64,000 nucleotides of DNA from Haloarcula mannanilytica (GTDB taxonomy: Archaea; Halobacteriota; Halobacteria; Halobacteriales; Haloarculaceae): NCBI RefSeq assembly GCF_005406125.1, contig NZ_BIXZ01000001.1:1240001-1304000 (forward strand). The letters run 5' to 3'. The stretch's first letter is position 1; each line of letters starts with the position of its first letter. The notes under the pieces are model-generated. The model searched no databases. It was given only the letters and a program-made list of their open reading frames with translations, and was not told where the DNA came from. This document shows positions 1 to 64,000 of this stretch, in pieces. The position numbers and the translations under genes are program-made.

Positions 1-1
1 C

Positions 2-1180
2 GAGTCCCCCGAGTACGAGATGGTCCGGTACTACCGCAAGGGCAACACCGTCCTCGAAGACGGCGACCCCGACGAGGTCGAGGAAGCCGAAGCCGAAATC
101 CAGTCGATTCTGCAGGGCCTCGAAGACGGCGACGAGGAGACCTACGAGCGGGTTTCCGAGGTCGTCGACACCGTGCTGGGCGGGATGCAGACCACGCTCG
201 GCCGCCTCCCAGCCGAGTTCGACGAGTTCGTCAAGGAGACGCGGTTCATGCGCAACGGCGATACGGACGACCTGGTCGACCGCCTGAAGGAACTCGACTG
301 CGCCGTCTACGAGGAAGATGCCTGGCAGTTGGACCTGCCCGGCTTCGAGAAGAACCTCGTGTTCCTGCGTTCGGACGGCACGTCGCTGTACACCACCCGG
401 GACCTGGCCCACCACGAGTGGAAGTTCGACACCTACGACCGCGCCGTCACGGTGCTTGGCGAGGACCACAAGCTCCAGGCCGACCAGCTCGACGCCGCAC
501 TGGGCCTGCTCGGCAACGACACCGACCAGCTCCAGCAGGTGTTTTACTCCTGGGTGAACCTCCCCGAAGGAGGAATGAGCACCCGCGAAGGGACCGGCAT
601 CGACCTCGACGACCTGCTCGATGAGGCTATCGACCGCGCGCGCGAGGAGGTCGAGTCCCGGCTGGATGACCGGACCCGCGGCGACCTCGACGCGGACGAC
701 ATCGACCGCATCGCCCGCCAGGTCGGTATCGGCGCGGTGCGCTACGACATCGTCTCGAAGCAGCCGACGAAGGGCATCACCTTCGAGTGGGACCGCGCGC
801 TGGACTTCGAGGCCCAATCGGCCCCGTACGTCCAGTACGTCCACGCGCGCTGCTGTGGCATCCTGAGCGACGTGGAGGCCGATATCCCCGAAGAGCCCGA
901 GCTCGACCCGCTTTCGGAACCGGAAGAGCGCGAGCTGCTCCGCGAACTGGCCCGGTTCCCCGCCGTCATCGAGGCGGCCGCGGACGACCTGACGCCACAC
1001 ACCGTCGCCACCTACACCCGCGACCTCGCAGAGACGTTCAACGCCTTCTACCGGGAGTGTCCTGTGCTCGACGCCGACCCCGAGACCCGCGCCGCGCGGC
1101 TGGCACTCGTTGATGGGACCCGAACGACGATTTCGAACGCCTTAGACGCGCTGGGTGTCGAAGCGCCGACCTCGATGTAG
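2..1180 (+). CDS. argS: Arginyl-tRNA synthetase, C-terminal part (5' truncated by window)
   Basis: Class I arginyl-tRNA synthetase, which charges tRNA-Arg in the cytoplasm. The frame is open from base 2 with no start codon, so the gene begins upstream and about 392 C-terminal residues are present. The ATP-binding loop equivalent to KMSKS is seen as [10 protein letters not shown] near base 570, followed by the acidic stretch [10 protein letters not shown]. The helical DALR anticodon-binding domain begins around [13 protein letters not shown] (bases 826-870) and runs to the stop. The HIGH motif lies outside the window. The protein is rich in Asp and Glu, as expected for a salt-in haloarchaeon. 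It converges on the hydrolase gene at 1250, with 69 bp between the two stops. Confidence 0.96.
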
Positions 1181-1249
1181 GGGCGGTCCGCGTCGGGACT
1201 CCAGTGTGACAGGCGCGACAAGCGAAGAAAATGCCGTCGGCAGACCAGC

Positions 1250-2041
1250 CTATTTCTGCAGGAACGCGTCGACTTCCGCTGCGATCAGGTCGGATGCTTC
1301 CGCAGGGCCACTGTGGCTGACGCCATCGAACTCGACGAATCGACTGTGTGGGAGTGCATCGTGGACGTTTCGGGCACTCCGCCGGAGGAAGTCCGGGCCG
1401 TCGGTACCGGATAGAACGAGCGCGGGCGCGTCCACGTCGAGACGGTCCGGGAGTCGGTACTGCTCGACGGACCGGTTCATCCGGACGACCTCCTCAGCGA
1501 GGTCGACGCAGTCGGGCCAGACAGGCCACTCCGCCAGCCAGGTGTCGAGGTCGTCGATACCATCGGGATGGAGCACCTGTTCGATGTAGCGTTTCACCGC
1601 TTCCTTGCGCTCCCCGTCCTGTATGAGCGATGCCATCCGGTCGGCGAGGTCGGCCTCCGTCCGGTATCCCTCAGGAAGTACGGCCGGTTCGTACGCGATC
1701 ACTGCCTCGACCGGCGTCTCCGTCGCGGCCTCGATAGCGGTAAGTGCGCCATACGAGTGGCCGAATAAGATCGGATCGCCGTCGACGGCATCAGCGAGCG
1801 CCGCTACATAGCTGACCTCGCGGGCCAACACCTTGTCGGCGCTCGTTTCCGCCGGAGAATCGAGACAGGTCCCGAAACCAGGGCGCTGGGGAACGACAGC
1901 ACCGTATCCATCGAACGCCGAAAGGACCGGTCCCCAGTATTCCACGGGGGCCATTCCGCCGTGGAGGAGCAACAGGGGTTGGCCGTCGCCGTGGCGTTCG
2001 AACTCGACATCCATCGCGGCTGTAGACTGTGTCGACTGCAT
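1250..2041 (-). CDS. Alpha/beta hydrolase fold protein
   Basis: Predicted cytoplasmic serine hydrolase of unknown substrate, 263 aa from the chosen start. The oxyanion strand appears as LLLLHGG, the nucleophile elbow as GHSYG about 95 residues in, a late acid candidate in SGTDGPDF, and the catalytic His in GVSHSGP near the C terminus, so a full Ser-Asp-His triad can be assigned. No signal peptide is seen. Starts are possible at 2062, 2041 and 2014. I prefer 2041 because many haloarchaeal relatives have about 14 residues before the ERHGDG-like strand. Divergent from the Bat-type regulator at 2172, which may control it. Esterase, lactonase or haloperoxidase-like activity cannot be told apart from sequence alone. 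Confidence 0.85.
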   Translation of the reverse strand: MQSTQSTAAMDVEFERHGDGQPLLLLHGGMAPVEYWGPVLSAFDGYGAVVPQRPGFGTCLDSPAETSADKVLAREVSYVAALADAVDGDPILFGHSYGALTAIEAATETPVEAVIAYEPAVLPEGYRTEADLADRMASLIQDGERKEAVKRYIEQVLHPDGIDDLDTWLAEWPVWPDCVDLAEEVVRMNRSVEQYRLPDRLDVDAPALVLSGTDGPDFLRRSARNVHDALPHSRFVEFDGVSHSGPAEASDLIAAEVDAFLQK

Positions 2042-2095
2042 ACAACAGTCGGTGGAGGCCAATCTGGCTAAGCCGTTCTCTCAGTGATTGGACCC

Positions 2096-2102
2096 TTTAA
2101 AA
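2096..2102 (+). promoter_or_regulatory. Candidate TATA box for the Bat-type regulator
   Basis: TTTAAAA lies about 70 bp before the preferred ATG at 2172, which would give a leader of roughly 45 nt. It sits between two divergent genes. The assignment rests only on the motif and its location. Confidence 0.35.
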
Positions 2103-2171
2103 CGGGGTATCTATTTCCGGAGTGACGATTGCTTCGACAGGCGCTTCAACATCGCCGAGTATCGAAAGCGT

Positions 2172-2858
2172 ATGGGGCTCATCGCCGAGTTTCAGATCGA
2201 CTGTGACGCGCTGCCGCTCGTGTCGGTCGCGGATGCGGTCCCCGAGGCGGCAATTACCCTCTCCTTGCAGTACAACCACGGTCGCCACCCGCTGTTTCTC
2301 GCCACCGTGACGGGCGGTTCCAGAGAGGCTATCGAGCGAGCGCTCACCGAGGCTGCTGACGTACAGACGTGGACGCTTATCGGCACGGCAGGCGATACCA
2401 GACGGTATCAGGCGGTCCCGGCGCTGAGCTTCGAAGAGCAACTCGGCGGAGCGATAGACGACCTCGATGGGCTCGAAGCGCTCGCCACGGCTGACGCCAT
2501 CATCGAACGGATAGCAGTGACCCCGGACGGTTGGACGCAGATCGGCTGGTTCGCCGACCGAGCGGCGTTCACCGAGTTCTCCACCTTCTGGCAGCAAAAC
2601 GCGGATTTCGGACTGGAGCGGTTGACCCGCGATGCGGAACCCAAATCGCCCGGGAACGGGCTCACCGACCGACAACAGGAGGCGCTGCGGACAGCATACG
2701 AGATGGGCCATTTCGAGATCCCACGCCGAGCATCGCTGGATGACGTGGCAGCGGAACTGGGTATCTCAGCGTCGTCGCTCTCCGAGCGATTGCGCCGGGC
2801 ACAGACCCAGCTTATTCAGGAAACGGTGGCAACGCTGTGGCCGCCGCTTCCGGACTGA
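2172..2858 (+). CDS. Bat-type helix-turn-helix (HTH-10) transcription regulator
   Basis: Haloarchaeal DNA-binding regulator of the bacterio-opsin-activator (Bat) family, 228 aa. The ATG at 2172 begins MGLIAEFQIDCDALPL, the usual N terminus of this family. The longer frame from 2088 needs a TTG start and adds an atypical N terminus. The first ~150 residues are the sensor-like Bat N-terminal region. The C-terminal HTH-10 begins at LTDRQQEALRTAYEMGHFEIPR and contains the recognition part LGISASSLSERLRRAQ. It has no PAS or GAF domain, unlike full-length Bat. It lies divergent to the hydrolase at 1250-2041, its nearest candidate target. A link to the opsin gene 7 kb away is only a guess. Confidence 0.87.
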   Translation: MGLIAEFQIDCDALPLVSVADAVPEAAITLSLQYNHGRHPLFLATVTGGSREAIERALTEAADVQTWTLIGTAGDTRRYQAVPALSFEEQLGGAIDDLDGLEALATADAIIERIAVTPDGWTQIGWFADRAAFTEFSTFWQQNADFGLERLTRDAEPKSPGNGLTDRQQEALRTAYEMGHFEIPRRASLDDVAAELGISASSLSERLRRAQTQLIQETVATLWPPLPD

Positions 2859-2914
2859 ACCGGCGGCGCTAGACCGAAACGGCGGAGTGATATTAGTCCG
2901 ACAAGGTGCGAAAA

Positions 2915-3733
2915 TCAGTTAAACAGCCCGAAGACGCCGCCGGAATCGTCGTCGTCGTCGACATCCGAGTGGTCCTCGGCGTCGTCGAGGAACCACTCGT
3001 CGTCCAGTATCGTCTCGATATCCGACTCAACGCTTTCGCCCTGGAAGAACACGCCCTCCAGCGCCTCGGTTAGCCGCCGATAGGCGTCTGCGGCCGTGCT
3101 ATCGGGAGCGTTGAGCACGAGCGGTTCCTCAGTCGTCGCCTGCGGGTCGTCCGGGATGACCGCAAGCAGCGGGAACTCCATCTGCTCGGCGATGGCGGCG
3201 ACATCCGTGTGGCGGGTCGCACGGTTGATGATCGCACCGAGGACGGGTCCGTCAATTCGGTTCGCTAGCTGTGCCGTTTTGACCGTATCGCCCACCGCAA
3301 CGTCGTCGGGGGTCGTGACGAGGACGATGCCGTCGGCCAGTCCGAGCGGCACGGCGACTTCGTGGCTCAGTCCGGCTCCGGTGTCTATCAACACTACGTC
3401 GTAGGCGTTTCGCAACGTCTTGATGACTTTCCTGAGCTTCGCGGGGTCGGCATCGGCGAACGCCTCCAGTGACTGCTCGCCCGGAATCACAGTGAGGCCA
3501 CCCGGGGCATCGGTTAATGCCTCGCTGACGGCGGCTTCCCCGGCCAGAATCTCGTGGAGGCTCTTTTCGGGCTCCACCGAGAGCATCGAACCGAGATTCG
3601 CCATCCCCAAATCCGCGTCGACGACGGCGACATCGTAACCCATCTCTTGGAGGACGGCCCCGACGTTTACCGCGGTCGTCGTCTTTCCGACGCCGCCTTT
3701 CCCGCCCGCAATCGTACACACATACCCCGCCAT
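2915..3733 (-). CDS. minD: MinD/ParA-family P-loop ATPase
   Basis: Deviant Walker-A ATPase of the MinD/ParA superfamily, 272 aa. The P-loop GGKGGVGKTT with the signature lysine is at residues ~10-19, VVDADLGMANL is the switch region, and DVVLIDTGAGLSHE is Walker B. Haloarchaea carry several MinD homologues that position archaella and chemoreceptor machinery rather than a division ring, so which paralogue this is cannot be decided here. The C terminus has a long acidic run (DDAEDHSDVDDDDD) ending in a hydrophobic GGVFGLFN tip, which might act as a short membrane or partner anchor. The ATG at 3733 is preferred over 3754 because MAGYVCTIAGGKGG fits the family start and a TATA box lies about 35 bp upstream. 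Confidence 0.9.
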   Translation of the reverse strand: MAGYVCTIAGGKGGVGKTTTAVNVGAVLQEMGYDVAVVDADLGMANLGSMLSVEPEKSLHEILAGEAAVSEALTDAPGGLTVIPGEQSLEAFADADPAKLRKVIKTLRNAYDVVLIDTGAGLSHEVAVPLGLADGIVLVTTPDDVAVGDTVKTAQLANRIDGPVLGAIINRATRHTDVAAIAEQMEFPLLAVIPDDPQATTEEPLVLNAPDSTAADAYRRLTEALEGVFFQGESVESDIETILDDEWFLDDAEDHSDVDDDDDSGGVFGLFN

Positions 3734-3765
3734 AGTCTGATTGCTTGGGTACAATGCAGGCAGTC

Positions 3766-3772
3766 ATATAAA
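3766..3772 (-). promoter_or_regulatory. TATA box for the MinD-like gene
   Basis: Read on the minus strand, TTTATAT lies about 36 bp before the ATG at 3733. This is consistent with a very short leader and supports that start codon. Confidence 0.5.
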
Positions 3773-3874
3773 CCCGACTGTCATTTGTTAGACTACCGAG
3801 GGCCGGTCTCCGGCTAAGGTAGTCGACGAGACCACATACAATTCAATCTCCTGTTCTGTTGGCGAATATATCGT

Positions 3875-3933
3875 CACTCGGCTTCGCTGTTCGCTTGCCC
3901 GAAGGCCGCGCTTCGCGCGCCCTTCGCTCCCTG
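3875..3933. repeat. GC-rich hairpin element with CGCTTCGC-type motifs upstream of prf1
   Basis: The stretch holds repeated CTTCGCTGTTCGC and CCTTCGCTCC motifs and a hairpin at 3901-3925: a 5-bp outer stem (GAAGG/CCTTC), one C-C mismatch, a 5-bp inner stem (CGCGC/GCGCG) and a TTC loop. Related sequence occurs at 19193-19273 and 58866-59037. It lies between the MinD promoter and the likely prf1 promoter. It could be a terminator-like or REP-like interspersed element. Confidence 0.4.
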
Positions 3934-3971
3934 TCAACAGGTTCTTACGCCACCTCGGCCAACAGAGAGTA

Positions 3972-5228
3972 ATGAGCGAGCAGCAGGAACAGGACCAATC
4001 TGACAAGCAGAAATACGAGTTCCGGAAGGTAATCGAGGAACTCAAAGGGTACCAAGGCTCGGGGACCCAACTCGTCTCTATCTACGTGCCCGAGGACAAG
4101 CAGATCAGCGATGTCGTCGCCCACGTCACCCAGGAGCACTCCGAAGCCTCGAACATCAAATCGAAGGACACCCGGACGGCGGTGCAGGACGCACTCACCT
4201 CCCTCAAGGACCGGCTCCGGTACTACGACAACACGCCACCGGAGAACGGTCTCGTGCTGTTCTCGGGGGCGTTCGACACCGGCGGCGGTCGGACCGACAT
4301 GGTGACCAAAGTCCTCGAATCCCCGCCGGACCCCATCGAGTCGTTCCGCTACCACTGTGACTCGGAGTTCCTGACCGAGCCCCTAGAGCACATGCTCGCC
4401 GACAAGGGGCTGTTCGGCCTCATCGTGCTCGACCGGCGCGAGGCCAACGTCGGCTGGCTGAAGGGCAAACGGGTCGAACCCGTCAAGTCAGCCTCCTCGC
4501 TGGTGCCGGGCAAGCAGCGGAAAGGTGGCCAGTCCGCCCAGCGATTCGCCCGCCTTCGGCTAGAAGCTATCGACAACTTCTATCAGGAGGTCGCCGGCAT
4601 GGCAAACGACTTGTTCGTCGCCGACAGACACGAACTGGACGGCATCCTCGTCGGCGGTCCCTCACCGACGAAAGACGAGTTCCTCGACGGCGACTACCTC
4701 CACCACGAACTGCAAGACATGGTGCTGGGGAAGTTCGACGTCGCCTACACCGACGAGTCGGGGCTGTACGACCTCGTGGACGCGGCCGATGAGGTGCTGG
4801 CTGAGCACGAGATGCTCCGGGACAAGGAGCTCATGGAGGACTTCTTCAAGCAACTGCACAACGGTGACAAGGCCACCTACGGGTTCGACCAGACCCGCCA
4901 GAACCTCAACATGGGCGCGGTCGAACAGCTGCTCATATCCGAGGACCTCCGGAAAGACGTGGTCGCCTACACCTGCGAGAACGGCCACGACGAGTACGAA
5001 CTCATCAACAGCAGCGCCGGAACCGACGATCACGAATGCTCCCGCTGCGGAGCCACCGTCGACGCTGACGAGGGCGAGCGCGAGGATGCCATCGACCACC
5101 TGATGGAACTGGCCGATCAGCGCGGCACCGAGACGGTGTTCATCTCGACGGACTTCGAGAAAGGCGAACAGCTCCTGACAGCCTTCGGCGGCGTTGCTGG
5201 CCTGCTGCGGTACTCCACTGGCGTCTAA
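3972..5228 (+). CDS. prf1: Peptide chain release factor aRF1
   Basis: Class I translation termination factor that reads all three stop codons and triggers peptidyl-tRNA hydrolysis on the ribosome, 418 aa, the usual archaeal length. The stop-codon recognition motif NIKS is at residues 61-64 in EHSEASNIKSKDTR. The catalytic GGQ is at residues 185-187 in KQRKGGQSAQRFARLR. The C-terminal domain keeps a zinc-ribbon-like Cys set, with CENGHDEYEL followed by HECSRCGA. The ATG at 3972 follows a TTCTTACG box about 27 bp upstream, suggesting a leaderless transcript. It stands alone on the plus strand with a long AT-rich gap after it. Confidence 0.97.
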   Translation: MSEQQEQDQSDKQKYEFRKVIEELKGYQGSGTQLVSIYVPEDKQISDVVAHVTQEHSEASNIKSKDTRTAVQDALTSLKDRLRYYDNTPPENGLVLFSGAFDTGGGRTDMVTKVLESPPDPIESFRYHCDSEFLTEPLEHMLADKGLFGLIVLDRREANVGWLKGKRVEPVKSASSLVPGKQRKGGQSAQRFARLRLEAIDNFYQEVAGMANDLFVADRHELDGILVGGPSPTKDEFLDGDYLHHELQDMVLGKFDVAYTDESGLYDLVDAADEVLAEHEMLRDKELMEDFFKQLHNGDKATYGFDQTRQNLNMGAVEQLLISEDLRKDVVAYTCENGHDEYELINSSAGTDDHECSRCGATVDADEGEREDAIDHLMELADQRGTETVFISTDFEKGEQLLTAFGGVAGLLRYSTGV

Positions 5229-5645
5229 GGCATGTCGCTTGTTTTCCGGAGGTAGCACCGCCCAGATAGCTGTACGCCTATCGACTGTTACCGAAGTAAG
5301 TACCCATCGGGGTGGGACCCCGCATCCGTTCTGGTGACAGGCCACGCAGTACAACCAGCACGTATGTCAATTATTGGATTATCTACTCGAATGTCGTCAA
5401 TAGATTTCTCATGTGCCGAGATTGTGTCATGTCTTGAATAGCCGCAGTATCGGCTTCGATATAGGTATTTGACTCGACATAATTACTTTAATATTCATAC
5501 CATGTTTTTATCTCAATATTCCAGTATCAGAGATACGAGCCATTTCAGGAATATGTGGGCTGTTTGAGAATGCAAGCAACCACCACTTCCCGTTGATACA
5601 TAATGTATGTCTTATGTTAAATATTTGTGGTAATTCAGTTCCGCC

Positions 5646-5654
5646 TATAATATA
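5646..5654 (+). promoter_or_regulatory. TATA element of the secreted pectate-lyase-like gene
   Basis: TATAATATA centred about 63 bp before the ATG at 5713 would place transcription start near 5677 and give a leader of about 35 nt. That leader contains a palindrome and an AGGAG ribosome-binding site at 5702-5706, six bases before the ATG. A leadered, SD-bearing message is less common in this window than leaderless starts. Confidence 0.5.
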
Positions 5655-5687
5655 GAAACACATAAGTAATTATTCCGATATACCTAG

Positions 5688-5699
5688 CTGTCATGACAG
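5688..5699. promoter_or_regulatory. Perfect 12-bp palindrome, possible operator
   Basis: CTGTCATGACAG is its own reverse complement. It sits just downstream of the predicted transcription start and immediately before the ribosome-binding site of the exported pectate-lyase-like gene. This is a suitable place for a repressor operator, but no regulator is encoded next to it and the role is inferred from position only. Confidence 0.4.
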
Positions 5700-5712
5700 G
5701 CAGGAGATATAA

Positions 5713-8097
5713 ATGAATACGCGGCGGGGATTCCTGCAGTTACTCACAGCGGGGAGTGTGGGGACTGCAGTACTGAATGGACAATCACTAGCGGCTCCAG
5801 CGACGATTTCGATAGACGGTGGTGGTTCGGACGTCTGGGGTACCGAGGACCAGTGTCACTTCTACTACGAACAGGTCACTGGGACGTTTGACGTAACCGT
5901 CCACATCGACGATATCGAAGATACCGGCGACTGGGCGAAAGCTGGTATAATGGTCAGGGAGGAGCTATCCCCAGACGCGAAAAACGTCCTCGTTCGGTAC
6001 ACGCCGGAGAACGAAAGCTCCGTCCAGTGGCGACCCAGTACCGGCAGTGAGACAGACAGTACGACCCAGAGCGACATTGGCAACGGAACGACAGACGGTG
6101 ACTGGGTCCGGCTGGTCCGGGAGGGTAACGCTATCGTCGGCTATGGGTCCACCGACGGGAACAACTGGACTCGTACCTGCCGCCTACCCAGCAACCGGAT
6201 CGATTTCAGCGACGAGACGTACGTCGGTCTCACAGTCACGAGTTTCGACTGGGGGACGCTGTGTTCAGCGACGTTCGACGAGCTATCTGGTCTCTCCCCG
6301 GACGAGAACCGGGATATCGGGAACGTGAATCCGGCAGGCAGCGTCGCCACGAGCACCGGCACTGAGACGCCGACTGCAACACCGACCGAAAGCGGCGGTA
6401 CGGAGCCGACCGAAACGGAAACTGAAACGCAGGATGAGGATGAGGAGCCGACCGAAACCGACGGTGCACCCATTGACCCGGGAACCTACAGCGTCCGAAA
6501 CGCGAACTCCGGCAAGGCTCTCACCGTCGAGAACGGGTCCGAAGAGAACCGGGCGTCGCTGATCCAGCAACCGTATCAGGGGAAGCCGTCCCAGCACTGG
6601 ACCGTCGAATCACTCGATGACGGCAGCTATCGCCTGACACCGGAGCACTCGGGCAAGGCCGCCGACCTCAACAAGGGGCGACAGAGAAACGGGGCCAACA
6701 TCGTCCAGTGGGACTGGCACGGGAGCGCGAACCAGCGCTGGACCATCGAGCCTGTCGGCGACGACACGTACCGTATCCAGTCGGTACATTCCGGCAAGGT
6801 GATGTCCGTGACGGACGGCTCCGAAGCCGACGGCGCGAACGTCCACCAGATGGAGTGGAACGATACCGCCAGCCAGCGATGGCGCTTCGACGGCGACCTG
6901 GGCGAGCCCGAAACCGAGGAGCCAACAGAGACGGCTACCGGCGGGACATCACAGTTCGGTCTCGATTCCGGCTTTGCCGACCCCGCACCGTGGCTCCACG
7001 ACGACGTTTCGGTCAGGACCGTCACCGAACCGACGCGTAGCGCTGTCGAGGCGGCTATCGGCGGCAGTGGGCCACGAGTGGTCGTCTTCGAGACCAGCGG
7101 AACGATTGACTTGGGCGGCACGCCGCTGAAGATCACCGTTGATGACTGCTGGGTCGCCGGGCAGACGGCTCCCTCCCCCGGGATTACCTTCATCAACGGT
7201 CGGGTCCAGATAAGCGCCGACAACTGCGTCCTCCAGCACATCCGCTCGCGAATCGGTCCGGGTACGGGTGAGGACATTCAGGGCAAAGACTCGGTCAATA
7301 CGGCCTACGGAACGCAAAACAACGTCATCGACCACGTGACCGCGTCCTGGGGTACCGACGAGTGCATGTCAGTCGGCTACAAGACCAGCGAGACGACGTT
7401 CACGAACAACCTCATCTACGAGGCGCTGTACGACCCCTTCGGTGAGCAGAGCGAACACCACTACGCGACACTGGTCGGCGACGACGCGGACAACGTCACG
7501 CTCGCCGGGAATGTCTGGGCCAAATGCCGTCGACGAATGCCACGGCTGAAAACCGGCTCCAGGACCGTCGTCGCCAACAACCTCGCGTATTTCTTCGACG
7601 GCGGCAGCAACATGGACGCCGATACGGAGGCGACGTTCGTCGGGAACACGTATCTCGGGCAAGTCGACACGAGCGATAGAGTGTTCGAAGGCGGCAACGC
7701 GTACATGGCGGACAACACGGTCGCGGAGCCCCCGCTCGATGCTGGCACGCCGAAGTACGGCGACGGCAACGAACTCAGCTCTCGTCCCCTGTGGCCGGAC
7801 GGACTCAACGCCATGCCCTCCTCCGAAGTCGAAGCACACAACCTCGCCAACGCGGGCGCGCGACCCGCCGACCGGACGGCGAACGACCAGCGGATCGTCG
7901 ACGAAATCAGAGATCGGGCCGGCAACGACAAGCTCGACTCCCCCTACGACTACTGGGTCGGGGACGAGACCGATGTCGGGGGATACCCGGACCTTCCGGA
8001 AAACACGCATTCGCTCGATGTCCCGGACAGCGGCCTCCGGGAGTGGCTCGCCGCCTGGGCGCGAGCAGTCGAAGCCCCCGACGCCAGCCCACCGTAG
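5713..8097 (+). CDS. Tat-exported multidomain protein: lectin domain plus pectate-lyase-like beta-helix
   Basis: Secreted polysaccharide-active protein, 794 aa. The Tat signal TRRGFLQLLTAGS is at residues 3-15. Residues ~35-185 form a concanavalin/DUF1349-like beta domain (FYYEQVTGTFDVTV, WAKAGIMVREELS). A Thr/Glu/Pro-rich linker follows (~205-255). Residues ~257-395 are a ricin-type beta-trefoil (CBM13-like) with three QxW marks: SQHWTV, NQRWTI, SQRWRF. Residues ~415-790 are a right-handed beta-helix of pectate lyase family PL1 type, with VIDHVTASWGTDECMS and CRRRMPRLKTGSRTVVANN. The probable role is binding and cleaving pectin or related uronides outside the cell. The substrate is inferred, and no sugar transporter or uronate genes are next to it. 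It follows an AT-rich gap, which is compatible with horizontal gain. Confidence 0.85.
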   Translation: MNTRRGFLQLLTAGSVGTAVLNGQSLAAPATISIDGGGSDVWGTEDQCHFYYEQVTGTFDVTVHIDDIEDTGDWAKAGIMVREELSPDAKNVLVRYTPENESSVQWRPSTGSETDSTTQSDIGNGTTDGDWVRLVREGNAIVGYGSTDGNNWTRTCRLPSNRIDFSDETYVGLTVTSFDWGTLCSATFDELSGLSPDENRDIGNVNPAGSVATSTGTETPTATPTESGGTEPTETETETQDEDEEPTETDGAPIDPGTYSVRNANSGKALTVENGSEENRASLIQQPYQGKPSQHWTVESLDDGSYRLTPEHSGKAADLNKGRQRNGANIVQWDWHGSANQRWTIEPVGDDTYRIQSVHSGKVMSVTDGSEADGANVHQMEWNDTASQRWRFDGDLGEPETEEPTETATGGTSQFGLDSGFADPAPWLHDDVSVRTVTEPTRSAVEAAIGGSGPRVVVFETSGTIDLGGTPLKITVDDCWVAGQTAPSPGITFINGRVQISADNCVLQHIRSRIGPGTGEDIQGKDSVNTAYGTQNNVIDHVTASWGTDECMSVGYKTSETTFTNNLIYEALYDPFGEQSEHHYATLVGDDADNVTLAGNVWAKCRRRMPRLKTGSRTVVANNLAYFFDGGSNMDADTEATFVGNTYLGQVDTSDRVFEGGNAYMADNTVAEPPLDAGTPKYGDGNELSSRPLWPDGLNAMPSSEVEAHNLANAGARPADRTANDQRIVDEIRDRAGNDKLDSPYDYWVGDETDVGGYPDLPENTHSLDVPDSGLREWLAAWARAVEAPDASPP

Positions 8098-8130
8098 GGC
8101 CGTTCTCTCGGCCGCTGGCAACTCATCTGA

Positions 8131-8529
8131 TCACAGCAACTGTTCGAGTTGCCGACGACGGCGGCCGAGATCAATGTGGGCCGCCTCGCCGTAGCTGGCA
8201 TCGAGGCGGTCCAAGGCCAACAGTGGGTCGACGCCCTCGCCCTCGACTCGCTCCAGCAACGCGGTGATCTCCTCGCGGTGCATCGCGAGCGAATCGAGTA
8301 GCCCGACCAGCAGCAGTAGCGGGATCGCCGCCGCGTCGTCCTCCGGAATCGCATCGCCCAGCGCCACGAAATCAGGAACCTCGGCGGGCGGCTCCGTCTC
8401 CGGGTGAAGCGCCAGGCAGGACCGGCAGACACCGGCACCCGGTTCGTCACCGGGGAGAAACCGCTGGAGATCCTCCGGGACGGGAAACGAAACGAGGTCG
8501 CCGCCACAGTTGGGACAGGCCATACGCAA
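8131..8529 (-). CDS. Small zinc-ribbon protein (DUF6276-like)
   Basis: Haloarchaeal protein of 132 aa with an N-terminal treble-clef-like pair, ACPNCGG and VCRSCLALHP, that probably binds zinc. A mostly helical acidic region and an Arg-rich tail RRRRQLEQLL follow. I believe it corresponds to DUF6276, whose function is unknown. The second Met, at 8523, could equally be the start. It is the last gene of the ATP synthase strand, 50 bp after atpD, so it may be cotranscribed with it. Its stop lies 33 bp from that of the convergent pectate-lyase-like gene. Confidence 0.7.
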   Translation of the reverse strand: MRMACPNCGGDLVSFPVPEDLQRFLPGDEPGAGVCRSCLALHPETEPPAEVPDFVALGDAIPEDDAAAIPLLLLVGLLDSLAMHREEITALLERVEGEGVDPLLALDRLDASYGEAAHIDLGRRRRQLEQLL

Positions 8530-8579
8530 GTACGAACGGGAAAGCGCAAAAACGATACCGATCAGGACGGGCGCTCCGG

Positions 8580-9272
8580 TCAGTCGTCAGCAGTGACCGG
8601 CTCGGCCTCTTCTTCCGCTTCTTCGGCGGCCGCGAGTTCGTCCTCCTCTTCTTCCTTCTTGGCTTTGATCTTCTTCATGCGGAAGATCTCCTCGCGCTCC
8701 TGCTCTTCGAGCTTCTGCTCGATGTACTCCTGGTTGTCATAGAGGTCAGGCAGAAGCTTGAACTCCAGGGCGTTGACGCGGCGTTTCGTCGTCTCGATCT
8801 CTTCGAGCATCTTCTTCATCGCCGTCTCGACCTCGGCGGCGAGGATGATGTTCTCGAGCAGTTCCTCGTAGGCCTCGGCGGCCTCGTCGATTCGGGCCGA
8901 GGTCCCCATGACGCCGTAGCCGCGTTCGTCCAGGGATTTCCGGACCTTACTGGACTCGATCTGCGGGACGACGACGCCCATGATGTTCTTTGACTGGGTC
9001 GTCAGTTCGGGGTGTTCTTTCAATGCCGCGGCGGCCCCGCGGACGGCCACGTCACCCTCCATCGCCCGCGCCATATTGATCGCACGCTGGGCGCGGTCGT
9101 AGGAATCATCGAGGTCCTCACGGACATCCTGGGCCTGGTCCAGAATGTCCATGAACTCCATGATGAGCCCGTCACGCTTCTTCTCCAGCGTGTCGTGCCC
9201 ACGCTCGGACAGCTCGATGCGGTCCTCGATCTGCATCAGATTCTTGCGCGTGGGTTTAACGTCCTTAGCCAT
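8580..9272 (-). CDS. atpD: A-type ATP synthase subunit D
   Basis: Central-stalk rotor subunit that couples the A3B3 head to the K ring, 230 aa. The family start [19 protein letters not shown] and the segment [20 protein letters not shown] are clear, followed by the long antiparallel coiled coil and [15 protein letters not shown] in the C-terminal helix. The tail is very acidic with an alternating K/E stretch. The ATG at 9272 is chosen and the longer frame to 9422 rejected, because the added residues are Arg-rich shadow sequence. It is separated from atpB by the opsin gene and by a U-rich tract, so it may have its own promoter. Confidence 0.95.
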
Positions 9273-9342
9273 TACGGGCTTCTTTTCGACGTAGGCAGTT
9301 AACGGTTTCCAGTTATTACGGCTCGCTTCCGGACTGCCACGG

Positions 9343-9348
9343 AAAAAA
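9343..9348 (-). terminator. U-tract terminator after the opsin gene
   Basis: On the minus strand a run of six T bases flanked by GC-rich sequence begins 22 nt after the opsin stop and 71 nt before atpD. Archaeal termination often needs only such a U-tract. It suggests the opsin message ends before atpD. Confidence 0.45.
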
Positions 9349-9369
9349 CGGAATCGCGAACGGCGGCGG

Positions 9370-10122
9370 TTAGTCGTCCGCCGGCGTTGCGCCGGTACTG
9401 GTCGTCTCCGCAGCGCCATCAAGCACGCCGTGGCTCCGGAGCAGGATGATACCGAAGCCGACCTTGGCGGTCAGGTCGATGACCATGAAGCCGGCCGTCT
9501 CGATGCCGATACCGACGAGACCGAGCCCCTCAGTGCCGACGAGCCACCACACCGGGTACACCAGCCACACGACGGTCACGAGGTTCCGCAGCGTCTTGAA
9601 CGTGCTACGCGTGTCACTGGGCAGGTCCGCGACCCGACCGGACAGCGAACTGAACAGGAAGTACAGCAGGACCAGCAGGAAGGCGGTGCTGATACCCCAC
9701 CAGACCAGCCGTTCCGCGCCGGCCGACAGCACGCCACTCCCTGCGCTCAGCGTCGCAACCACGCCAGTCCCGATCATCAGCACGTCGAGGCTGACGAGGG
9801 AGGCGATAGTGTTGCGGTCTGCTCCTGCGAGTAGTCCGAGGTCATACAGCAGCAACGGGGTCGTGAACAGCCAGTCGGTGTATCGCGCCCAGTAGATGGG
9901 GTGTTCCGACCCGCCGAACTCGATTATCGTCAACCCAAACCCGAGCGCCATCGCGAGGTAATTCACGAACGCGATTGCCGTGATCAGTATTGTCGCGATG
10001 TAGAACTTCTGGCGCCTGCTGTCGGTCTCACCCCAACCGCGACCGATGAAGTATAGCATGCCGAGGAACATGCCCGCTGTACCTAACCACAGCCATATCG
10101 CTTCACTCCCTGGTTCTGGCAT
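9370..10122 (-). CDS. bop: Bacteriorhodopsin (light-driven proton pump, cruxrhodopsin type)
   Basis: Seven-helix retinal protein, 250 aa, that pumps protons outward across the cell membrane in light. In helix C the segment [17 protein letters not shown] carries R80, proton acceptor D83 and proton donor D94 (equivalents of R82, D85 and D96 of Halobacterium bacteriorhodopsin). In helix [12 protein letters not shown] gives D216 and the retinal-binding K220. E198 and E208 match the proton-release pair. These residues indicate a proton pump rather than halorhodopsin or a sensory rhodopsin. The start [14 protein letters not shown] matches the family. From memory it closely resembles Haloarcula HmBRI. 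It is transcribed with the ATP synthase genes, between atpB and atpD. No brp/blh retinal-synthesis gene or transducer is nearby. Confidence 0.96.
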
Positions 10123-10148
10123 AGTGCATATCAATATACGTAGTCGAC

Positions 10149-10154
10149 GGTAAA
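10149..10154 (-). promoter_or_regulatory. Candidate promoter element of the opsin gene
   Basis: Read on the minus strand, TTTACC is centred about 29 bp before the opsin ATG, the right spacing for a leaderless start. An alternative GTATATTGATAT lies closer, at about 10130-10141. The 99-bp gap before the gene and the U-tract after atpB suggest the opsin has its own promoter. Confidence 0.35.
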
Positions 10155-10178
10155 CAGTCGCGTACCCAAAATATGAGG

Positions 10179-10186
10179 TAAAAATT
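10179..10186 (-). terminator. U-tract after atpB
   Basis: AATTTTTA on the minus strand begins about 36 nt after the atpB stop and precedes the opsin promoter region. It is a plausible weak archaeal terminator, so part of the transcription from the upstream atp genes may stop here. Confidence 0.35.
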
Positions 10187-10221
10187 GCGACCGGCTGTGA
10201 AATGTAGGGCCGTTGTCAGAC

Positions 10222-11640
10222 CTAGGCTTCGGCTTCGACGGTTTCGGCGGTCTCGTCTTCGCGGTAGTGCTCTTCGATGAGGTCCTCGTCGATGCGGTTC
10301 AGCGCATCCTTCGGGAGCATCGAGAGCAGATCCCAGCCGAGTTCGAGCGTTTCGTCGATGCTGCGGGCCGTGTCGGTCCCCTGGTCGACGAACTCCTCCT
10401 CGAAGCGGTCAGCGAAGTCCAGGTACTTGTTGTCCAGTTCCGACAGTGCCTCGCGGCCGACGATGTTGACGAGGTCGCGCAGGTCCTCACCTTCCGCGTA
10501 GGCGGCGAAGATCTGGTCTTTCACGTCGGCGTGGTCGGCGCGGGTCAGTCCCTCGCCGATACCGTCGTCCATCAGCCGCGACAGGCTGGGCAGGACGTTG
10601 ATCGGCGGCTGGATGCCCTGGCTGTTGAGGTCCCGATCAATGTAGATCTGGCCCTCGGTAATGTAGCCGGTCAGGTCCGGAATCGGGTGCGTGTCGTCGT
10701 CGCCCGGCATGGTCAGGATCGGCAGCTGGGTCACGGAGCCCTCGCGGCCCTCGATCCGACCGGCGCGCTCATAGAGCTGTGCCAGGTCAGTGTACATGTA
10801 TCCGGGGTAGCCACGCCGACCCGGAACCTCCTCACGTGCGGCACCGATCTCGCGCAGCGCCTCACAGTAGTTGGTCATGTCCGTCAGGATGACCAGCACG
10901 TGGTAGTCCTTCTCGAAGGCGAGGTACTCCGCCGTCGTGAGCGCCAGCCGCGGCGTAATCGTCCGCTCGACGGCCGGATCGTCTGCGAGGTTCATGAAGA
11001 CGACGGAGCGTTCCAGCGCGCCGGTGCGCTCGAAGTCGTCCATGAACTCGTTTGCCTCTTCGGCCGTGATACCCATCGCGCCGAAGATGACGGCGAACTC
11101 GGACCCTTCGTCGTCGTCGCCTTCCTCTTCCTCCGGCACGGTCGCCTGTCGCGCGATCTGTAGCGCCAGGTCGTTGTGTGGCAGGCCGGAGGCGGAGAAG
11201 ATCGGCAGCTTCTGGCCACGGACGAGCGTGTTCATGCCGTCGATGGCCGAAACGCCGGTCTGGATGAACTCCTCGGGGTACTCCCGGGAGTAAGGGTTGA
11301 TCGCCTCGCCGACGATGTCGCGGCGCTCGTCGGGGACGATCTCAGGCCCGCCGTCGATGGGCTGGCCGGTTCCGTCCATGACCCGCCCGAGGAGGTCCTC
11401 GGTAACGGGCATCTTCATCGTCTCGCCGAGGAAGCGAACCGAGGCATCGCGGTCGATACCCTCGGTCCCCTCGAACACCTGGATGGCGACGTAGTCGCTC
11501 GCGGATTCGAGCACCTGGCCACGGCGGGTCTCGCCGTCGCTGAGCTCGATTTCGACGATGTCGTCGTAGCCGACCGGTTCGTCGGTCTCGACGAACACCA
11601 GCGGTCCGCTGATTTCCGTGATTGTCTGGTACTCTTTCAT
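10222..11640 (-). CDS. atpB: A-type ATP synthase subunit B
   Basis: Non-catalytic nucleotide-binding subunit of the A3B3 head, 472 aa, the usual length. It has the family N terminus ([16 protein letters not shown]), and [15 protein letters not shown] in place of an intact P-loop, as is normal for subunit [40 protein letters not shown] and the conserved [14 protein letters not shown] follow. It starts 2 bp after the atpA stop, in the tightly packed C-F-A-B block. The C terminus is acidic and ends TVEAEA. Confidence 0.98.
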
Positions 11641-11642
11641 TG

Positions 11643-13403
11643 TTAGTACAGCTCCCGCAGTTGAGACTCGATGTCGTCTTCGAGTTCGTCGATGTACTCG
11701 TCCCAGTCTTCCTGCACGCCGATACGGTTGAGCCGCGGGGCGGCATCGATGTCGGTGATCTCCTCGACAGGGACACCTGCATCCAGCGCCTCGAAGGCCG
11801 CGTCGTTGTACGTCTTCGCGGCGTCCATGATGCGGTAGGTCTTCTCGGGCTCACAGAACGTGTCCACGTCGTGGAAGGCGTTCTGCTGGAGCCACGCCTC
11901 GCGCAGGTAGCGGGCGATCTCGAGCGTCAGCTGCTGGTCCTCCGGCAGTGCGTCCTTCCCGACGAGCTGGACAATCTCCTGCAGTTCCGCTTCCTCGTCC
12001 AGCGTGTCGATAGCCCACTGGCGTGTCTCCGGCCAGTCGGCCCGGACGTTCTCCTCGAACCACGGGTCGAGCTGGTCGCGGTACAGCGAGTACGACTCGT
12101 TCCAGTTGATCGACGGGAAGTGCCGGCGTTCGGCCAGGTCCGCGTCCAGCGCCCAGAACGTCTTGACGATACGCAGCGTGTTCTGGGTAACCGGCTCGGA
12201 GAAGTCCCCGCCCGGCGGCGAGACGGCCCCGATGACTGAGACAGAGCCCTCAGTGCCGTTGATGTTCTCGAAGTACCCGGCGCGCTCGTAGAACTCGCTC
12301 AGGCGAGCGGAGAGGTACGCGGGGTACCCTTCCTCGCCGGGCATCTCCTCAAGTCGGGAGGAGATTTCGCGCATGGCCTCGGCCCACCGGGAGGTGGAGT
12401 CGGCCATCAGCGCCACGTCGTACCCCATGTCGCGGAAGTACTCCGCGATGGTGATCCCCGTGTACACGCAGGATTCGCGCGCCGCGACCGGCATGTTCGA
12501 CGTGTTGGCGATGAGGCAGGTCCGGTCCATCAGCGCGTTGCCGGTGGTCGGGTCCTCCAGTTCCGGGAAGTCCTCGATGACCTCGGTCATCTCGTTGCCA
12601 CGCTCGCCACAGCCGACGTAGACGACGATGTCCGCGTCGGCCCACTTGGCGAGCTGGTGCTGGGTGACCGTCTTCCCTGAACCGAACGGACCGGGAATCG
12701 CGGCTGTTCCGCCTTTCGCAATCGGGAACAGGCCATCAAGCACGCGCTGGCCCGAGATGAGCGGTTCCGTCGGGGTCTCCTTCTCGACGGTCGGTCGCTG
12801 CTGGCGCACCGGCCACTCCTGGTGCATCTGGATCTCCTCGCCGCTGTCCAGTTCGACGACCGTCTCCTCGACGTTGAAGTTGCCCGATTCGATGGCGACG
12901 ACCTCGCCGCCCTCGGAGTCGGGCGGGACCATCACCTTGTGGTCGATACTCGGCGTCTCGGGGACGGTGCCGACGATGTCGCCGGCCTCGACCTCGTCGC
13001 CTTCCTCGACTTCAGGGGTGAACTCCCAGGTCTTCTCCAGGTCGATGCCCGGCGCGTCGACACCGCGGTCGAGGAACGCCGACCCCATCTTCTCTTCGAG
13101 CACGTCGAGCGGGCGCTGGACACCATCGTAGATGGCGTCGAGCATGCCCGGCCCGAGGTCCACGGAGAGGGGCGAGCCCGTCCCTTCGACGGGTTCGCCG
13201 GGGGAGACACCGGAGGTCTCCTCGTACACCTGAATTGTGGTGATGTTTCCTTCGATCTCGATGACCTCGCCCATCAGCCCTTCCGAACCGACGTAGACCA
13301 CGTCGTTCATCCGGGCGTCGAGGTCCCGAGCCGTTACGACCGGTCCCGAGACGCTTTCGATAATGCCGTCCTCGCGGACGTCTGTGTCTGTTGCTTGACT
13401 CAT
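11643..13403 (-). CDS. atpA: A-type ATP synthase catalytic subunit A
   Basis: Catalytic subunit of the A1 head, where ATP is made or split, 586 aa. The P-loop [11 protein letters not shown] is near residue 235. The non-homologous insert typical of V/A-type A subunits (residues ~120-210) contains [16 protein letters not shown]. Other marks are [31 protein letters not shown] and [14 protein letters not shown]. The length matches uninterrupted family members, so there is no intein, although this gene carries one in some archaea. It is 2 bp after the atpF stop and 2 bp before atpB. Confidence 0.98.
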
Positions 13404-13405
13404 GG

Positions 13406-13729
13406 TTAGTCCTCGTCCATCAGGTCGATACCGATGGCTCGCTTGATCTGTTCACGCAGTCCGCCGCTACCTGTGCCACCGCCGAGCGTGACCATCACCG
13501 GCTCGACACTCGTCTCCGCGTCCTGCCTGACACCGCGTGAGAGATGCGACAGGTCGTCGTCGTGCATCACGACGATGCCGACATCGTCGTCGTTCAGCAT
13601 CTCCTCGACGGCGTCGTCGAGCTGCTCGTCTTTCTCATCGGCAGGCACGTCCGCGAACTTGCGGACGCCAGCCAGCCGAAAGCCCGTCGTGAACTCCGGG
13701 CTTCCGATGACAGCGATCTCCTGGCTCAT
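13406..13729 (-). CDS. atpF: A-type ATP synthase subunit F
   Basis: Small rotor subunit that binds subunit D in the central stalk, 107 aa. The family pattern is clear: [19 protein letters not shown] at the N terminus, [13 protein letters not shown] in the middle, and a Gly-rich turn [20 protein letters not shown] near the C terminus. Start and stop overlap or abut neighbours (4-bp ATGA overlap with atpC, 2-bp gap to atpA), so translation is probably coupled. Confidence 0.95.
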
Positions 13730-14799
13730 AGTATCACCAGCTCCTGTTCGATCTCGTCGGGGCCGAGGCCGGCCTCGCGACCGCGGGCGATGGCCCGGAT
13801 GTTGTCGACCTCGCGCTCCTTTTTGAGGATGTACGACAACACCGGACAGACCGACAGCGGATAGCGGTTCGAGAGCCGGTCGGCGTATTCGAGTAGCGCC
13901 GCGTCCAGCGCCCGCTCGAAGTCGATGAGATTGTCCGCTTCCTCAAGCGCCGACAGCGCCTGGTCGAGGTCCTCGCCGTACTTGCTCTCGCGGACGGCGC
14001 TGACCAGCTGATCGAGGTTCGTCGACAGCTGTGCGACCTCCTGTTCGTCGAACAGCTGGCCGCCCTCGATGAAGTACTCCGATGGATCGATGTCAGCACC
14101 ACTGCGGGCCAGCCGGAGCGCGTTCCGGAGGTTCCGGAAGTCGACTTCCGTCTCCAGGAACTCGACGTACAGCCCGGTCGGGCTGTCGATTTCCGGGTTG
14201 TCCGGGAGCCCCGACAGCAGCGTTTCGTAGAAGGCGCGGTCGAGCGCGTTCTCGAGCGGGACGAGAACGCCGCTTTCCTCGTACACGTCGAAGGCTTCGG
14301 CCATCATCTCACCGAAAATCGTGTCGTCGAGCTGCTCGACGACTTCCTCGATGGAGCCGGCGTTCAGCAGATTCTCGATGCGCCGGTCGGAGAACTCGCC
14401 GGCCCGGATGAGGTCGTCTTCGACCTCGGTCCGCTCGGCGTCGGAGTAGAGCCCGCGGATAACGGTCTTGACGTTCCACACGTCGAACTTCCGCAGGTAG
14501 CGGGCGATGTAGTCGTACAGCGCCCCCTCGGACCAGCGAAGCAGGTCGTCGAAGTGTTTTGCGAGGTTGCGGTTCAGCGCGTACTCGACGAGGTCGACGC
14601 CGTCGTACCGGGAGCCGAGCGCGTTCATCTCGGTCTCGTACTCGGTTTCCTCCATGAAGCGGGCGATCTCGCCCGTCCCCATGCGGACCAGCTTCCGGTA
14701 GTCGTCATCGTCGAACAGCGACGCGCTGCGGGCACGAACCCGGGCGATGACGTACTCGTAGTTGCTTCCCTGGCCGCTCGTTCCCGTTCGCGAACTCAT
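13726..14799 (-). CDS. atpC: A-type ATP synthase subunit C
   Basis: Funnel-shaped subunit (V-ATPase d homologue) that links the membrane K ring to the central stalk, 357 aa. It has the expected N terminus SNYEYVIARVRARSASLF and consists almost entirely of helices arranged as three internally similar bundles. Late marks are YPLSVCPVLSYILKKEREVDNIRAIARG. It overlaps atpE by 4 bp and atpF by 4 bp. A short Ser/Thr/Gly-rich N-terminal extension precedes the conserved start of the fold. Confidence 0.95.
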   Translation of the reverse strand: MSSRTGTSGQGSNYEYVIARVRARSASLFDDDDYRKLVRMGTGEIARFMEETEYETEMNALGSRYDGVDLVEYALNRNLAKHFDDLLRWSEGALYDYIARYLRKFDVWNVKTVIRGLYSDAERTEVEDDLIRAGEFSDRRIENLLNAGSIEEVVEQLDDTIFGEMMAEAFDVYEESGVLVPLENALDRAFYETLLSGLPDNPEIDSPTGLYVEFLETEVDFRNLRNALRLARSGADIDPSEYFIEGGQLFDEQEVAQLSTNLDQLVSAVRESKYGEDLDQALSALEEADNLIDFERALDAALLEYADRLSNRYPLSVCPVLSYILKKEREVDNIRAIARGREAGLGPDEIEQELVIL

Positions 14800-15380
14800 T
14801 GGTTTTCGAACAGGCGTTCGCTGATTGCTTTCAGGTTGTCCTCCCAGACATCCTCCAGGATGGAGTCGAACGTGTTGTTCACACGGACCCGTGACTCGCT
14901 GCTCTCGACGACGACACCGCCGAGACAGTCCCGCTCGCCGGCGTAGGTCGCGCCGTCGTAGTCATCGAGTACATCCTCAAGAAGTGACTGGTCAGACGCA
15001 CGGCCGTACACCGACAGCTCGGCGCTGTCGTCGAACTCCTCGACGGCGGCGTCAAGCAGTGCGCGTGTCAGTTCCTCTCGTCTGTCCCCTTCGAGGGCCG
15101 CGAGCGCGTCCTCAACGTCGCCACGAACGTCTTCGAGGATGTCACGCCGGGCGTTGAGTCGAGCTTGCTTGGCCTCGAGCTTCGCGGAGGAGAGTCGCTG
15201 CTCTCGCTCCTGCTCGATGGTCCGCTCGACCTCGGCCTCGCGTTCCTCGCGGATCTGCTCGGCGTCGGCCTCGGCCTCGGCGATAATCTCCTCTGCACGT
15301 TCGTCGGCCTCGTCGCTAATCTCCTGAGCACGCGCGCGGGCCTCGTCGCGGATGTCCTCTACGACTGTTTGAAGGCTCAT
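14796..15380 (-). CDS. atpE: A-type ATP synthase subunit E
   Basis: Peripheral-stalk subunit, 194 aa, that pairs with subunit H and holds the head against rotation. The first ~100 residues are a continuous charged coiled coil (EDIRDEARARAQEISDEA), and the C-terminal domain forms the globular cap. The ATG at 15380 (MSLQTVVEDIRD) fits the family. The upstream in-frame ATG at 15425 would add a Ser/Asn-rich stretch and overlap the end of atpK, so it is rejected. Confidence 0.93.
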   Translation of the reverse strand: MSLQTVVEDIRDEARARAQEISDEADERAEEIIAEAEADAEQIREEREAEVERTIEQEREQRLSSAKLEAKQARLNARRDILEDVRGDVEDALAALEGDRREELTRALLDAAVEEFDDSAELSVYGRASDQSLLEDVLDDYDGATYAGERDCLGGVVVESSESRVRVNNTFDSILEDVWEDNLKAISERLFENQ

Positions 15381-15402
15381 TATTGGAAAAGACGGAGTGT
15401 TG

Positions 15403-15663
15403 TTAGACGACGAAGACGACGACAAGCGCGAGAATGACGAGCGTTTCCGGGAGGACTGTCAGGATGAGCCCACGGCCGAACATGCTCTCGTCTTCCGCGA
15501 TTGCGCCGACGGCAGCGGCCCCGATCCCACGTTCCGCATACCCCGAACCGAGCGCGGCGAGCCCGACTGCGAGGGCTGCACCGGCCGAAGCCGGAATAGC
15601 TGGAGCACTGGCGGTACCTTCCTGCAGTACTGCGGTGACAATGGATGCAATGATGTTTATCAT
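15403..15663 (-). CDS. atpK: A-type ATP synthase subunit K (rotor-ring proteolipid)
   Basis: Membrane ring subunit that carries the translocated ion, 86 aa with two transmembrane helices after a short hydrophobic lead. The ion-binding carboxylate is E73 in VLPETLVILALVV, and the first helix shows the small-residue pattern AGAALAVGLAALGSG. One hairpin is present, not a fused multi-hairpin form. No residues of the sodium-binding Q/S/T pattern are obvious, which together with the adjacent proton pump favours protons. It is preceded by a 221-bp gap after atpI, so it may start a new transcript. Confidence 0.95.
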   Translation of the reverse strand: MINIIASIVTAVLQEGTASAPAIPASAGAALAVGLAALGSGYAERGIGAAAVGAIAEDESMFGRGLILTVLPETLVILALVVVFVV

Positions 15664-15725
15664 GGGTTTGATGTGGTCTCTTGGATTGCTCGTGTCCGAA
15701 CAGGCGTATGTGAATCCACGTAGTT

Positions 15726-15731
15726 CATAAA
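15726..15731 (-). promoter_or_regulatory. Possible internal promoter before atpK
   Basis: TTTATG on the minus strand lies about 65 bp before the atpK start, within the 221-bp gap between atpI and atpK. It could raise expression of the ring and downstream subunits relative to H and I. Evidence is motif and gap length only. Confidence 0.3.
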
Positions 15732-15884
15732 GCTTCCCAAAGCGGTTCGTCAGTGTGCTGTTCGGGCGGTTTAGCTACTCAGATGTGCTCGGTTGGTATC
15801 GTTTAGCAGTCGGCACCCACGGTACGAGAGGGAGACCCAGCAGTAAACAACCGGTATTAATCCGAAAAACGGGGAAGCGCGCGC

Positions 15885-18137
15885 TCAGTCTTCGGTCGTG
15901 TAGTTGCGCTCGTAGCCGAACGGGTTGTACCGCTTCCCGCCGCCTTCGAAGAACTTCCCGAAGAACTCCACGTATTCGAGTCGCACGCCCTGGAGGCCGG
16001 CGCTGGTGATACCCAGCACCAGCACGAGCAGGTGACCGATCACCAGGATGAAGACGCCGACAAGCGCGGCAGCGATACCGGAATGGATGAGTCCGGGGAA
16101 TGTCACGCTAGTGACCTCGTAGCCGTGGTACATCACCGATTCCGTCCCTTCGGGTATCGTCGGCATGCCACCGATACCGAAGTGCCAACCGCCCTTACTG
16201 TCGACGTAGGCCCCGAAGAACAGCAGGTTGACCACGAAGGCCATCCCTGCCTTGGCCAGCAGCACGGCAGCCAGCCGCGTGTACGACAGGACGTTCACCA
16301 GCACGTTGAGGAACTCGACGACCTCAATGGGGTCGGCGAGGGCCAGCAACACGAGGCCGACGAAGAAGAGAATCAGCCACGCCGAGAACGGCGCACCGAG
16401 GCCCGGAATCGTGAAGAGGTTGATGGCTGGCAGTCCCGTGAAGCCCCACGCGTACGGGTTCCCGGCAAAGACGCCTGCCTCAGCGGTGTAGAGGAAGTCC
16501 GGCGCTGCGCCGTTCGCACCGGAGAACACCCACGCCCAGAGGCCAAACAGCATCAGCAGCCAGGACCCGCTCTCGGTGATTGCGTCCCAGAGGCCGTGGC
16601 GCAGGTTCTCGACGAAATCGAAGATCCAGCCCGCAGCGAGATGGACCGTTCCGGCGAGCAGGCTTAGTGTTAGCCAGGCCAGCGCGTAGTTGGAATAGGC
16701 CGGCTGGAGACCTTTGTGCATCGGTGGGTGGCCGCCCCAGACGATCTCTCCGAGCTGATGGAGCCCGAAGAACTCACCGTACAGCACACCGAACAGCGCG
16801 GTGAATCCACCGGCCCACATGCCGACGCCACCGAGGCTCTTGAGCACGTCACTGTCGACCTTCGAGTACAGCCCGTACCCCAGCGCGAGGTACAGCAGCC
16901 CGTAGCCGAGGTCGCCGATCATGAAGCCGAAGAAGGCCGGGAACGTCAGGAAGAAGGCGACCGTCGGGTCGAACTCGCCGTATTTCGGTCGGTTGACGAC
17001 CTCGACGAGGTCTTCGAAGGGCTTGACGCCTTTCGGATTGTCCTGAATGACGGGCGGCGCGTCGTCGCCCATCGTGATGACGCCGCCGTCGGCCACGGTC
17101 TCCTGGGGCTGGCGTTCGCTCTCTGGTTCGGGTGCGTCCACAGAGCTGCCGACCGGTTCGCCGCCGTTGCCGCCTTCCCGCTCGACTTCCTCGTGGGACT
17201 CCGCGTGCCCCTCGCTGTCGTACTCGGCGATTTCGATCCTGTCGATGTCGACAGCATCGCCGACGGTACTCGAAAGGGCGCGCTCGAACTCCGCGTAGCG
17301 CTCGTTGGGAATCCAGCCCTCGGCGATGAAGGCGTTCTCCGTCGTCGCGAAGGTGAGCGGTGCTTCGCCCTTCTGTGCCTCGATAGCCAGCTTCTCCTCG
17401 GCTGCGAGCAGGAAGCCGGCGTGATCGAGGCGGAGCTCGTCGAGTTCGTCCTCGACGGTCGAGAGCTTCGATTCGAGCTGCTGTTTCTCGTGTTCCAGCT
17501 CTTCGAGATACGTCGACGGGTCGCCCTCGCCGTCGGGGACTTCGAGCCGGGAGAACGTCGCCCCGACCAGCGCGTCCTGCAGGGTGTCTTCCTCGGCCTG
17601 TGCGAACACGGCGACGACGCCGTCCTCGGTGAACAGCTCGAACGTCTCGATGTCGCTGTTTGCGAGGACGGCCTCGATCTCGTCGCTGTCACCCTCGCCG
17701 ACGGCGACCGACAGCGAGTCGTAGCCACGGAGGAGGTCGAGGTCGATACCCAGCGTGACGAACGGCGCCATCGTGTTGATCCGGTCCTCGACATCCCGGA
17801 GTTCGTCACGGATCTCGTCGCGACGGTCATCGAGTTCGTTGACTTCGGTTCGGACCGTTTCGAGCTGGTCCTCGATTGCGTCGTCGGTGACGACCCGCGT
17901 CGGACCGGCGTCCTCCTCGCTGACATCCAGAATGGACTGCAGCGAACGGACGGTGACGAGCTTGTCAGCGACCTCGTTGGTTCCGTCAAGCGAATTGCCC
18001 GGTTCGAACCCGTCCCATGAGCCGTCGTACTCGGTGACGTGGAGCATATCGAGGTCGTGGACGGCCTCGATAGTCTGCTCCATCGCACGCTTCGACCCCG
18101 TCACCGAGACGCGGCACATCTTCTCAGGTCTGAGCAT
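15885..18137 (-). CDS. atpI: A-type ATP synthase subunit I (membrane stator, subunit a)
   Basis: Membrane stator subunit that forms the ion half-channels, 750 aa. The N-terminal ~390 residues are cytoplasmic with long coiled coils and carry an acidic Gly/Glu-rich insert near residues 305-345. The C-terminal ~350 residues hold about eight transmembrane helices, beginning TVAFFLTFPAFFGFMIGDLGYGLLY (split here only for length). The segment LSYTRLAAVLLAKAGM contains the conserved channel Arg. The start overlaps the atpH stop by 14 bp. MLRPEKMCRVSVTGSK matches the family N terminus. Confidence 0.96.
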   Translation of the reverse strand: MLRPEKMCRVSVTGSKRAMEQTIEAVHDLDMLHVTEYDGSWDGFEPGNSLDGTNEVADKLVTVRSLQSILDVSEEDAGPTRVVTDDAIEDQLETVRTEVNELDDRRDEIRDELRDVEDRINTMAPFVTLGIDLDLLRGYDSLSVAVGEGDSDEIEAVLANSDIETFELFTEDGVVAVFAQAEEDTLQDALVGATFSRLEVPDGEGDPSTYLEELEHEKQQLESKLSTVEDELDELRLDHAGFLLAAEEKLAIEAQKGEAPLTFATTENAFIAEGWIPNERYAEFERALSSTVGDAVDIDRIEIAEYDSEGHAESHEEVEREGGNGGEPVGSSVDAPEPESERQPQETVADGGVITMGDDAPPVIQDNPKGVKPFEDLVEVVNRPKYGEFDPTVAFFLTFPAFFGFMIGDLGYGLLYLALGYGLYSKVDSDVLKSLGGVGMWAGGFTALFGVLYGEFFGLHQLGEIVWGGHPPMHKGLQPAYSNYALAWLTLSLLAGTVHLAAGWIFDFVENLRHGLWDAITESGSWLLMLFGLWAWVFSGANGAAPDFLYTAEAGVFAGNPYAWGFTGLPAINLFTIPGLGAPFSAWLILFFVGLVLLALADPIEVVEFLNVLVNVLSYTRLAAVLLAKAGMAFVVNLLFFGAYVDSKGGWHFGIGGMPTIPEGTESVMYHGYEVTSVTFPGLIHSGIAAALVGVFILVIGHLLVLVLGITSAGLQGVRLEYVEFFGKFFEGGGKRYNPFGYERNYTTED

Positions 18138-18456
18138 GCACCGCCTCCTCGAACAGGTCTGTGACGTATTCGACTACCTCGTCGATCTGTTCACTGGCCT
18201 GCTGTTCGAGGTCCTCGCGAGCGCTCTCACCGTCTTCGATGATCTGCTCACGCTCGGCCTCGATCTCTTCGCGAGCCGCTTCAAGGCGGTCCTCCGCTGC
18301 CGCCTCGGCCTCTTCCCGCGCAGATTCGCGGATCTCCTCGGCCTCCTCGCGAGCCTCCGCGATTCGGTCCTCGCGGTCTTGTTCGGCCTCTGCGACGATC
18401 TCGTCGGCCTCCTGCTCGGCCTCCTGTATCCTGTCGAGAACTTCTGGCCGTGGCAT
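18124..18456 (-). CDS. atpH: A-type ATP synthase subunit H
   Basis: Peripheral-stalk coiled-coil subunit, 110 aa, that pairs with subunit E. Apart from a short N-terminal PRPEVLDRIQEAEQEAD it is an unbroken E/A/R heptad-like coil ending EAVHAQT. It is the first gene of the atp cluster. The region before it (18457-18570) is shared with a divergent methyltransferase gene, so both promoters must lie there. Confidence 0.9.
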   Translation of the reverse strand: MPRPEVLDRIQEAEQEADEIVAEAEQDREDRIAEAREEAEEIRESAREEAEAAAEDRLEAAREEIEAEREQIIEDGESAREDLEQQASEQIDEVVEYVTDLFEEAVHAQT

Positions 18457-18570
18457 TCTCTAATCACGTGAGCGTTGCCAGAGCGGCTATTTGGTAGTTG
18501 CGAAGTTTCCCCGTGTGCCGGACAACCCGAAATCCGGGGAATTATGACCGCCAAGTCCTAACTGCGAGCA

Positions 18571-19191
18571 ATGGGAGTCCTCGAGAACAAGGCCCGCGCG
18601 CGGACGTTCTACAAGTATCTCTCGAAGGTGTACGACCAGATCAACCCCTTCATCTGGGACGAGCGGATGCGCGACGAGGCAATCGCGATGCTCGACCTCT
18701 CGCCCGACGATATGGTCCTCGATGTCGGCTGTGGCACCGGCTTTGCCACTGAGGGACTGCTCGAACACGTCGATACGGTGTACGGACTCGACCAGAGCCC
18801 ACACCAGCTCTCGAAGGCCTTCGAGAAGTTCGGTAAGTTCGGCGACGTACACTATCATCTCGGCGACGCCGAGCGACTCCCGTTCAAGGACAACACCTTC
18901 GATGCGGTGTGGTCCTCCGGGTCCATCGAGTACTGGCCCAACCCCGTCGATGCCCTAGCGGAGTGTCGTCGGCTGACGAAACCCGGCGGCAAGGTCCTCA
19001 TTGTCGGCCCCGACTACCCCAACTCGACGATCTTCCAGAAGATGGCCGACGCCATCATGCTGTTTTACGACGAGGAGGAAGCCGACCGGATGTTCACCGA
19101 AGCCGGGTTCGAGGAGTTCGAACACCACATTCAGCAGTCCCGACCGGGGAGTCCGCGCGCGATTACGACGATTGCGACCGTCCCTGAGTAA
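18571..19191 (+). CDS. SAM-dependent methyltransferase, quinone-methyltransferase-like
   Basis: Class I Rossmann methyltransferase, 206 aa. SAM-binding motif I is VLDVGCGTGFATEGLL near residues 49-64, with motif II VYGLDQSP and LGDAERLPFKDNTFDAVWS. The N-terminal YDQINPFIWDERMRDEA and the Pro-rich loop WPNPVDALAECRRLTKPGGK resemble the archaeal-type enzymes related to plant VTE3 (2-methyl-6-phytylquinol methyltransferase), so a role in menaquinone or other prenylquinone methylation is plausible. The substrate is inferred, not shown. It is divergent from the ATP synthase genes. A TATA-like GAATTATG lies about 28 bp upstream of the ATG. The last 60 bp are repeated downstream (see repeat). Confidence 0.85.
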   Translation: MGVLENKARARTFYKYLSKVYDQINPFIWDERMRDEAIAMLDLSPDDMVLDVGCGTGFATEGLLEHVDTVYGLDQSPHQLSKAFEKFGKFGDVHYHLGDAERLPFKDNTFDAVWSSGSIEYWPNPVDALAECRRLTKPGGKVLIVGPDYPNSTIFQKMADAIMLFYDEEEADRMFTEAGFEEFEHHIQQSRPGSPRAITTIATVPE

Positions 19192-19333
19192 CCCTCGGCC
19201 ACGAGCGAAGCGAGTGCCACGTTTTTGCGGTGAGCGGTGACCGAAGGTCACCCGAACCGGAAAAAGGTGGTTTAGCAGTCCCGACCGGGGAGTCCGCGTG
19301 CGATTACGACGATTGCGACCGTCCCTGAGTAAC
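19133..19333 (+). repeat. 60-bp direct duplication of the methyltransferase gene end, flanking a GC-rich spacer
   Basis: Bases 19133-19192 and 19274-19333 are identical except for one C/T change (GCGCGCG versus GCGTGCG in the middle). The first copy encodes the last ~19 residues plus the stop of the methyltransferase. The second is a non-coding copy 141 bp further on. The 81-bp spacer contains GAGCGAAGCGAG, CCACGTTTTT and AAAAAGGTGG, words also found near 58866-59037. It looks like a local duplication associated with an interspersed element. Confidence 0.85.
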
Positions 19334-19410
19334 GGGCATTGTAGAAGTGTTCCGACCGTCGCCGGGAACAGCAGTCGGTTCCCGAGAGGTGTAGCCGTTC
19401 TTTCGCGTCG

Positions 19411-20643
19411 CTACACTGACCGACCGATCAGGACCCGTACGCGTTCGCCGTCCTGTGTGGTAGCGGTAACCGTATACTCCCCGCGGGGTTCGACCGTCCA
19501 GAGGGCGCCGTCTGGGCCGGTCGTCCCGATCCGTTTGCCGTTTATCCTGACGGTCGCGTTAGCAGTGGAGTCCGTACTGTTGTCGGTAACCGTGACGAGC
19601 AGCGGCCCCGACTCGAAGGACCGCTGGATACGGATGCGAGCCGACTGGTTCACGTTCGTCACCACTTCCGACCGGCTGATCGTCGTCAGTTCGAGGTGCT
19701 GGGTTTCGAAGAAGACGTTCGTCGTGCCACCGTCGAGATAGGCGGTCAGTTGGCCGTTCGGATGGTTGGCCTGGATCTCGTAGATGGCGCTCCGCCCGTA
19801 TGTCTGGACGGCCGGGTACTGCTCGCTGTAGAGCCACGGATAGAGCTCTCCTGCCCGCGTGTTGACTGCATTGAGTGAATCATCGGTCTGTGCGAACTGG
19901 TCCGTGGCGTCCCGATCACGTTCGGTCCCAAGGTATGTCTCGCGCGTGTACTGGTTGTCGGCTACCGTCGACAGCATGTACCCCTCCGACGACGCTTCGA
20001 GATACACCGCGTTCGGTTCGGTCGCTCCGGCGATTTCAGCACTGACGCGCTGGCTTATCGGGCCGCGGTACGTCTCGAGCACACCCCTGTTGTTTTCTAA
20101 CCGGAACCGCTGGTCCTGTGACAGCGAGTAGCCCGGCGCAGTGCCGGCGGCCGTCCGAATCCGTTCAAGCCGGGTACCCAGTTGGCGGGATTCGGCATCG
20201 ACTAGCGCTCGCTGCCTGAGGAACTCCGTGGCAGTTATGATGCCGTCGGCGTACTGCCGGATCGCACGCTGGTTCCGCCGTTCGAGGCTCGTCTGCCGGG
20301 CCTCGATATCGTCAAGCGTCTCGTCGACGAGCCGATCACGGGCGGCTTCGCTGTCTCGCTGGAAGAACCGCTGCTCGAAGTTCGTTGCCGCGTAGTCGTT
20401 CCGGAGCTCACGAGAGCCGGCCGCAACTGCGACGCCGACATCCAGTGAGGACCGGTTATACGTCGTCGACTGGACCTCGCTGGCTGGAATCGAGAGGTGG
20501 TTCGTCGTGTTGTCCACGACCGTGATCTGTGGCAACTGGTCGCTGCCGTCCGCGGTCTGGGACGGTGTGTCGAACCCAGCCGCCGGGGCGGCCACGGAGG
20601 CGACCACGAGGAGGATCACACCGACTGCGGGGAGGGGACGCAT
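19411..20643 (-). CDS. Exported haloarchaeal protein of unknown function (DUF7096-like)
   Basis: Secreted or surface protein, 410 aa. The Met at 20643 starts a classical Sec signal (MRPLPAVGVILLVVASVAAP, ending near AAG). The mature part opens with a conserved-looking VVDNTTNHLSIPASEV. A helical region with an Arg/Glu-rich coiled coil follows (~residues 95-175), and the C-terminal ~80 residues form an Ig-like beta domain (SGPLLVTVTDNSTDS, ATVRINGKRIGTTGPDG). No transmembrane helix or lipobox follows the signal. I place it near haloarchaeal DUF7096 by recollection only. It is divergent from the membrane-anchored winged-helix gene at 20798, a pairing that suggests a joint role. Confidence 0.75.
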   Translation of the reverse strand: MRPLPAVGVILLVVASVAAPAAGFDTPSQTADGSDQLPQITVVDNTTNHLSIPASEVQSTTYNRSSLDVGVAVAAGSRELRNDYAATNFEQRFFQRDSEAARDRLVDETLDDIEARQTSLERRNQRAIRQYADGIITATEFLRQRALVDAESRQLGTRLERIRTAAGTAPGYSLSQDQRFRLENNRGVLETYRGPISQRVSAEIAGATEPNAVYLEASSEGYMLSTVADNQYTRETYLGTERDRDATDQFAQTDDSLNAVNTRAGELYPWLYSEQYPAVQTYGRSAIYEIQANHPNGQLTAYLDGGTTNVFFETQHLELTTISRSEVVTNVNQSARIRIQRSFESGPLLVTVTDNSTDSTANATVRINGKRIGTTGPDGALWTVEPRGEYTVTATTQDGERVRVLIGRSV

Positions 20644-20797
20644 CGCCGTCACGTACTCGCCCACCGTACAAAAATCCCCCCATTCTCCATATCTCTACTA
20701 TTACCTGAGAGGACACGAGACGTTTCAAAGCGCACGCTGACGTTTTATTCTCGGATAGAAAGGGTTTTGCCCCCAGGCCGTTCATCGATGAACGAGA

Positions 20798-21895
20798 ATG
20801 ACCCCGCGGGTATCAGGTGCCCTCCTCCTCCTTGTCCTGTTTGCCCTGTTGGCAACCCCGCCGCTGGCGACAGCGACAACGCCGGATGCCGTTCCCGCTC
20901 AGCAGGCACCCGGTACGTCGACACCGGTTGCGGAGAACACGACGTTCGCCCTACAGATCCACTCGAACGGCGATGCTACGTGGACGGTAACGGACACCTA
21001 CGCGCTTGACGAGAACGGAGCGGACGCGTTCAGAGATATCGGTGAACGGTTCGCAAGCGGCGGCGGTGAAACGACGTGGCTGCCAGTGTTCCGACAGGCA
21101 AACGACGAGGCCAGCACTGTCACCGGCCGCGGGATGGAGATTACCGACGTGAACCGTGAGTACGAGGTGTCCGAACGGAAGGGACAGCTCGTCCTCGAGT
21201 TCACGTGGACGAACTTCGCGGTCGTCAGCGGCGAGAACATCGTCGTCGGTGACGCGTTCAACTCCACGGACGGGACGTGGTTCGGAACGCTCACGGCGGA
21301 CCAGCGGCTCGTCATCTCGCCGCCGCCAGGGTATGGCGTAAAAAGCGCCCCCAGCGCCGTCGAAAACGGACAGTTGATCTTCGAAGGGCCCCGAACGTTC
21401 GAACCGGGCTATCTCGCTGTCGTCTACACCGGCGAACAGCCGGGTACGCAGACACCGACGGAAACCCCCGAGCAGATATTCAGCGGCATCGACTCTATCT
21501 GGGTCGGCGGGGCCGTGTTGGTGGTCCTGCTGGTCGGGGCCGTGGGATACATGTTCAGAGCCGGCCACACCGACGTACTCCCGTCGGCTGGAGGTGGGGC
21601 CGCAGAGGACGGGGGTAGCAGTGCCGGGGCGTCAGCGACAGCAGGGGAGCAGACCGAGACGGACGATGTCGATGTCGAGCTACTCAGCGACGAGGAGCGC
21701 GTCGAACGGCTCCTCGAAGAGAACGGCGGGCGGATGAAACAGGCCCGTATCGTTTCCGAGACCGGCTGGTCGAACGCGAAGGTGTCACAGCTGCTCTCGT
21801 CGATGGACGAGGAAGGCCGCATCGACAAGCTCCGGATCGGTCGGGAGAACCTCATCTCCTTCCCGGACGAGGACATCACCGACTTCGACGAGTAG
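20798..21895 (+). CDS. Membrane-anchored winged-helix protein with extracytoplasmic sensor domain
   Basis: Single-pass protein, 365 aa, that could carry an external signal to DNA. Order: N-terminal signal (LLLLVLFALLATPPL), an extracytoplasmic beta-rich domain at ~45-210 (FALQIHSNGDATWTVTDTY, typical of DUF7345), a short Thr/Pro linker, one transmembrane helix at ~232-252 (WVGGAVLVVLLVGAVGYMF), an acidic cytoplasmic spacer, then a C-terminal winged helix (DUF7343-like) with ERVERLLEENGGRMKQARIV and TGWSNAKVSQLLSSMDEEG. The topology is read directly from hydropathy. Regulation of the divergent exported gene is inferred from layout. Confidence 0.83.
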   Translation: MTPRVSGALLLLVLFALLATPPLATATTPDAVPAQQAPGTSTPVAENTTFALQIHSNGDATWTVTDTYALDENGADAFRDIGERFASGGGETTWLPVFRQANDEASTVTGRGMEITDVNREYEVSERKGQLVLEFTWTNFAVVSGENIVVGDAFNSTDGTWFGTLTADQRLVISPPPGYGVKSAPSAVENGQLIFEGPRTFEPGYLAVVYTGEQPGTQTPTETPEQIFSGIDSIWVGGAVLVVLLVGAVGYMFRAGHTDVLPSAGGGAAEDGGSSAGASATAGEQTETDDVDVELLSDEERVERLLEENGGRMKQARIVSETGWSNAKVSQLLSSMDEEGRIDKLRIGRENLISFPDEDITDFDE

Positions 21896-21950
21896 CCGTG
21901 CTGCGTAGTTCATTGTAAACGACTCGGGTGTGGTTTCTGGTTCGGAAACG

Positions 21951-21956
21951 TTTATT
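21951..21956 (+). promoter_or_regulatory. TATA box of etfBA
   Basis: TTTATT is centred 27 bp before the ATG at 21981, the spacing of a leaderless haloarchaeal promoter. It supports that ATG over the earlier in-frame start at 21930. Confidence 0.6.
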
Positions 21957-21980
21957 CGCTGTCCGGGCGGACGATCTGGT

Positions 21981-22772
21981 ATGCAAATCCTTGTCACAGT
22001 GAAGGAGGTGGCAGCCGTCGACGACGAGTTCGAGATAGACGGGCTCGGAATCGACGACCGGTACGTCACGGCCGACCTCAACGAGTGGGACGAGTACGCC
22101 GTTGAGGAGGCCGTCCAGATCAAGGAGGCCCACGACGATGTCGAGGTCGTCACCGTCACTATCGGTCCGGACGAGACGGAGGAAACCATCCGACAAGCGC
22201 TGGCGAAGGGGGCCGACCGCGCGATCCGTGTCTGGGACGATGCCCTCGACGACGCCGGCCTGCTAGACCCCGAGACGAAGGCCGAAGTACTAGCCGCCGT
22301 TGCCGCCGAGGAAGACCCCGACCTAGTCCTGACCGGCGTCCAGTCCGCCGACGACGGGTTCGGGGCGACCGGCGTCACGCTGGCCGACAAGCTCGGCATG
22401 GAGTGGGGCGCTGTCGTCAACGACCTCGATCTGGATCTGGAGGCAGGCGTCGCGGGCGTTCACCGGGAGCTGGAGGGCGGTGTCGAGGAACTGACCGACA
22501 TCGAAATTCCGGCCGTCCTGACGATACAGACCGGAATCAACGATCCGCGGTACGCGAGCCTTCGAGGGATTCGACAGGCACAGAGCAAGGAACTCGCGGC
22601 GTACAGCCTGTCGGACATCGGCCTCGACGCGGCCGGGATCGAGAGCCCGCTCGAACAGACATCGCTGTACGAGCCTGAAACGGAGGGCGAGGCGACGGTG
22701 TTCGAGGGCAGTCCCGAGGAGACGGCGAGCGAACTCGCTGCCCTGCTCGAAGAGAAGGGGGTGACCAGCTGA
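21981..22772 (+). CDS. etfB: Electron transfer flavoprotein beta subunit
   Basis: Small subunit of the heterodimeric electron transfer flavoprotein (FixA), 263 aa. The dimer moves electrons from acyl-CoA or other dehydrogenases to the quinone pool. The family start MQILVTVKEVAAVDDEFEIDG is followed by LNEWDEYAVEEAVQIKE and the conserved region VLTGVQSADDGFGATGVTLA. The later segment TIQTGINDPRYASLRGI is typical. The ATG at 21981 agrees with a TATA box 27 bp upstream. Its stop overlaps the etfA start by one base (TGATG). No FixC/FixX-type quinone reductase genes are adjacent. Confidence 0.95.
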   Translation: MQILVTVKEVAAVDDEFEIDGLGIDDRYVTADLNEWDEYAVEEAVQIKEAHDDVEVVTVTIGPDETEETIRQALAKGADRAIRVWDDALDDAGLLDPETKAEVLAAVAAEEDPDLVLTGVQSADDGFGATGVTLADKLGMEWGAVVNDLDLDLEAGVAGVHRELEGGVEELTDIEIPAVLTIQTGINDPRYASLRGIRQAQSKELAAYSLSDIGLDAAGIESPLEQTSLYEPETEGEATVFEGSPEETASELAALLEEKGVTS

Positions 22773-23722
22773 TGTCGGTGCTCGCTATCGCGGAACACCG
22801 CCGTGGCGAACTCCGCGACGTGAGTCTGGAGCAGTTGGCGGCCGGCCGCGACCTCGCCGAAGCGACGGACGGTGAGCTACACACCGCCGTCATTGGCGGC
22901 GATGTCGAGACGTTCGGTGCGGCCCTGAACCGCGAGGGGGTCGACACCGTACACACCGTCGATGTCGGCGAGGAGTTCAACCACGACGTGTACACGCAGG
23001 TCGTCACCCAGCTGACCGAACAACTGGAGCCGTCAGTCCTGCTGATGCCAAACAGCGTCAACGGCCTCGATTACGCGCCGGCCGTCGCCAATCGGCTAGA
23101 CCGGCCGCTCGTGACCGACGTGGTCGACATCGACGCCGAGGACGGGCTCACTGCCACCAGAGAGCTGTACGGCTCGAAAGTCGAGACGACGATTGATGTC
23201 CACGCCGAGCAGGCTGCCGTGACGTTGCGGCCTGCCGAGTGGCCGACCATCGAAGCGGACGGAGACGCCACCATCGAGACGTTCGATCCGACCATCGACG
23301 AGAGCGCGGTCAGGTCCACGGTGAAGGGCTTCGAGGAGGTCGGCGGCGGCGACATCGACATCACCGATGCGGACGTGCTGGTGTCCGTCGGCCGCGGTAT
23401 CGAAGAGGAGGAGAACTTAGACATCATCTACGACCTCGCGGAAGCGCTGGACGCTACCGTCGCCGGCTCCCGACCGCTCATCGACAACGGCTGGCTCGAG
23501 AAGGACCGCCAGGTGGGCCAGAGCGGGAAAGTCGTCACTCCGGACGTGTACATCGCCATCGGCATCTCCGGGGCCGTCCAACACGTCGCCGGGATGAAAG
23601 GCTCGGATACGATTGTCGCCATCAATACCGACCCGAACGCCCCGATATTCGACATCGCCGACTACGGCATTCAGGACGACCTGTTCGAGGTCGTCCCGGC
23701 GCTCATCGAACAGTTCCAGTAG
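22772..23722 (+). CDS. etfA: Electron transfer flavoprotein alpha subunit
   Basis: Large subunit (FixB) that binds FAD, 316 aa. The C-terminal FAD domain is clear: VSVGRGIEEEENLDIIYDLA, GSRPLIDNGWLEKDRQVGQSG, VYIAIGISGAVQHVAGMKGS and TIVAINTDPNAPIFDIADYG. The last is the region that contacts the flavin and adenine. It is translationally coupled to etfB. The protein has the usual length, with no ferredoxin insertion of the kind seen in bifurcating ETFs fused to extra clusters. Confidence 0.95.
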   Translation: MSVLAIAEHRRGELRDVSLEQLAAGRDLAEATDGELHTAVIGGDVETFGAALNREGVDTVHTVDVGEEFNHDVYTQVVTQLTEQLEPSVLLMPNSVNGLDYAPAVANRLDRPLVTDVVDIDAEDGLTATRELYGSKVETTIDVHAEQAAVTLRPAEWPTIEADGDATIETFDPTIDESAVRSTVKGFEEVGGGDIDITDADVLVSVGRGIEEEENLDIIYDLAEALDATVAGSRPLIDNGWLEKDRQVGQSGKVVTPDVYIAIGISGAVQHVAGMKGSDTIVAINTDPNAPIFDIADYGIQDDLFEVVPALIEQFQ

Positions 23723-23755
23723 CCGTCACACACCGAATCGCGGGTGACAAGGTAC

Positions 23756-23762
23756 TTTTTAT
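23756..23762 (+). promoter_or_regulatory. TATA box of the isoprenyl diphosphate synthase gene
   Basis: TTTTTAT is centred about 25 bp before the ATG at 23784, indicating a leaderless transcript and favouring this ATG over the GTG at 23778. Confidence 0.55.
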
Positions 23763-23783
23763 GGTAGTCCTAAGGGGGTGGTA

Positions 23784-24626
23784 ATGGAGTATCTGGAGCG
23801 CCGGCGGGACCAGGTCGAGGAGCGGTTGGAGGCCGTCCTCGACAGCGTCGAACCGGACGAACTCGCCGACGAAGTCCGCCACGTGGCACTCTCCGGCGGG
23901 AAGCGGGTACGGCCGACCGTGACAGTGCTAGTGTGTGAGGCGCTGGGCGGGGAGCCGGCCGACGCCGTCGACTTCGCGGTCGGTATCGAACTCGTCCACA
24001 ACGCCTCGCTTGTCATCGACGACATCATCGACGAGTCTGAACTCCGACGGGGGTCGCCGGCCGCCTGGGCGGCTTTCGGCCACGGCCCGGCCATCATCGC
24101 CTCCGACGGCCTGCTCGGCGAGGCGTTCGACCTCTTCTCGACGGACGAACGCGCTATGCAGACGGTCTCCGAATCGATGGTCGAACTGGGGGAAGGAGAG
24201 GCGATGGAGCTGGTCGCGGAGCCGACCAACGAGGAGGAGTATATGGAACTGGCCCGCCGGAAGACGGGTGCGCTGTTCCGTGCCGCGGCGGAGCTGGGGG
24301 CCATCGCCGCCGACTCGGACCCGTACACGGTCGAGGCGGTCGGCCGGTACGCCGAACGGGTCGGCGTGGCCTTCCAGATGCGCGACGACGTGCTCGATGC
24401 GACAGCCGACGCCGAAACGCTGGGTAAGCCGGCCGGGACCGACGCGGAGATGGAGCGGCCGTCCCTGGTCGAGGTGACGGAGCTAACGACCGAGGAGGCA
24501 AACGAACGGGCGCGGGCCGAGTCCGACGCCGCTCTGGAGTCGCTGTCGACCATCGACGCGCCGGACTCCCAGTCGATGGAGTACCTGCGCGACCTCGCGG
24601 AGTTCGTCGTCGTCCGCGAACGGTGA
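23784..24626 (+). CDS. idsA: Polyprenyl (geranylgeranyl-type) diphosphate synthase
   Basis: Trans-isoprenyl diphosphate synthase, 280 aa, condensing isopentenyl diphosphate with an allylic primer to make chains for archaeal lipids, quinones or carotenoids. The first Asp-rich motif is DDIIDESELRRG (~residues 80-91), the second is MRDDVLDATAD (~197-207). SGGKRVRPTVTVLV and the helix with ELVHNASLVIDD are also typical. Chain length cannot be firmly predicted. A small residue is not evident five positions before the first motif, so C20 is a reasonable default. It precedes the UPF0200 gene by 45 bp on the same strand. Confidence 0.93.
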   Translation: MEYLERRRDQVEERLEAVLDSVEPDELADEVRHVALSGGKRVRPTVTVLVCEALGGEPADAVDFAVGIELVHNASLVIDDIIDESELRRGSPAAWAAFGHGPAIIASDGLLGEAFDLFSTDERAMQTVSESMVELGEGEAMELVAEPTNEEEYMELARRKTGALFRAAAELGAIAADSDPYTVEAVGRYAERVGVAFQMRDDVLDATADAETLGKPAGTDAEMERPSLVEVTELTTEEANERARAESDAALESLSTIDAPDSQSMEYLRDLAEFVVVRER

Positions 24627-24671
24627 GGCCGAACGGGAGGGCTTTTGCCCGCCGCTCGATTACGCCCGGCA

Positions 24672-25235
24672 ATGACAGTTATCGGTATCGTCGGGCTGCC
24701 GGGCAGCGGGAAAAGCGAGGCAGCGAACGTCGCCGCCGAAATGGGCGTGCCGGTCGTGACGATGGGCGACGTGATCCGCGAGGAGTGCCGCGACCGCGGG
24801 CTCGACCCCGCGTCGGACCACGGAACGGTCGCGAAGGCGCTCCGGGAGGAGAACGGCCCGGCCGCCATCGCCGAGCGCTCACTCCCGATGATCGAGGCCG
24901 AACTCGAAGCGAACGATACCGTTCTCGTCGACGGCATTCGGTCGGACGTGGAGGTCGAGGCGTTCGAATCGGCGTTCGGCGACGCGTTCCTGCTGGTCGA
25001 GATTGACGCCCCCTTCGAACTGCGAGCGGACCGGCTTGACATTCGTGGCCGGGACGCCTCGGCCGACGACGGCGGCGAATCACTAGAGGACCGCGACGCC
25101 CGCGAACTCGGCTTCGGAATGGGCGAAGCGATGGAGATGGCCGACCTCACCATCGAGAACACGGAGACGCTGGCCGCGTTCCAGCGAAAGATCCGCACAC
25201 TGATACGGGACGGACCGGAGGGAATTGACCAATGA
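24672..25235 (+). CDS. UPF0200 family P-loop nucleotide kinase-like protein
   Basis: Archaeal nucleoside-kinase-fold protein, 187 aa, of unassigned substrate. The Walker A motif VGLPGSGKSEAANVA is at the N terminus, followed by VVTMGDVIREECRDRG as in adenylate and dephospho-CoA kinases, a central strand DTVLVDGIRSDVEVEAF (Walker B-like), and a lid region rich in Asp and Arg (LDIRGRDASADDGGES). The ATG at 24672 is the family start. Its stop overlaps the next gene (UPF0201) by four bases. The two families are neighbours in haloarchaea, suggesting a shared pathway. Confidence 0.87.
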   Translation: MTVIGIVGLPGSGKSEAANVAAEMGVPVVTMGDVIREECRDRGLDPASDHGTVAKALREENGPAAIAERSLPMIEAELEANDTVLVDGIRSDVEVEAFESAFGDAFLLVEIDAPFELRADRLDIRGRDASADDGGESLEDRDARELGFGMGEAMEMADLTIENTETLAAFQRKIRTLIRDGPEGIDQ

Positions 25236-25654
25236 GCGCCGTCTACTCCGTCGACATCCGCATCGAAGCGCCGGTCAACGACACCGAAGTAACTGACCGG
25301 ATCGCCGACGCCGTCCAGAACCTCTTCCCGGAGGCCGATCCCACCCACCAGCAGGGCCAGCTCGTCGCCGAGGTCCATACAATGGACGGGTTCTCCGAGT
25401 TGCTTCACCGCCGCGAGATTCTGGACACCGCCCGCTCGGTCTTCTTCGACAATCTGGCGGGCAATACCTTCGCCTTCGACGTGAAGAAGCAGGCGGCCTT
25501 CGAGGGTCGGATCAACTTCGCCGTCGGGGAGCCCTCGGAGCTGGGCGATATCCACGTGACCGTGACCGTCCACGAGCCAAGCGCCGAGGAGTACATCGAC
25601 TACGTCGCGCCGCCAACCGAGGACGGCCAGCCGGTGTACGACGACGAGCCATGA
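25232..25654 (+). CDS. UPF0201 family protein (RNA-binding-like)
   Basis: Conserved archaeal protein, 140 aa, with an alpha/beta fold that has been compared with RNA-binding and exosome-associated domains. Marks include VYSVDIRIEAPVNDTEV, the helix RIADAVQNLFPEADP, LLHRREILDTARSVFF and GNTFAFDVKKQAAFEGR. No catalytic motif is seen. It overlaps its upstream and downstream neighbours by ATGA, so its expression is tightly tied to the UPF0200 and HAD proteins. Function is not established to my knowledge. Confidence 0.85.
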   Translation: MSAVYSVDIRIEAPVNDTEVTDRIADAVQNLFPEADPTHQQGQLVAEVHTMDGFSELLHRREILDTARSVFFDNLAGNTFAFDVKKQAAFEGRINFAVGEPSELGDIHVTVTVHEPSAEEYIDYVAPPTEDGQPVYDDEP

Positions 25655-26274
25655 CGACGGTCATCTGCTTCGACCTCGACGGGACGCTCGTTCACTTCCC
25701 CGAGCCATACGAGACCGTGGTCCGGGAGACGCTCACGGCCCACGGTATCGAGTACACGGACGAAATCCGGGCGATGAGCGAGGACGCGTTCCGGACCGCC
25801 TTCGACGCGCTGGAACCGGAACCGTACCGCCAGTCGATGGCCGCTATTGTCGAGGCCGCCGAGTCGGACGCAGACCCCGACACGCTGGTCGAGACGCTGC
25901 GGGAGAACGAGTACGCCGCGACGACTGTGCCCGACGCGGCCCGTGACAGCCTGACTGCACTCGCGGCGGATAACACGCTCGCGGTCATCACAAACGGCGT
26001 CCGGGACTGGCAGGTCGGCAAGCTCGACCACCACGGCCTGACCGACCTATTCGACCTCGTCGTCGCCTCCTATGAGGTCGGCGCACATAAGCCGGACAGC
26101 GCGCCGTTCGACCGGGTCCGTGACGAGTTGCCGGCCGACGAGTACGTGATGGTCGGCGACGAGTACGAGTCGGACGTGGAGGGCGCACGCGCCGCCGGGT
26201 TCGTGCCGATTCACTACGAGCCCGGCGACGACGACAGGCCGGACCTCTGGGACTCTATCGACGCACTGCTGTAA
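25651..26274 (+). CDS. HAD-superfamily hydrolase
   Basis: Haloacid-dehalogenase-fold phosphatase, 207 aa. Motif I CFDLDGTLVHF gives the nucleophile Asp and acid Asp at residues ~8 and 10. Motif II is LAVITNGVRDWQ (Thr), motif III has the Lys in YEVGAHKPDSAPF, and motif IV is VMVGDEYESDVEGA with Mg-binding acids. The helical cap between residues ~15 and 85 is C1 type, as in phosphoglycolate phosphatase and related enzymes. The natural substrate is unknown. Last gene of the overlapping UPF0200-UPF0201-HAD set. Confidence 0.88.
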   Translation: MTTVICFDLDGTLVHFPEPYETVVRETLTAHGIEYTDEIRAMSEDAFRTAFDALEPEPYRQSMAAIVEAAESDADPDTLVETLRENEYAATTVPDAARDSLTALAADNTLAVITNGVRDWQVGKLDHHGLTDLFDLVVASYEVGAHKPDSAPFDRVRDELPADEYVMVGDEYESDVEGARAAGFVPIHYEPGDDDRPDLWDSIDALL

Positions 26275-26436
26275 CCAGACGGTGTCGACCGCCCGTAGCC
26301 GAGCCCCTTCTGGGGACAGACACACTGTGTCGGCGATATTCTGGGCCGTGAGTAAGCCAATAGTACCATCGCAGTATCACCGGGGGAGTGAAATAGTCAT
26401 AAAATAACTAATAATCCCTGATTTAGAGGGGGTAGC

Positions 26437-27342
26437 ATGGGGAACCTTGATCAAACAAGCCAAGAAAATTCTATCAACCGCCGTCGTCTCCTCGGAGTGA
26501 TCGGTAGCGGAGCCGCGACTGCGTTGCTCGGGACAGGAGTCGGTGCCGCAAAGCCGGATCACGCAAACGGAAACAACGGCAACAACGGCGTCGGTCCGTG
26601 TACCTGTGGTGGCTGTCCAGAGGGGACGTTCTGCGGGAAGATCGAGGGCGCGCCGGAAGACGGCGAAACGTACACCTTCGAGTCAGACGGGGACAGTTTC
26701 AGCGTGACAATCGAGAGCGTGACTGAAAAAGCGGACGGCGAAGTCACGTGCTTCGAGTTCTCCACCGACGACGAGGTCAAGCAGGTGTGCGTCAAGGGCG
26801 GCCCGGACACCGCGACGTACGACGACGGCGATCTAGAGGGGGAACTGTGTGCGCCAACAAACCCGGGCGGTCAGCAGGCGGCCATCAGCAACGTCTCCTT
26901 CTGCGGAAGCGGGGGTGAGGAAGGGGAACTAGAGTGTTACCAGATCGACCTCGTGGAGGGGGAGGTCATCACAGAGTTTGGCGGTGACGACGATCCGGGC
27001 GAGACAGGGTACGGTGACTCGCGGCGATTCGAGGACTTCAGCGTCTGTGAGGACGGAAGCAATCTGCAGAACCTCGACGAGTCGGGAGAAGAGACGAAAG
27101 GAGGCTGTACGATTAGCTGGGAGGGTCTCGGCTTCAACAAGGCCGACAACACGGTCGATGTCACCGTAACGCTGTCGTCGGGGAGCGGACCCTGCACGAT
27201 CACGCTGGCCGGCTACCTGCTCCCCGAGGAGGAGACGGAGTACAACTCTGAAACGCTCGAAGAGCAGGAGCTACGCAACTACGACACGGTCGACCTCAAC
27301 GAAGGAGAGTCGGCGACGCTGACAATCTATCTCGACGGCTGA
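26437..27342 (+). CDS. Tat-exported cysteine-rich protein of unknown function
   Basis: Secreted protein, 301 aa. The Tat signal is NRRRLLGVIGSGAATALLG at residues ~14-32, with a cut likely after GVGAAK. The mature part opens with an Asn/Gly-rich spacer and the cluster CTCGGCPEGTFC. In all 12 Cys are present, an even number and unusually many for an exported haloarchaeal protein, so disulfides or a bound metal are possible. The remainder is beta-rich and acidic and ends SATLTIYLDG. No catalytic signature is recognised. It stands alone, with 162 bp before it that include an AT-rich AAAATAACTAATAAT stretch. Confidence 0.75.
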   Translation: MGNLDQTSQENSINRRRLLGVIGSGAATALLGTGVGAAKPDHANGNNGNNGVGPCTCGGCPEGTFCGKIEGAPEDGETYTFESDGDSFSVTIESVTEKADGEVTCFEFSTDDEVKQVCVKGGPDTATYDDGDLEGELCAPTNPGGQQAAISNVSFCGSGGEEGELECYQIDLVEGEVITEFGGDDDPGETGYGDSRRFEDFSVCEDGSNLQNLDESGEETKGGCTISWEGLGFNKADNTVDVTVTLSSGSGPCTITLAGYLLPEEETEYNSETLEEQELRNYDTVDLNEGESATLTIYLDG

Positions 27343-27371
27343 AGCGCTCGTTCAGTGGCACACACCCCTCG

Positions 27372-27719
27372 TCAGCCGATGACGGCGGTGAGGATGACAC
27401 CGGTGTTCCACGCCGTCACCGCGACGCCCAGAAGCGCTAGCCCGAGGGGGACGCCGACGGAGTACGGCCAAGAGACGTACTTCCAGATGGCAAAAAACCC
27501 CACGAACACGGCGGCTTTCAGGCCAGTCAGCGCCAGCAGCGCGTGCTGTTCCAGCAGGAGTTTGACGACGGGGCTGAGTTCCGTCACGCCGGTGATGCTG
27601 TAGCCGACGAACGTCGTGACGAGATCTCCGACACCAAAAAAGGCGACGGCGACTACCCACAGGGCGACGGCGGTGTTCGACGGACCAGTGAGGCGGTTTG
27701 GGGGCTGCCGCCAGTTCAT
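27372..27719 (-). CDS. Small integral membrane protein (DUF5658-like)
   Basis: Membrane protein of 115 aa with about four hydrophobic helices (AVALWVVAVAFFGVGDLVTT, ALLALTGLKAAVFVGFFAIW, a third at GVPLGLALLGVAVT). The GDLVTTFVG and TELSPVVKLLL pattern recalls DUF5658-type proteins with a conserved Asp and an E/N-P turn, but this is a weak match from memory. No enzymatic motif. It converges on the Cys-rich exported gene, with 29 bp between stops. Confidence 0.65.
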   Translation of the reverse strand: MNWRQPPNRLTGPSNTAVALWVVAVAFFGVGDLVTTFVGYSITGVTELSPVVKLLLEQHALLALTGLKAAVFVGFFAIWKYVSWPYSVGVPLGLALLGVAVTAWNTGVILTAVIG

Positions 27720-27939
27720 AGCATCCGATACCGATCCACACTATTTCGTTAGTAATCGCCTCACTGACATCTATAGGTGGTAGGCTACCCTTTCCGCCGT
27801 CAAGACCGAAACAGCACTTCGTAGCCCAAACGTCGGTTCCCGCCACAGCAGCGGAATCTACGGGACGAAGTAGCCGTATACTACTGGTAGCTGCCACTTT
27901 CTAGATGGCAGTCGCTGAACGGGACAGTATCCGCCGCGA

Positions 27940-28995
27940 TTAGAGCCCACTCACGAATATCGCGAGCCACTCGCCGAGTTCGCGGCGCTTGCTGACCCGG
28001 ACCGACTCGACCCACTTCACCCACTGGAAGCCGCGGCGGCCGGGCGCGACGAGTCGAAGCGGATACCCGTGCCCGTGAGCCAGTCGCTCGCCGTCAACGT
28101 GTGTCGCCAATATCGCGTCGCGGGCCTCCGACAGCGGGAGGCTCCACCGGTAGCCGGTGACCGACCGGAACTGGACCCACGCCGCCGCGTCGTCGGGGTC
28201 GGCGGCGTCAAGCAGGTCACCGACGCGAACACCCTGCCACTCATGGCCGGAGTACCAGCCGCTCGTACAGTCGAGAATCGCCGATTCGGTCGTGTCCGGC
28301 GAGAGTTCGTCCGTGGCGTAGCTGGTTTCGCTGGCGACTCGGCCGGCGACTGACAGCGACCAGTCGGCCCCGTCGACCGGCTCCGGGTTGTCGGCGACCC
28401 AGCTGGTGACGGGGAACCGATTGCCGTTGTTAGTGCCGTCCTCCCGCGACCCGGTGTACCGGCGGTCCGCACCGGCCGAATCGAGCGCGTCGTTGACCGG
28501 CCCCTGCACCCGCCAGAGGAGCGCACCGGCCGTCACGAGGCCGGCGTACCGGAGGACATCCCGGCGGCCGCCGCGGGTGGCCTGTGTTGGGGAGTGAAAC
28601 CGAGAGCGGAGGTGGACCACCAGTAACGGCGGGACCAGCAGACCGAGCGCGACGTGGAGGTGAAAGAGTCCCCATGGCCCGAGATCGAGCGTGCCGCCGA
28701 AAATCCACCAGACGCCGGTTCCGAGCGCGCCCAGAACCACCACGGCCAGGCCGACCGAAAGAACCCGAATGCCAGTCAGCCGCGACGGGGACACACGGTG
28801 AGAGACGCGACGGAGTTTCACCGGCAACAGGAGGACCAGAAGAACGCCGGAGAGCGCGTGAACGTCTATTATCCACGCGCTGTCCGGTGTGCCGGCGAAG
28901 ATGGTCGCGACGCCAGTCCCGAGCAGCTTCGCCACCGCCGCGAACAGCCCCCAGTCGACCGCCCGCGGTGTCGGCGTTAGCCGGCGGATTGCCAT
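27940..28995 (-). CDS. Membrane-fused sulfite-oxidase-type molybdopterin oxidoreductase
   Basis: Protein of 351 aa with an N-terminal membrane part and a C-terminal molybdopterin domain. Residues ~10-165 contain four to five hydrophobic helices with His residues in the pattern IDVHALSGVLLVLLLPVK and LFHLHVALGLLVPPLLVVH, like a small cytochrome b561/YedZ-type unit. Residues ~195-345 match the sulfite oxidase/YedY catalytic fold: WSLSVAGRVASE, then ILDCTSGWYSGHEWQGVRVGD, where the Cys would bind molybdenum, and HGYPLRLVAPGRRGFQWVKW. A self-contained periplasm-facing redox enzyme wired to the membrane is inferred. Start ATG 28995 is preferred over 29010. Confidence 0.85.
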   Translation of the reverse strand: MAIRRLTPTPRAVDWGLFAAVAKLLGTGVATIFAGTPDSAWIIDVHALSGVLLVLLLPVKLRRVSHRVSPSRLTGIRVLSVGLAVVVLGALGTGVWWIFGGTLDLGPWGLFHLHVALGLLVPPLLVVHLRSRFHSPTQATRGGRRDVLRYAGLVTAGALLWRVQGPVNDALDSAGADRRYTGSREDGTNNGNRFPVTSWVADNPEPVDGADWSLSVAGRVASETSYATDELSPDTTESAILDCTSGWYSGHEWQGVRVGDLLDAADPDDAAAWVQFRSVTGYRWSLPLSEARDAILATHVDGERLAHGHGYPLRLVAPGRRGFQWVKWVESVRVSKRRELGEWLAIFVSGL

Positions 28996-29046
28996 GGTGA
29001 CTGTTAGCACTCAAGCGGTTTATACTGCCGTGACGACGTGGCAGGG

Positions 29047-30009
29047 TCAGTACGACTGCCGCAGGACCGTCTCGCCACTAGCGTTCCGGACGGAGACGGT
29101 ATCGCCGTCGTTGTTCCAGACCGCTCTATCCCGGCTCCAGTACCGCTCGGTGTCGGTATCCGTTCCGCTGCCGGTGTACAGCGTTACCGATGCGTTCGAG
29201 TCGAGGGTCAGATTTGTGAACGTATACTGGTGGCCCGCCTCGTCGCTGACCGTCCATCCGGATAGGTCAAGCGAGGCGTCGCCGGTGTTCGTGAGCGTAA
29301 CGTACTCGTCGTTCAGGTTCTCGTTATCGTTGCCCGCCGCGTCGGCGTGGATTGTCGCGATTGCGAGTCCGCTAGCGCTGTCGGTGGTTGTGCCCCCGTC
29401 GGCGATAGCGGTTCGGGTCACCGCGCTCGGGTCCACACACCGCCAGAGCCCGCGTCGTTCGGAGCGAGCGGTCTCCTCAGCCGCGTAGAACCGCTCGGCC
29501 CGCGTGAACTCGCTGTCGTAGACGCGTGCCTGCCCGGTTTCGACGAGTCGGTAGTTGAACAGCGTCCCGTCGACGACGACGTAGGCAAGCAGTCTGTCGT
29601 AGTAGCCGCGCCGGTCCAGATTCGGATCGAACGCGAGCCCGACCGTCTCGCCAAGCAGGTGCTGTTTGGCGAGCGACGATGCGTTCGCGCCGGCCCCACG
29701 GAGACAGGACGCCCCGGCGTCCGTCTCGGGGACGCCCTCGAACTCCGCCGGGTCGTTCTCGGCGTGGACTTCGGGCGTGTCGACGCCGACGAGTCGAACC
29801 GTATCGGTAGTCCCGTTCTCGTAGGCGATCTGTATCGTGTCGCCGTCGACCACCGCCGTGACTGACACCGTGACAGCGGACTCGGGCACGTCGACCATGG
29901 ACTGTCCGTCAACAGCAGTCCCCGCCGGCTGGGACGGCGACCCAGTGAAGCCGCTACAGCCCGCGGCGATAGCGAGAACGACGATGAGACCCAACGCGAC
30001 CCGTCGCAT
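29047..30009 (-). CDS. Secreted thermonuclease-type lipoprotein with lamin-tail domain
   Basis: Exported protein, 320 aa. The lipobox IAAGC puts the lipid-anchored Cys at residue 18. Residues ~45-205 are a staphylococcal-nuclease domain: VVDGDTIQIAYENG, VRLVGVDTPEV (Asp and Arg of the active site) and RRGYYDRLLAYVVVDG. Residues ~220-320 are a lamin-tail (LTD) beta-sandwich: NDEYVTLTNTGDASLDLSGW and HQYTFTNLTLDSNASVTLY. It probably degrades extracellular nucleic acid at the surface. The start at 30009 is chosen because it gives the signal peptide. The much longer upstream frame is antisense shadow of the CBS-MaoC gene. Confidence 0.9.
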   Translation of the reverse strand: MRRVALGLIVVLAIAAGCSGFTGSPSQPAGTAVDGQSMVDVPESAVTVSVTAVVDGDTIQIAYENGTTDTVRLVGVDTPEVHAENDPAEFEGVPETDAGASCLRGAGANASSLAKQHLLGETVGLAFDPNLDRRGYYDRLLAYVVVDGTLFNYRLVETGQARVYDSEFTRAERFYAAEETARSERRGLWRCVDPSAVTRTAIADGGTTTDSASGLAIATIHADAAGNDNENLNDEYVTLTNTGDASLDLSGWTVSDEAGHQYTFTNLTLDSNASVTLYTGSGTDTDTERYWSRDRAVWNNDGDTVSVRNASGETVLRQSY

Positions 30010-30064
30010 TGTCCGAACGTTGACGGCCGGAGACACAAGGATACCGGTGTCGTCGGGCGGACTG

Positions 30065-30070
30065 TTATAC
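30065..30070 (+). promoter_or_regulatory. TATA box of the CBS-MaoC gene
   Basis: TTATAC lies about 29 bp before the ATG at 30097. This suggests a leaderless message and favours 30097 over the ATG at 30109. Confidence 0.45.
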
Positions 30071-30096
30071 GTTTGCCACGAGTGGGCTTCGGTACG

Positions 30097-30990
30097 ATGC
30101 TCGTCCCGATGCCAGTCAGTGAGGTAATGCGGACACCGGTCAAGACAATCAGCCCTGACGCCCCGGTCATCGAGGCGGCCAAGCGACTCCGCGATGAGAA
30201 CATCGGTTCGCTCGTCGTCGAGGACGACGGCGACTGTGTCGGCATCATCACGGAAAGCGACATCGTCGCGGTCACCGCGGCGGAGGGGGATACCAGAGCG
30301 CTGTCGGTCAGTGACGTGATGGCCGAGACGCTGGTGACGACCAGCCCCGACGCGGACATCGAAACAGCGGTGGACCTCCTGCGGACGAACAACATCAAGA
30401 AGTTGCCCGTCGTCGAGGACGGGTCGCTCGTGGGCATCGTCACGACAACGGATCTCTCGGACTACATCCCCCATCTCTCCCGGACGCGGGCGACGGCCGA
30501 CAGCCAGTCCCAGCAAAAGCGGTTCACCCGACCGGACACGCTGTACGAGAACGAGGACTGGACGTTCGAGAGTTTCGGGACCGCCGACGGCATCGACGTG
30601 GGAGACCACGTCCGGTTCAGCAAAACGATAACACAGGCAGACGTGGAGGCCTTCGCCGAGGCGAGCGGCGACACGAACAGGCTCCACCTCGACGCGGCGT
30701 TCGCCGAGGGGACGCGCTTCGGCCGCCGAATCGTCCACGGGACACTCGTTTCCGGCATCATCAGTGCGGCCCTGGCCCGCCTCCCCGGGCTGACGATCTA
30801 CCTCTCCCAGGAGCTGAGTTACCAGGGACCAGTCGACATCGGCGAGAAGGTCACGGCCCACTGTGAGGTCGTCGAACGGATCAAGGACAACCGGTTCCGA
30901 CTGGCCACGGCCGTCGACGACGCCGATGGGAACTGCATCATCGAAGGCGACGCCGTCGTCATCTCCGACCCGATTCCGGAAACGGCCTGA
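30097..30990 (+). CDS. CBS-pair / MaoC-like hydratase fusion
   Basis: Two-domain protein, 297 aa. Residues ~5-120 are a tandem CBS pair (VMRTPVKTISPDAPVIEAAK, IGSLVVEDDGDCVGIITESD, then VTTSPDADIETAVDLL and KLPVVEDGSLVGIVTTTDL), which usually senses adenosyl nucleotides. Residues ~165-295 are a MaoC/R-hydratase hot-dog domain with the signature ASGDTNRLHLD and FGRRIVHGTLVSG, whose Asp and His are the catalytic pair of (R)-specific enoyl-CoA hydratases. An adenylate- or CoA-state-controlled hydratase is the simplest reading. PHA metabolism is one possibility in Haloarcula but no pha genes are here. Start 30109 is the alternative. Confidence 0.87.
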   Translation: MLVPMPVSEVMRTPVKTISPDAPVIEAAKRLRDENIGSLVVEDDGDCVGIITESDIVAVTAAEGDTRALSVSDVMAETLVTTSPDADIETAVDLLRTNNIKKLPVVEDGSLVGIVTTTDLSDYIPHLSRTRATADSQSQQKRFTRPDTLYENEDWTFESFGTADGIDVGDHVRFSKTITQADVEAFAEASGDTNRLHLDAAFAEGTRFGRRIVHGTLVSGIISAALARLPGLTIYLSQELSYQGPVDIGEKVTAHCEVVERIKDNRFRLATAVDDADGNCIIEGDAVVISDPIPETA

Positions 30991-31123
30991 ACCGGGTATC
31001 CAGACACGTACCGCTGCATTTGTCGAGAACTGGCCGGGCGAGGGCTACTGAACAGCCACGCCGATTCATGTATCATGTTACCAAACAGCAATGGTTAAGC
31101 ATCTGCCATCGGATACCACAGGT

Positions 31124-31858
31124 ATGGACGCAGTCGAACGGCCGACATTCGAAACGAGCGCGGCGATGGAGGTGTATCAGTACGTCGAGCGACACGGGAC
31201 AGCGGCGCGCCACAGAGTCCGTGAGATGGCAGACCTCTCGCCGGATGCGTTCGAGGAGGCCCTGACCCACCTCCTGTCAAAGGGGTACATCGAGGACGAC
31301 GGCGGGACCCTGGCGCTGGCACTCGATGTCGGCTCCGTCGAGCAACACACCGCGGACGGGCTGACGTACACGATTCGGCCGGCCCGCAACGACGATTTCG
31401 AGGGGCTCGTCCAGACGATCCGGAACGTCTCCAGTGACGGCACGTACGTCGTCGCCGAGAGCGTCGCCGAGCAGTTGCTGTACGAGGATGCCGTCACGCG
31501 GCACAACACGGTCGAATCGCGGGTGTTCTTCGTCGCTACGATTGATGGCGAGGTCGTCGGCTGGTGTCACCTCGATCTCCCGCAGCTCGATAAGCTCCGA
31601 GAGACCGCCCAGCTTACCGTCGGTGTCAACGAGCAACAGCGGGGGCAGGGTATCGGTAGCCAGCTCATGGAGCGGGGACTGGACTGGGCGAAGGCCAACG
31701 GCTACCGGAAGCTGTACAACAGCGTGCCGGCGATCACGGAGAACGCGATGGTGTTTCTGGAAGACCACGGCTGGCACACCGAGGGCATCCGCAGGAACCA
31801 CTACACCATCGGCGACAGGCGAGTCGACGAAGTGATGATGGCCTACACGTTCGACTAG
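31124..31858 (+). CDS. GNAT N-acetyltransferase with N-terminal winged-helix-like domain
   Basis: Protein of 244 aa. Residues ~10-75 look like a small winged helix (YQYVERHGTAARHRVREMAD, FEEALTHLLSKGYIEDDGG). The rest is a GNAT acetyltransferase, with motif A as QLTVGVNEQQRGQGIGSQL (acetyl-CoA pyrophosphate loop) and ENAMVFLEDHGWHTEG at the C-terminal beta bulge. The acceptor is unknown. Pairing a DNA-binding-like module with an acetyltransferase suggests action on a DNA-associated protein or self-regulation, which is inference. The ATG at 31124 is preferred over 31091. It converges on the Gate-domain gene. Confidence 0.82.
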   Translation: MDAVERPTFETSAAMEVYQYVERHGTAARHRVREMADLSPDAFEEALTHLLSKGYIEDDGGTLALALDVGSVEQHTADGLTYTIRPARNDDFEGLVQTIRNVSSDGTYVVAESVAEQLLYEDAVTRHNTVESRVFFVATIDGEVVGWCHLDLPQLDKLRETAQLTVGVNEQQRGQGIGSQLMERGLDWAKANGYRKLYNSVPAITENAMVFLEDHGWHTEGIRRNHYTIGDRRVDEVMMAYTFD

Positions 31859-31878
31859 CGGCGAGACACCGTTTTCGG

Positions 31879-33015
31879 CTACAGCAACACGACCAGCGCC
31901 AGCGCGATCCAGACGATTTTCAGTCCCGTGTTGACGACGATGACTTTCGAGCCGAACTCCCGGCCCCAGATGCCGTACTGGAACGGGATCGAGCGCTTGA
32001 ACGTCGAGACGGCAAAGGAGATGATGCCGCCGACGAGCATCGTTGCCACGGCGGTCCGGGCGGTGAAGGTCCCGTTTCTGATGAGCGGCGCGATGACCGT
32101 CGCCCCCGAGGTCGTATCCAGCGCGTAGGCGGCGATAACGGGGATGGCCGCACCGGGCAGGCCGAGCAGTCCCGCGAACCCGTCAGCGGCAGCCGTCACG
32201 GAGGCCCCGTCGCTACCGGCGAGGGTGAGGATCTCATCGCCATAGGCCACGAGCAGCGAGACGATAGCGTAGATGACCGCCAGCCGCGGCAGGATGTCCC
32301 GGACTTTCTCCGCTGTCGCATCGAACGCTGTTCTGACCGCCGCTCGCCGGCTGGCCGGGCGCTCGTCGAACACGTCGCTTGCGTCCTCTGCCGTCCCACC
32401 ATCGGGGGTCGGGCCGACACCCGCAGTCGCCCGGCCGACGTTGGACGCGTCCAGCAGGACCGCGCCGGCCGCGATGCCAGTCAGCGTTATCGCAAGCGCG
32501 ATGAGTCCCCGGGTAGCGACGTACAGCACCCCAACTCTAAATCCCAGGATCGGGATGAGGATGGGCGCGTAGAACGTGATGATGTGCTGTGCGAAGCCGA
32601 AGAACGTGTTGATGGTCACGGCGATTATCGTCGCGCGGTCGGACAGCACGCCTGACTCCCGGAAGTCGGCGAGCATCCCGTAGCCGGCGGTCGTCGACGC
32701 CGTCGTCGTCAGGATAGCGGTGCCGACCTCGTCCGGGAGGTTCGCCGGCGACGTGAGATAGCGCGACACGACAGCGATTTTCTCGACCAGGCCGAACGCG
32801 ACCGCAAGCTCCGCGAGGAACACGCCGAGAGAGAGGAAGACGGTGATACGCAGGACGCGGACGGCGACCTCACCGAGGATCGCAACAGCCGGGTGACCAA
32901 GCACGGCGGCAACGAGCGACTGCACGGCCGAAAGTAGGAGTCTGGCCGGCAAAGGCCCATCGGTAGCGACAGTCGAGCGAGCGGTCGCGTCAGCGAGTCC
33001 CACAGCCGAGTTCAC
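31879..33015 (-). CDS. Gate/nucleoside-recognition domain membrane protein
   Basis: Polytopic membrane protein, about 378 aa, with two Gate domains (the nucleoside-recognition family found in FeoB, SpoVA-type and nucleoside transporters). The first is at ~55-200 (VFLAELAVAFGLVEKIA, GTAILTTTASTTAGYGML), the second at ~255-378 (YALDTTSGATVIAPLIRNG, STFKRSIPFQYGIWG), with an acidic loop between them. Substrate unknown. The first codon is uncertain: GTG at 33015, just after the stop of the MgtE-like gene, or GTG at 33003. It is the third gene of an operon with two MgtE-like genes, so a cation-related role is suggested by context only. Confidence 0.8.
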   Translation of the reverse strand: MNSAVGLADATARSTVATDGPLPARLLLSAVQSLVAAVLGHPAVAILGEVAVRVLRITVFLSLGVFLAELAVAFGLVEKIAVVSRYLTSPANLPDEVGTAILTTTASTTAGYGMLADFRESGVLSDRATIIAVTINTFFGFAQHIITFYAPILIPILGFRVGVLYVATRGLIALAITLTGIAAGAVLLDASNVGRATAGVGPTPDGGTAEDASDVFDERPASRRAAVRTAFDATAEKVRDILPRLAVIYAIVSLLVAYGDEILTLAGSDGASVTAAADGFAGLLGLPGAAIPVIAAYALDTTSGATVIAPLIRNGTFTARTAVATMLVGGIISFAVSTFKRSIPFQYGIWGREFGSKVIVVNTGLKIVWIALALVVLL

Positions 33016-33019
33016 CCAA

Positions 33020-33586
33020 TCACACGAACACGCGGACAGCGCCGAACAGCACCACCACGCCGAGTACGTCACAGACGTTCGTGACGACGGGGATGACTAC
33101 GTCGTCGGGGTCCAGTTCGAACCGGTAGGCGGCGTAGGTCGTCACCGTCGTCACGACGATAGCCAGTACCGCCAGCAGGCTTCCGCTGACGAACGCGACG
33201 AGGACGACTGTCCGGAGCGGGAGCGCAGTCCCGCCGATGACGGTCTGGAGGAGCCACGCGCCCGCACCGACGAGCGGGAACAGCGTCACCGCGAGGGCGA
33301 CGGTTGCGACAGCGTTGCCGGCGAGTCGGTCGTCGCTCGGGGCAAAGGACAGCAGGCCGAGGTGAAAGGCCGTCGAGTACCGCGCCGCGAGGATGCTGCC
33401 GAGGTTGCCCGCCATCCCGATTGTCACCGGAACGAGCACGAGTAGCGACGGGTACTGGAGCAGCGTGCCCTCGAAGGTATCCAGCACGAGACCGCTCCCG
33501 AGTTCGATAGCGGTGAGTACGACCAGAATCGGGAACATCGTCCGAACGATACCCGACACCGACCACTGGGAGGCAAAATCCGCCAT
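33020..33586 (-). CDS. MgtE-type transporter half protein 2
   Basis: Membrane protein of 188 aa equivalent to the transmembrane domain of MgtE/SLC41 cation channels, with about five helices and none of the cytoplasmic N or CBS domains. Marks are PSLLVLVPVTIGMAGNLGSI in the second helix and DPDDVVIPVVTNVCDVLGVV in the last, which carries the Asp expected in the ion path. It follows the paralogous gene at 33587-34165 with no intergenic base, and the Gate-domain gene begins within 5 bp. A heterodimer with its neighbour is the likely working form. Confidence 0.85.
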   Translation of the reverse strand: MADFASQWSVSGIVRTMFPILVVLTAIELGSGLVLDTFEGTLLQYPSLLVLVPVTIGMAGNLGSILAARYSTAFHLGLLSFAPSDDRLAGNAVATVALAVTLFPLVGAGAWLLQTVIGGTALPLRTVVLVAFVSGSLLAVLAIVVTTVTTYAAYRFELDPDDVVIPVVTNVCDVLGVVVLFGAVRVFV

Positions 33587-34165
33587 TCAGCCACCCCCCA
33601 GCGCGAGGACCAGTCGGGTCGCACCGAGCAGCGTCGCGATGCCGACCACGTCGCCCGTCGTCGTCACAACCGGGCCGGCGAGCGTGTCGGGATTGAGCCC
33701 GCGACGGTAGCCGACGAACACGACCGACACGACGGCGATGGTCAACAACAGTCCGGAGACAAAGCCCGCGATGAGCGCGATGGCGACGAGCGTTGCGAGC
33801 GGGGCCGACGGCCGCCCAACCAGCGCAAGCAGAACGGCGGCCATCACTGCGGCGACGCCGCTGATGAGCACGCCGTTTGCCAGCGCCGCCGCGACGGCGG
33901 CGTTGATACGGTCGTCAGCGAACGAGAATCGGGGGTCGATAAGCCCCTGGTGGAGCGCCGAACCGAGGCGTGCGCCGAGCGAGCCGTAGACGTTCCCTCG
34001 TGTGGCAAGCAGCGCCGGGACCAACACGAGCAGGCCGGGGACCTCCTGTAGCTCCGCGTCCATGCCGCCGAGAACAACGCCCGCGAAGAGACCGCCGACC
34101 GCACTGAGTGCCAGTACCGGGAGCGCTTCCCGGTAGGCTTCGAGTGCTACCTCGCGGACAGTCAT
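33587..34165 (-). CDS. MgtE-type transporter half protein 1
   Basis: Membrane protein of 192 aa, again only the five-helix MgtE/SLC41 domain. Diagnostic segments are PGLLVLVPALLATRGNVYGS and NPDTLAGPVVTTTGDVVGIA, the latter with the pore-lining Asp. It is clearly related to, but diverged from, the next gene. Full bacterial MgtE proteins form homodimers with a Mg-sensing CBS plug. Without it this pair must be gated differently or act as an exporter, as proposed for SLC41. First gene of the three-gene operon. Confidence 0.87.
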   Translation of the reverse strand: MTVREVALEAYREALPVLALSAVGGLFAGVVLGGMDAELQEVPGLLVLVPALLATRGNVYGSLGARLGSALHQGLIDPRFSFADDRINAAVAAALANGVLISGVAAVMAAVLLALVGRPSAPLATLVAIALIAGFVSGLLLTIAVVSVVFVGYRRGLNPDTLAGPVVTTTGDVVGIATLLGATRLVLALGGG

Positions 34166-34220
34166 TGCAGGGCGAACGGCAGCGAGCGAAAAAAAGCCCC
34201 CTGATACCGACGACGACGGC

Positions 34221-35069
34221 TCAGCCGGCGGTCGACCGAGCCCTGTCGGCCCATGGCGGCGGCCCGACCGTCGTGTTCCCGACCGCGGTGAATTCGACGG
34301 TTCTGCTCACGTTGACCCGCTCGCCGTCCACCGTCATGGTATACGCGGTCCGGTAGTCGCGAACGAACCCCGACCGAGTGACGTGTGCGACAAGAGAGGC
34401 GTTGTGTCGGGACTCCCACGCCACCGACGGTGGGTCGTCCCGAAGCCGGTCGCCCCTGACGACGTAGGCAGTCTCCCCTGACCCCCGGGCCTCCACTGTC
34501 CGGGTGTGAAACGGGGCGACCGTCCGTGTCACGTCGACGGCAGGGCGGCCGTTCAACGCGGCGGTGTGGACCCAGTACCGCCACGTGCCGGCGTAGCTGT
34601 CCGGCGGGTCGTACTCGTTGTAGACAGTCCGATTGTCCCGCGTGAGCCGGCGGAGGTAGGTGTCGCCGTCGGACCAGAACGACGCCGTCGCCGGCGGCCG
34701 GCCGAGGAGAACCGGGGCCCCAGGTCCGCGGACGGAGACGTTTGCCAGATACGTCCGATTCGCGCCCACTGCGACGCGGATCCGGAGCTGTGAGCGCAGC
34801 GACCCGTTTGCATACCGGACAGTCCGGTTCGACACCAGCGTGTAGCCGGTGCCGTTGAGGTGGTCGCCGTGAACCGAGCCGAGAAGCGACGGGCTGGTAA
34901 TACCGGTCGATCTGACGCCCGGAGGATACGTCGACTCGTCACTGGTCGGCACTGGGGCGGGCGTCACCGTTGCCGACGGGTCGTCACCGCCAGTGAGCCC
35001 GAACCCGCCACAACCGGCGGTAACGACGACCGCAATGACGAGCAGGTACCGTCCTGTGCACCTCGCCAT
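34221..35069 (-). CDS. Haloarchaeal surface lipoprotein of unknown function (DUF7537-like)
   Basis: Exported lipoprotein, 282 aa. The signal RYLLVIAVVVTAGC places the lipid Cys at residue 20, followed by a Thr/Pro/Ser-rich tether (TVTPAPVPTSDEST). The body is a beta-rich domain with NGTGYTLVSNRTVRYANGSL, TYLRRLTRDNRTVYNEYD and DYRTAYTMTVDGERVNVS, a pattern common to a large haloarchaeal lipoprotein family I associate with DUF7537. It is loosely reminiscent of the LolA/LppX fold. Several N-x-S/T sequons are present. The ATG at 35069 is preferred over 35084. It is divergent from the liv-type operon. Confidence 0.78.
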   Translation of the reverse strand: MARCTGRYLLVIAVVVTAGCGGFGLTGGDDPSATVTPAPVPTSDESTYPPGVRSTGITSPSLLGSVHGDHLNGTGYTLVSNRTVRYANGSLRSQLRIRVAVGANRTYLANVSVRGPGAPVLLGRPPATASFWSDGDTYLRRLTRDNRTVYNEYDPPDSYAGTWRYWVHTAALNGRPAVDVTRTVAPFHTRTVEARGSGETAYVVRGDRLRDDPPSVAWESRHNASLVAHVTRSGFVRDYRTAYTMTVDGERVNVSRTVEFTAVGNTTVGPPPWADRARSTAG

Positions 35070-35199
35070 GGTATAACAAACCATTCTTGTGAGATAAGGC
35101 TACCCATCCCCGTTCCGCCGGACCATATCGGTGCCTACATGTGAAATAGTTGATTAACCTACCGAAACTATTATGATAGATTGAGCCACCGTATGGAAC

Positions 35200-36594
35200 A
35201 TGCCAACTAATGGCAGTTCGGTCAACCGACGACAGTTGCTGAAGAGTACGGGCGTTGCAGGTGTGGCAGGCCTGACGGGACTGGCCGGTTGTTCCGGTGG
35301 CGACGGTGGCGATGGCGGTGGCGACGGCGGCGACGGTGGTGGTGACGGTGGCGACGGTGGCGGAACGGACTATCCATCGCTGGGTAACTTCCCAGTCGAG
35401 GGCGACACGGTCACGTTCGGGTTCAATGTCCCGCAGTCCGGGCCGTATTCCTCGGAGGGCCAGGACGAGCTCCGGGCGTACGAACTCGCGCAAAAGCACC
35501 TCAATAACGGGGGTGGCTGGGTGGACAGTTTCGAGGACCTCAGTGGCGACGGCGTGCTCGGCTACACGGTCGAGTCGGTAAACGGCGACACGGCGACCGA
35601 CGCCGACACCGCCCGACAGTCCGCCTCGCGGATGATAAACCGGGACGACGTAGTGATGATCTCGGGCGGTTCCTCTAGTGCAGTGGCCATCGCCGTCCAG
35701 GGCCTCTGTCAGGAGGAGAGGGTCATGTTCATGGCCTGCCTGACCCACTCCAACGACACCACCGGGAAAGACTGTGCCCGGTACGGGTTCCGGGAGATGT
35801 TCAACGCCTACATGACCGGGCAGGCACTCGCGCCGGTGCTCGAAAGCGAGTACGGGTCGGACAATCAGTTCTACCAGCTGTACGCCGACTACTCCTGGGG
35901 CCAGACCGTCCAGGAGTCGATGAACCAGTTCCTCACGGAGATCGGCTGGGAGCAGGTCGACAGCGTACCCACGCCGCTGGGGACCAGCGACTTCTCGTCG
36001 TATCTCTCGGAGGCGGCAAACAGTGGCGCCGACGTGCTGTTGCTGGACCACTACGGGCTGGACGGCGCGAACTCCGTGCAACAGGCTGTCGACGCCGGTA
36101 TCGACGAGGACATGGAAATCGTCGTGCCGCTGTACAACCGCCCGATGGCACAGGCTGCTGGAGGGTCCATTGACGGCGTGTTCGGCACGATTGCCTGGGA
36201 CTCCCAGATCGACAACGAAGCGTCGAACGCGTTCACCGAAGTGTTCCAGAACGAGTACGACCGCATCCCATCCGGGCCGGCCCAGCTTGCGTACGCACAG
36301 ACGCTCCAGTACGCGGCCGCCGCCGAACGAGCGGGCACGTTCTACCCGCCGGAGGTCATCCGCGAACTGGAAGACTACGAGTACAGCAACATCGGCATGG
36401 GCGAGGAAACGATGCGTGCCTGCGACCACCAGGCCCAGCGGGACATTCCGGTCGCCCGGGGGCTCCCGGAGAGCGAGCAGGGCGGCGGGAACTTCATCGA
36501 GATTGTCGAGATCACGTCGCGGGACGATGTCGGATACGGATGCGATTCCGGGCCGGCCGCGGAGTGCGAACTCGGCGAGTACGGGGACGAATAG
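35200..36594 (+). CDS. livK: LIV-type ABC transporter solute-binding lipoprotein
   Basis: Substrate-binding protein of a branched-chain-amino-acid-type (LIV/urea/amide) importer, 464 aa. It has the Tat motif NRRQLLKSTG and the lipobox LAGC (Cys31), then a Gly/Asp-only tether of about 25 residues. The type I periplasmic-binding fold follows: FGFNVPQSGPYSSEGQDEL, DTARQSASRMINRDDVVMI with the SGGSSS ligand loop, and LYADYSWGQTVQESM. Several Cys are present near the C terminus (ACDHQ, GYGCDSG, AECELG), which is uncommon. The ligand cannot be fixed, and amino acids, amides or urea remain possible. First gene of a six-gene operon. A TATA-like ACTATTAT lies about 30 bp upstream. Confidence 0.93.
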   Translation: MPTNGSSVNRRQLLKSTGVAGVAGLTGLAGCSGGDGGDGGGDGGDGGGDGGDGGGTDYPSLGNFPVEGDTVTFGFNVPQSGPYSSEGQDELRAYELAQKHLNNGGGWVDSFEDLSGDGVLGYTVESVNGDTATDADTARQSASRMINRDDVVMISGGSSSAVAIAVQGLCQEERVMFMACLTHSNDTTGKDCARYGFREMFNAYMTGQALAPVLESEYGSDNQFYQLYADYSWGQTVQESMNQFLTEIGWEQVDSVPTPLGTSDFSSYLSEAANSGADVLLLDHYGLDGANSVQQAVDAGIDEDMEIVVPLYNRPMAQAAGGSIDGVFGTIAWDSQIDNEASNAFTEVFQNEYDRIPSGPAQLAYAQTLQYAAAAERAGTFYPPEVIRELEDYEYSNIGMGEETMRACDHQAQRDIPVARGLPESEQGGGNFIEIVEITSRDDVGYGCDSGPAAECELGEYGDE

Positions 36595-36724
36595 GCCACA
36601 ATCCGGACACGGGCGTCTTCCTCATAATTTATAGTGCATGAGTTCGCCTTACTTGATACACAAAAACTAGCATGATTAGGAATAAGCAAATAGGTCGAGA
36701 AGAGTGCGGTGGGGGGAATCCGGC

Positions 36725-37663
36725 GTGACGCTACTTGCGGATATCCTCACCATCCTGTTGAATGGACTGCAGCAGGGCGCTATCTACGTTCTGCTTGCGG
36801 TTGGACTGTCGATTATCCTCGGGACGCTGAAGTTCGTCAACTTCGCCCACGGGGCGCTGTACCTCCTCGGTGCGTATCTGGGGCTGTTCATAACTGGCCA
36901 GGTGCCGCTCAACAACGGCCAGTTAGCGGAGTGGGGCATCCAGTCGTACGGCATCGGACTCGGCTTCATTGCCGCGTTAATCATCGTGCCGATTGTCGTG
37001 TTCGTCATCGGCCTGCTGATGGAGCGGTTCGTCGCACAGGCGTTCTATGACCGCCCCGACACCGACCAGATTCTCGTCACGTTCGGGCTCGCAATTATTG
37101 TCCAGGAACTGCTCCGGGCGCTGCTGGGCGGGAGCAGTCAGCCGTTCCCACAGCCCTCGTGGGCATCCGGCCCCATTGCGCTGCCCGTGGTCGGAAACTT
37201 CCCGCGCTGGCGGCTCGGCGTCATCGCAATTACAGCGGTTCTCGTTCTGGGCGTGTACGGCCTCGTCGAGTACACTGACTTCGGGCTCATCGTCCAGGCC
37301 GGTACCCTCGACGGCGAAATGGTCCGCCTCCTGGGAATTAAACTGAGCAGACCGTACCTCGTCGTCTTCGGTATCGGTGCCGCACTCGCCGGCGTGGCCG
37401 GCGTTGTCGGCGGTCCGCTCGCCAACGTTAACCCCAACATCGGTACTGAGCAGTTGGTGCCGGCGTTCCTGACCGTCGTCATCGGCGGCGTCGGGAAAAT
37501 AGAGGGTGCCGTCGTCGCCGGGCTGATGCTGGGGACGCTACAGGTACTCCTCATCCAGACCGGCTATGCCGCCTGGAGTCAGGTCGGCATCTACGCGCTC
37601 GCTGCGATTATCCTGCTGGTGCGTCCGCAGGGACTGCTGGGCTCGGAGGTGGATGTCTCATGA
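36725..37663 (+). CDS. livH: LIV-type ABC transporter permease LivH
   Basis: Inner permease of the importer, about 312 aa with some eight transmembrane helices. Typical features are the N-terminal NGLQQGAIYVLLAVGLSIIL, KFVNFAHGALYLLGAY and the EAA-like loop ALAGVAGVVGGPLANVNPNI. The start is uncertain: GTG at 36725 gives the family N terminus (VTLLADILTILLNG), while GTG at 36704 adds seven residues. A 130-bp AT-rich gap with an AATTTATAG box separates it from livK, so the permease and ATPase genes may have a second promoter. It overlaps livM by four bases. Confidence 0.93.
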   Translation: MTLLADILTILLNGLQQGAIYVLLAVGLSIILGTLKFVNFAHGALYLLGAYLGLFITGQVPLNNGQLAEWGIQSYGIGLGFIAALIIVPIVVFVIGLLMERFVAQAFYDRPDTDQILVTFGLAIIVQELLRALLGGSSQPFPQPSWASGPIALPVVGNFPRWRLGVIAITAVLVLGVYGLVEYTDFGLIVQAGTLDGEMVRLLGIKLSRPYLVVFGIGAALAGVAGVVGGPLANVNPNIGTEQLVPAFLTVVIGGVGKIEGAVVAGLMLGTLQVLLIQTGYAAWSQVGIYALAAIILLVRPQGLLGSEVDVS

Positions 37664-38751
37664 GCGACGAACCGCGCGACGCGACCGCGACGGCGGCGGC
37701 CGACGCCGACGCGGAGGTCACCGGCGGCCTCGCCGACCGGTGGGCCAGCTTCCGCGACCGGGAGATATCGACGGTGCTGCTCACGGTCGTGGGCGTGGCC
37801 GTCTTCCCGTTCCTGTTCAACAACTTCCTCGACGGCTACACGCAGCTGGCGACGCTGATGCTCATCTACGGCATCTTCGCCGTCGGGTTCGACATCCTGC
37901 TGGGGTACACCGGCCTGCTGTCGTTCGGTCACGCCGTCTTCTTCGGCGGTGCGGCCTACGCCGCCGGTATCTTCAGCGCGAGCGTCAGTAGCTCGCCGCT
38001 GCTGGTGTTGCTCGCCGGCACGGCGTTTGCCGTGTTGCTGGCGTGGATCGTCGGGTTCCTGTCGCTGCGCCGCGGCGGGATTTACTTCGCTATCCTGACG
38101 CTGACGTTCGGCCAGATGTCGTTTTACCTGGCGGCGTCGCCGCTTGCCTTCCTCACGAACGGCGAAAACGGCTTCACCTCCGTGGACATCGGCCACCTGC
38201 TGGGCGTCATCGACATCCACGGCGGGGTGCCGTTCCCGCTGACGATGCTGGTCGACAACATGCTGTACGTGTTCGTGGCCGTCATGACGGTGCTGTCTGT
38301 CGCGATGGCGAACCGTATCCTCCACTCGCCGTACGGAACCGTGTTCCGTGCGATTCGGGAGAACGAGCGGCGGGCGGAGTTTGTCGGCCTCGATGTTTGG
38401 CGGTACAAGCTGATGGCGTTCATCATTTCGGCGGCCTTCGCCGGAATCGCTGGCAGCCTGTTCGCCATCGAGGGGAACTACGTGCCCCTGGAGTCGCTGT
38501 ACTGGACCGAGTCCGGGCGGATCGTCATCATGACTGTGCTGGGCGGTGTCGGGTCGCTGTTCGGGCCGCTGTTCGGTGCCGGCCTGTACCTGTACATCGA
38601 GAACATCGTCAGCGGGTTCCCGACGCTTGGACCCTTCTGGCATCTCATCCTCGGCGTCGTGTTCGTCGTCGCCGTGGTTGTCTTCCCGGACGGCATCTGG
38701 GGCGGTATCGACTACGTCCGCGACAAGGTCGCCGGAGGTGAAGACAAATGA
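37660..38751 (+). CDS. livM: LIV-type ABC transporter permease LivM
   Basis: Second permease subunit, 363 aa. A charged cytoplasmic N terminus of ~45 residues precedes about nine helices. Conserved parts are LMLIYGIFAVGFDILLGYTG, LLSFGHAVFFGGAAYAAG and the coupling loop RAIRENERRAEFVGLDVWRY. It is joined to livH and livG by 4-bp overlaps, so the four transport genes are probably made in step. Confidence 0.94.
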   Translation: MSDEPRDATATAAADADAEVTGGLADRWASFRDREISTVLLTVVGVAVFPFLFNNFLDGYTQLATLMLIYGIFAVGFDILLGYTGLLSFGHAVFFGGAAYAAGIFSASVSSSPLLVLLAGTAFAVLLAWIVGFLSLRRGGIYFAILTLTFGQMSFYLAASPLAFLTNGENGFTSVDIGHLLGVIDIHGGVPFPLTMLVDNMLYVFVAVMTVLSVAMANRILHSPYGTVFRAIRENERRAEFVGLDVWRYKLMAFIISAAFAGIAGSLFAIEGNYVPLESLYWTESGRIVIMTVLGGVGSLFGPLFGAGLYLYIENIVSGFPTLGPFWHLILGVVFVVAVVVFPDGIWGGIDYVRDKVAGGEDK

Positions 38752-39506
38752 CGGTTCTCGAAACCGAGCGACTCACCAAGCAGTTCGGTGGCCTCACGGC
38801 CGTCGACGAGGTGAACCTAAATATCGAACAGGGCGAGGGCGTGAGCCTTATCGGCCCCAACGGCGCTGGCAAGTCCACGTTCATCAACCTCGTCACCAGG
38901 CGGCTGGAGCCGACCCACGGGGAGATAACCTTCCAGGGGAACTCGATTCTTGGACTCGACCCCCACGAGGTCGTCCAGATGGGGATGAGCAAATCATTCC
39001 AGACGGCCTCTATCTTCCCGGAGCTGACGGTCAAGGAAAACGCCACTATCGCTGCGCTGGCGGCAGAACACGGCTCGTTCCGGTTCAACTTCTTCCGGAA
39101 CCAGAACAGCTACCCCGAGGTCGAGGAGCTGGCAAACGAAGTCCTGGAGTCGGTTGGACTCTACAGCGAACGTGAGAACCAAGCCGACAGTCTCGACTAC
39201 GGGAACAAGCGCCGGCTCGAACTCGGTATCGCACTGGCCGCCGAACCGGACATGCTGTTGATGGACGAGCCGACCGCCGGGATGAGCCCCGACGAGACGA
39301 AATCGACCGTCGAACTCATCAAGCGGGTCAAGCAGGAACTCGACCTGACCTTCCTGCTGGTCGAACACGACATGGAGATCGTCTTCGACATCTCCGACCG
39401 CATCGTCGTCCTCAACCGCGGCTCGGTGATCGCAAAGGGGACGCCCGACGAAGTGCAGGACGACCCTGCAGTACAGGAAGCGTACCTGGGAGGTGTCGAG
39501 GAATGA
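38748..39506 (+). CDS. livG: LIV-type ABC transporter ATPase LivG
   Basis: ATP-binding subunit, 252 aa. Walker A is LIGPNGAGKSTFIN, Walker B is MLLMDEPTAGMS, and the H-loop is LLVEHDMEIV. The ABC signature is the degenerate form LDYGNKRRLELGIALA, which is normal for LivG. The protein is slightly longer than LivF because of an insert near NFFRNQNSYPEVEEL. It acts with LivF under the LivH/LivM pair. Confidence 0.95.
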   Translation: MTVLETERLTKQFGGLTAVDEVNLNIEQGEGVSLIGPNGAGKSTFINLVTRRLEPTHGEITFQGNSILGLDPHEVVQMGMSKSFQTASIFPELTVKENATIAALAAEHGSFRFNFFRNQNSYPEVEELANEVLESVGLYSERENQADSLDYGNKRRLELGIALAAEPDMLLMDEPTAGMSPDETKSTVELIKRVKQELDLTFLLVEHDMEIVFDISDRIVVLNRGSVIAKGTPDEVQDDPAVQEAYLGGVEE

Positions 39507-40246
39507 CGCTGCTAGACATCGAGAACATCAACGGCTACTACGGCGAGAGCCACATCATTCAGGACGTATCGATGAACGTCGATGACGGCGAAATCACGGC
39601 CCTGCTGGGCCGCAACGGCGCGGGGAAGACCTCGACGCTCCGGTGTATCTCGGGGGCGACCCCGCCGGATGTCCGCAGCGGTTCGATTCGCTTCGACGGG
39701 ACCGACATCACCAACGACCCGCCGGAGGACATCGCCGTCCGTGGCATCTCGCTGGTGCCCGAGGAACGGCGCGTGTTCACGGATCTCACCGTCGCCGAGA
39801 ATCTCCACCTCGCCGACACCGTCCGCAACAAATCGAACACCTGGCGGCGGAAACTCGACTTCCGCGACGAGGGCATGTCGACCGAAGAGATCTACGAGTA
39901 CTTCCCGCGGCTCGACGAACGGCGCTCCCAGAAGGCGGGCACACTCTCCGGCGGCGAACAGCAGATGCTCGCCATCGCGCGTGCGCTCCACCAGAGCACC
40001 GACCTGCTGATGCTCGACGAGCCATACGAGGGGCTGGCCCCGCAGATCATCGAGTCCGTCGAGAACGCCATCGAGCGCATCAGCGAGGACGGGACGACGA
40101 TACTGCTGGTCGAACAAAACGCCGTGGCAGCGATGAAGATCGCCGACCGGTGTTACGTGCTGGACCGCGGGCAAGTGGTCTTCGAGGGGCCTGCCGAGGA
40201 ACTGCAGAACGACCAAGAGACCCGCGACAAGTACCTCGGTGTCTAA
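39503..40246 (+). CDS. livF: LIV-type ABC transporter ATPase LivF
   Basis: Second ATPase of the importer, 247 aa. Walker A LLGRNGAGKTSTL, a canonical signature LSGGEQQMLAIARAL, Walker B LMLDEPYEGLAP and H-loop-region LLVEQNAVAAMKI are all intact. A small insertion (RNKSNTWRRKLDFRDEGMST) lies in the helical domain. Its stop abuts the start of the thioredoxin-like gene with no gap. Confidence 0.95.
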   Translation: MTLLDIENINGYYGESHIIQDVSMNVDDGEITALLGRNGAGKTSTLRCISGATPPDVRSGSIRFDGTDITNDPPEDIAVRGISLVPEERRVFTDLTVAENLHLADTVRNKSNTWRRKLDFRDEGMSTEEIYEYFPRLDERRSQKAGTLSGGEQQMLAIARALHQSTDLLMLDEPYEGLAPQIIESVENAIERISEDGTTILLVEQNAVAAMKIADRCYVLDRGQVVFEGPAEELQNDQETRDKYLGV

Positions 40247-40930
40247 ATGTCACGAACACAGTCCCCCGAGGCGCTGCTCGACGCGCTGGAGACGGAAGGG
40301 ATCGTCGTCATCGACGCGGAAACGGACGCGGTCAGCACGACGGAAGCGTTCGAGGCCGACCGCGAGGTGTACTACGACACGTACGTGACGATGGCCGATG
40401 CGGAGTTCCACGAGTCCGTCGCAGACGTGTTCGGCCTCGATTCGGCGGCGGAAGCGGCCGAGCGGGTCGAGGACCTCGGCGTTTCCCGCGAGGAGTTCGC
40501 GACGTTTCTGACCCTGCGGTCGACCGTCGAGGACTCCTACACCACCGCGGAACTGACGACGATGGCACAAATGGCGACCGAACTTGGACCGGAGACGCCG
40601 GTCCCCGACGGCGTCGAACACTTAGACGACGACAGCTACGAGGCCTTCGTCGATGCTCACGAGCGGTGTGTCGTCACGGTGTGGAAGCTGTTCTGTGACC
40701 CCTGCGAAGCGATGAAAGCGCAGTTAGACGACGTGCTGGCCGCGTTCCCGGACGGCGTTCCGGTCGGCGGCGTCGCCGGCGAGCGATCCCCAGAGTTTTG
40801 CCAGTCGGTCGGCGTCAACGCAGCGCCGGCGTTCGTGCTGTTCGAAAACGGCGAACCCGTCGAACGGATCACCGGCCGGACGGACCCCTCAGCGCTCGCT
40901 GCACGGGTCGAAGAAGTGTACGGGAACTGA
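40247..40930 (+). CDS. Thioredoxin-like protein with a helical N-terminal domain, last gene of the liv operon
   Basis: Protein of 227 aa without a signal peptide, hence cytoplasmic. Residues ~120-225 are a thioredoxin fold with an active site CDPC (C150 and C153, in VWKLFCDPCEAMK), the cis-Pro loop NAAPAFVLFENG and GRTDPSALAARVEEVY. The first ~115 residues are helical, rich in Glu and Ala, and not recognised. The CDPC dipeptide differs from the CGPC of thioredoxin. It directly follows livF, so it is very likely cotranscribed with the importer. A role in reducing a disulfide-bearing substrate (for example cystine) is speculation. Confidence 0.82.
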   Translation: MSRTQSPEALLDALETEGIVVIDAETDAVSTTEAFEADREVYYDTYVTMADAEFHESVADVFGLDSAAEAAERVEDLGVSREEFATFLTLRSTVEDSYTTAELTTMAQMATELGPETPVPDGVEHLDDDSYEAFVDAHERCVVTVWKLFCDPCEAMKAQLDDVLAAFPDGVPVGGVAGERSPEFCQSVGVNAAPAFVLFENGEPVERITGRTDPSALAARVEEVYGN

Positions 40931-40938
40931 CTGCGGAG

Positions 40939-41337
40939 TTAGTTTTCTTCGCCGCTACAGACCAGCACGGAGCGATCCGTGCCCAGAATCACGCTCTGTG
41001 TGACGCTGCCGAACAGTACTTTGCCCGTCGGCGTTCGCTTGCGGCCCGCGACGACGATCATGTCGGCGTCTTGCTCGTCGGCCAGCCGGAGGATCGCGTC
41101 GGCCGGTTCGCCGCTTGATTCCTCCAGGGCCACCTCGATGTCGGCTTCCTCAAGAACGTCCCTTGCCCGGCGCACGGACGCCACCTGATCGACCGACGCC
41201 CCCTCGGGGTTTTCCTCGAAGTCGTGCAACAGTGTGACGCGAACCTGGCTTGCGTCCATCGGTATCTCGGTTATCGCTTCCGCGATAGCGGTCCCACGAG
41301 CCTCACTTTTGTCTATCCCAGCGACAATTTCGTACAT
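40939..41337 (-). CDS. Universal stress protein (UspA family)
   Basis: Single-domain Usp, 132 aa. The N-terminal strand MYEIVAGIDKSEARGTAIAE and the ATP-loop region VVAGRKRTPTGKVLFGSVTQ followed by ILGTDRSVLVC fit the nucleotide-binding class. The ATG at 41337 is the family start. It converges on the liv operon, with 8 bp between stops. Role in stress physiology is generic to the family. Confidence 0.92.
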   Translation of the reverse strand: MYEIVAGIDKSEARGTAIAEAITEIPMDASQVRVTLLHDFEENPEGASVDQVASVRRARDVLEEADIEVALEESSGEPADAILRLADEQDADMIVVAGRKRTPTGKVLFGSVTQSVILGTDRSVLVCSGEEN

Positions 41338-41446
41338 GCTCGCTTCGTCCGTAGGACGGGCCAACCCTTAGTTCTGGCCCGGATTTCGAACATAAATCAT
41401 CAAAAACAACGTTGGATATCCAACCCATCAGCTCGACACAGAGAGC

Positions 41447-42859
41447 TCAGTCGCCGAACGGTCCCGGGCCACCGCCGCCCATGCCGCCCATGCCGCCGCC
41501 ACCGCCACCGCCGCCCTGTTGCATCTGTTTCATCATCCGCTCCATGTCGCCGTCACCCATGCCCTGGAACTGCTTGAGCATCTGCTCCATCTGCTTGTGC
41601 TGCTGGAGGAGTTCGCGTACCCGCTCCTCGGGCTTGCCGGAGCCCCGGCAGATGCGCTCGGTCCGGGACTGGCCGACGACGCGGGGGTTCTCTAGCTCCT
41701 CCTCGGTCATCGAGTCCATGATGACATCGAAATCGCGCATCCGCTCCTGGGTCACGTCCATGGCGTCGTCGGGGAGCTGATCCATCAGCCCGCCGCCCAG
41801 GCCGGGGATCATGTCCATCACCTGGTCGAGCGGCCCCATGTTGTTCATCGTCTGCATCTGCTTGCGCATGTCTTTGAGGGTGAACTGCCCCTCCAGCATG
41901 TCCTCGGGGTCCCAGTCCTCCTCGTCGTCCCCCTGGGTCTCCTCCATCGCGCGCTCGACGCGCTCGGTGAGCTGCTTGAGGTCGCCCATCCCGAGCAGGC
42001 GGGAGATGAACCCGGAGGGTTCGAACCGCTCGATATCCTTGACTGTCTCCCCGGCGCCGAGGAAGGCGATGGTGGAGTCAGTCTCGTTGACGGCGGCGAG
42101 CGCGCCGCCACCTTTCGCCGTCCCGTCGAGTTTCGTGATGATGACGCCGTCGATGCCGATGGCTTCCTCGAAGTCGGCGGCCTGGCTCTTGGCGCTCTGG
42201 CCCATCGCCGCGTCCAGCACGAGCAGGTCGCGGTCGGGCTGGACCTCCTGCTCGATGCGCTCGATCTGCTCGATGAGTTCCTCGTTCAGACCGTCACGAC
42301 CGGCCGTGTCGACAATGCGAACGTCCGCATTCGCCGTCGCTTCCAGCCCCTCGCGGGCGATCTTTACGGGGTCGTCCTCGTCGGGGTCGCCGTAGAAGTC
42401 CACCTCGGCGCGCTCGGCCATCTCCTTGGCCTGGTCGTACGCGCCGGGCCGGTCCGTGTCGGTCTGGATGATGGCCGGTCGGAGCCCCTTCGTCGAGAAC
42501 CACCAGGCCATCTTCGCGGCCGTCGTCGTTTTCCCCGACCCGTACAGGCCGGCGAGCATGATGGTCTGTTCTTCCAGGGGCAGTTCGGTCGACTCGCCGA
42601 CGAGGTCGACCAGTTCCTCGTAGACGATTCGCAGGACCCAGTCCCGCGGCGTCGTGCCGGCCGGCGGTTCCTCCTCCAGCGCACGCGTCTCGATGCTGTC
42701 AGAGAGATCCTGGACGAGGCCGACATCCACGTCGGCCTGCAACAGCGACCGCTGGATCTCCTTGACGATGTCCTCGATGTCCTCCTCGGAGAGCCGGGAC
42801 TTCCCCCGGAGGTCATCAAGCGTCCCCCGGAGCGAACTCCCAAGATCGTCGAGTACCAT
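41447..42859 (-). CDS. srp54: Signal recognition particle 54 kDa GTPase
   Basis: SRP protein that binds 7S RNA and signal sequences and docks with FtsY at the membrane, 470 aa. The N domain starts [20 protein letters not shown]-domain motifs are [18 protein letters not shown] (G1), [15 protein letters not shown] (G3) and [14 protein letters not shown] (G4/closing). The Met-rich M domain follows from ~residue 300 with [20 protein letters not shown] as the RNA-binding helix, ending in a Gly/Met run. Start 42859 gives the family N terminus. Its receptor gene ftsY is 7 kb away in this window. Confidence 0.97.
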
Positions 42860-42989
42860 TGTTGGACCGAGGTACGCGACCACGCGGGTAAAGGCTTGTT
42901 GTCATGCTGTCGGACCCCAAATCGGGGCGGTGACCGCCACATCTGCCCGTGACGAAAGGGTCAAGAGGTCGAACCGACTGGGCGACAAC

Positions 42990-43898
42990 ATGGCCGTTCT
43001 CGGACAGCTCGGGTTCATGATTGCGTTTCTCTCGGCCGGCGTCGCCGCCGGCTCTCTCGGGCTATTGACCGAGCGGCGGACGGAGCTGCTTACCTCTCTC
43101 GTGTTCACCGTCGCGCTACCGGCGCTCATTTTCCGGTCCACGTACAACCGACCGCTCCGAGAGATTATCTCACCGGCGTTGCTCGGTGGCTTCTGGGCCG
43201 TCATCGTGCTGACAGTCCTCCTGGGCTGGGTCGTCCACAGACGGCTGGAGTCGGCGGACCGGCGGAGCGTGTCGGTCGTCCAGTCCTACCACAGCAACAT
43301 GGGGTTTCTCGGCCTCCCGCTGGTGGCGGCGACGATGGGCAGCGACGCGACGGCCGTCGCCAGCGTCATCCTCGGTATCGGCGCAGTGACCCACGTCCCG
43401 GTGACGGTGTTCCTGCTGGTCCGTATCAACGGGAGCGACGCCTCGCTGCTGGGCGAGTGCAAGAAGCTCCTCACAAACCCGGTGCTCATCGCGCTCACGG
43501 CCGGTATCACGGCCTCGGTCCTCTCGCTTTCAGTGCCCGAGACGCTGATTCAGGTACTCGGAGTCCCGGCGGAGCTGGCGCTGCCGGTCGCGTTGCTGTG
43601 TATCGGCGCGACGCTCGATACAGACCTCCCACTGTCGGATATTCAGGAAACCGTCAGCGTGGTCGGACTGAAGGTGCTGTGGATGCCAGCGCTGGCATGG
43701 CTGGTGTACTCCTCGCTGGCAGTCGATACGACGGCGCTCGGCGCGGCAGTCGTGATGTTCGGCGCGCCAACGGCCGTCTCGACGTACGTCTACACGACGG
43801 AGCTGGGCGGCGATGCGGCGTTTGCCTCGCTGAACGTCTTCATTTCGACGGTGACCTCCGTCGGGACGCTCTCCGTGCTGGTCTGGCTGTTCGCCTAG
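42990..43898 (+). CDS. Auxin-efflux-carrier (AEC) family transporter
   Basis: Ten-helix membrane transporter, 302 aa, of the AEC/BART family that moves small carboxylates or unknown solutes. Two similar five-helix halves are visible. VVQSYHSNMGFLGLPLVAAT and VVMFGAPTAVSTYVYTTELG are the unwound crossover regions. The ATG at 42990 is chosen, and the upstream frame overlapping srp54 is antisense shadow. It is divergent from srp54 across 130 bp. The substrate is unknown. Confidence 0.88.
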   Translation: MAVLGQLGFMIAFLSAGVAAGSLGLLTERRTELLTSLVFTVALPALIFRSTYNRPLREIISPALLGGFWAVIVLTVLLGWVVHRRLESADRRSVSVVQSYHSNMGFLGLPLVAATMGSDATAVASVILGIGAVTHVPVTVFLLVRINGSDASLLGECKKLLTNPVLIALTAGITASVLSLSVPETLIQVLGVPAELALPVALLCIGATLDTDLPLSDIQETVSVVGLKVLWMPALAWLVYSSLAVDTTALGAAVVMFGAPTAVSTYVYTTELGGDAAFASLNVFISTVTSVGTLSVLVWLFA

Positions 43899-43943
43899 GT
43901 CGCCGTAGCCATGCTTTTGCCGGCCGACGCCCCCAGCGACGAT

Positions 43944-44318
43944 ATGGGCTATCACAAGATCGATCCCGAAGACCTCCCGGAAACCGAGGACTACCCCTGT
44001 GACCGGCAGGGCATTTCCGACGCCGCCGAACTCCACGCGCTCCATGCGGCCACCTACGAGATGGCACCCGGCGAAGAGCTCTCGCGGACCTACCACTACC
44101 ACGAGACGCGCGAGGAACTGTTCTACGTGCTTGAGGGGACGCTCCACGTCGAAACGCCCGACGGGGTGTTCATGGTCGCCGCCGACGAGGTGTTCGTCGC
44201 CGAGCCGGAAAGCCCACACCGCGCACACAACCCCGACGACGCCGACGAGTCGGTGACCGTCCTGGGCGTCGGTGCGCCGCCGACCGACATCGCGCGCCCG
44301 TACGACCCCGACACGTAG
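43944..44318 (+). CDS. Cupin-domain protein
   Basis: Single-cupin beta-barrel protein, 124 aa. Cupin motif 1 is YHYHETREELFYVLEGTLHV with two His and a Glu as metal ligands, motif 2 is VAEPESPHRAHNPDD. The start MGYHKIDPEDLPETEDYPC is family-like, and the ATG at 43911 is rejected. Enzyme activity cannot be assigned, and a sugar isomerase-like or regulatory role is possible. It precedes the KDPG aldolase gene by 56 bp on the same strand. Confidence 0.87.
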   Translation: MGYHKIDPEDLPETEDYPCDRQGISDAAELHALHAATYEMAPGEELSRTYHYHETREELFYVLEGTLHVETPDGVFMVAADEVFVAEPESPHRAHNPDDADESVTVLGVGAPPTDIARPYDPDT

Positions 44319-44374
44319 CCCCAGGGTCCGACGGTTCAGACACGCTTTTGGGCCACCCCATCGGAGTTGCGCGC

Positions 44375-45025
44375 ATGACGAGCAAACAATCGGTGCAACA
44401 GCAACTGGTCGACAGCGGCGTCACGGCAGTCCTGCGCGGGATTCCCGAAGACAAGATGGTCGACGTGGCGAAAGCGGTCCACGAGGGCGGCGTGACAGCG
44501 CTTGAACTGACCGCCGATGCGAAGCGCTGCTCGGACATGATCGCCGCCGTCGACAAGGCGCTCGACGACACCGACGCCGTCATCGGGGCCGGCACGGTCA
44601 TGGACGCCGCCGCCGCCCGCAACGTCATCGAGGCCGGCGCGGAGTTTGTCCTCGCGCCGAATCTCAACGAGGACGTGCTCGACGTGTGTAACCGCGAGGG
44701 CGTCGTCGCCATCCCCGGGGTCATGACACCGACGGAGGCCGCCGACGCGATGGAGGCCGGCGCGGACATCCTGAAGATGTTCCCCGCCTCGACGGTCGGC
44801 CCGGGCCACATCGGCGCGCTCCAGGGCCCGCTCGGCGACGTGCCGATCATGCCGACTGGCGGAGTCTCTGTCGATAACGTCGACGAGTTCTTCGACGCCG
44901 GCGCGGTCGCTGTCGGCGCTGGCTCGGCGCTGGTCAACTACGAAGCCATCGAGAACGACGACATGGACGCCGTCCGCGAACAGGCCGCCGAGTTCATCGC
45001 TGCTGTCGAGGCCGCCCGAGAATAG
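44375..45025 (+). CDS. kdgA: 2-keto-3-deoxy-6-phosphogluconate aldolase, bacterial type
   Basis: Class I aldolase of the KDPG/KHG family, 216 aa, which cleaves KDPG to pyruvate and glyceraldehyde 3-phosphate in the semi-phosphorylated Entner-Doudoroff pathway. The Schiff-base Lys is K134 in ADILKMFPAS and the catalytic Glu is E44 in TALEL. PTGGVSVDNVDEFFDAGAVA forms the phosphate end. This is the compact bacterial (Eda) type rather than the larger archaeal KD(P)G aldolase. Haloferax is known to use such an enzyme for sugar breakdown. The preceding cupin gene may belong to the same route. Confidence 0.92.
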   Translation: MTSKQSVQQQLVDSGVTAVLRGIPEDKMVDVAKAVHEGGVTALELTADAKRCSDMIAAVDKALDDTDAVIGAGTVMDAAAARNVIEAGAEFVLAPNLNEDVLDVCNREGVVAIPGVMTPTEAADAMEAGADILKMFPASTVGPGHIGALQGPLGDVPIMPTGGVSVDNVDEFFDAGAVAVGAGSALVNYEAIENDDMDAVREQAAEFIAAVEAARE

Positions 45026-45085
45026 CAACTGTGTCGGAGCCGCCAGAACTGCTCCGGCGGAGTGACAGACGCCGACAGTAACGGC

Positions 45086-45595
45086 CTACTCTTCAGTTTC
45101 GTTCGTCGTCTCGTTGCCGGTCATGTTGCCGTCGGTCTCGTTGCCGGTCATGTTGCCGTCGGTCTCGTTGCCGGTCATGTTGCCAGTCGCCGTCTCATTT
45201 TCGGTCATGTTGCCGTCGATTTCAGTCTCGTTGCCGGCCGTACCGGTTTCATTGCCCGGCATCTCGGTTTCGTTGCCCGGCATGTCCGTCTCGTTTTCGC
45301 CGAGTTCGGTTTCGGTTTCACCCATCTCCGTCTCGGTTTCACCCATCTCCGTCTCGGTTTCACCCATCTCAGTCTCGGTCTCCATCTCCGTTTCCGTCTC
45401 CATCGCCGGCTCGGTCTCCGTTTCTGCGTCGGTCATCGCGTCGGTCTCTTCCTCCGTGGCCGTACCCGGACCTTCAGCGCCGCCGCCCGGCGTCTCCGTC
45501 CCGGTATCGCCTGCATCACTACAGCCAGCCAGCGCCACGAGTGCGCCGCCTGCGAGTTTGATAACGTTCCGTCGAGATTTTATCGATCCGTCCAT
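45086..45595 (-). CDS. Repeat-rich, sequon-dense Tat lipoprotein
   Basis: Exported protein, 169 aa. The Tat motif SRRNVIKLAGG is followed by the lipobox ALAGC (Cys25). The whole mature part is low complexity: Thr/Glu repeats of the type GETETEM, then N-E-T and N-M-T units. I count 13 N-x-T sequons in the last ~75 residues, so it is likely a heavily N-glycosylated, extended surface stalk or a sacrificial layer. No fold can be assigned. The repeats are tandem at DNA level (45111-45191 and 45317-45379), so length probably varies between strains. Confidence 0.75.
   Translation of the reverse strand: MDGSIKSRRNVIKLAGGALVALAGCSDAGDTGTETPGGGAEGPGTATEEETDAMTDAETETEPAMETETEMETETEMGETETEMGETETEMGETETELGENETDMPGNETEMPGNETGTAGNETEIDGNMTENETATGNMTGNETDGNMTGNETDGNMTGNETTNETEE
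45111..45191. repeat. Three tandem 27-bp repeats inside the lipoprotein gene
   Basis: Copies at 45111-45137 and 45138-45164 are identical and the third (45165-45191) diverges at its end. Each encodes nine residues of the N-E-T-D-G-N-M-T-G type. Being in frame, changes in copy number would lengthen or shorten the protein without breaking it. Confidence 0.85.
45317..45379. repeat. Three tandem 21-bp repeats inside the lipoprotein gene
   Basis: Copies start at 45317, 45338 and 45359. The third has one base change. Each encodes the heptapeptide type G-E-T-E-T-E-M. They preserve the reading frame. Confidence 0.8.
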
Positions 45596-46146
45596 AGCGT
45601 TTCCCCCAAGACCACCGGGACAGTTTATGAATGACCTGCTAAGCGTATGACGGAGCGATGACGGAACAGATTAACCACACCCGAAATCTGGTCCGTTTGT
45701 GAAACTGACGTGAACGGTCCGCGTCAAGCCATGATTGATCGACCAGTGGTGTCAGATCGGGTGGTTCGGCAGGGCTCACGAGTGAACAGGAAACGTCGCG
45801 GATCGGAAGGCGGTATCCAACAAGACGGGACTGCAAACGAGAAGTTACGCCCCGGTTCAAGCTCCCGGTAGACAGTTAGCAAGGGCATAGTTCCAGCTGC
45901 GGTCGGAGCTAGCAGACGCCACGGCCGGGCCATTATCCGCCCCAAGACGCCGGTCTCCGCAACCACGTCGATCAAACGGAACCAGCTTGTACAGTTTCGG
46001 GTCGCGGTACCGGCGGTCCAAACACAACGAGTATGAACGGAAAGGCTGCCGAATCGGATTTACGGTCAAAATCCGCTTGACCGCAGTTTAGCAACGGTAT
46101 AACACCAGTGCGTGGGAGCGCGACACGGTATCACGATACGTCCGTT
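45596..46146. other. Gene-free stretch, possibly degraded coding sequence
   Basis: About 550 bp with no frame I would accept. Short frames on the minus strand (for example one holding LDRRYRDPKLYKLVPFD near 45970-46010) have a faintly transposase-like look but cannot be assigned. Base composition is less GC-rich than neighbours. No tRNA-like or hairpin structure stood out. Confidence 0.45.
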
Positions 46147-47730
46147 TCAGTGGTCGCTCTCGTGCGGGTGAAGTTCCGTCCCGTAGTTCTCGGCGTGGTC
46201 GGCGTAGTCGATGAACCGGGGGGCGTCGGGGTCGAAGGGCCGTTGCAGCGCGTCGAAGGCCTTCTTTTTGTCCCAGCCCTGGAGCTTGCCGACAGCCGAG
46301 CGGTCTTCGAGGTCGTGGTAGTCCAGGTCGGGCTCGGTCAGTTCCCACGCCCGCAGGCCGGTTTCGGTGCGGACGATGACCGAGGAGTACTCGTCGCTGG
46401 AGCCGACGGAGCCGACGGTGAGGTCGGCACAGTAGCCCGTGAAGTCGGCGCACTCGTCACAGCCCTTGAGGGCGGCATCGTGGAAGTTCTCGACATCTTC
46501 CTCCAGTAGCATCTCGCCGTCCTCGCCGTAGACCATCATCTTCCCGTGGAGCACGTCCATCTTGCCGATGTCGGCGCGGTCGATGCCGCGCTCCTCCTCG
46601 AGGAGTTCGCCGATGAGCGAGTAGTAATTGAAGTTCTTCGTACACATCAGCGCGATGGTGTAGTCGATGGCGCGGACGCCCTCTTCCTGGGCGGCGTAAT
46701 CCCAGTCGAAGTCCTGCAGGGCGCGAATCCCCTCGATTTCACAGGGCGTGCCGACGAGTGCGAGCGACGCCTCGGAGAGTGGCACGTCGAGCTTGTGCGC
46801 CCAGCGTTCGAGGTCGAGGTTCCCGAGCGCGAGCGTCTGGTTGTAGAAGCTCCCGGCGTTGTCGATGCACTCCTCGGGCGTCGTCGCGAGGAACGATTCG
46901 GCCTTCCACTCGGCGTCGTCGCTCTCTGTCGCGATGAGCGCGCCGTCGATTTCGCCGGCTTCCAGCAAGTGACACAGGACCGAGGTCACGAGGCCGCCGT
47001 CCTGTGCGTTCTCGCGCCAGTCGTCCTCGACCTTCGCGGAGAACTCCGTGATGGGGTCGCCCGCGCCCTTGACGTTGTCGTCGCCGCCGGTGATCTTCCA
47101 CTGGCGCTCGTACCGGAGGCCACCCCTGGGGCACATGTCCCAGCACAGTGAGCAGCCGGTACACATCTTCACGAGTTCGGGGAGGTCGTCGTCCCCGACG
47201 CCGATGGAGTCGCTGGGACAGGCCGCGACGCAGGTTCCACACTGGATACAGCGGTCGGCCTGGATAACGGCCTCGTCGAGTTCCATGAACCACGTCTTGC
47301 CCTCGGGTTCCTCGATGTCACTCATCTCCGCGCGGATGCCGTAGCCGGGCGTGTCGAGGTCGACGCCCTCCGGAACGTCCACCCGCTCGTCGGGCCGGCC
47401 GTCGTCGACGTTCTGGCTGGTTCCCGTCGCTGGTTTCGTGAACTGGATGGGTTTGAGCTGGCCGTTCGGATCGACGTTCGCCGCGCCGGTACCGCCGTCC
47501 GGCCGAGCGCGCCGTTCGTCGCCTCGACTCTCGCCGCCACAGCCACACGACTCCCCGCAGCCGCAGTCGTCGCTCTCGTCCCCCGGGACGCCGGGCATCG
47601 GCCGGCCCCCGTCGGTCACCAGCGGCGGGTCCACGTCGTCGCGGCCGGCGGTAGTGTCCGCTGTTGGCTCAACGAACTCAGGTGCGGCGTCGGCTGGGGC
47701 GACCTGTCGCCAGTAGCGCCGGTCAGTCAT
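46147..47730 (-). CDS. Ferredoxin plus FrhB/FpoF-like flavoprotein (F420-type dehydrogenase beta subunit)
   Basis: Protein of 527 aa. Residues ~50-70 hold the cluster CGCGESCGCGG. At ~160-205 is a two-cluster ferredoxin: CIQCGTCVAACPSDS and CTGCSLCWDMCPRGG. From ~225 to the end is a coenzyme F420 hydrogenase/dehydrogenase beta-subunit fold (FrhB N and C domains) with AQDGGLVTSVLCHLLEAGEI, LVGTPCEIEGIRALQDF, YTIALMCTKNFNY and KGCDECADFTGYCADLTVGS. Such proteins take electrons from F420H2 via flavin and pass them to [4Fe-4S] clusters. It starts inside the 3' end of the siroheme reductase gene (8-bp overlap), so it is very likely its electron donor. F420 use is inferred from family and haloarchaeal F420 content. 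Confidence 0.88.
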   Translation of the reverse strand: MTDRRYWRQVAPADAAPEFVEPTADTTAGRDDVDPPLVTDGGRPMPGVPGDESDDCGCGESCGCGGESRGDERRARPDGGTGAANVDPNGQLKPIQFTKPATGTSQNVDDGRPDERVDVPEGVDLDTPGYGIRAEMSDIEEPEGKTWFMELDEAVIQADRCIQCGTCVAACPSDSIGVGDDDLPELVKMCTGCSLCWDMCPRGGLRYERQWKITGGDDNVKGAGDPITEFSAKVEDDWRENAQDGGLVTSVLCHLLEAGEIDGALIATESDDAEWKAESFLATTPEECIDNAGSFYNQTLALGNLDLERWAHKLDVPLSEASLALVGTPCEIEGIRALQDFDWDYAAQEEGVRAIDYTIALMCTKNFNYYSLIGELLEEERGIDRADIGKMDVLHGKMMVYGEDGEMLLEEDVENFHDAALKGCDECADFTGYCADLTVGSVGSSDEYSSVIVRTETGLRAWELTEPDLDYHDLEDRSAVGKLQGWDKKKAFDALQRPFDPDAPRFIDYADHAENYGTELHPHESDH

Positions 47731-49462
47731 CGTCGGCCACCTCCCCGCGACCGCCGCCGTCGCCGTGTGCGGTTCCACCCGAAACGTTCGCGTCGGCCCG
47801 CTGCATCACAGCGCGAAGTCGGTCGTTGCCGACGCGACGGCACCACTCGTAGAACCGCTCGCCATCGTCACGCTCGTCGGCGTAGGCCTCGAACAGTTCT
47901 TCCAGCGCCGGAATCACGGCATCCGCCGGGACGGCGTGTTCGACCCAGTCGAGGAATTCGTTGTCCGCACCGAGGCTGCCGCCGAGGCCGAAGTCCATTC
48001 CCTCGACGATGTTGTCGCCTTCCTCGTTGGTGGTCCCCTCGGGGTCGTCGATCTGTACCGTTTCACCCCGGAAACCGATGTCGGCTATCTGTGGCTGGGC
48101 GCAGGACGCCGAGCAGCCGGACATGTGCATCCGGACCACGTCGATTTCCTCGGGCACGTCGATGCGGCGGTCAAGCGCTTTCGCCCACCGTTGGACCCGG
48201 TTTTTCGTCTCGATGATGCCGTAGTTGCAGAACTCGGAGCCGGTACAGCCGACCGCGCCCCGCGAGAATGGGCCGGGATCGGGCTGGTACTTCCGAGCGA
48301 ACGGCGTGTTCAGCAGGTCGCCGATGTTTTGCTCGGGAACATGTGTGATGAGAAAGTTCTGGTCGGTCGCCAGTCGGACCGAGGCGTCGTCGGTGCCGTA
48401 CTCGCTCGCTGCGTGGGCGGCCCGCCGGAACTCGTCGCCGCCCATCCGGCCGGCGATGACGTTGAAGCCGACGTATTTCAGGCCGTCCTCGCGCTGGTCG
48501 TGGACGCCGACGTGGTCGCCCCGATACCCCTCCGAGCAGTCGGTCCCGCGAGTCGGCAGATCGACCGCACAGCGGTCACGGACTGCTTCCTCAAACTTCT
48601 CGGCCCCCATCTGCTGGACGAGATAGCGCATCCGGCAGACGCCGCGGTTGTTGCGGTCGCCCAGTTCCTTGAACGTCTGGGCGACCGCCCGGCAGAACTC
48701 CACGGTGTCTTCCGGCGAAATAAACACATCCAGGTCCGATGCCATCCGCGGGCCGTCCGAGAGGCCGCCGCCGACCCTGACGTGGAAGCCGTAGTACTGC
48801 TCGCCGTCGACCTCGCGACGGGCCGGCGTCAGCCCCACGTCGTTGATCTGGGACTGCGCGCAGTCCTGCCGACAGCCGGTGATGGTCAGCTTGAACTTCC
48901 GCGGGAGGTTCGCATACTCCCGGTTTTTCGTGAAAAAGTCCGAGACGGCGTCAACCACGGGCTGGGCGTCGAAGCACTCGTGGTCGTCCAGCCCGGCGGC
49001 GGGACAGCCGAGGACGTTCCGAGCAGAGTCGCCACAGCCCTGGACCGTCGTCAGGCCGACCTCGTCGTAGCGTTGCCAGATTTCGGGCACGTCCTCGATT
49101 TCGATCCAGTGCATCTGGATGTCCTGGCGGGTCGTGATATCGAGGAAGGCGTCGCCCCAGATGTCGTTCTGTTCCTCGCCGCCGAATTCCTCGGGCGCGG
49201 TGGCGTACTCGTCGGCCACCGCACCGATGACTTCGGCCTGTTCGGGCGAGAGGTAGCCGCCCGGGACTTTGGTCCGCATCATGAAATAGCCGTCCTGGCG
49301 GCCGTGGGCGTACAGCCCGGCCCACTTCAGCCGCTCCCACTCGCCGTCACCGGCCCGGGCCTCGATTTCTTCGAAACTCAACTCCTCGGCCGCGTACCGC
49401 TCGACATCTTCGATGACATCCAGCGGATGCTTCTCCTGTTTCCAGCGTTCAACTGTGTTCAT
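47723..49462 (-). CDS. nirA: Siroheme nitrite/sulfite reductase (assimilatory type)
   Basis: Six-electron reductase of nitrite to ammonia or sulfite to sulfide, 579 aa. Both ferredoxin-like half domains and both siroheme halves are present. GCRQDCAQSQINDVGL is the first-half equivalent. The [4Fe-4S]-siroheme ligands are CTGSEFC and CSASC, the latter in MHMSGCSASCAQPQIADIG. The N terminus MNTVERWKQEKHPLDVI resembles the haloarchaeal ferredoxin-nitrite reductases. No nitrate reductase, nitrate transporter or sulfate-activation genes are in view, so nitrite versus sulfite is undecided. ATG 49462 is preferred. It overlaps the FrhB-like gene. Confidence 0.9.
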   Translation of the reverse strand: MNTVERWKQEKHPLDVIEDVERYAAEELSFEEIEARAGDGEWERLKWAGLYAHGRQDGYFMMRTKVPGGYLSPEQAEVIGAVADEYATAPEEFGGEEQNDIWGDAFLDITTRQDIQMHWIEIEDVPEIWQRYDEVGLTTVQGCGDSARNVLGCPAAGLDDHECFDAQPVVDAVSDFFTKNREYANLPRKFKLTITGCRQDCAQSQINDVGLTPARREVDGEQYYGFHVRVGGGLSDGPRMASDLDVFISPEDTVEFCRAVAQTFKELGDRNNRGVCRMRYLVQQMGAEKFEEAVRDRCAVDLPTRGTDCSEGYRGDHVGVHDQREDGLKYVGFNVIAGRMGGDEFRRAAHAASEYGTDDASVRLATDQNFLITHVPEQNIGDLLNTPFARKYQPDPGPFSRGAVGCTGSEFCNYGIIETKNRVQRWAKALDRRIDVPEEIDVVRMHMSGCSASCAQPQIADIGFRGETVQIDDPEGTTNEEGDNIVEGMDFGLGGSLGADNEFLDWVEHAVPADAVIPALEELFEAYADERDDGERFYEWCRRVGNDRLRAVMQRADANVSGGTAHGDGGGRGEVADDD

Positions 49463-49692
49463 AGATATCACACCACAATACTGTGTGTATTGATGATGAA
49501 CAACGAACGCCTTCAACGCGCCCCTGCCGGCGAAAACGACCACACCTCCCTCGATGTGGTAACATTTACCGCATTATTCGCAGCGCGGTCCCATCGAGAC
49601 GGTGCGGACTCTCCGGGTTCCACACAATCAGGGTCGACGCTGTCATCTCACAGCCCAAAGGTAGCAGCAAAAATATCCGCGAAGTCCGAGGC

Positions 49693-50988
49693 TTACTCGC
49701 CGATGAGGCTGTCGACGATTTCCTCGGGGTCGAACGGTTCGAGGTCACCGTAGTCCTGGCCGGTCCCCAGGAAGAGGATCGGCTTTCCGGTGACGTGGGC
49801 GACAGAGATAGCCGCGCCGCCCTGCGGGTCAGCGTCGGCTTTCGTCAGGATTGCGCCGTCAATCTCGGCCGCGTCGTTGAACTCACGCGCTCGATTAACA
49901 GCGTCCTGGCCCGCGACCGCCTCGTCGACGAACAGCGTCATGTCCGGGTCGATGTTGCGGTCGATCTTCTCCAGTTGGGCCATCAGGTCGTCCGAAGTGT
50001 GGAGCCGGCCGGCCGTATCGCCAAGCACCACGTCGATGTCGTTTGCCTTGGCGTACTCGACGGCGTCGTAGATAACAGCCGTCGGGTCCGAGCCCTGCTC
50101 GTGGGTGATGATCTTCTTGCCGAGGTTCTGGGCGTGCTTTTCGAGTTGCTCGTTCGCACCGGCGCGGTAGGTGTCGCCGTTGGCGAGCACCGTCGAGAGC
50201 CCGCGCTCCTCGAAGTACCGGGCGAGCTTCGCTATCGAGGTCGTTTTTCCGACGCCGTTGACCCCGGTGAACACGATAGTGACCGGCTTGTCGGCCTGCT
50301 GAACGCGCTCGTCGAAGTCGAACTGGCCGACGTTGATAACGTCGTACAGCGACTCACGGAGCGCGTCCCGAACGAGGTTCCCCGTACTGGAGAGCCGTCG
50401 ACGGGTCTGGCCCGTGAGGTTCTCCTTGACGCCGTCGAGGATCTCGTTGGCGACGCTCATCTCCACGTCGCTCGACAAAAGTGCCAGTTCGAGGTCGTCG
50501 AGGTGCCCCTGCAGGTCCTCCTCCTCGATGACCGTCTTCCCGGTCGCCATGAGCTTCGCTTTCGCGGCGAGGCCGCGACCGTCATCGTCGTCCGCTTCGG
50601 ACTCCGAATCGGCTTCGGCTTCGGACCCCGAGTCGTCGGCCGCGGCGTCGTCCGACTCGGACGCTTCCTCGGCCCCTGTATCTAGGTCCTCGGCTGCCGC
50701 GGACGATGCCGTAGCTGGCTCGTCTATCGCCTCGGAGTCAGCGGCTTGCGGTGCAAAACCGGCCCCGGACTGATCGTCCGCGGTCGGTGACTCCCCAGCA
50801 GCCGCCTCCGTGTCTTCGGATGACTGTGTGTCCGCTGTGGACTCGCCGTTGGCTGGCTGGTCGGCGGGCGCGTCCCCGTCTGCCTCATCAGCGTCCGGTT
50901 CGTCCTCCGCGTCGAGTGCCTCGTCGTCAACGTCCTCTTCGACGTCACTCGTGAACCCGCTGAGTTTGTCCTTCAGTCCGTCGAACAT
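49693..50988 (-). CDS. ftsY: Signal recognition particle receptor FtsY
   Basis: SRP receptor GTPase at the membrane, 431 aa. The first ~130 residues are an extremely acidic A domain (Asp/Glu/Ala with Ser and Thr), as in other haloarchaea. The NG domain follows: FTGVNGVGKTTSIAKLARYF (G1), VLGDTAGRLHTSDDLM (G3), LTKADADPQGGAAIS (G4) and GTGQDYGDLEPFDPEEIV at the C terminus. It is the last gene of the L18a-prefoldin-ftsY run, 6 bp after the prefoldin stop, and functions with the srp54 product encoded at 41447-42859. Confidence 0.97.
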   Translation of the reverse strand: MFDGLKDKLSGFTSDVEEDVDDEALDAEDEPDADEADGDAPADQPANGESTADTQSSEDTEAAAGESPTADDQSGAGFAPQAADSEAIDEPATASSAAAEDLDTGAEEASESDDAAADDSGSEAEADSESEADDDDGRGLAAKAKLMATGKTVIEEEDLQGHLDDLELALLSSDVEMSVANEILDGVKENLTGQTRRRLSSTGNLVRDALRESLYDVINVGQFDFDERVQQADKPVTIVFTGVNGVGKTTSIAKLARYFEERGLSTVLANGDTYRAGANEQLEKHAQNLGKKIITHEQGSDPTAVIYDAVEYAKANDIDVVLGDTAGRLHTSDDLMAQLEKIDRNIDPDMTLFVDEAVAGQDAVNRAREFNDAAEIDGAILTKADADPQGGAAISVAHVTGKPILFLGTGQDYGDLEPFDPEEIVDSLIGE

Positions 50989-50994
50989 GCGGCC

Positions 50995-51459
50995 TTACTC
51001 GTCTTCCTGCTCTTGCTGTTGCATCATCTGCTGCATCTGCTGCTGTTGCATCTGCTGGGCCTGCTGTTCGAGCTCCTCCATCTCGGTCTCGACTTCGGCC
51101 TTCTCGTCCTCCAGGTCGCTGATGTGGTCGTCCAGCGTCTCCTTCTTGGTTTCCAGCGTGCTGACAGCGCCCTCCTGCTCGCGCTCTGCGGAGTAGCCAC
51201 CACCGAGGGAGACGACGACCTCGTCGATATCCTCGATAGTCGCGCGGATGTAGGCGTCGCCGCCGAGCGGGACCTGCACCGTGGAGCCGGAGTCGAGCGT
51301 CTCGATGGCCTCGATGGCCTCGTCGATGTCCGTCTGCTTCTCGCGGAGGCGCTCGATTTCCTCGTCGATAGCGTCGACTTCCTGCTCCATCTGCTCGATC
51401 TCCTGTGCAACCTGCTGCATCTGACCGCCACCGCCGCCACCGCCGCCACCGCCCATCAT
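50995..51459 (-). CDS. pfdA: Prefoldin alpha subunit
   Basis: ATP-independent chaperone subunit that hands unfolded proteins to the thermosome, 154 aa. It opens with a Gly stretch, then two long coiled coils flank the beta-hairpin region STVQVPLGGDAYIRATIED and DEVVVSLGGGYSAER. The C-terminal coil ends in a Gln/Met-rich tail (QQQQMQQMMQQQEQEDE) that would lie at the client-binding tip. It overlaps the L18a gene by ATGA. The second Met, at 51456, is also a possible start. Confidence 0.95.
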   Translation of the reverse strand: MMGGGGGGGGGGQMQQVAQEIEQMEQEVDAIDEEIERLREKQTDIDEAIEAIETLDSGSTVQVPLGGDAYIRATIEDIDEVVVSLGGGYSAEREQEGAVSTLETKKETLDDHISDLEDEKAEVETEMEELEQQAQQMQQQQMQQMMQQQEQEDE

Positions 51460-51629
51460 GCTGCCACCTCCTCGATCGTGATCTGTGTGCGCTTGAGGTT
51501 GTGCTGGGAGCCGAAGTCGCTGTAAACGCGCTCCTCAGCGACGTTCTCGTTTGGCGCGTCGACCTCCTTCTCGAACTGCTGTGGGCCGTCTCGGGCCGGG
51601 AAACTACCGCGAACAGTGTACGTGCTCAT
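51456..51629 (-). CDS. rplX: Ribosomal protein L18a (LX, L20a)
   Basis: Large-subunit ribosomal protein of 57 aa, the short archaeal form. MSTYTVRGSFPARDGPQQFE and ERVYSDFGSQHNLKRTQITI match the family. The ATG at 51629 is chosen because the upstream extension is not conserved-looking. Its stop overlaps the prefoldin alpha start, a gene pairing widely seen in archaea. Confidence 0.94.
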   Translation of the reverse strand: MSTYTVRGSFPARDGPQQFEKEVDAPNENVAEERVYSDFGSQHNLKRTQITIEEVAA

Positions 51630-51776
51630 ACACGCAGGTGCGGGCAGGGCAGGGAAGTATCTTCCCCTTCCGGCTTTTTCGAGTGAAGCTCCTATCCGCG
51701 ACAGGGCCAAGAGATATTCGCCGCTGTCCGGCCCGTATCGGCTGGTTCAAGAGTCTAAAAACGAGTGTCTCAGTCC

Positions 51777-51914
51777 TTACTCCTCTGTCCCCGCTGCGTA
51801 CACCATGTCGCCGCCACACTCCGGACAGGACGGGCGAAGCACCGCTGTCGAGTAGTCACACTTCCGGCAGACGAGTCGGTTCTGGTCGTCGGCGGCTGGG
51901 TTTTGCTGGGCCAT
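51777..51914 (-). CDS. Two-CxxC zinc-ribbon microprotein
   Basis: A 45-residue protein: after a short polar N terminus come LVCRKCDYS and PSCPECGGDMVYAAG, two CxxC knuckles 14 residues apart that would bind one zinc. It resembles the zinc-finger micro-proteins described in haloarchaea and the Zn ribbons of RNA polymerase small subunits, but I cannot match it to a named one. The frame runs cleanly from the ATG at 51914 to TAA at 51779. It lies 148 bp upstream of the L18a gene on the same strand, with a TATTAT-rich region just before its start. Confidence 0.72.
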   Translation of the reverse strand: MAQQNPAADDQNRLVCRKCDYSTAVLRPSCPECGGDMVYAAGTEE

Positions 51915-52010
51915 ACATGCTAGTAGACGACACACTATATTATTCTTTGACACGGTGTATCATGGTCGAGGACCCCGACGGATTTGTCCGGGCGGTGCAA
52001 ACGCCGAGCT

Positions 52011-52175
52011 ATGAGCCAGACGACCTACCAGTGCCAGTGCGGCGCGACCCTGCGATACAGACAGGATCTGACGCTGGAGCGTGGTGGGACCAGCCGGTCC
52101 TGGGCGTGTGGCGACTGCGGACTGCCCGTTCCGGGCGTGGTGGCAGAGAAGCTCAGCCACCAGCATCCGTCCTGA
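52011..52175 (+). CDS. Small zinc-finger protein
   Basis: A 54-residue protein on the opposite strand to its neighbours. CQCGATLRYR and WACGDCGLPVPG supply four Cys in CxC and CxxC pairs that could bind zinc. The ATG at 52011 starts MSQTTYQCQCG. It lies between the zinc-ribbon microprotein and eIF6, convergent with eIF6 with 31 bp between stops. Codon use fits the genome. It is a likely but unproven gene. Confidence 0.6.
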   Translation: MSQTTYQCQCGATLRYRQDLTLERGGTSRSWACGDCGLPVPGVVAEKLSHQHPS

Positions 52176-52206
52176 GCGGGCAGCGCGTGTCAGGAAAAAG
52201 ACCGCG

Positions 52207-52872
52207 TCAGTCGATGTAGCCGAGCGCCGCATCAATACGGCCCAGTTCCGGCCCGGAAGTGTCCGAGCCACAGATGTAGCCGTGGTCGTTGGCGATCAGC
52301 CCGGAACCGACGAGCGGGCCGCCGTAGTTGATTGTCCCGATGTCGGCTGGCACGTCGAGGATGTCCTCAAGCGCGTCGAGTTCGCCGTCCGTGGCTTTCG
52401 GATGGCAGAGCACGCCCTTGTTGGTGGCGACGGCGGCGGTCCCGACGGTGGTGACACCGGCGATGACGCCGCGCTCGACGGGCACGTCCAGCCCGTCTTT
52501 GATCGCCTGGACGGCGTCCCGCGAGAGGTCGGGGTGGACGTACGCGCCGTAGTCGTTACAGCAGACGACGTTGCCGGCGGCGTTGATCCGGCCGGGGAGC
52601 CGCGTGACGGGCACGTCGACCACGTCTTGAATCCGTTCGATTTCGGTCTCGCGGACGCGTTCGGAGACGACCAGCCCGTTCTCGTTGCCGGTCGCAAGCG
52701 CCCCGACGGTCCCGGAGCGACCGACGGTCGTCGGCACGGCCGGCACGTCGAGTTCGTCGCTCAGGTCATCGAGCAGCGATTCGTCTAAGTCTGGGCGAAC
52801 CAGCACACAGTCGTCGGTCGCACGGGCGAACACACCCACGTACGACGACCCGGAGAAAGCCGCGCGGAGCAA
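52207..52872 (-). CDS. eif6: Translation initiation factor 6
   Basis: Ribosome anti-association factor that binds the large subunit, 221 aa, the usual length. The fivefold pseudo-symmetric repeats are visible, for example [39 protein letters not shown] and [19 protein letters not shown], ending [18 protein letters not shown]. It follows L31e by 2 bp. The L39e-L31e-eIF6 order is conserved in archaea and ties its supply to ribosome production. Confidence 0.97.
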
Positions 52873-52874
52873 CG

Positions 52875-53153
52875 TTACTCTGCGGTCTCTGCTTCGACGA
52901 TGGCTTCGCCCTCTTCCTCGAAGCGGGCGGCGCGAACACGGATCTTGCTCGGCGTGTTGGCGCGACCGCGGGCCCAGGCCGCCTCGTTGATGGAGGGGTC
53001 CAGACGGACGGCGCTCTCCTCGACCGAGAAGTGCTTGGCGAGGTGCTCGCGGATGAGGACCATCGCTTTGTCTGCGCGCTTGTGGTTCGGTTCGGCTCGC
53101 GCGTCTCGGAGCGGAATTGTGACGACACGCTCCTCGAAGTCACTGGCGCTCAT
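52875..53153 (-). CDS. rpl31e: Ribosomal protein L31e
   Basis: Large-subunit ribosomal protein near the exit tunnel, 92 aa. Typical segments are [40 protein letters not shown] and [20 protein letters not shown]. The start codon overlaps the L39e stop (TAATG). The short acidic C-terminal tail [14 protein letters not shown] is typical of haloarchaeal versions. Confidence 0.96.
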
Positions 53154-53305
53154 TATTCGTCAGTGTCGTTGCGCCGCCAGTGGCGTCGCTTGTGGTTGCG
53201 CTGGACCTCGCGGTCCGTCTTGAGCATGACCCAGGCCGGGACTCGACTGTTCTGGTTGTCGAGTTTGGCCAGTCGCTTCTTCGTAGCCTTCGATTTCTTA
53301 CCCAT
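53153..53305 (-). CDS. rpl39e: Ribosomal protein L39e
   Basis: Tiny basic ribosomal protein that lines the exit tunnel, 50 aa: [33 protein letters not shown] and [15 protein letters not shown]. It is one of the few strongly basic proteins in this acidic proteome. First gene of the L39e-L31e-eIF6 set, with TTTAAA centred 29 bp before its ATG. Confidence 0.96.
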
Positions 53306-53331
53306 GGTATGGTGCTTGTTCCGCGCCGTGG

Positions 53332-53337
53332 TTTAAA
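53332..53337 (-). promoter_or_regulatory. TATA box of the L39e-L31e-eIF6 operon
   Basis: TTTAAA is centred about 29 bp upstream of the L39e ATG, consistent with leaderless transcription of the three-gene operon. Confidence 0.6.
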
Positions 53338-53428
53338 TTCCTTCCTTTTCGAGCCGGTCACAGCCCGTTATCAGCGGCTATAACTGCGGACGTAGAACTA
53401 AGTCGAGTGCTGCCCTGATTATCAATGG

Positions 53429-53944
53429 ATGAAGCGCCGGAGATTCCTCCAAACAGTAGGTGTGGGTGCAACAGCCGTCGGGTCGGGCTGCATGGGCGGT
53501 GGCGGCGATGTCGTCGTCAGCGTACAGAAAGATGTCAGAGTCAATCCGCATGGAGCGTGGATACAGGAGGCGATCCCGGACGTGTCCGATCCCGGGGGTG
53601 AGCTACAGTACATCGTCAAGGCGGACATCCCGTTCAACGTGTACTTTTTCACTGACCAGGAGAACTTCGAGCAGTACGACACCTACATCAAGGGACGAGA
53701 GCCCGACGAGACACCGCCAGGGAATCCCAAATTCAGTCAGACAGCGGTCCAGCCCGAAGGGTCAGATATCTACGAGGCGTCGACGGACAACGGCGGCGCA
53801 CGCGAATCACTCGACGAACCCGGTCCGTATTTCTTCGCCGTCGACCACTCGAACTACCGGATGGAGACCCGCGTCGACGACTACGACGACCCGTTGAAAG
53901 CGTTCGTCGACCTCACCGTCATTCGGAGCAAACTTCCCTTCTAA
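53429..53944 (+). CDS. Small Tat lipoprotein of unknown function
   Basis: Exported lipoprotein, 171 aa. KRRRFLQTVG is the Tat motif and GSGC the lipobox (Cys21). The mature domain is beta-rich, with GGELQYIVKADIPFNVYFF, a polar Pro/Gly loop and GPYFFAVDHSNYRMETRVDD, a pattern reminiscent of small all-beta sensor or binding domains common in haloarchaeal lipoproteins. No Cys in the body and no catalytic signature. Its last bases overlap the end of the convergent zip gene by four. Confidence 0.75.
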   Translation: MKRRRFLQTVGVGATAVGSGCMGGGGDVVVSVQKDVRVNPHGAWIQEAIPDVSDPGGELQYIVKADIPFNVYFFTDQENFEQYDTYIKGREPDETPPGNPKFSQTAVQPEGSDIYEASTDNGGARESLDEPGPYFFAVDHSNYRMETRVDDYDDPLKAFVDLTVIRSKLPF

Positions 53945-54753
53945 ACGAACGCCAGCGGTATCATCGCAAGCACGCCGACAGCGATGCCAGCAGTCAGTTC
54001 GCGCTTGCCGCCCCCCGGCAAGCTGTCCCCGTACTCCAGCGCCTCAGGAACGAACTCCGTGAGGACGAGATACACCATCGCCCCGGCGGCGAAGCCAAAG
54101 CCAAAGGGGAGAAACGCCTTCGCCAGCGTGACGAAGTAGTACGCGATAACGGCCCCGATGGGCTGTGGCAGCGAGGAGAACACCGCCCACCAGACCATTT
54201 TCCACTCGCTGACACCCAGCGAGCGAAGTGGGATAGCGATAGCAGTCCCTTCCGGGACGTTGTGAATTGAGATAGCCACAGTCATGAACACTGCCAGCAG
54301 CGGAACGGAGACGCCGAGAACGCCCACAGCGGAGTCGGGCGTGGCCGATTCCAGCCCGAGTTCCGCGAAGGAGACACCGACAGCCACGCCCTCCGGGAAA
54401 CTGTGGACGGTCAGAATGCCCAGAATCAACAGGAGCTTCTTGAAATTCGCCTGTTCGAACTGTTTCGGGGAGCGGTCGAAATCGTCTAAGAGTTCGTGTG
54501 CCGCGACAACAAGCACGACGCCGGCGACGATGCCGGGAACCATGAGGACCGGCGACCCGTAGGCTAGCCCCTCGCGGACGAGTCCGAACAGCGAGGCGGC
54601 GACCATAATCCCGGAAGCCAGTCCCCACAGCAACACGTTCCACCGGTCCGAGAACTCATCGACGAGGAAGAACGGTATCGCGCCGAGGCCGGTGGCCAGT
54701 GCCGTAAGCAACCCCGCGAGGAACACGAAGGCGACGTTCTCGACAGCGACCAT
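53941..54753 (-). CDS. ZIP-family metal transporter
   Basis: Divalent-metal importer of the ZIP family, 270 aa with about eight helices. The metal-site motifs are LTVHSFPEGVAVGVSF in helix 4 and ISIHNVPEGTAIAIPL in helix 5, which give the expected His, Glu and Asn ligands. A weak His/Asp loop (AAHELLDDFDRSPKQFE) separates helices 3 and 4. Zinc, iron or manganese are all possible. It is convergent with the Tat lipoprotein gene, whose product might in principle assist it, though nothing shows that. Confidence 0.9.
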   Translation of the reverse strand: MVAVENVAFVFLAGLLTALATGLGAIPFFLVDEFSDRWNVLLWGLASGIMVAASLFGLVREGLAYGSPVLMVPGIVAGVVLVVAAHELLDDFDRSPKQFEQANFKKLLLILGILTVHSFPEGVAVGVSFAELGLESATPDSAVGVLGVSVPLLAVFMTVAISIHNVPEGTAIAIPLRSLGVSEWKMVWWAVFSSLPQPIGAVIAYYFVTLAKAFLPFGFGFAAGAMVYLVLTEFVPEALEYGDSLPGGGKRELTAGIAVGVLAMIPLAFV

Positions 54754-54907
54754 ATTGATGCTACGCCGCTCGTCCCGATAAGAATTATCACGAACTTGAG
54801 TGGTTTTGGCGGACCTAGACAGCTGACCGGAACGACGTAATACTCCTTATATAATATCACAACTCGATACCTGCTAGTGGAGTACGTTTATACACCAGAA
54901 CGCAAAA

Positions 54908-55189
54908 TTGTCGTGTATATCAAAAGCAGTTGAGCGAAATAATTCAAATTCATACATTGTAGAGGGGAATAGTCCAGCAGATGTCGAACTAACGCTTCGT
55001 GACGTGAACACCGGGCGATGTTACGATATCGTCGACTACGCCGACGCTATCCTGGCAGAAAAGCTACAGGCTCGTGGCCCCGGTAGTACCGTTCGTGTGG
55101 AACTCGCGCCGGTAGCTGCCGACGGCGACCGCTGGGCCGTGACCCGACATCTTCCCGGCGCACCACCGCGCATCGGACTGGGCCAGTAA
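54908..55189 (+). CDS. Small protein of unknown function, TTG start
   Basis: Acidic cytoplasmic protein of 93 aa with YIVEGNSPADVELTLRDVNT, CYDIVDYADAILAEKLQA and GSTVRVELAPVAADGDRWAV. The alternation suggests an alpha/beta domain, but I do not recognise it. No ATG or GTG occurs between the in-frame stop at 54875 and the coding pattern, so TTG at 54908 is the only usual initiator. The first ~50 bases are AT-rich. A TTTATA box at 54887-54892 lies close upstream. Third-position GC becomes genome-like after about 54975. It is convergent with thpR, with 13 bp between stops. Confidence 0.62.
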   Translation: MSCISKAVERNNSNSYIVEGNSPADVELTLRDVNTGRCYDIVDYADAILAEKLQARGPGSTVRVELAPVAADGDRWAVTRHLPGAPPRIGLGQ

Positions 55190-55202
55190 CCGCGGCCCAC
55201 GC

Positions 55203-55766
55203 TCACAGCGACACCGATCCGACGGTCCGATACGTCGGGCCGTCGGGCCCCAGCTCACTTTCTTTCAGGCGGATTTCTTCGACCTGTAGACTGCCAACAT
55301 CCGGGTTTTCGTTCTCGACAGCGTTCTGTACCGTCTCCTTGCCACCGGCGTGGTCCATCCTGGCGATGGTTGCGTGCGGCGTAAAGTCGTGCTCCTCCGG
55401 GTCGAATCCCAGGGCAGTGGTCCTGTTTTCGACGGCTTCGTGCAGCGCGGTCAGTTCTGCGTCGCCCTGCCCGTCACGGACGCCGACCCAGACGACGCTG
55501 ATGTAGGACAGCGACGGAAAGACGCCGAGCCCGCCGAACTCGGCTTCGAACGGGGCGACGCCGCTGGCCTCGACGGCTGTTTCGAGGGCACCGACGATAT
55601 CGCCAACGCGGTCCGGGTCGGTGTCGCCGAGGAACTTCAGCGTGACGTGGGCTTGCTCGGGGTCGGTCAGCCGAAGGCCGGAGACGCCGTCGAAGCGGTC
55701 CTGCACGGCCGCCACAGCGTCCCCGAGTCCGTCGAGGTCGACGCTGACGAACAGGCGCTTGGACAT
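55203..55766 (-). CDS. thpR: RNA 2',3'-cyclic phosphodiesterase
   Basis: 2H-phosphoesterase that opens 2',3'-cyclic phosphate ends of RNA (long annotated as 2'-5' RNA ligase), 187 aa. The two catalytic HxT motifs are H40 in AHVTLKFLG and H131 in PHATIARMD. The N terminus MSKRLFVSVDLDGLGDAV and the central strand YISVVWVGV fit the family. ATG 55766 is chosen. The upstream extension is rejected. Likely roles are tRNA-half or intron-end processing. Confidence 0.93.
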   Translation of the reverse strand: MSKRLFVSVDLDGLGDAVAAVQDRFDGVSGLRLTDPEQAHVTLKFLGDTDPDRVGDIVGALETAVEASGVAPFEAEFGGLGVFPSLSYISVVWVGVRDGQGDAELTALHEAVENRTTALGFDPEEHDFTPHATIARMDHAGGKETVQNAVENENPDVGSLQVEEIRLKESELGPDGPTYRTVGSVSL

Positions 55767-55940
55767 GGCTGGAGGTTGCGGTTCGGTCCGCAAGAAAGCA
55801 CCGGGCACTCGGAGTGGATACTGCGGTAAACGCATCCAGCACAGCGGATTCCGCATGGCCCGAAATCCGGTCACTTGCCGCCGCTATCCCAGCGAGCCGT
55901 GGACGTAGCCCTTAACCGGATTGGCCGTCAATCAGGAGGT

Positions 55941-56669
55941 ATGACAGACAACGACGACGACCACGCCTTCTCCGAAGGCCAGGGGTTCGACGACCCCTAC
56001 GAGGGGTTCGACCTCGAACCGCCGGAGTTCGAGGTGGACCCGGACAAGGTCGACCCCGTCGACTCGCGTGTCGTCACCGACCTGCTGGACCAGCGGAACA
56101 TCTCCTCCGATGCCGTCGACCCCGAGCAACTGCTCGATGTCGGCCTGGAGTACATGCACATCAACCGCCACGAACAGGCCGCCGAGACCTTCGAGCGCGT
56201 CGCCCAGTACACGGACGACGACCGGCTCAAACAGGAAGCCTGGACGAACAAGGGCGCGGCCCACGCGGAACTCGAAGAGTGGGACGCCGCTATCGGCGCG
56301 TACAAGGAAGCGCTCAACTTCGACGAGGAATCCGACCACGCCGCCACCGCCGAGACGAACCTCGCGTACGCGCTCTGGAAGTCCGGCCGCTCCGAGCAGG
56401 CGCTCGAACACGCCGAACGCGCCGTCGAGATCGACCCCCGCTTCGGCGAGGGCTGGTACAACCGCGGCTTCTTCCTGCTCGAACGCGGGCTGGCCGACGA
56501 GGCCATCGACGCCTTCGACAACGCCGTCCGCCTGGGCTTCCGCAACGCCGACGTGCTCGAAGAGAAGGCCCGCGCCCTCGAAGAGGTCGGCGAGTTCGAC
56601 CGCGCGGAGGAACTGGCCGAGGAAGTCGACGAGATGCGCGAGGAGGCCGAACAGCAGCTGCTTGAATGA
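55941..56669 (+). CDS. Tetratricopeptide-repeat protein
   Basis: Cytoplasmic scaffold-like protein, 242 aa. An acidic N-terminal ~75 residues lead into about four TPR units, for example LLDVGLEYMHINRHEQAAET, WTNKGAAHAELEEWDAAIGA, NLAYALWKSGRSEQALEHAE and WYNRGFFLLERGLADEAIDA, then a charged C-terminal helix. TPRs mediate protein-protein contact and the partner is unknown. GGAGGT directly abuts the ATG at 55941, too close for normal Shine-Dalgarno use. Its stop overlaps the DUF424 gene start (ATGA), so the two are probably coupled. Confidence 0.88.
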   Translation: MTDNDDDHAFSEGQGFDDPYEGFDLEPPEFEVDPDKVDPVDSRVVTDLLDQRNISSDAVDPEQLLDVGLEYMHINRHEQAAETFERVAQYTDDDRLKQEAWTNKGAAHAELEEWDAAIGAYKEALNFDEESDHAATAETNLAYALWKSGRSEQALEHAERAVEIDPRFGEGWYNRGFFLLERGLADEAIDAFDNAVRLGFRNADVLEEKARALEEVGEFDRAEELAEEVDEMREEAEQQLLE

Positions 56670-56956
56670 TACTCAACGAACGCGACACCGACGAGGGGCT
56701 GCTCGTCTCCGTCTGTGACCCCGATATCATGGGCGAAACGTTCGAGAACGGCCCCGTGTCGCTCACCGTCAACGAGGAGTTCTACGGCGGCGAATCGGCC
56801 ACGGAAGACGAGATCGTCGACAGCCTCGCCCGCTGTTCCGTCGCCAACATCGTCGGTGATGACGCCGTCAGCGTCGCCGTCGAACACGGTTTCGTCGACG
56901 AGGAGAACGTCCTCGACCTGGGCGAGACCCGGCACGCACAGTTGCTCTGGATGTAG
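56666..56956 (+). CDS. DUF424 family protein
   Basis: Archaeal-specific small protein, 96 aa. LLVSVCDPDIMGETFENGPV, VNEEFYGGESATEDEIVDSL, CSVANIVGDDAVSVAVEHG and ARHAQLLWM-like end (TRHAQLLWM) match the DUF424 pattern found across archaea. Function is unknown to me. The compact alpha/beta make-up and wide archaeal spread suggest an information-processing or housekeeping role, which is inference. Coupled by a 4-bp overlap to the TPR gene. Confidence 0.87.
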   Translation: MILNERDTDEGLLVSVCDPDIMGETFENGPVSLTVNEEFYGGESATEDEIVDSLARCSVANIVGDDAVSVAVEHGFVDEENVLDLGETRHAQLLWM

Positions 56957-57020
56957 CCGGTGACGCTGCTACGAGCCTGACCCCGAGAGTCTTTGCACAC
57001 GCCCATCGAGAGGGACACGT

Positions 57021-57476
57021 ATGTATTCCAGAGACCACGCTATCGTCTCTGCCGCCGTCGGGGCTGCCGGCGTCGCCGTCCTGCCGGTCCCCGTCCCCTG
57101 GTGGGCCGCCGTCGGCTACGCGATCGTCGTCGGGGTCGCTATCGATTTCGACCACTTCGCCGTGGCTCGACTGGAAACCGGCGACTGGGCCGCGCTCCGG
57201 CGCTGCCTCCGAAACCCGACGATTGCGGTGCTCGATCAGGACGAGATCTTCGACCCGCAGGACCTCTGGCCGCTCCAGCGGCTCCTCAGCCACCATCTCA
57301 TCGGCGGTGTAGTCGTGGGCGGCCTCTGGCTCGTCTCCGAGCCGCTGGCGCTGTTTACCGCACTCGTCCTGTACGCCCACGTCCTCGGGGACCTCATCTG
57401 GGACAACTACCTGCTTGAGACCTACCAGGAACAGCACGCGAAGGCCGCCGCAGCCGACGCCGGACAGCGTGAGTAG
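57021..57476 (+). CDS. Membrane-bound metal-dependent hydrolase-like protein (DUF457/YdjM-like)
   Basis: Integral membrane protein, 151 aa with about four helices. Conserved polar motifs lie in or near the membrane: RDHAIVSAAVG, VAIDFDHFAVARLE, LLSHHLIGGVVVGG and HVLGDLIWDNYLLE. This His/Asp set resembles YdjM/DUF457 proteins, which are predicted metal-dependent hydrolases. Activity is unproven. It stands between the DUF424 gene and sufS on the same strand with short gaps, but a functional link is not evident. Confidence 0.75.
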   Translation: MYSRDHAIVSAAVGAAGVAVLPVPVPWWAAVGYAIVVGVAIDFDHFAVARLETGDWAALRRCLRNPTIAVLDQDEIFDPQDLWPLQRLLSHHLIGGVVVGGLWLVSEPLALFTALVLYAHVLGDLIWDNYLLETYQEQHAKAAAADAGQRE

Positions 57477-57548
57477 CGTCGGCCGCCGGAGACGGGAGTT
57501 CTAGGTGAACCGAAGGAATGTTGCCTGTCGAGTCCCTGTACAGAGCTA

Positions 57549-58796
57549 ATGGGACATTCCGAATCTGAATTGCTCGACGTGGAGCGTATCCGCGAGGACT
57601 TCCCCATCCTCCAGCGCGAGTTCGACGGCGAGCAGGTGGTGTATCTCGACAACGCGGCCACCACGCAGACGCCCGAACCCGTCGTCGAGACCATCGCTGA
57701 CTACTACCGGACGACCAACGCCAACGTCCACCGCGGCCTTCACCAACTGAGCCAGGAGGCCAGCGTCGCCTACGAGAACGCCCACGACCGCGTCGCCGAG
57801 TTCATCGGGGCCTCCGGCGAGCGCGAGGAGATTATCTTCACCAAGAACACCACGGAGAGCGAGAACCTCGTCGCCTACGCCTGGGGCCTGAACGAACTCG
57901 GGCCGGAGGACGAGGTGGTCCTGACGGAAATGGAACACCACGCCTCTCTCGTAACGTGGCAGCAGATCGCCAAGAAGACCGGTGCGACGTGTCGCTACAT
58001 CCGCGTCGACGAGGACGGTACGCTCGATATGGACCACGCCCGCGAGATCATCACCGACGACACGGCGATGGTCAGCGTCGTCCACGTCTCGAACACGCTC
58101 GGGACGGTCAATCCCGTCTCGGAACTGGCGGACATCGCCCACGACCACGATTCGTATATCTTCGTCGACGGCGCGCAATCGGTCCCGAACCGGCCTGTCG
58201 ACGTGGAAGAAATCGACGCCGACTTCCTGGCCTTTTCGGGCCACAAGATGGCTGGTCCGACCGGCATCGGCGTCCTCTACGGCAAGAAGCATCTGCTGGA
58301 GGAGATGGAGCCGTACCTGTACGGCGGTGAGATGATAAAGAAGGTCACCTTCGAGGACGCCACCTGGAACGACCTCCCCTGGAAGTTTGAGGCCGGCACG
58401 CCCGTCATCTGCCAGGGCATCGCGCTGGCCGAGGCCTGTGACTACCTCGACGACATCGGGATGGAGCGGATCCAGCGCCACGAGGAACAGCTCGCCCAGT
58501 ACGCGCTGGAACAACTGCAGGACGAGGGCGACGTGGACATCTACGGCCCGGCAGCGGGAACTGAGCGGGGCGGCCTCGTCGCGTTCAACCTCGAATCGGT
58601 CCACGCCCACGACCTCTCCTCGATACTCAACGACTCCGCCGTTGCCATCCGCGCCGGCGACCACTGCACCCAGCCCCTCCACGACAAGATGGGCGTCCCC
58701 GCTTCTGCACGTGCGTCCTTCTACATCTACAACACGAAAGAAGAGGTGGACAAACTGGTCGACGCTATCGACGACGCCCGGCAGCTGTTCGCGTAG
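57549..58796 (+). CDS. sufS: Cysteine desulfurase SufS
   Basis: PLP enzyme that takes sulfur from cysteine for Fe-S cluster assembly, 415 aa. PLP-binding Lys is K233 in FSGHKMAGPTGIG. The persulfide-forming Cys is C373 in IRAGDHCTQPLHDKMG, with the SufS-type short loop rather than the long IscS loop. YLDNAATTQTPEPVVE, NANVHRGLHQLSQEAS and TKNTTESENLVA are classical group II marks. It precedes the scaffold gene at 59039. sufBCD are not in the window. A strong hairpin terminator follows it. Confidence 0.97.
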   Translation: MGHSESELLDVERIREDFPILQREFDGEQVVYLDNAATTQTPEPVVETIADYYRTTNANVHRGLHQLSQEASVAYENAHDRVAEFIGASGEREEIIFTKNTTESENLVAYAWGLNELGPEDEVVLTEMEHHASLVTWQQIAKKTGATCRYIRVDEDGTLDMDHAREIITDDTAMVSVVHVSNTLGTVNPVSELADIAHDHDSYIFVDGAQSVPNRPVDVEEIDADFLAFSGHKMAGPTGIGVLYGKKHLLEEMEPYLYGGEMIKKVTFEDATWNDLPWKFEAGTPVICQGIALAEACDYLDDIGMERIQRHEEQLAQYALEQLQDEGDVDIYGPAAGTERGGLVAFNLESVHAHDLSSILNDSAVAIRAGDHCTQPLHDKMGVPASARASFYIYNTKEEVDKLVDAIDDARQLFA

Positions 58797-58806
58797 TCAA
58801 TCTCTA

Positions 58807-58865
58807 CCGCGCGCCATCGGCGCGCGGTTCCCCGGACGCGAACAAAGTGAGCGTCCGGCCTTTTT
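58807..58865 (+). terminator. Two hairpins and a T-tract after sufS
   Basis: A perfect 9-bp stem (58807-58815 with 58819-58827, loop ATC) is followed by an 8-bp stem CCGGACGC/GCGTCCGG (58832-58839 with 58851-58858) and then five T bases at 58861-58865. The second resembles a bacterial intrinsic terminator and lies 35-69 bp past the sufS stop. Confidence 0.65.
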
Positions 58866-59037
58866 CGCCACCGAAAGACTCGCTTCGCTCGTCTTTCGAG
58901 CCCTCGTTCGCTCCGCTCACGAGGACCACGTTTTTCGAGGAGCCGTCCCCGTAGCGAGCGAAGCGAGCGAGGAACGGCGACGCTGAAAAAGGTGGCTCGG
59001 AAGCCTTTTCCGGCTGACAGTCGTATCATAGTTCAAT
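58866..59037. repeat. GC-rich interspersed element between sufS and the scaffold gene
   Basis: It contains a hairpin CGAAAGAC/GTCTTTCG (58872-58879 with 58891-58898) whose loop is CGCTTCGCTC-like, then CGTTCGCTCCGCTCACGAGG, CCACGTTTTTCGAGG, GAGCGAAGCGAGCGAGG and GAAAAAGGTGGCTCGG. The words GAGCGAAGCGAG, CCACGTTTTT and AAAAAGGTGG recur at 19193-19273, and a related hairpin lies at 3875-3933. It probably belongs to a family of short non-coding repeats. Confidence 0.55.
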
Positions 59038-59038
59038 T

Positions 59039-59467
59039 ATGGGTATCGGTGGCTCGGACATGTACCGGCAGCAGATCCTCGATCACTACAAGAATCCCCG
59101 GAACTACGGGGAGATCGAGGACCCCACGTTTACCCACATCGGGGAGAATCCGATGTGCGGCGACGAGATACGGATGGACGTTGTCCTCGACGAGAGCGAG
59201 GAGACCATCGAGCGGGTCGCCTTCCAGGGCGACGGCTGTGCCATCTCCCAAGCTTCTGCGTCGATGCTCTCACAGGAACTGGCGGGGATGGCGGTCGAGG
59301 ACCTGCAGGCGATGGATCGGGACGACATCACGGATATGCTCGGCGTCGACATCTCGCCGATGCGGGTCAAATGCGCCGTGCTCGCCGAGAAGGTGGCACA
59401 GGACGGGGCGGAAATCTACTTCGGCGAGAAGGACATCGACCGGACGACCACCGAAGACGACGACTGA
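59039..59467 (+). CDS. sufU: Fe-S cluster scaffold/sulfur acceptor, SufU/IscU family
   Basis: Small protein, 142 aa, that accepts sulfur from SufS and supports Fe-S cluster building. The three conserved Cys are C40 (ENPMCGDEI), C67 (QGDGCAISQASASM) and C112 (SPMRVKCAVL), with Asp42 in the usual place. Motif wording is SufU-like, yet the C67-C112 spacing of 45 residues lacks the extra ~20-residue insert usual in Bacillus SufU and is close to IscU. The acidic C terminus ends TTTEDDD. It follows sufS by 242 bp of repeat-rich DNA, so it may have its own promoter. Confidence 0.92.
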   Translation: MGIGGSDMYRQQILDHYKNPRNYGEIEDPTFTHIGENPMCGDEIRMDVVLDESEETIERVAFQGDGCAISQASASMLSQELAGMAVEDLQAMDRDDITDMLGVDISPMRVKCAVLAEKVAQDGAEIYFGEKDIDRTTTEDDD

Positions 59468-59550
59468 GACAACAACTGTTTTCCGGCAGTCGTGTAGCCA
59501 AACGCCGCTCGCACGTATACTTTTAGCCGACGGAGCCACACATCCGAGAC

Positions 59551-60312
59551 ATGGCTGGCGGGAACGACTGGAACCCCGACGACTACGACGACCACCACGA
59601 GTTCGTCCACGAACACGGCCAGTCAGTTGTCGACCTGCTGGACCCCCAGCCGGGCGAGCGGGTGCTAGATGTCGGCTGTGGCACGGGCCACCTGACGGCG
59701 GAGATCGCCGACAGCGGAGCCGAAGTGGTCGGCATCGACACGTCGGCGGAAATGGTCACACAGGCGCGGGACGCCTATCCGAACCTGACGTTCGAGGAAG
59801 CGGACGTTCGGACCTACACCGCTGACAGGCCGTTCGACGCGGTGTTTTCGAACGCGGCGCTGCACTGGATACCCGGCGGCGATCACGACGCGGTGCTGTC
59901 GACGGTCGCCGACGTGCTGACCGACGACGGGCGGTTCGTCGCGGAGTTCGGCGGGACGGGCAACGTGGCGGCGATAACCGACGCGCTCATCGCCGAACTC
60001 GACGCCCGCGGCTACGCGGTCGACCATCCCTGGTACTTCCCGAGTATCGGCGAGTACGCGCCGCGGGTCGAAGCACACGGGTTCGAACTGCGGTTCTCGC
60101 GGCTGTTCGACCGGCCGACGCCGCTCGACGGCGGCGAGGACGGGCTCCGAAACTGGCTCGGGATGTTCGGCGACGAGTTCTTCGCCGACGTTGACGACGA
60201 GGAACGGGGTGCGATTCTGGCGGCCGTCGAGGACCGGCTCCGGCCGGAACTGTTCGACGGCGACACCTGGGTGGCCGACTACCGACGGCTGCGGCTCGTC
60301 GCAGTTCGATAG
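59551..60312 (+). CDS. SAM-dependent methyltransferase (trans-aconitate methyltransferase-like)
   Basis: Class I methyltransferase, 253 aa. Motif I is VLDVGCGTGHLTAEIA, motif II VVGIDTSAEMV, and FDAVFSNAALHWIPGGDHD is the loop seen in trans-aconitate 2-methyltransferases and related small-acid or ubiquinone-type enzymes. The substrate is not known. An ACTTTTA box about 28 bp before the ATG indicates a leaderless transcript. It converges on the chlorite-dismutase-type gene, with 25 bp between stops. Confidence 0.85.
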   Translation: MAGGNDWNPDDYDDHHEFVHEHGQSVVDLLDPQPGERVLDVGCGTGHLTAEIADSGAEVVGIDTSAEMVTQARDAYPNLTFEEADVRTYTADRPFDAVFSNAALHWIPGGDHDAVLSTVADVLTDDGRFVAEFGGTGNVAAITDALIAELDARGYAVDHPWYFPSIGEYAPRVEAHGFELRFSRLFDRPTPLDGGEDGLRNWLGMFGDEFFADVDDEERGAILAAVEDRLRPELFDGDTWVADYRRLRLVAVR

Positions 60313-60337
60313 CGGAGAGGCCGGAGGAGAGCGTTCG

Positions 60338-62377
60338 TCAGGCCAGGAACACGTGGCGCGGTCGGTCGGCCAGCACGTCCCGGCCCCAGCTGACAGTCTC
60401 CGAGAACTCGTCGGAGCGGAAGAAGGCCATCGCGTCCTCCTGTGAGTCCCACTGGCTGGCGATGAACATGTCGTTCTCGTCGTCGTGGTTGAACAGCAGC
60501 GAGGTCTCGCGGTGACCGTCCATCTCCGCGAGCAGGTCACCGACCGCGTCGAACTTCTCGACGAAGTCCGTGCGGTACTCGGGCTTGACCGTGTAGAACA
60601 TCCCCATCGTTCCGAAGCCGTCGCCCTCGCCGTGGCGGCCGACGACGCCGGGGAGGTCGGTCAGGTAGTCGCCGGCGGTTTCGGCGGCGTCCGCGGTGTC
60701 CCACAGCGATGCAACGGCCGAGACGCCGGCGTCGCTGGCCCCGTACACCGTCGTCCGGACGTGGGTGTCGTAGCGTTCGAACGCGCTTCGGAGGTCCGCC
60801 ACCTCGTCGTCGAGCGTCCCCGCGTCGGCCTCCGAGTACACTACGAGAGCGTACACGTCCTCGCCGTGTGGCTGACCGGCGTAGACGCCCTCGGCTTCGA
60901 GCGTCTCGCGGATGGATTGGGAAGATTCGGCGGCCTGCGAGCCGCCAGCAGCAGCGTCACCGCTGTCCTCGACATCGCCGTCCTCGGCTGCCTCGCCGAG
61001 CGGGCCGCCCATCGTCCGTTCGATGCCGTCGATATCCGTCAGGAACCCGGCCGCCGTCTCGGCGGCGTCTTTCGCCGTCCAGATGCTGACGACGTAGGTC
61101 TGGCCGCTGTCGGCGCGCACGGCCGTCTGGACGTGGCGGTCGTAGTGGTCGAAGCTCTCGCTCAGTTCTGAAACGTCGTCAACGATGTCCTCCGCATCCG
61201 CTGAAGAGTGAAACACCAGCGCGTAGTCGCCGGCGTCGTAGGCGTCGCCCTCGTACAGCCCCAGTCGACCGAGCCGCTGCGTGGCGTCGTCTATCTCCTC
61301 GAAGTCGGCGGACACGTCCGGTCGGCCGCCGCTCGTTTCGCTCGACGACTCTGATTCACTCGGGTGGTCGTCCGCCTCGGCCGACTCCTCCGAGTGCGGG
61401 TGATCGCCCTCACCGGCGCTACCCGGATGCGCACCGCCGTGGCCGCCGGTGTCGCCGCCGGCGTGTGTCCCTGCCTGCGCGTCGCTTGCAGTCGATTCGT
61501 CCGCGTGGCCGTGACTCGCGCCGGCACCGGCCGGAGCGTGTTCGTGGCCGGCACCCTCCGCCGGTGTGTCCGGGACCGACTCGTCGTCGGTCGGTACTCG
61601 CTGGCCAGCCAGGACGGCCGGCAGCTCCGACGGATCGAACTTCCGGCCGACGTAGAAGGGGCCGAAGTCGGCGAACTGCGAGGTCGAGGGGTCAAAGCGC
61701 ATCTCGGTCAGCAGTTCCTTGATGTGGCGCATGTCGTCGCTCCAGAGCGTGATGCCCCACTCCCAGTCATCGAAGCCGATGGAGCCGGCGATCATCTGGT
61801 TCACGTCGCCGCCGTAGGTGCGGCCGATGTCGCCGTGGCGCTTGATGTGGGCCGCCCGCTCCTCAAAGGAGGTGTCGTACCAGTTCTGGTCGGGCTGGCG
61901 GCGCTTGCTCATCGGGTAGAAGCAGACGAACTCGTCGTCGGGCACGTCAGGGTGGAGCCGGGCTTGGATGTACTGGGCCAGCCCGGAGTCGTCGTCCACG
62001 TCGCCCTCGAAGTACTCGCGGGACTTCTCGGTGTAGCCCGAGGCCTCCGTCACGGAGACGTAGGAGAACTCCCGCTCGGTGAAGGCGGCGAACTCCGTCT
62101 GCTCGAAGTGCCGTTCCGCCGCATCGAGGTCACCCATCGTCGGCCGCAAGTGGAGGATCATGATGTCGGCCTTGTGACCCATGACGGTGTACACCGCCGT
62201 CTGCCCCTCCTCGGCGTCTTCGACAGCCTCGTACGCGTCGAGGAAGTCGATACCCTCCGACAGCGCACGGTCGCGGACTCGCTGGGGTGCCTCACGCCAG
62301 GCGTCCCAGTCAATGCTCCGGCAGTCGTGCAGGGCGTACCAGCCCTCTTCCGTGGCTGGGGGTTTGCGTTGGTCCAT
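60338..62377 (-). CDS. pitA: Chlorite-dismutase-family / ABM fusion protein (PitA-like)
   Basis: Protein of 679 aa. Residues ~1-255 are a chlorite-dismutase/HemQ-type heme domain: EGWYALHDCRSIDWDAWREA, HIKRHGDIGRTYGGDVNQMI with the likely proximal His, and SIGFDDWEWGITLWSDD. Residues ~270-345 are a His-rich acidic linker (HEHAPAG, SHGHADES, GGHGGAHPG, DHPHSEES). Two similar ~95-residue domains follow: GRLGLYEGDAYDAGDYALVF, then AEGVYAGQPHGEDVYALVVY. The last ~90 residues are an ABM-type dimeric alpha-beta barrel (MGMFYTVKPEYRTDF). Haloferax volcanii PitA, a reported Cld-ABM fusion, is the nearest known protein I recall. Heme synthesis or handling is the likely role, by analogy with coproheme decarboxylase HemQ. 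Confidence 0.88.
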   Translation of the reverse strand: MDQRKPPATEEGWYALHDCRSIDWDAWREAPQRVRDRALSEGIDFLDAYEAVEDAEEGQTAVYTVMGHKADIMILHLRPTMGDLDAAERHFEQTEFAAFTEREFSYVSVTEASGYTEKSREYFEGDVDDDSGLAQYIQARLHPDVPDDEFVCFYPMSKRRQPDQNWYDTSFEERAAHIKRHGDIGRTYGGDVNQMIAGSIGFDDWEWGITLWSDDMRHIKELLTEMRFDPSTSQFADFGPFYVGRKFDPSELPAVLAGQRVPTDDESVPDTPAEGAGHEHAPAGAGASHGHADESTASDAQAGTHAGGDTGGHGGAHPGSAGEGDHPHSEESAEADDHPSESESSSETSGGRPDVSADFEEIDDATQRLGRLGLYEGDAYDAGDYALVFHSSADAEDIVDDVSELSESFDHYDRHVQTAVRADSGQTYVVSIWTAKDAAETAAGFLTDIDGIERTMGGPLGEAAEDGDVEDSGDAAAGGSQAAESSQSIRETLEAEGVYAGQPHGEDVYALVVYSEADAGTLDDEVADLRSAFERYDTHVRTTVYGASDAGVSAVASLWDTADAAETAGDYLTDLPGVVGRHGEGDGFGTMGMFYTVKPEYRTDFVEKFDAVGDLLAEMDGHRETSLLFNHDDENDMFIASQWDSQEDAMAFFRSDEFSETVSWGRDVLADRPRHVFLA

Positions 62378-62500
62378 ATGGGGCGGTTACAGGTCGATAC
62401 TAAGGAAACTTCCCATGTCGTTCCGGTCGGGCGACTTCTGGCCCTGCAGTTCAGGCTATGTTTTTATTAGGTCGTCGTGTCAGCGAGCCGATGTGGTCCC

Positions 62501-63427
62501 ATGAACAATCCAATCGACAGACGGGTCGCGACTGCCCTCCAGTCGTATACGGTACTGGCGGTGATCGCCATCCTCGTCGGCGCCGCCGTGGTACCGTATG
62601 CGGCGTCCGTTACGGCGGAGGACGAACAGTACGTCGCTGTGGTCAACATCGACGAAACGATCACCGGCACCAGCACACAGGACACGATACAACAGCTCCG
62701 TGAACTCCGTACCAACGAGTCGGTGAAGGCGGTCGTCCTGCGGGTGTCCAGTCCCGGCGGGAGCGCATCCTCCAGCGAGTCGATGTATCTGGCCGTCAAG
62801 CGGCTCTCAGCGGAGAAGCCAGTGTACACGAGCGTCGACCAGTACGCCGCCTCCGGTGCGTACTACACCGCGGTCCCGAGCGACCGCATCTACGTGACGC
62901 CGGCCAGTATCGTCGGGCACGTCGGCGTCATCGGAACCGCACCCAGCGACGGGCTGAGTTCGTCGGCCACGTCCGGACCGGACAAAGCCCATCAGGGCAT
63001 GACGCGGGACGAATACTACGCGAGCCTCGAATCGATGAAGCGCTCGTTCGTCGGTGCGGTCATGACCGAGCGCGGTGACAGGCTCAACGTGTCTCGGGAG
63101 ACCGTCGCCGAGGCGTCGGTCTACAACGGCGGCCGCGCGGTCCAGACCGGCTATGCCGACGAGGTCGGCGGGCTCGAAGCCGCAATCGCCGGTGCCGCCG
63201 AGGCCGCCGATCTCTCGGAGTATCAGGTCGTGTACCACAATCCCGCGGGCTCGCAGGGACTGCTCGTCCTCACCGGGGGCAGTGGTGCCAGCGGGAACGC
63301 CACTGTCACCGCCGAGGGCGCGCCCTACACCTTCCGCGGCGTCGATTCTGTCCACTTCCTCATGATATACGGCACGCCGGAGAACCAAGAGGTCGTCTAC
63401 AACAGCACCACACAGGGAGGTGCCTGA
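62501..63427 (+). CDS. sppA: SppA-type signal peptide peptidase (S49 family)
   Basis: Membrane-anchored serine protease, 308 aa, that digests cleaved signal peptides. One N-terminal transmembrane segment (SYTVLAVIAILVGAAVVPYA) anchors it. The catalytic core has VVLRVSSPGGSASSSESMYL, nucleophile S118 in YAASGAYYTAVPSDRIYV, and a candidate general-base K162 in SGPDKAHQGM, giving the Ser-Lys dyad of archaeal and Gram-positive SppA. The start at 62501 is preferred. Upstream Met at 62477 is possible. The gene after it starts 1 bp past its stop and also encodes an exported protein. Confidence 0.87.
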   Translation: MNNPIDRRVATALQSYTVLAVIAILVGAAVVPYAASVTAEDEQYVAVVNIDETITGTSTQDTIQQLRELRTNESVKAVVLRVSSPGGSASSSESMYLAVKRLSAEKPVYTSVDQYAASGAYYTAVPSDRIYVTPASIVGHVGVIGTAPSDGLSSSATSGPDKAHQGMTRDEYYASLESMKRSFVGAVMTERGDRLNVSRETVAEASVYNGGRAVQTGYADEVGGLEAAIAGAAEAADLSEYQVVYHNPAGSQGLLVLTGGSGASGNATVTAEGAPYTFRGVDSVHFLMIYGTPENQEVVYNSTTQGGA

Positions 63428-63428
63428 G

Positions 63429-64000
63429 ATGAGTGCGACGAGTGCCATCGCCCGTGCAGGCTTTTTCGCCGCCGTGGTCGTCCTCGCGGCGGTCGTCGGA
63501 ACCGCGGCGATTGGCGGGGGGAGCCACACAGCCCCCGAGGTATCCCAACTGAACGCCGCGTCGTTCAACAGCGACGAGGCCGTCGCGACACCGCCCGAGG
63601 AGAGCGGTGAACTCTCGATGTCGGCCGACGCATCCGGGAAGGTTGTCGTTATCGACGTGGCCCACGCCGGGAGTATCGACCGCGAGGCCCTCACGCCGCT
63701 CGTATCGACACTGACGGAAAACGGTGCGACGGTGCGGTACCACGTCGGTGAGCGACAGAACGGTCGCCCGCTCAACGCGTCGCTTCGCTCGGCTGATGCC
63801 TTCGTCGTCCTCGGTGCGGAGCAACGCTACACCGAGAGCGAACTGAACGGCCTGACCGCGTTCACCGACGCCGGCGGTCGGGTCCTTCTGCTGAACGAAC
63901 CCGCACAGGCGAGTGCCGTCGGAGTGGGACTGCTCAGTCCGACTACCTCGGAGAGCGTGACCAAGCCGATGGCCCCGCTACTGAGTCAGTACGGGCTCTC
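63429..64000 (+). CDS. Exported/membrane DUF4350-like protein, 3' truncated by window
   Basis: An open frame runs from the ATG at 63429 to the end of the window (190 codons). The N-terminal hydrophobic helix GFFAAVVVLAAVVGTAAIGG acts as signal or anchor. The mature part contains GKVVVIDVAHAGSIDREAL, DAFVVLGAEQRYTESEL and AFTDAGGRVLLLNEPAQA, which follow the glutamine-amidotransferase-like fold of DUF4350 proteins. These are often found with MoxR/DUF58 or transport genes. The start lies 1 bp after the SppA stop, so the two are probably cotranscribed. The C terminus is outside the window. Confidence 0.75.
   Translation, partial: MSATSAIARAGFFAAVVVLAAVVGTAAIGGGSHTAPEVSQLNAASFNSDEAVATPPEESGELSMSADASGKVVVIDVAHAGSIDREALTPLVSTLTENGATVRYHVGERQNGRPLNASLRSADAFVVLGAEQRYTESELNGLTAFTDAGGRVLLLNEPAQASAVGVGLLSPTTSESVTKPMAPLLSQYGL

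Follow-up and report, generated by a model that had tools for sequence, protein, structure and literature searches.

The locus described herein is best read, from its sequence, as an ortholog of the predicted haloarchaeal aFsr and as a real, well-conserved operon. It lies in a window (the whole 64-kb stretch of DNA that was analysed) and encodes two proteins on the minus strand. These are aFsr-alpha, a siroheme reductase of the NirA/SirA type with 579 aa (47723-49462, ATG at 49462, stop ending at 47723), and aFsr-beta, an FpoF/FrhB-like ferredoxin-flavoprotein with 527 aa (46147-47730, ATG at 47730, stop ending at 46147). Together, alpha and beta putatively form one enzyme, an F420H2-dependent sulfite reductase, with a probability of roughly 0.6 for all parts of this reading taken jointly. 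The parts are a two-subunit alpha-beta complex, which is very likely, F420H2 as the electron donor, which is probable, and sulfite as the main substrate, for which the odds are also good; the estimates for donor and substrate are partly correlated.

The pair is already known as a prediction and is not new as an idea. It was described in haloarchaea as putative aFsr-alpha/aFsr-beta by Susanti and Mukhopadhyay in 2012 (PMC3448663), and the name was repeated in a 2022 paper (PMC9295563). No difference was found between the pair and the 2012 aFsr, which has the same two separate subunits, lineage and proposed reaction. A literature search, with most subscription journals outside its reach, returned no report of experimental or biochemical work on aFsr. 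The additions made here are the inseparable pairing and joint loss of the two genes, the case for sulfite over nitrite, and an FrhB-paired sister class that carries rhodanese, a domain not mentioned in the main text of the 2012 paper (PMC3448663). The Fsr of methanogens (Group I; 7np8, 7npa, 9tn7) likewise links an F420H2 oxidase module and ferredoxin clusters to a siroheme-[4Fe-4S] reductase. However, Fsr is one chain with the opposite order and a Dsr-like reductase half with an inserted ferredoxin domain, whereas the reductase here is a separate, double-length protein of the NirA/SirA type. The pair is the counterpart, in two subunits, of the fused enzyme of methanogens and uses a different reductase. 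In a 2021 review, a single F420-dependent reaction was reported in halophilic archaea, and the role of the cofactor was termed enigmatic (PMC8305020). The pair, present in about one quarter of the sampled Halobacteria and the sole siroheme reductase detected in a dozen, is a good test case for this role.

The reading frames of alpha and beta overlap by 8 bp (47723-47730, minus strand, taken from the ORF ends), exactly as the original prediction had it. They are two ORFs in different frames, not the fused single chain of Fsr, and the reductase gene comes first, so the predicted reversal of the Fsr domain order was also borne out. The assimilatory type proposed for the siroheme partner was verified by matches to spinach nitrite reductase (3.6e-84) and M. 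tuberculosis NirA (8e-71). The domain search gave NIR_SIR at 186 bits and NIR_SIR_ferr at 101 bits, in the doubled plan of assimilatory enzymes. The nearest solved proteins by sequence in the PDB were spinach and tobacco nitrite reductase and M. tuberculosis NirA; by predicted fold, NirA was nearest with a TM of 0.73. Similarity to Fsr was weak (1e-11 by sequence, TM 0.34 by predicted fold), and alpha does not have its Dsr-like half. M. tuberculosis NirA/SirA (1zj8) and plant ferredoxin nitrite reductase (2akj) share the fold and active-site plan of alpha at 32-33% identity in the fold alignment; both are single proteins, and the plant enzyme is fed by ferredoxin. The structure paper on the M. 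tuberculosis protein (Schnell et al. 2005, cited in PMC11237513) calls it a sulfite reductase in its title.

The siroheme-[4Fe-4S] ligands were found in the sequence of alpha as C406-X5-C412 in the first half (48227-48247, minus strand) and C450-X3-C454 in the second half (48101-48115, minus strand). The substrate-site motif R188-K189-F190-K191 is encoded at 48890-48901 (minus strand), with K191 in the place of plant Asn226. R63, R148, K189 and K191 were invariant, together with all four cysteines, among the 29 sequences aligned. Alpha therefore carries the aSir/SirA signature, two Arg and two Lys at the siroheme and the CX5CXnCX3C cluster motif. An equivalent of the plant Asn226 is absent, and Lys191 was present in every sequence read of class I, the plain aFsr type to which the window belongs. 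In the reductases L090:8004-10343, L103:5258-7240 and L110:5102-6874, Ser or Ala takes the place of the CxxxC cysteines of the N-terminal half, which read GCRQDC in the window's alpha. The palindrome CACAGTATTGTG, which precedes the start of alpha, was considered as an operator and dropped, as its conservation is confined to near relatives.

In the domain search, beta matched FrhB_FdhB_N at 73 bits and FrhB_FdhB_C at 112 bits, as well as a 4Fe-4S dicluster domain. The two ferredoxin-type CX2CX2CX3CP motifs, C161-P172 and C190-P201 (residues 161-201; 47128-47250, minus strand), are N-terminal to the FrhB domains, as in the aFsr description, and their cysteines are invariant. The FrhB_FdhB_N domain, which includes the FAD loop QDGG, is encoded at 46828-47043, and the FrhB_FdhB_C domain with the cysteines of the third [4Fe-4S] cluster and the VGSVGS segment at 46339-46767, both on the minus strand. 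The locus thus has the arrangement by which aFsr is defined, a gene for an assimilatory-type siroheme reductase adjoining that of an Fsr-N/FpoF homolog. The solved proteins nearest to beta were the F420 modules of Fsr, F420-reducing CODH and Frh, and relatives of beta in the bacteria Rubrobacter and Thermobaculum were listed in the 2012 paper (PMC3448663). The FAD site and the third cluster are common to beta, FpoF/FqoF, FrhB and the CODH-bound F420 reductase (8riu); the two N-terminal clusters also occur in FpoF/FqoF and the CODH-bound enzyme but not in FrhB. Beta differs from all of these in its partner enzyme and in an N-extension of 150 residues before the [4Fe-4S] motifs. This extension holds a Cys cluster, CGCGESCGC (47539-47565, minus strand), with a similar cluster in most class I loci, and a stretch, NVxxxGxL...FTxPxxGxSQ, found in 75 of 78 class I loci. 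The stretch is absent from class II, whose alpha bears two extra rhodanese domains, and for this reason it may be guessed, from sequence, to be a candidate docking element for alpha. The AlphaFold model of beta (pLDDT 50) was too poor to place F420.

The features of beta point to F420H2 as the donor. The QDGG loop, the third-cluster cysteines and VGSVGS vary little or not at all in class I, and FrhB structures put their equivalents at FAD, the cluster and F420 (PMC3591093, PMC3930138). The beta profile scored about 137-203 bits against F420 enzymes (Fsr, the CODH-bound F420 reductase and FrhB), versus 31 bits for HCAR. HCAR, which is not known to be an F420 enzyme, was a fold match in the same fold family, and this is one reason to consider that the complex is real but that beta takes electrons from ferredoxin or NADPH. 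A second reason is that the second Lys of IGKGK, a suggested F420-phosphate contact, is present in beta (P0001) and in 21 of 33 class I sequences, is replaced by Asp, Glu or Arg in the others, and is rare in class II. This variation lowers the F420 inference and does not remove it, because the F420-active FsrII of ANME likewise has a deviating site (PMC9295563). The abundant haloarchaeal [2Fe-2S] ferredoxin also feeds the nitrite reductase of these organisms (PMC2483277). Such a change of donor is unlikely in view of the much closer profile match to F420 enzymes than to HCAR and the retention of FAD loop, cluster ligands and VGSVGS segment. The genome also encodes NpdG (260 bits), which is able to make F420H2 from NADPH, and haloarchaeal genomes are reported to carry the genes for F420 synthesis generally (PMC8305020).

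In the proposed mechanism of the F420H2-dependent sulfite reductase, NpdG would regenerate F420H2 from NADPH, and beta would oxidise it by hydride transfer to the bound FAD. Single electrons would then move from FAD to the beta cluster C330/C363/C424/C427 and on to the two ferredoxin-type N-terminal clusters. This path within beta is homologous to that in the Fsr crystals (PMC10229431). From the beta clusters, electrons would presumably pass to the siroheme-[4Fe-4S] centre of alpha at C406/C412/C450/C454. Sulfite would be held there by R63, R148, K189 and K191 and reduced with six electrons to sulfide, for cysteine synthesis.

The co-occurrence of the two genes, a survey of which had been proposed with the original prediction, was measured among 242 Halobacteria genomes. 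Class I alpha homologs were found in 64 genomes, beta in the same 64, and the two genes were adjacent in 64/64; the pairing is obligate in this set and therefore far beyond chance. In a second collection of named loci, which overlaps the 242-genome set in organisms, alpha adjoins beta in 79 of the best 80 loci, the exception being an extra beta copy. Among the matches listed for these best 80 loci, the closest named relatives were Haloarcula species. No alpha-type reductase outside Halobacteria was listed among 247 genomes of the phylum at E <= 1e-100.

Four other Haloarcula genomes have lost the pair. Alpha is wholly gone, and about 61-65 codons of the beta start are left as deletion scars at 53-63% identity (L040:4473-4652, L041:4583-4762, L042:4334-4525, L043:4509-4688). 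The scars keep the same flanks, with ftsY on one side and lipoprotein and aldolase genes on the other. The same neighbours flank a beta remnant without alpha, so an ancestor carried the pair, and both genes were lost together as one unit. The reading of the 61-residue beta N-terminus as a stand-alone adaptor in these genomes was rejected, since the synteny points to a deletion scar. Repeats of Thr/Glu/Gly/Asn make up most of a lipoprotein-like ORF in the window (45086-45595, minus strand); its tandem repeats, at 45104-45421, are about 21 and 27 bp long.

Alpha and beta could also be mere neighbours, with alpha working alone on ferredoxin like NirA and beta being an unrelated F420 enzyme. Alpha does resemble ferredoxin-dependent enzymes, and two orphan beta copies without alpha exist (L048:4301-5584, minus strand; L175:5965-7380, plus strand). 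Given the adjacency counts, the joint loss and a second class that is paired alike, mere neighbourhood is highly improbable. As a separate observation, the L048 orphan adjoins a TcuA-like FAD dehydrogenase gene and an SDR-like gene, which hints at another F420-linked pairing. An F420H2-to-siroheme route that was independently assembled, as first suggested from the sequence, is still the best reading, and the pairing behind it is very well supported; the idea itself dates from 2012.

The second class, class II, is a divergent FrhB-paired locus present in 23/242 Halobacteria genomes, with the FrhB gene adjacent in 23/23. Its loci include L044 (7417-9822 with 6172-7416), L045 (3955-6336 with 6326-7600) and 21 more (L049, L050, L072-L090). 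The class II reductase has about 800 aa, with rhodanese domains preceding the reductase; two Pfam matches were obtained in each of two scanned proteins. Its FrhB protein is 38-47% identical to beta. In an unrooted tree, alpha classes I and II each form one group, and a branch with 100/100 support sets the two jointly apart from the unpaired reductases. Fusions of rhodanese and NirA were counted in 2024 as 19 of 529 NirA, with a suggested role in sulfur metabolism, in a passage of an mSystems paper (PMC11237513). The halobacterial fusions in that passage are apparently the same proteins as class II; the passage names no FrhB partner, whereas class II has one in each of the 23 loci examined. Tentatively, and with the balance against it, plain aFsr and class II may be seen as one F420H2-driven sulfur-assimilation family with two architectures and one origin. 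In class II, the tandem rhodanese would hand over sulfite from thiosulfate or a similar sulfane donor, taking thiosulfate to sulfide. In 10 class II loci, the second gene begins in frame directly after the stop of the first, a stop that is TAG or TGA where noted. Read-through of this in-frame stop was set aside, as direct stop-start coupling explains the arrangement equally well.

The original prediction had left the substrate as sulfite or nitrite; sulfite is now favoured and nitrite less so, because one of the three siroheme reductases of the source genome, distinct from alpha and nas-linked, carries the nitrite-type residue. This reductase (L009 7208-8980) has the motif RKFN, with the Asn of plant nitrite reductase, and stands beside NasA (1218 bits with halobacterial NasA, cut-off 1000) and NarK-type transporters. 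The stand-alone Lys-type reductase (L008 7266-9029) has RKWK. RKFK is found in the window's alpha and, apart from a rare RKYK, in the class I sequences for which the motif was read. The rhodanese of class II is a sulfur-transfer domain on the reductase and thus supports sulfite as the substrate of the family.

The distribution was then compared with that of the single-gene reductases, which were sorted into types by E-value thresholds. Among the 242 genomes, 29 had both the pair and a stand-alone Lys-type reductase, 35 the pair only, 138 the reductase only and 40 neither. This association is negative (OR 0.24, p 4e-6; family-stratified OR 0.17, p 5e-4), and that with the nas-linked reductase is positive (OR 5.9, p 1e-8; family-stratified 6.3, p 1e-5); stratification was to family level, and genomes of one family are not independent of each other. 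The pair occurs without either single-gene type in thirteen genomes; in 12 of them it is the sole siroheme reductase detected, and in the thirteenth (G002) it is accompanied by a divergent class II copy. These data fit replacement of a sulfite reductase, rather than of a nitrite reductase, by the pair. The need for the pair in the source genome is not obvious, because a stand-alone Lys-type reductase is already present. PF01507 did not discriminate as a marker of sulfate activation, since it was matched in every genome, mostly by a generic family with weak similarity to CysD.

The pair could instead be mainly an F420H2-dependent reductase of nitrite (and hydroxylamine), in nitrogen assimilation or nitrite detoxification. 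Nitrite is a frequent substrate of siroheme sulfite reductases. In ANME, a homolog of Fsr reduces nitrite with F420H2 as donor but is unable to use this donor for sulfite (PMC9295563). The substrate-site Lys leaves nitrite possible, because the Fsr of Methanococcales, also of the lysine type, reduces nitrite in nitrate-grown, nitrate-assimilating species (PMC13381448). The co-occurrence with the nas-linked reductase points the same way, although it could be driven by general metabolic breadth. Against this, the Asn-type reductase already fills the nas-linked role in the genome, and the pair is depleted alongside the stand-alone Lys-type reductase and not alongside the nas-linked one. The sister class has rhodanese domains, and nas genes were not found beside the pair within the 64-kb window. 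A main role in nitrite reduction is accordingly quite unlikely. A conserved same-strand neighbour of 113 aa, which contains Cys and has no Pfam match, accompanies the stand-alone Lys-type reductase in 13 of 21 loci (L008:9122-9463, minus strand).
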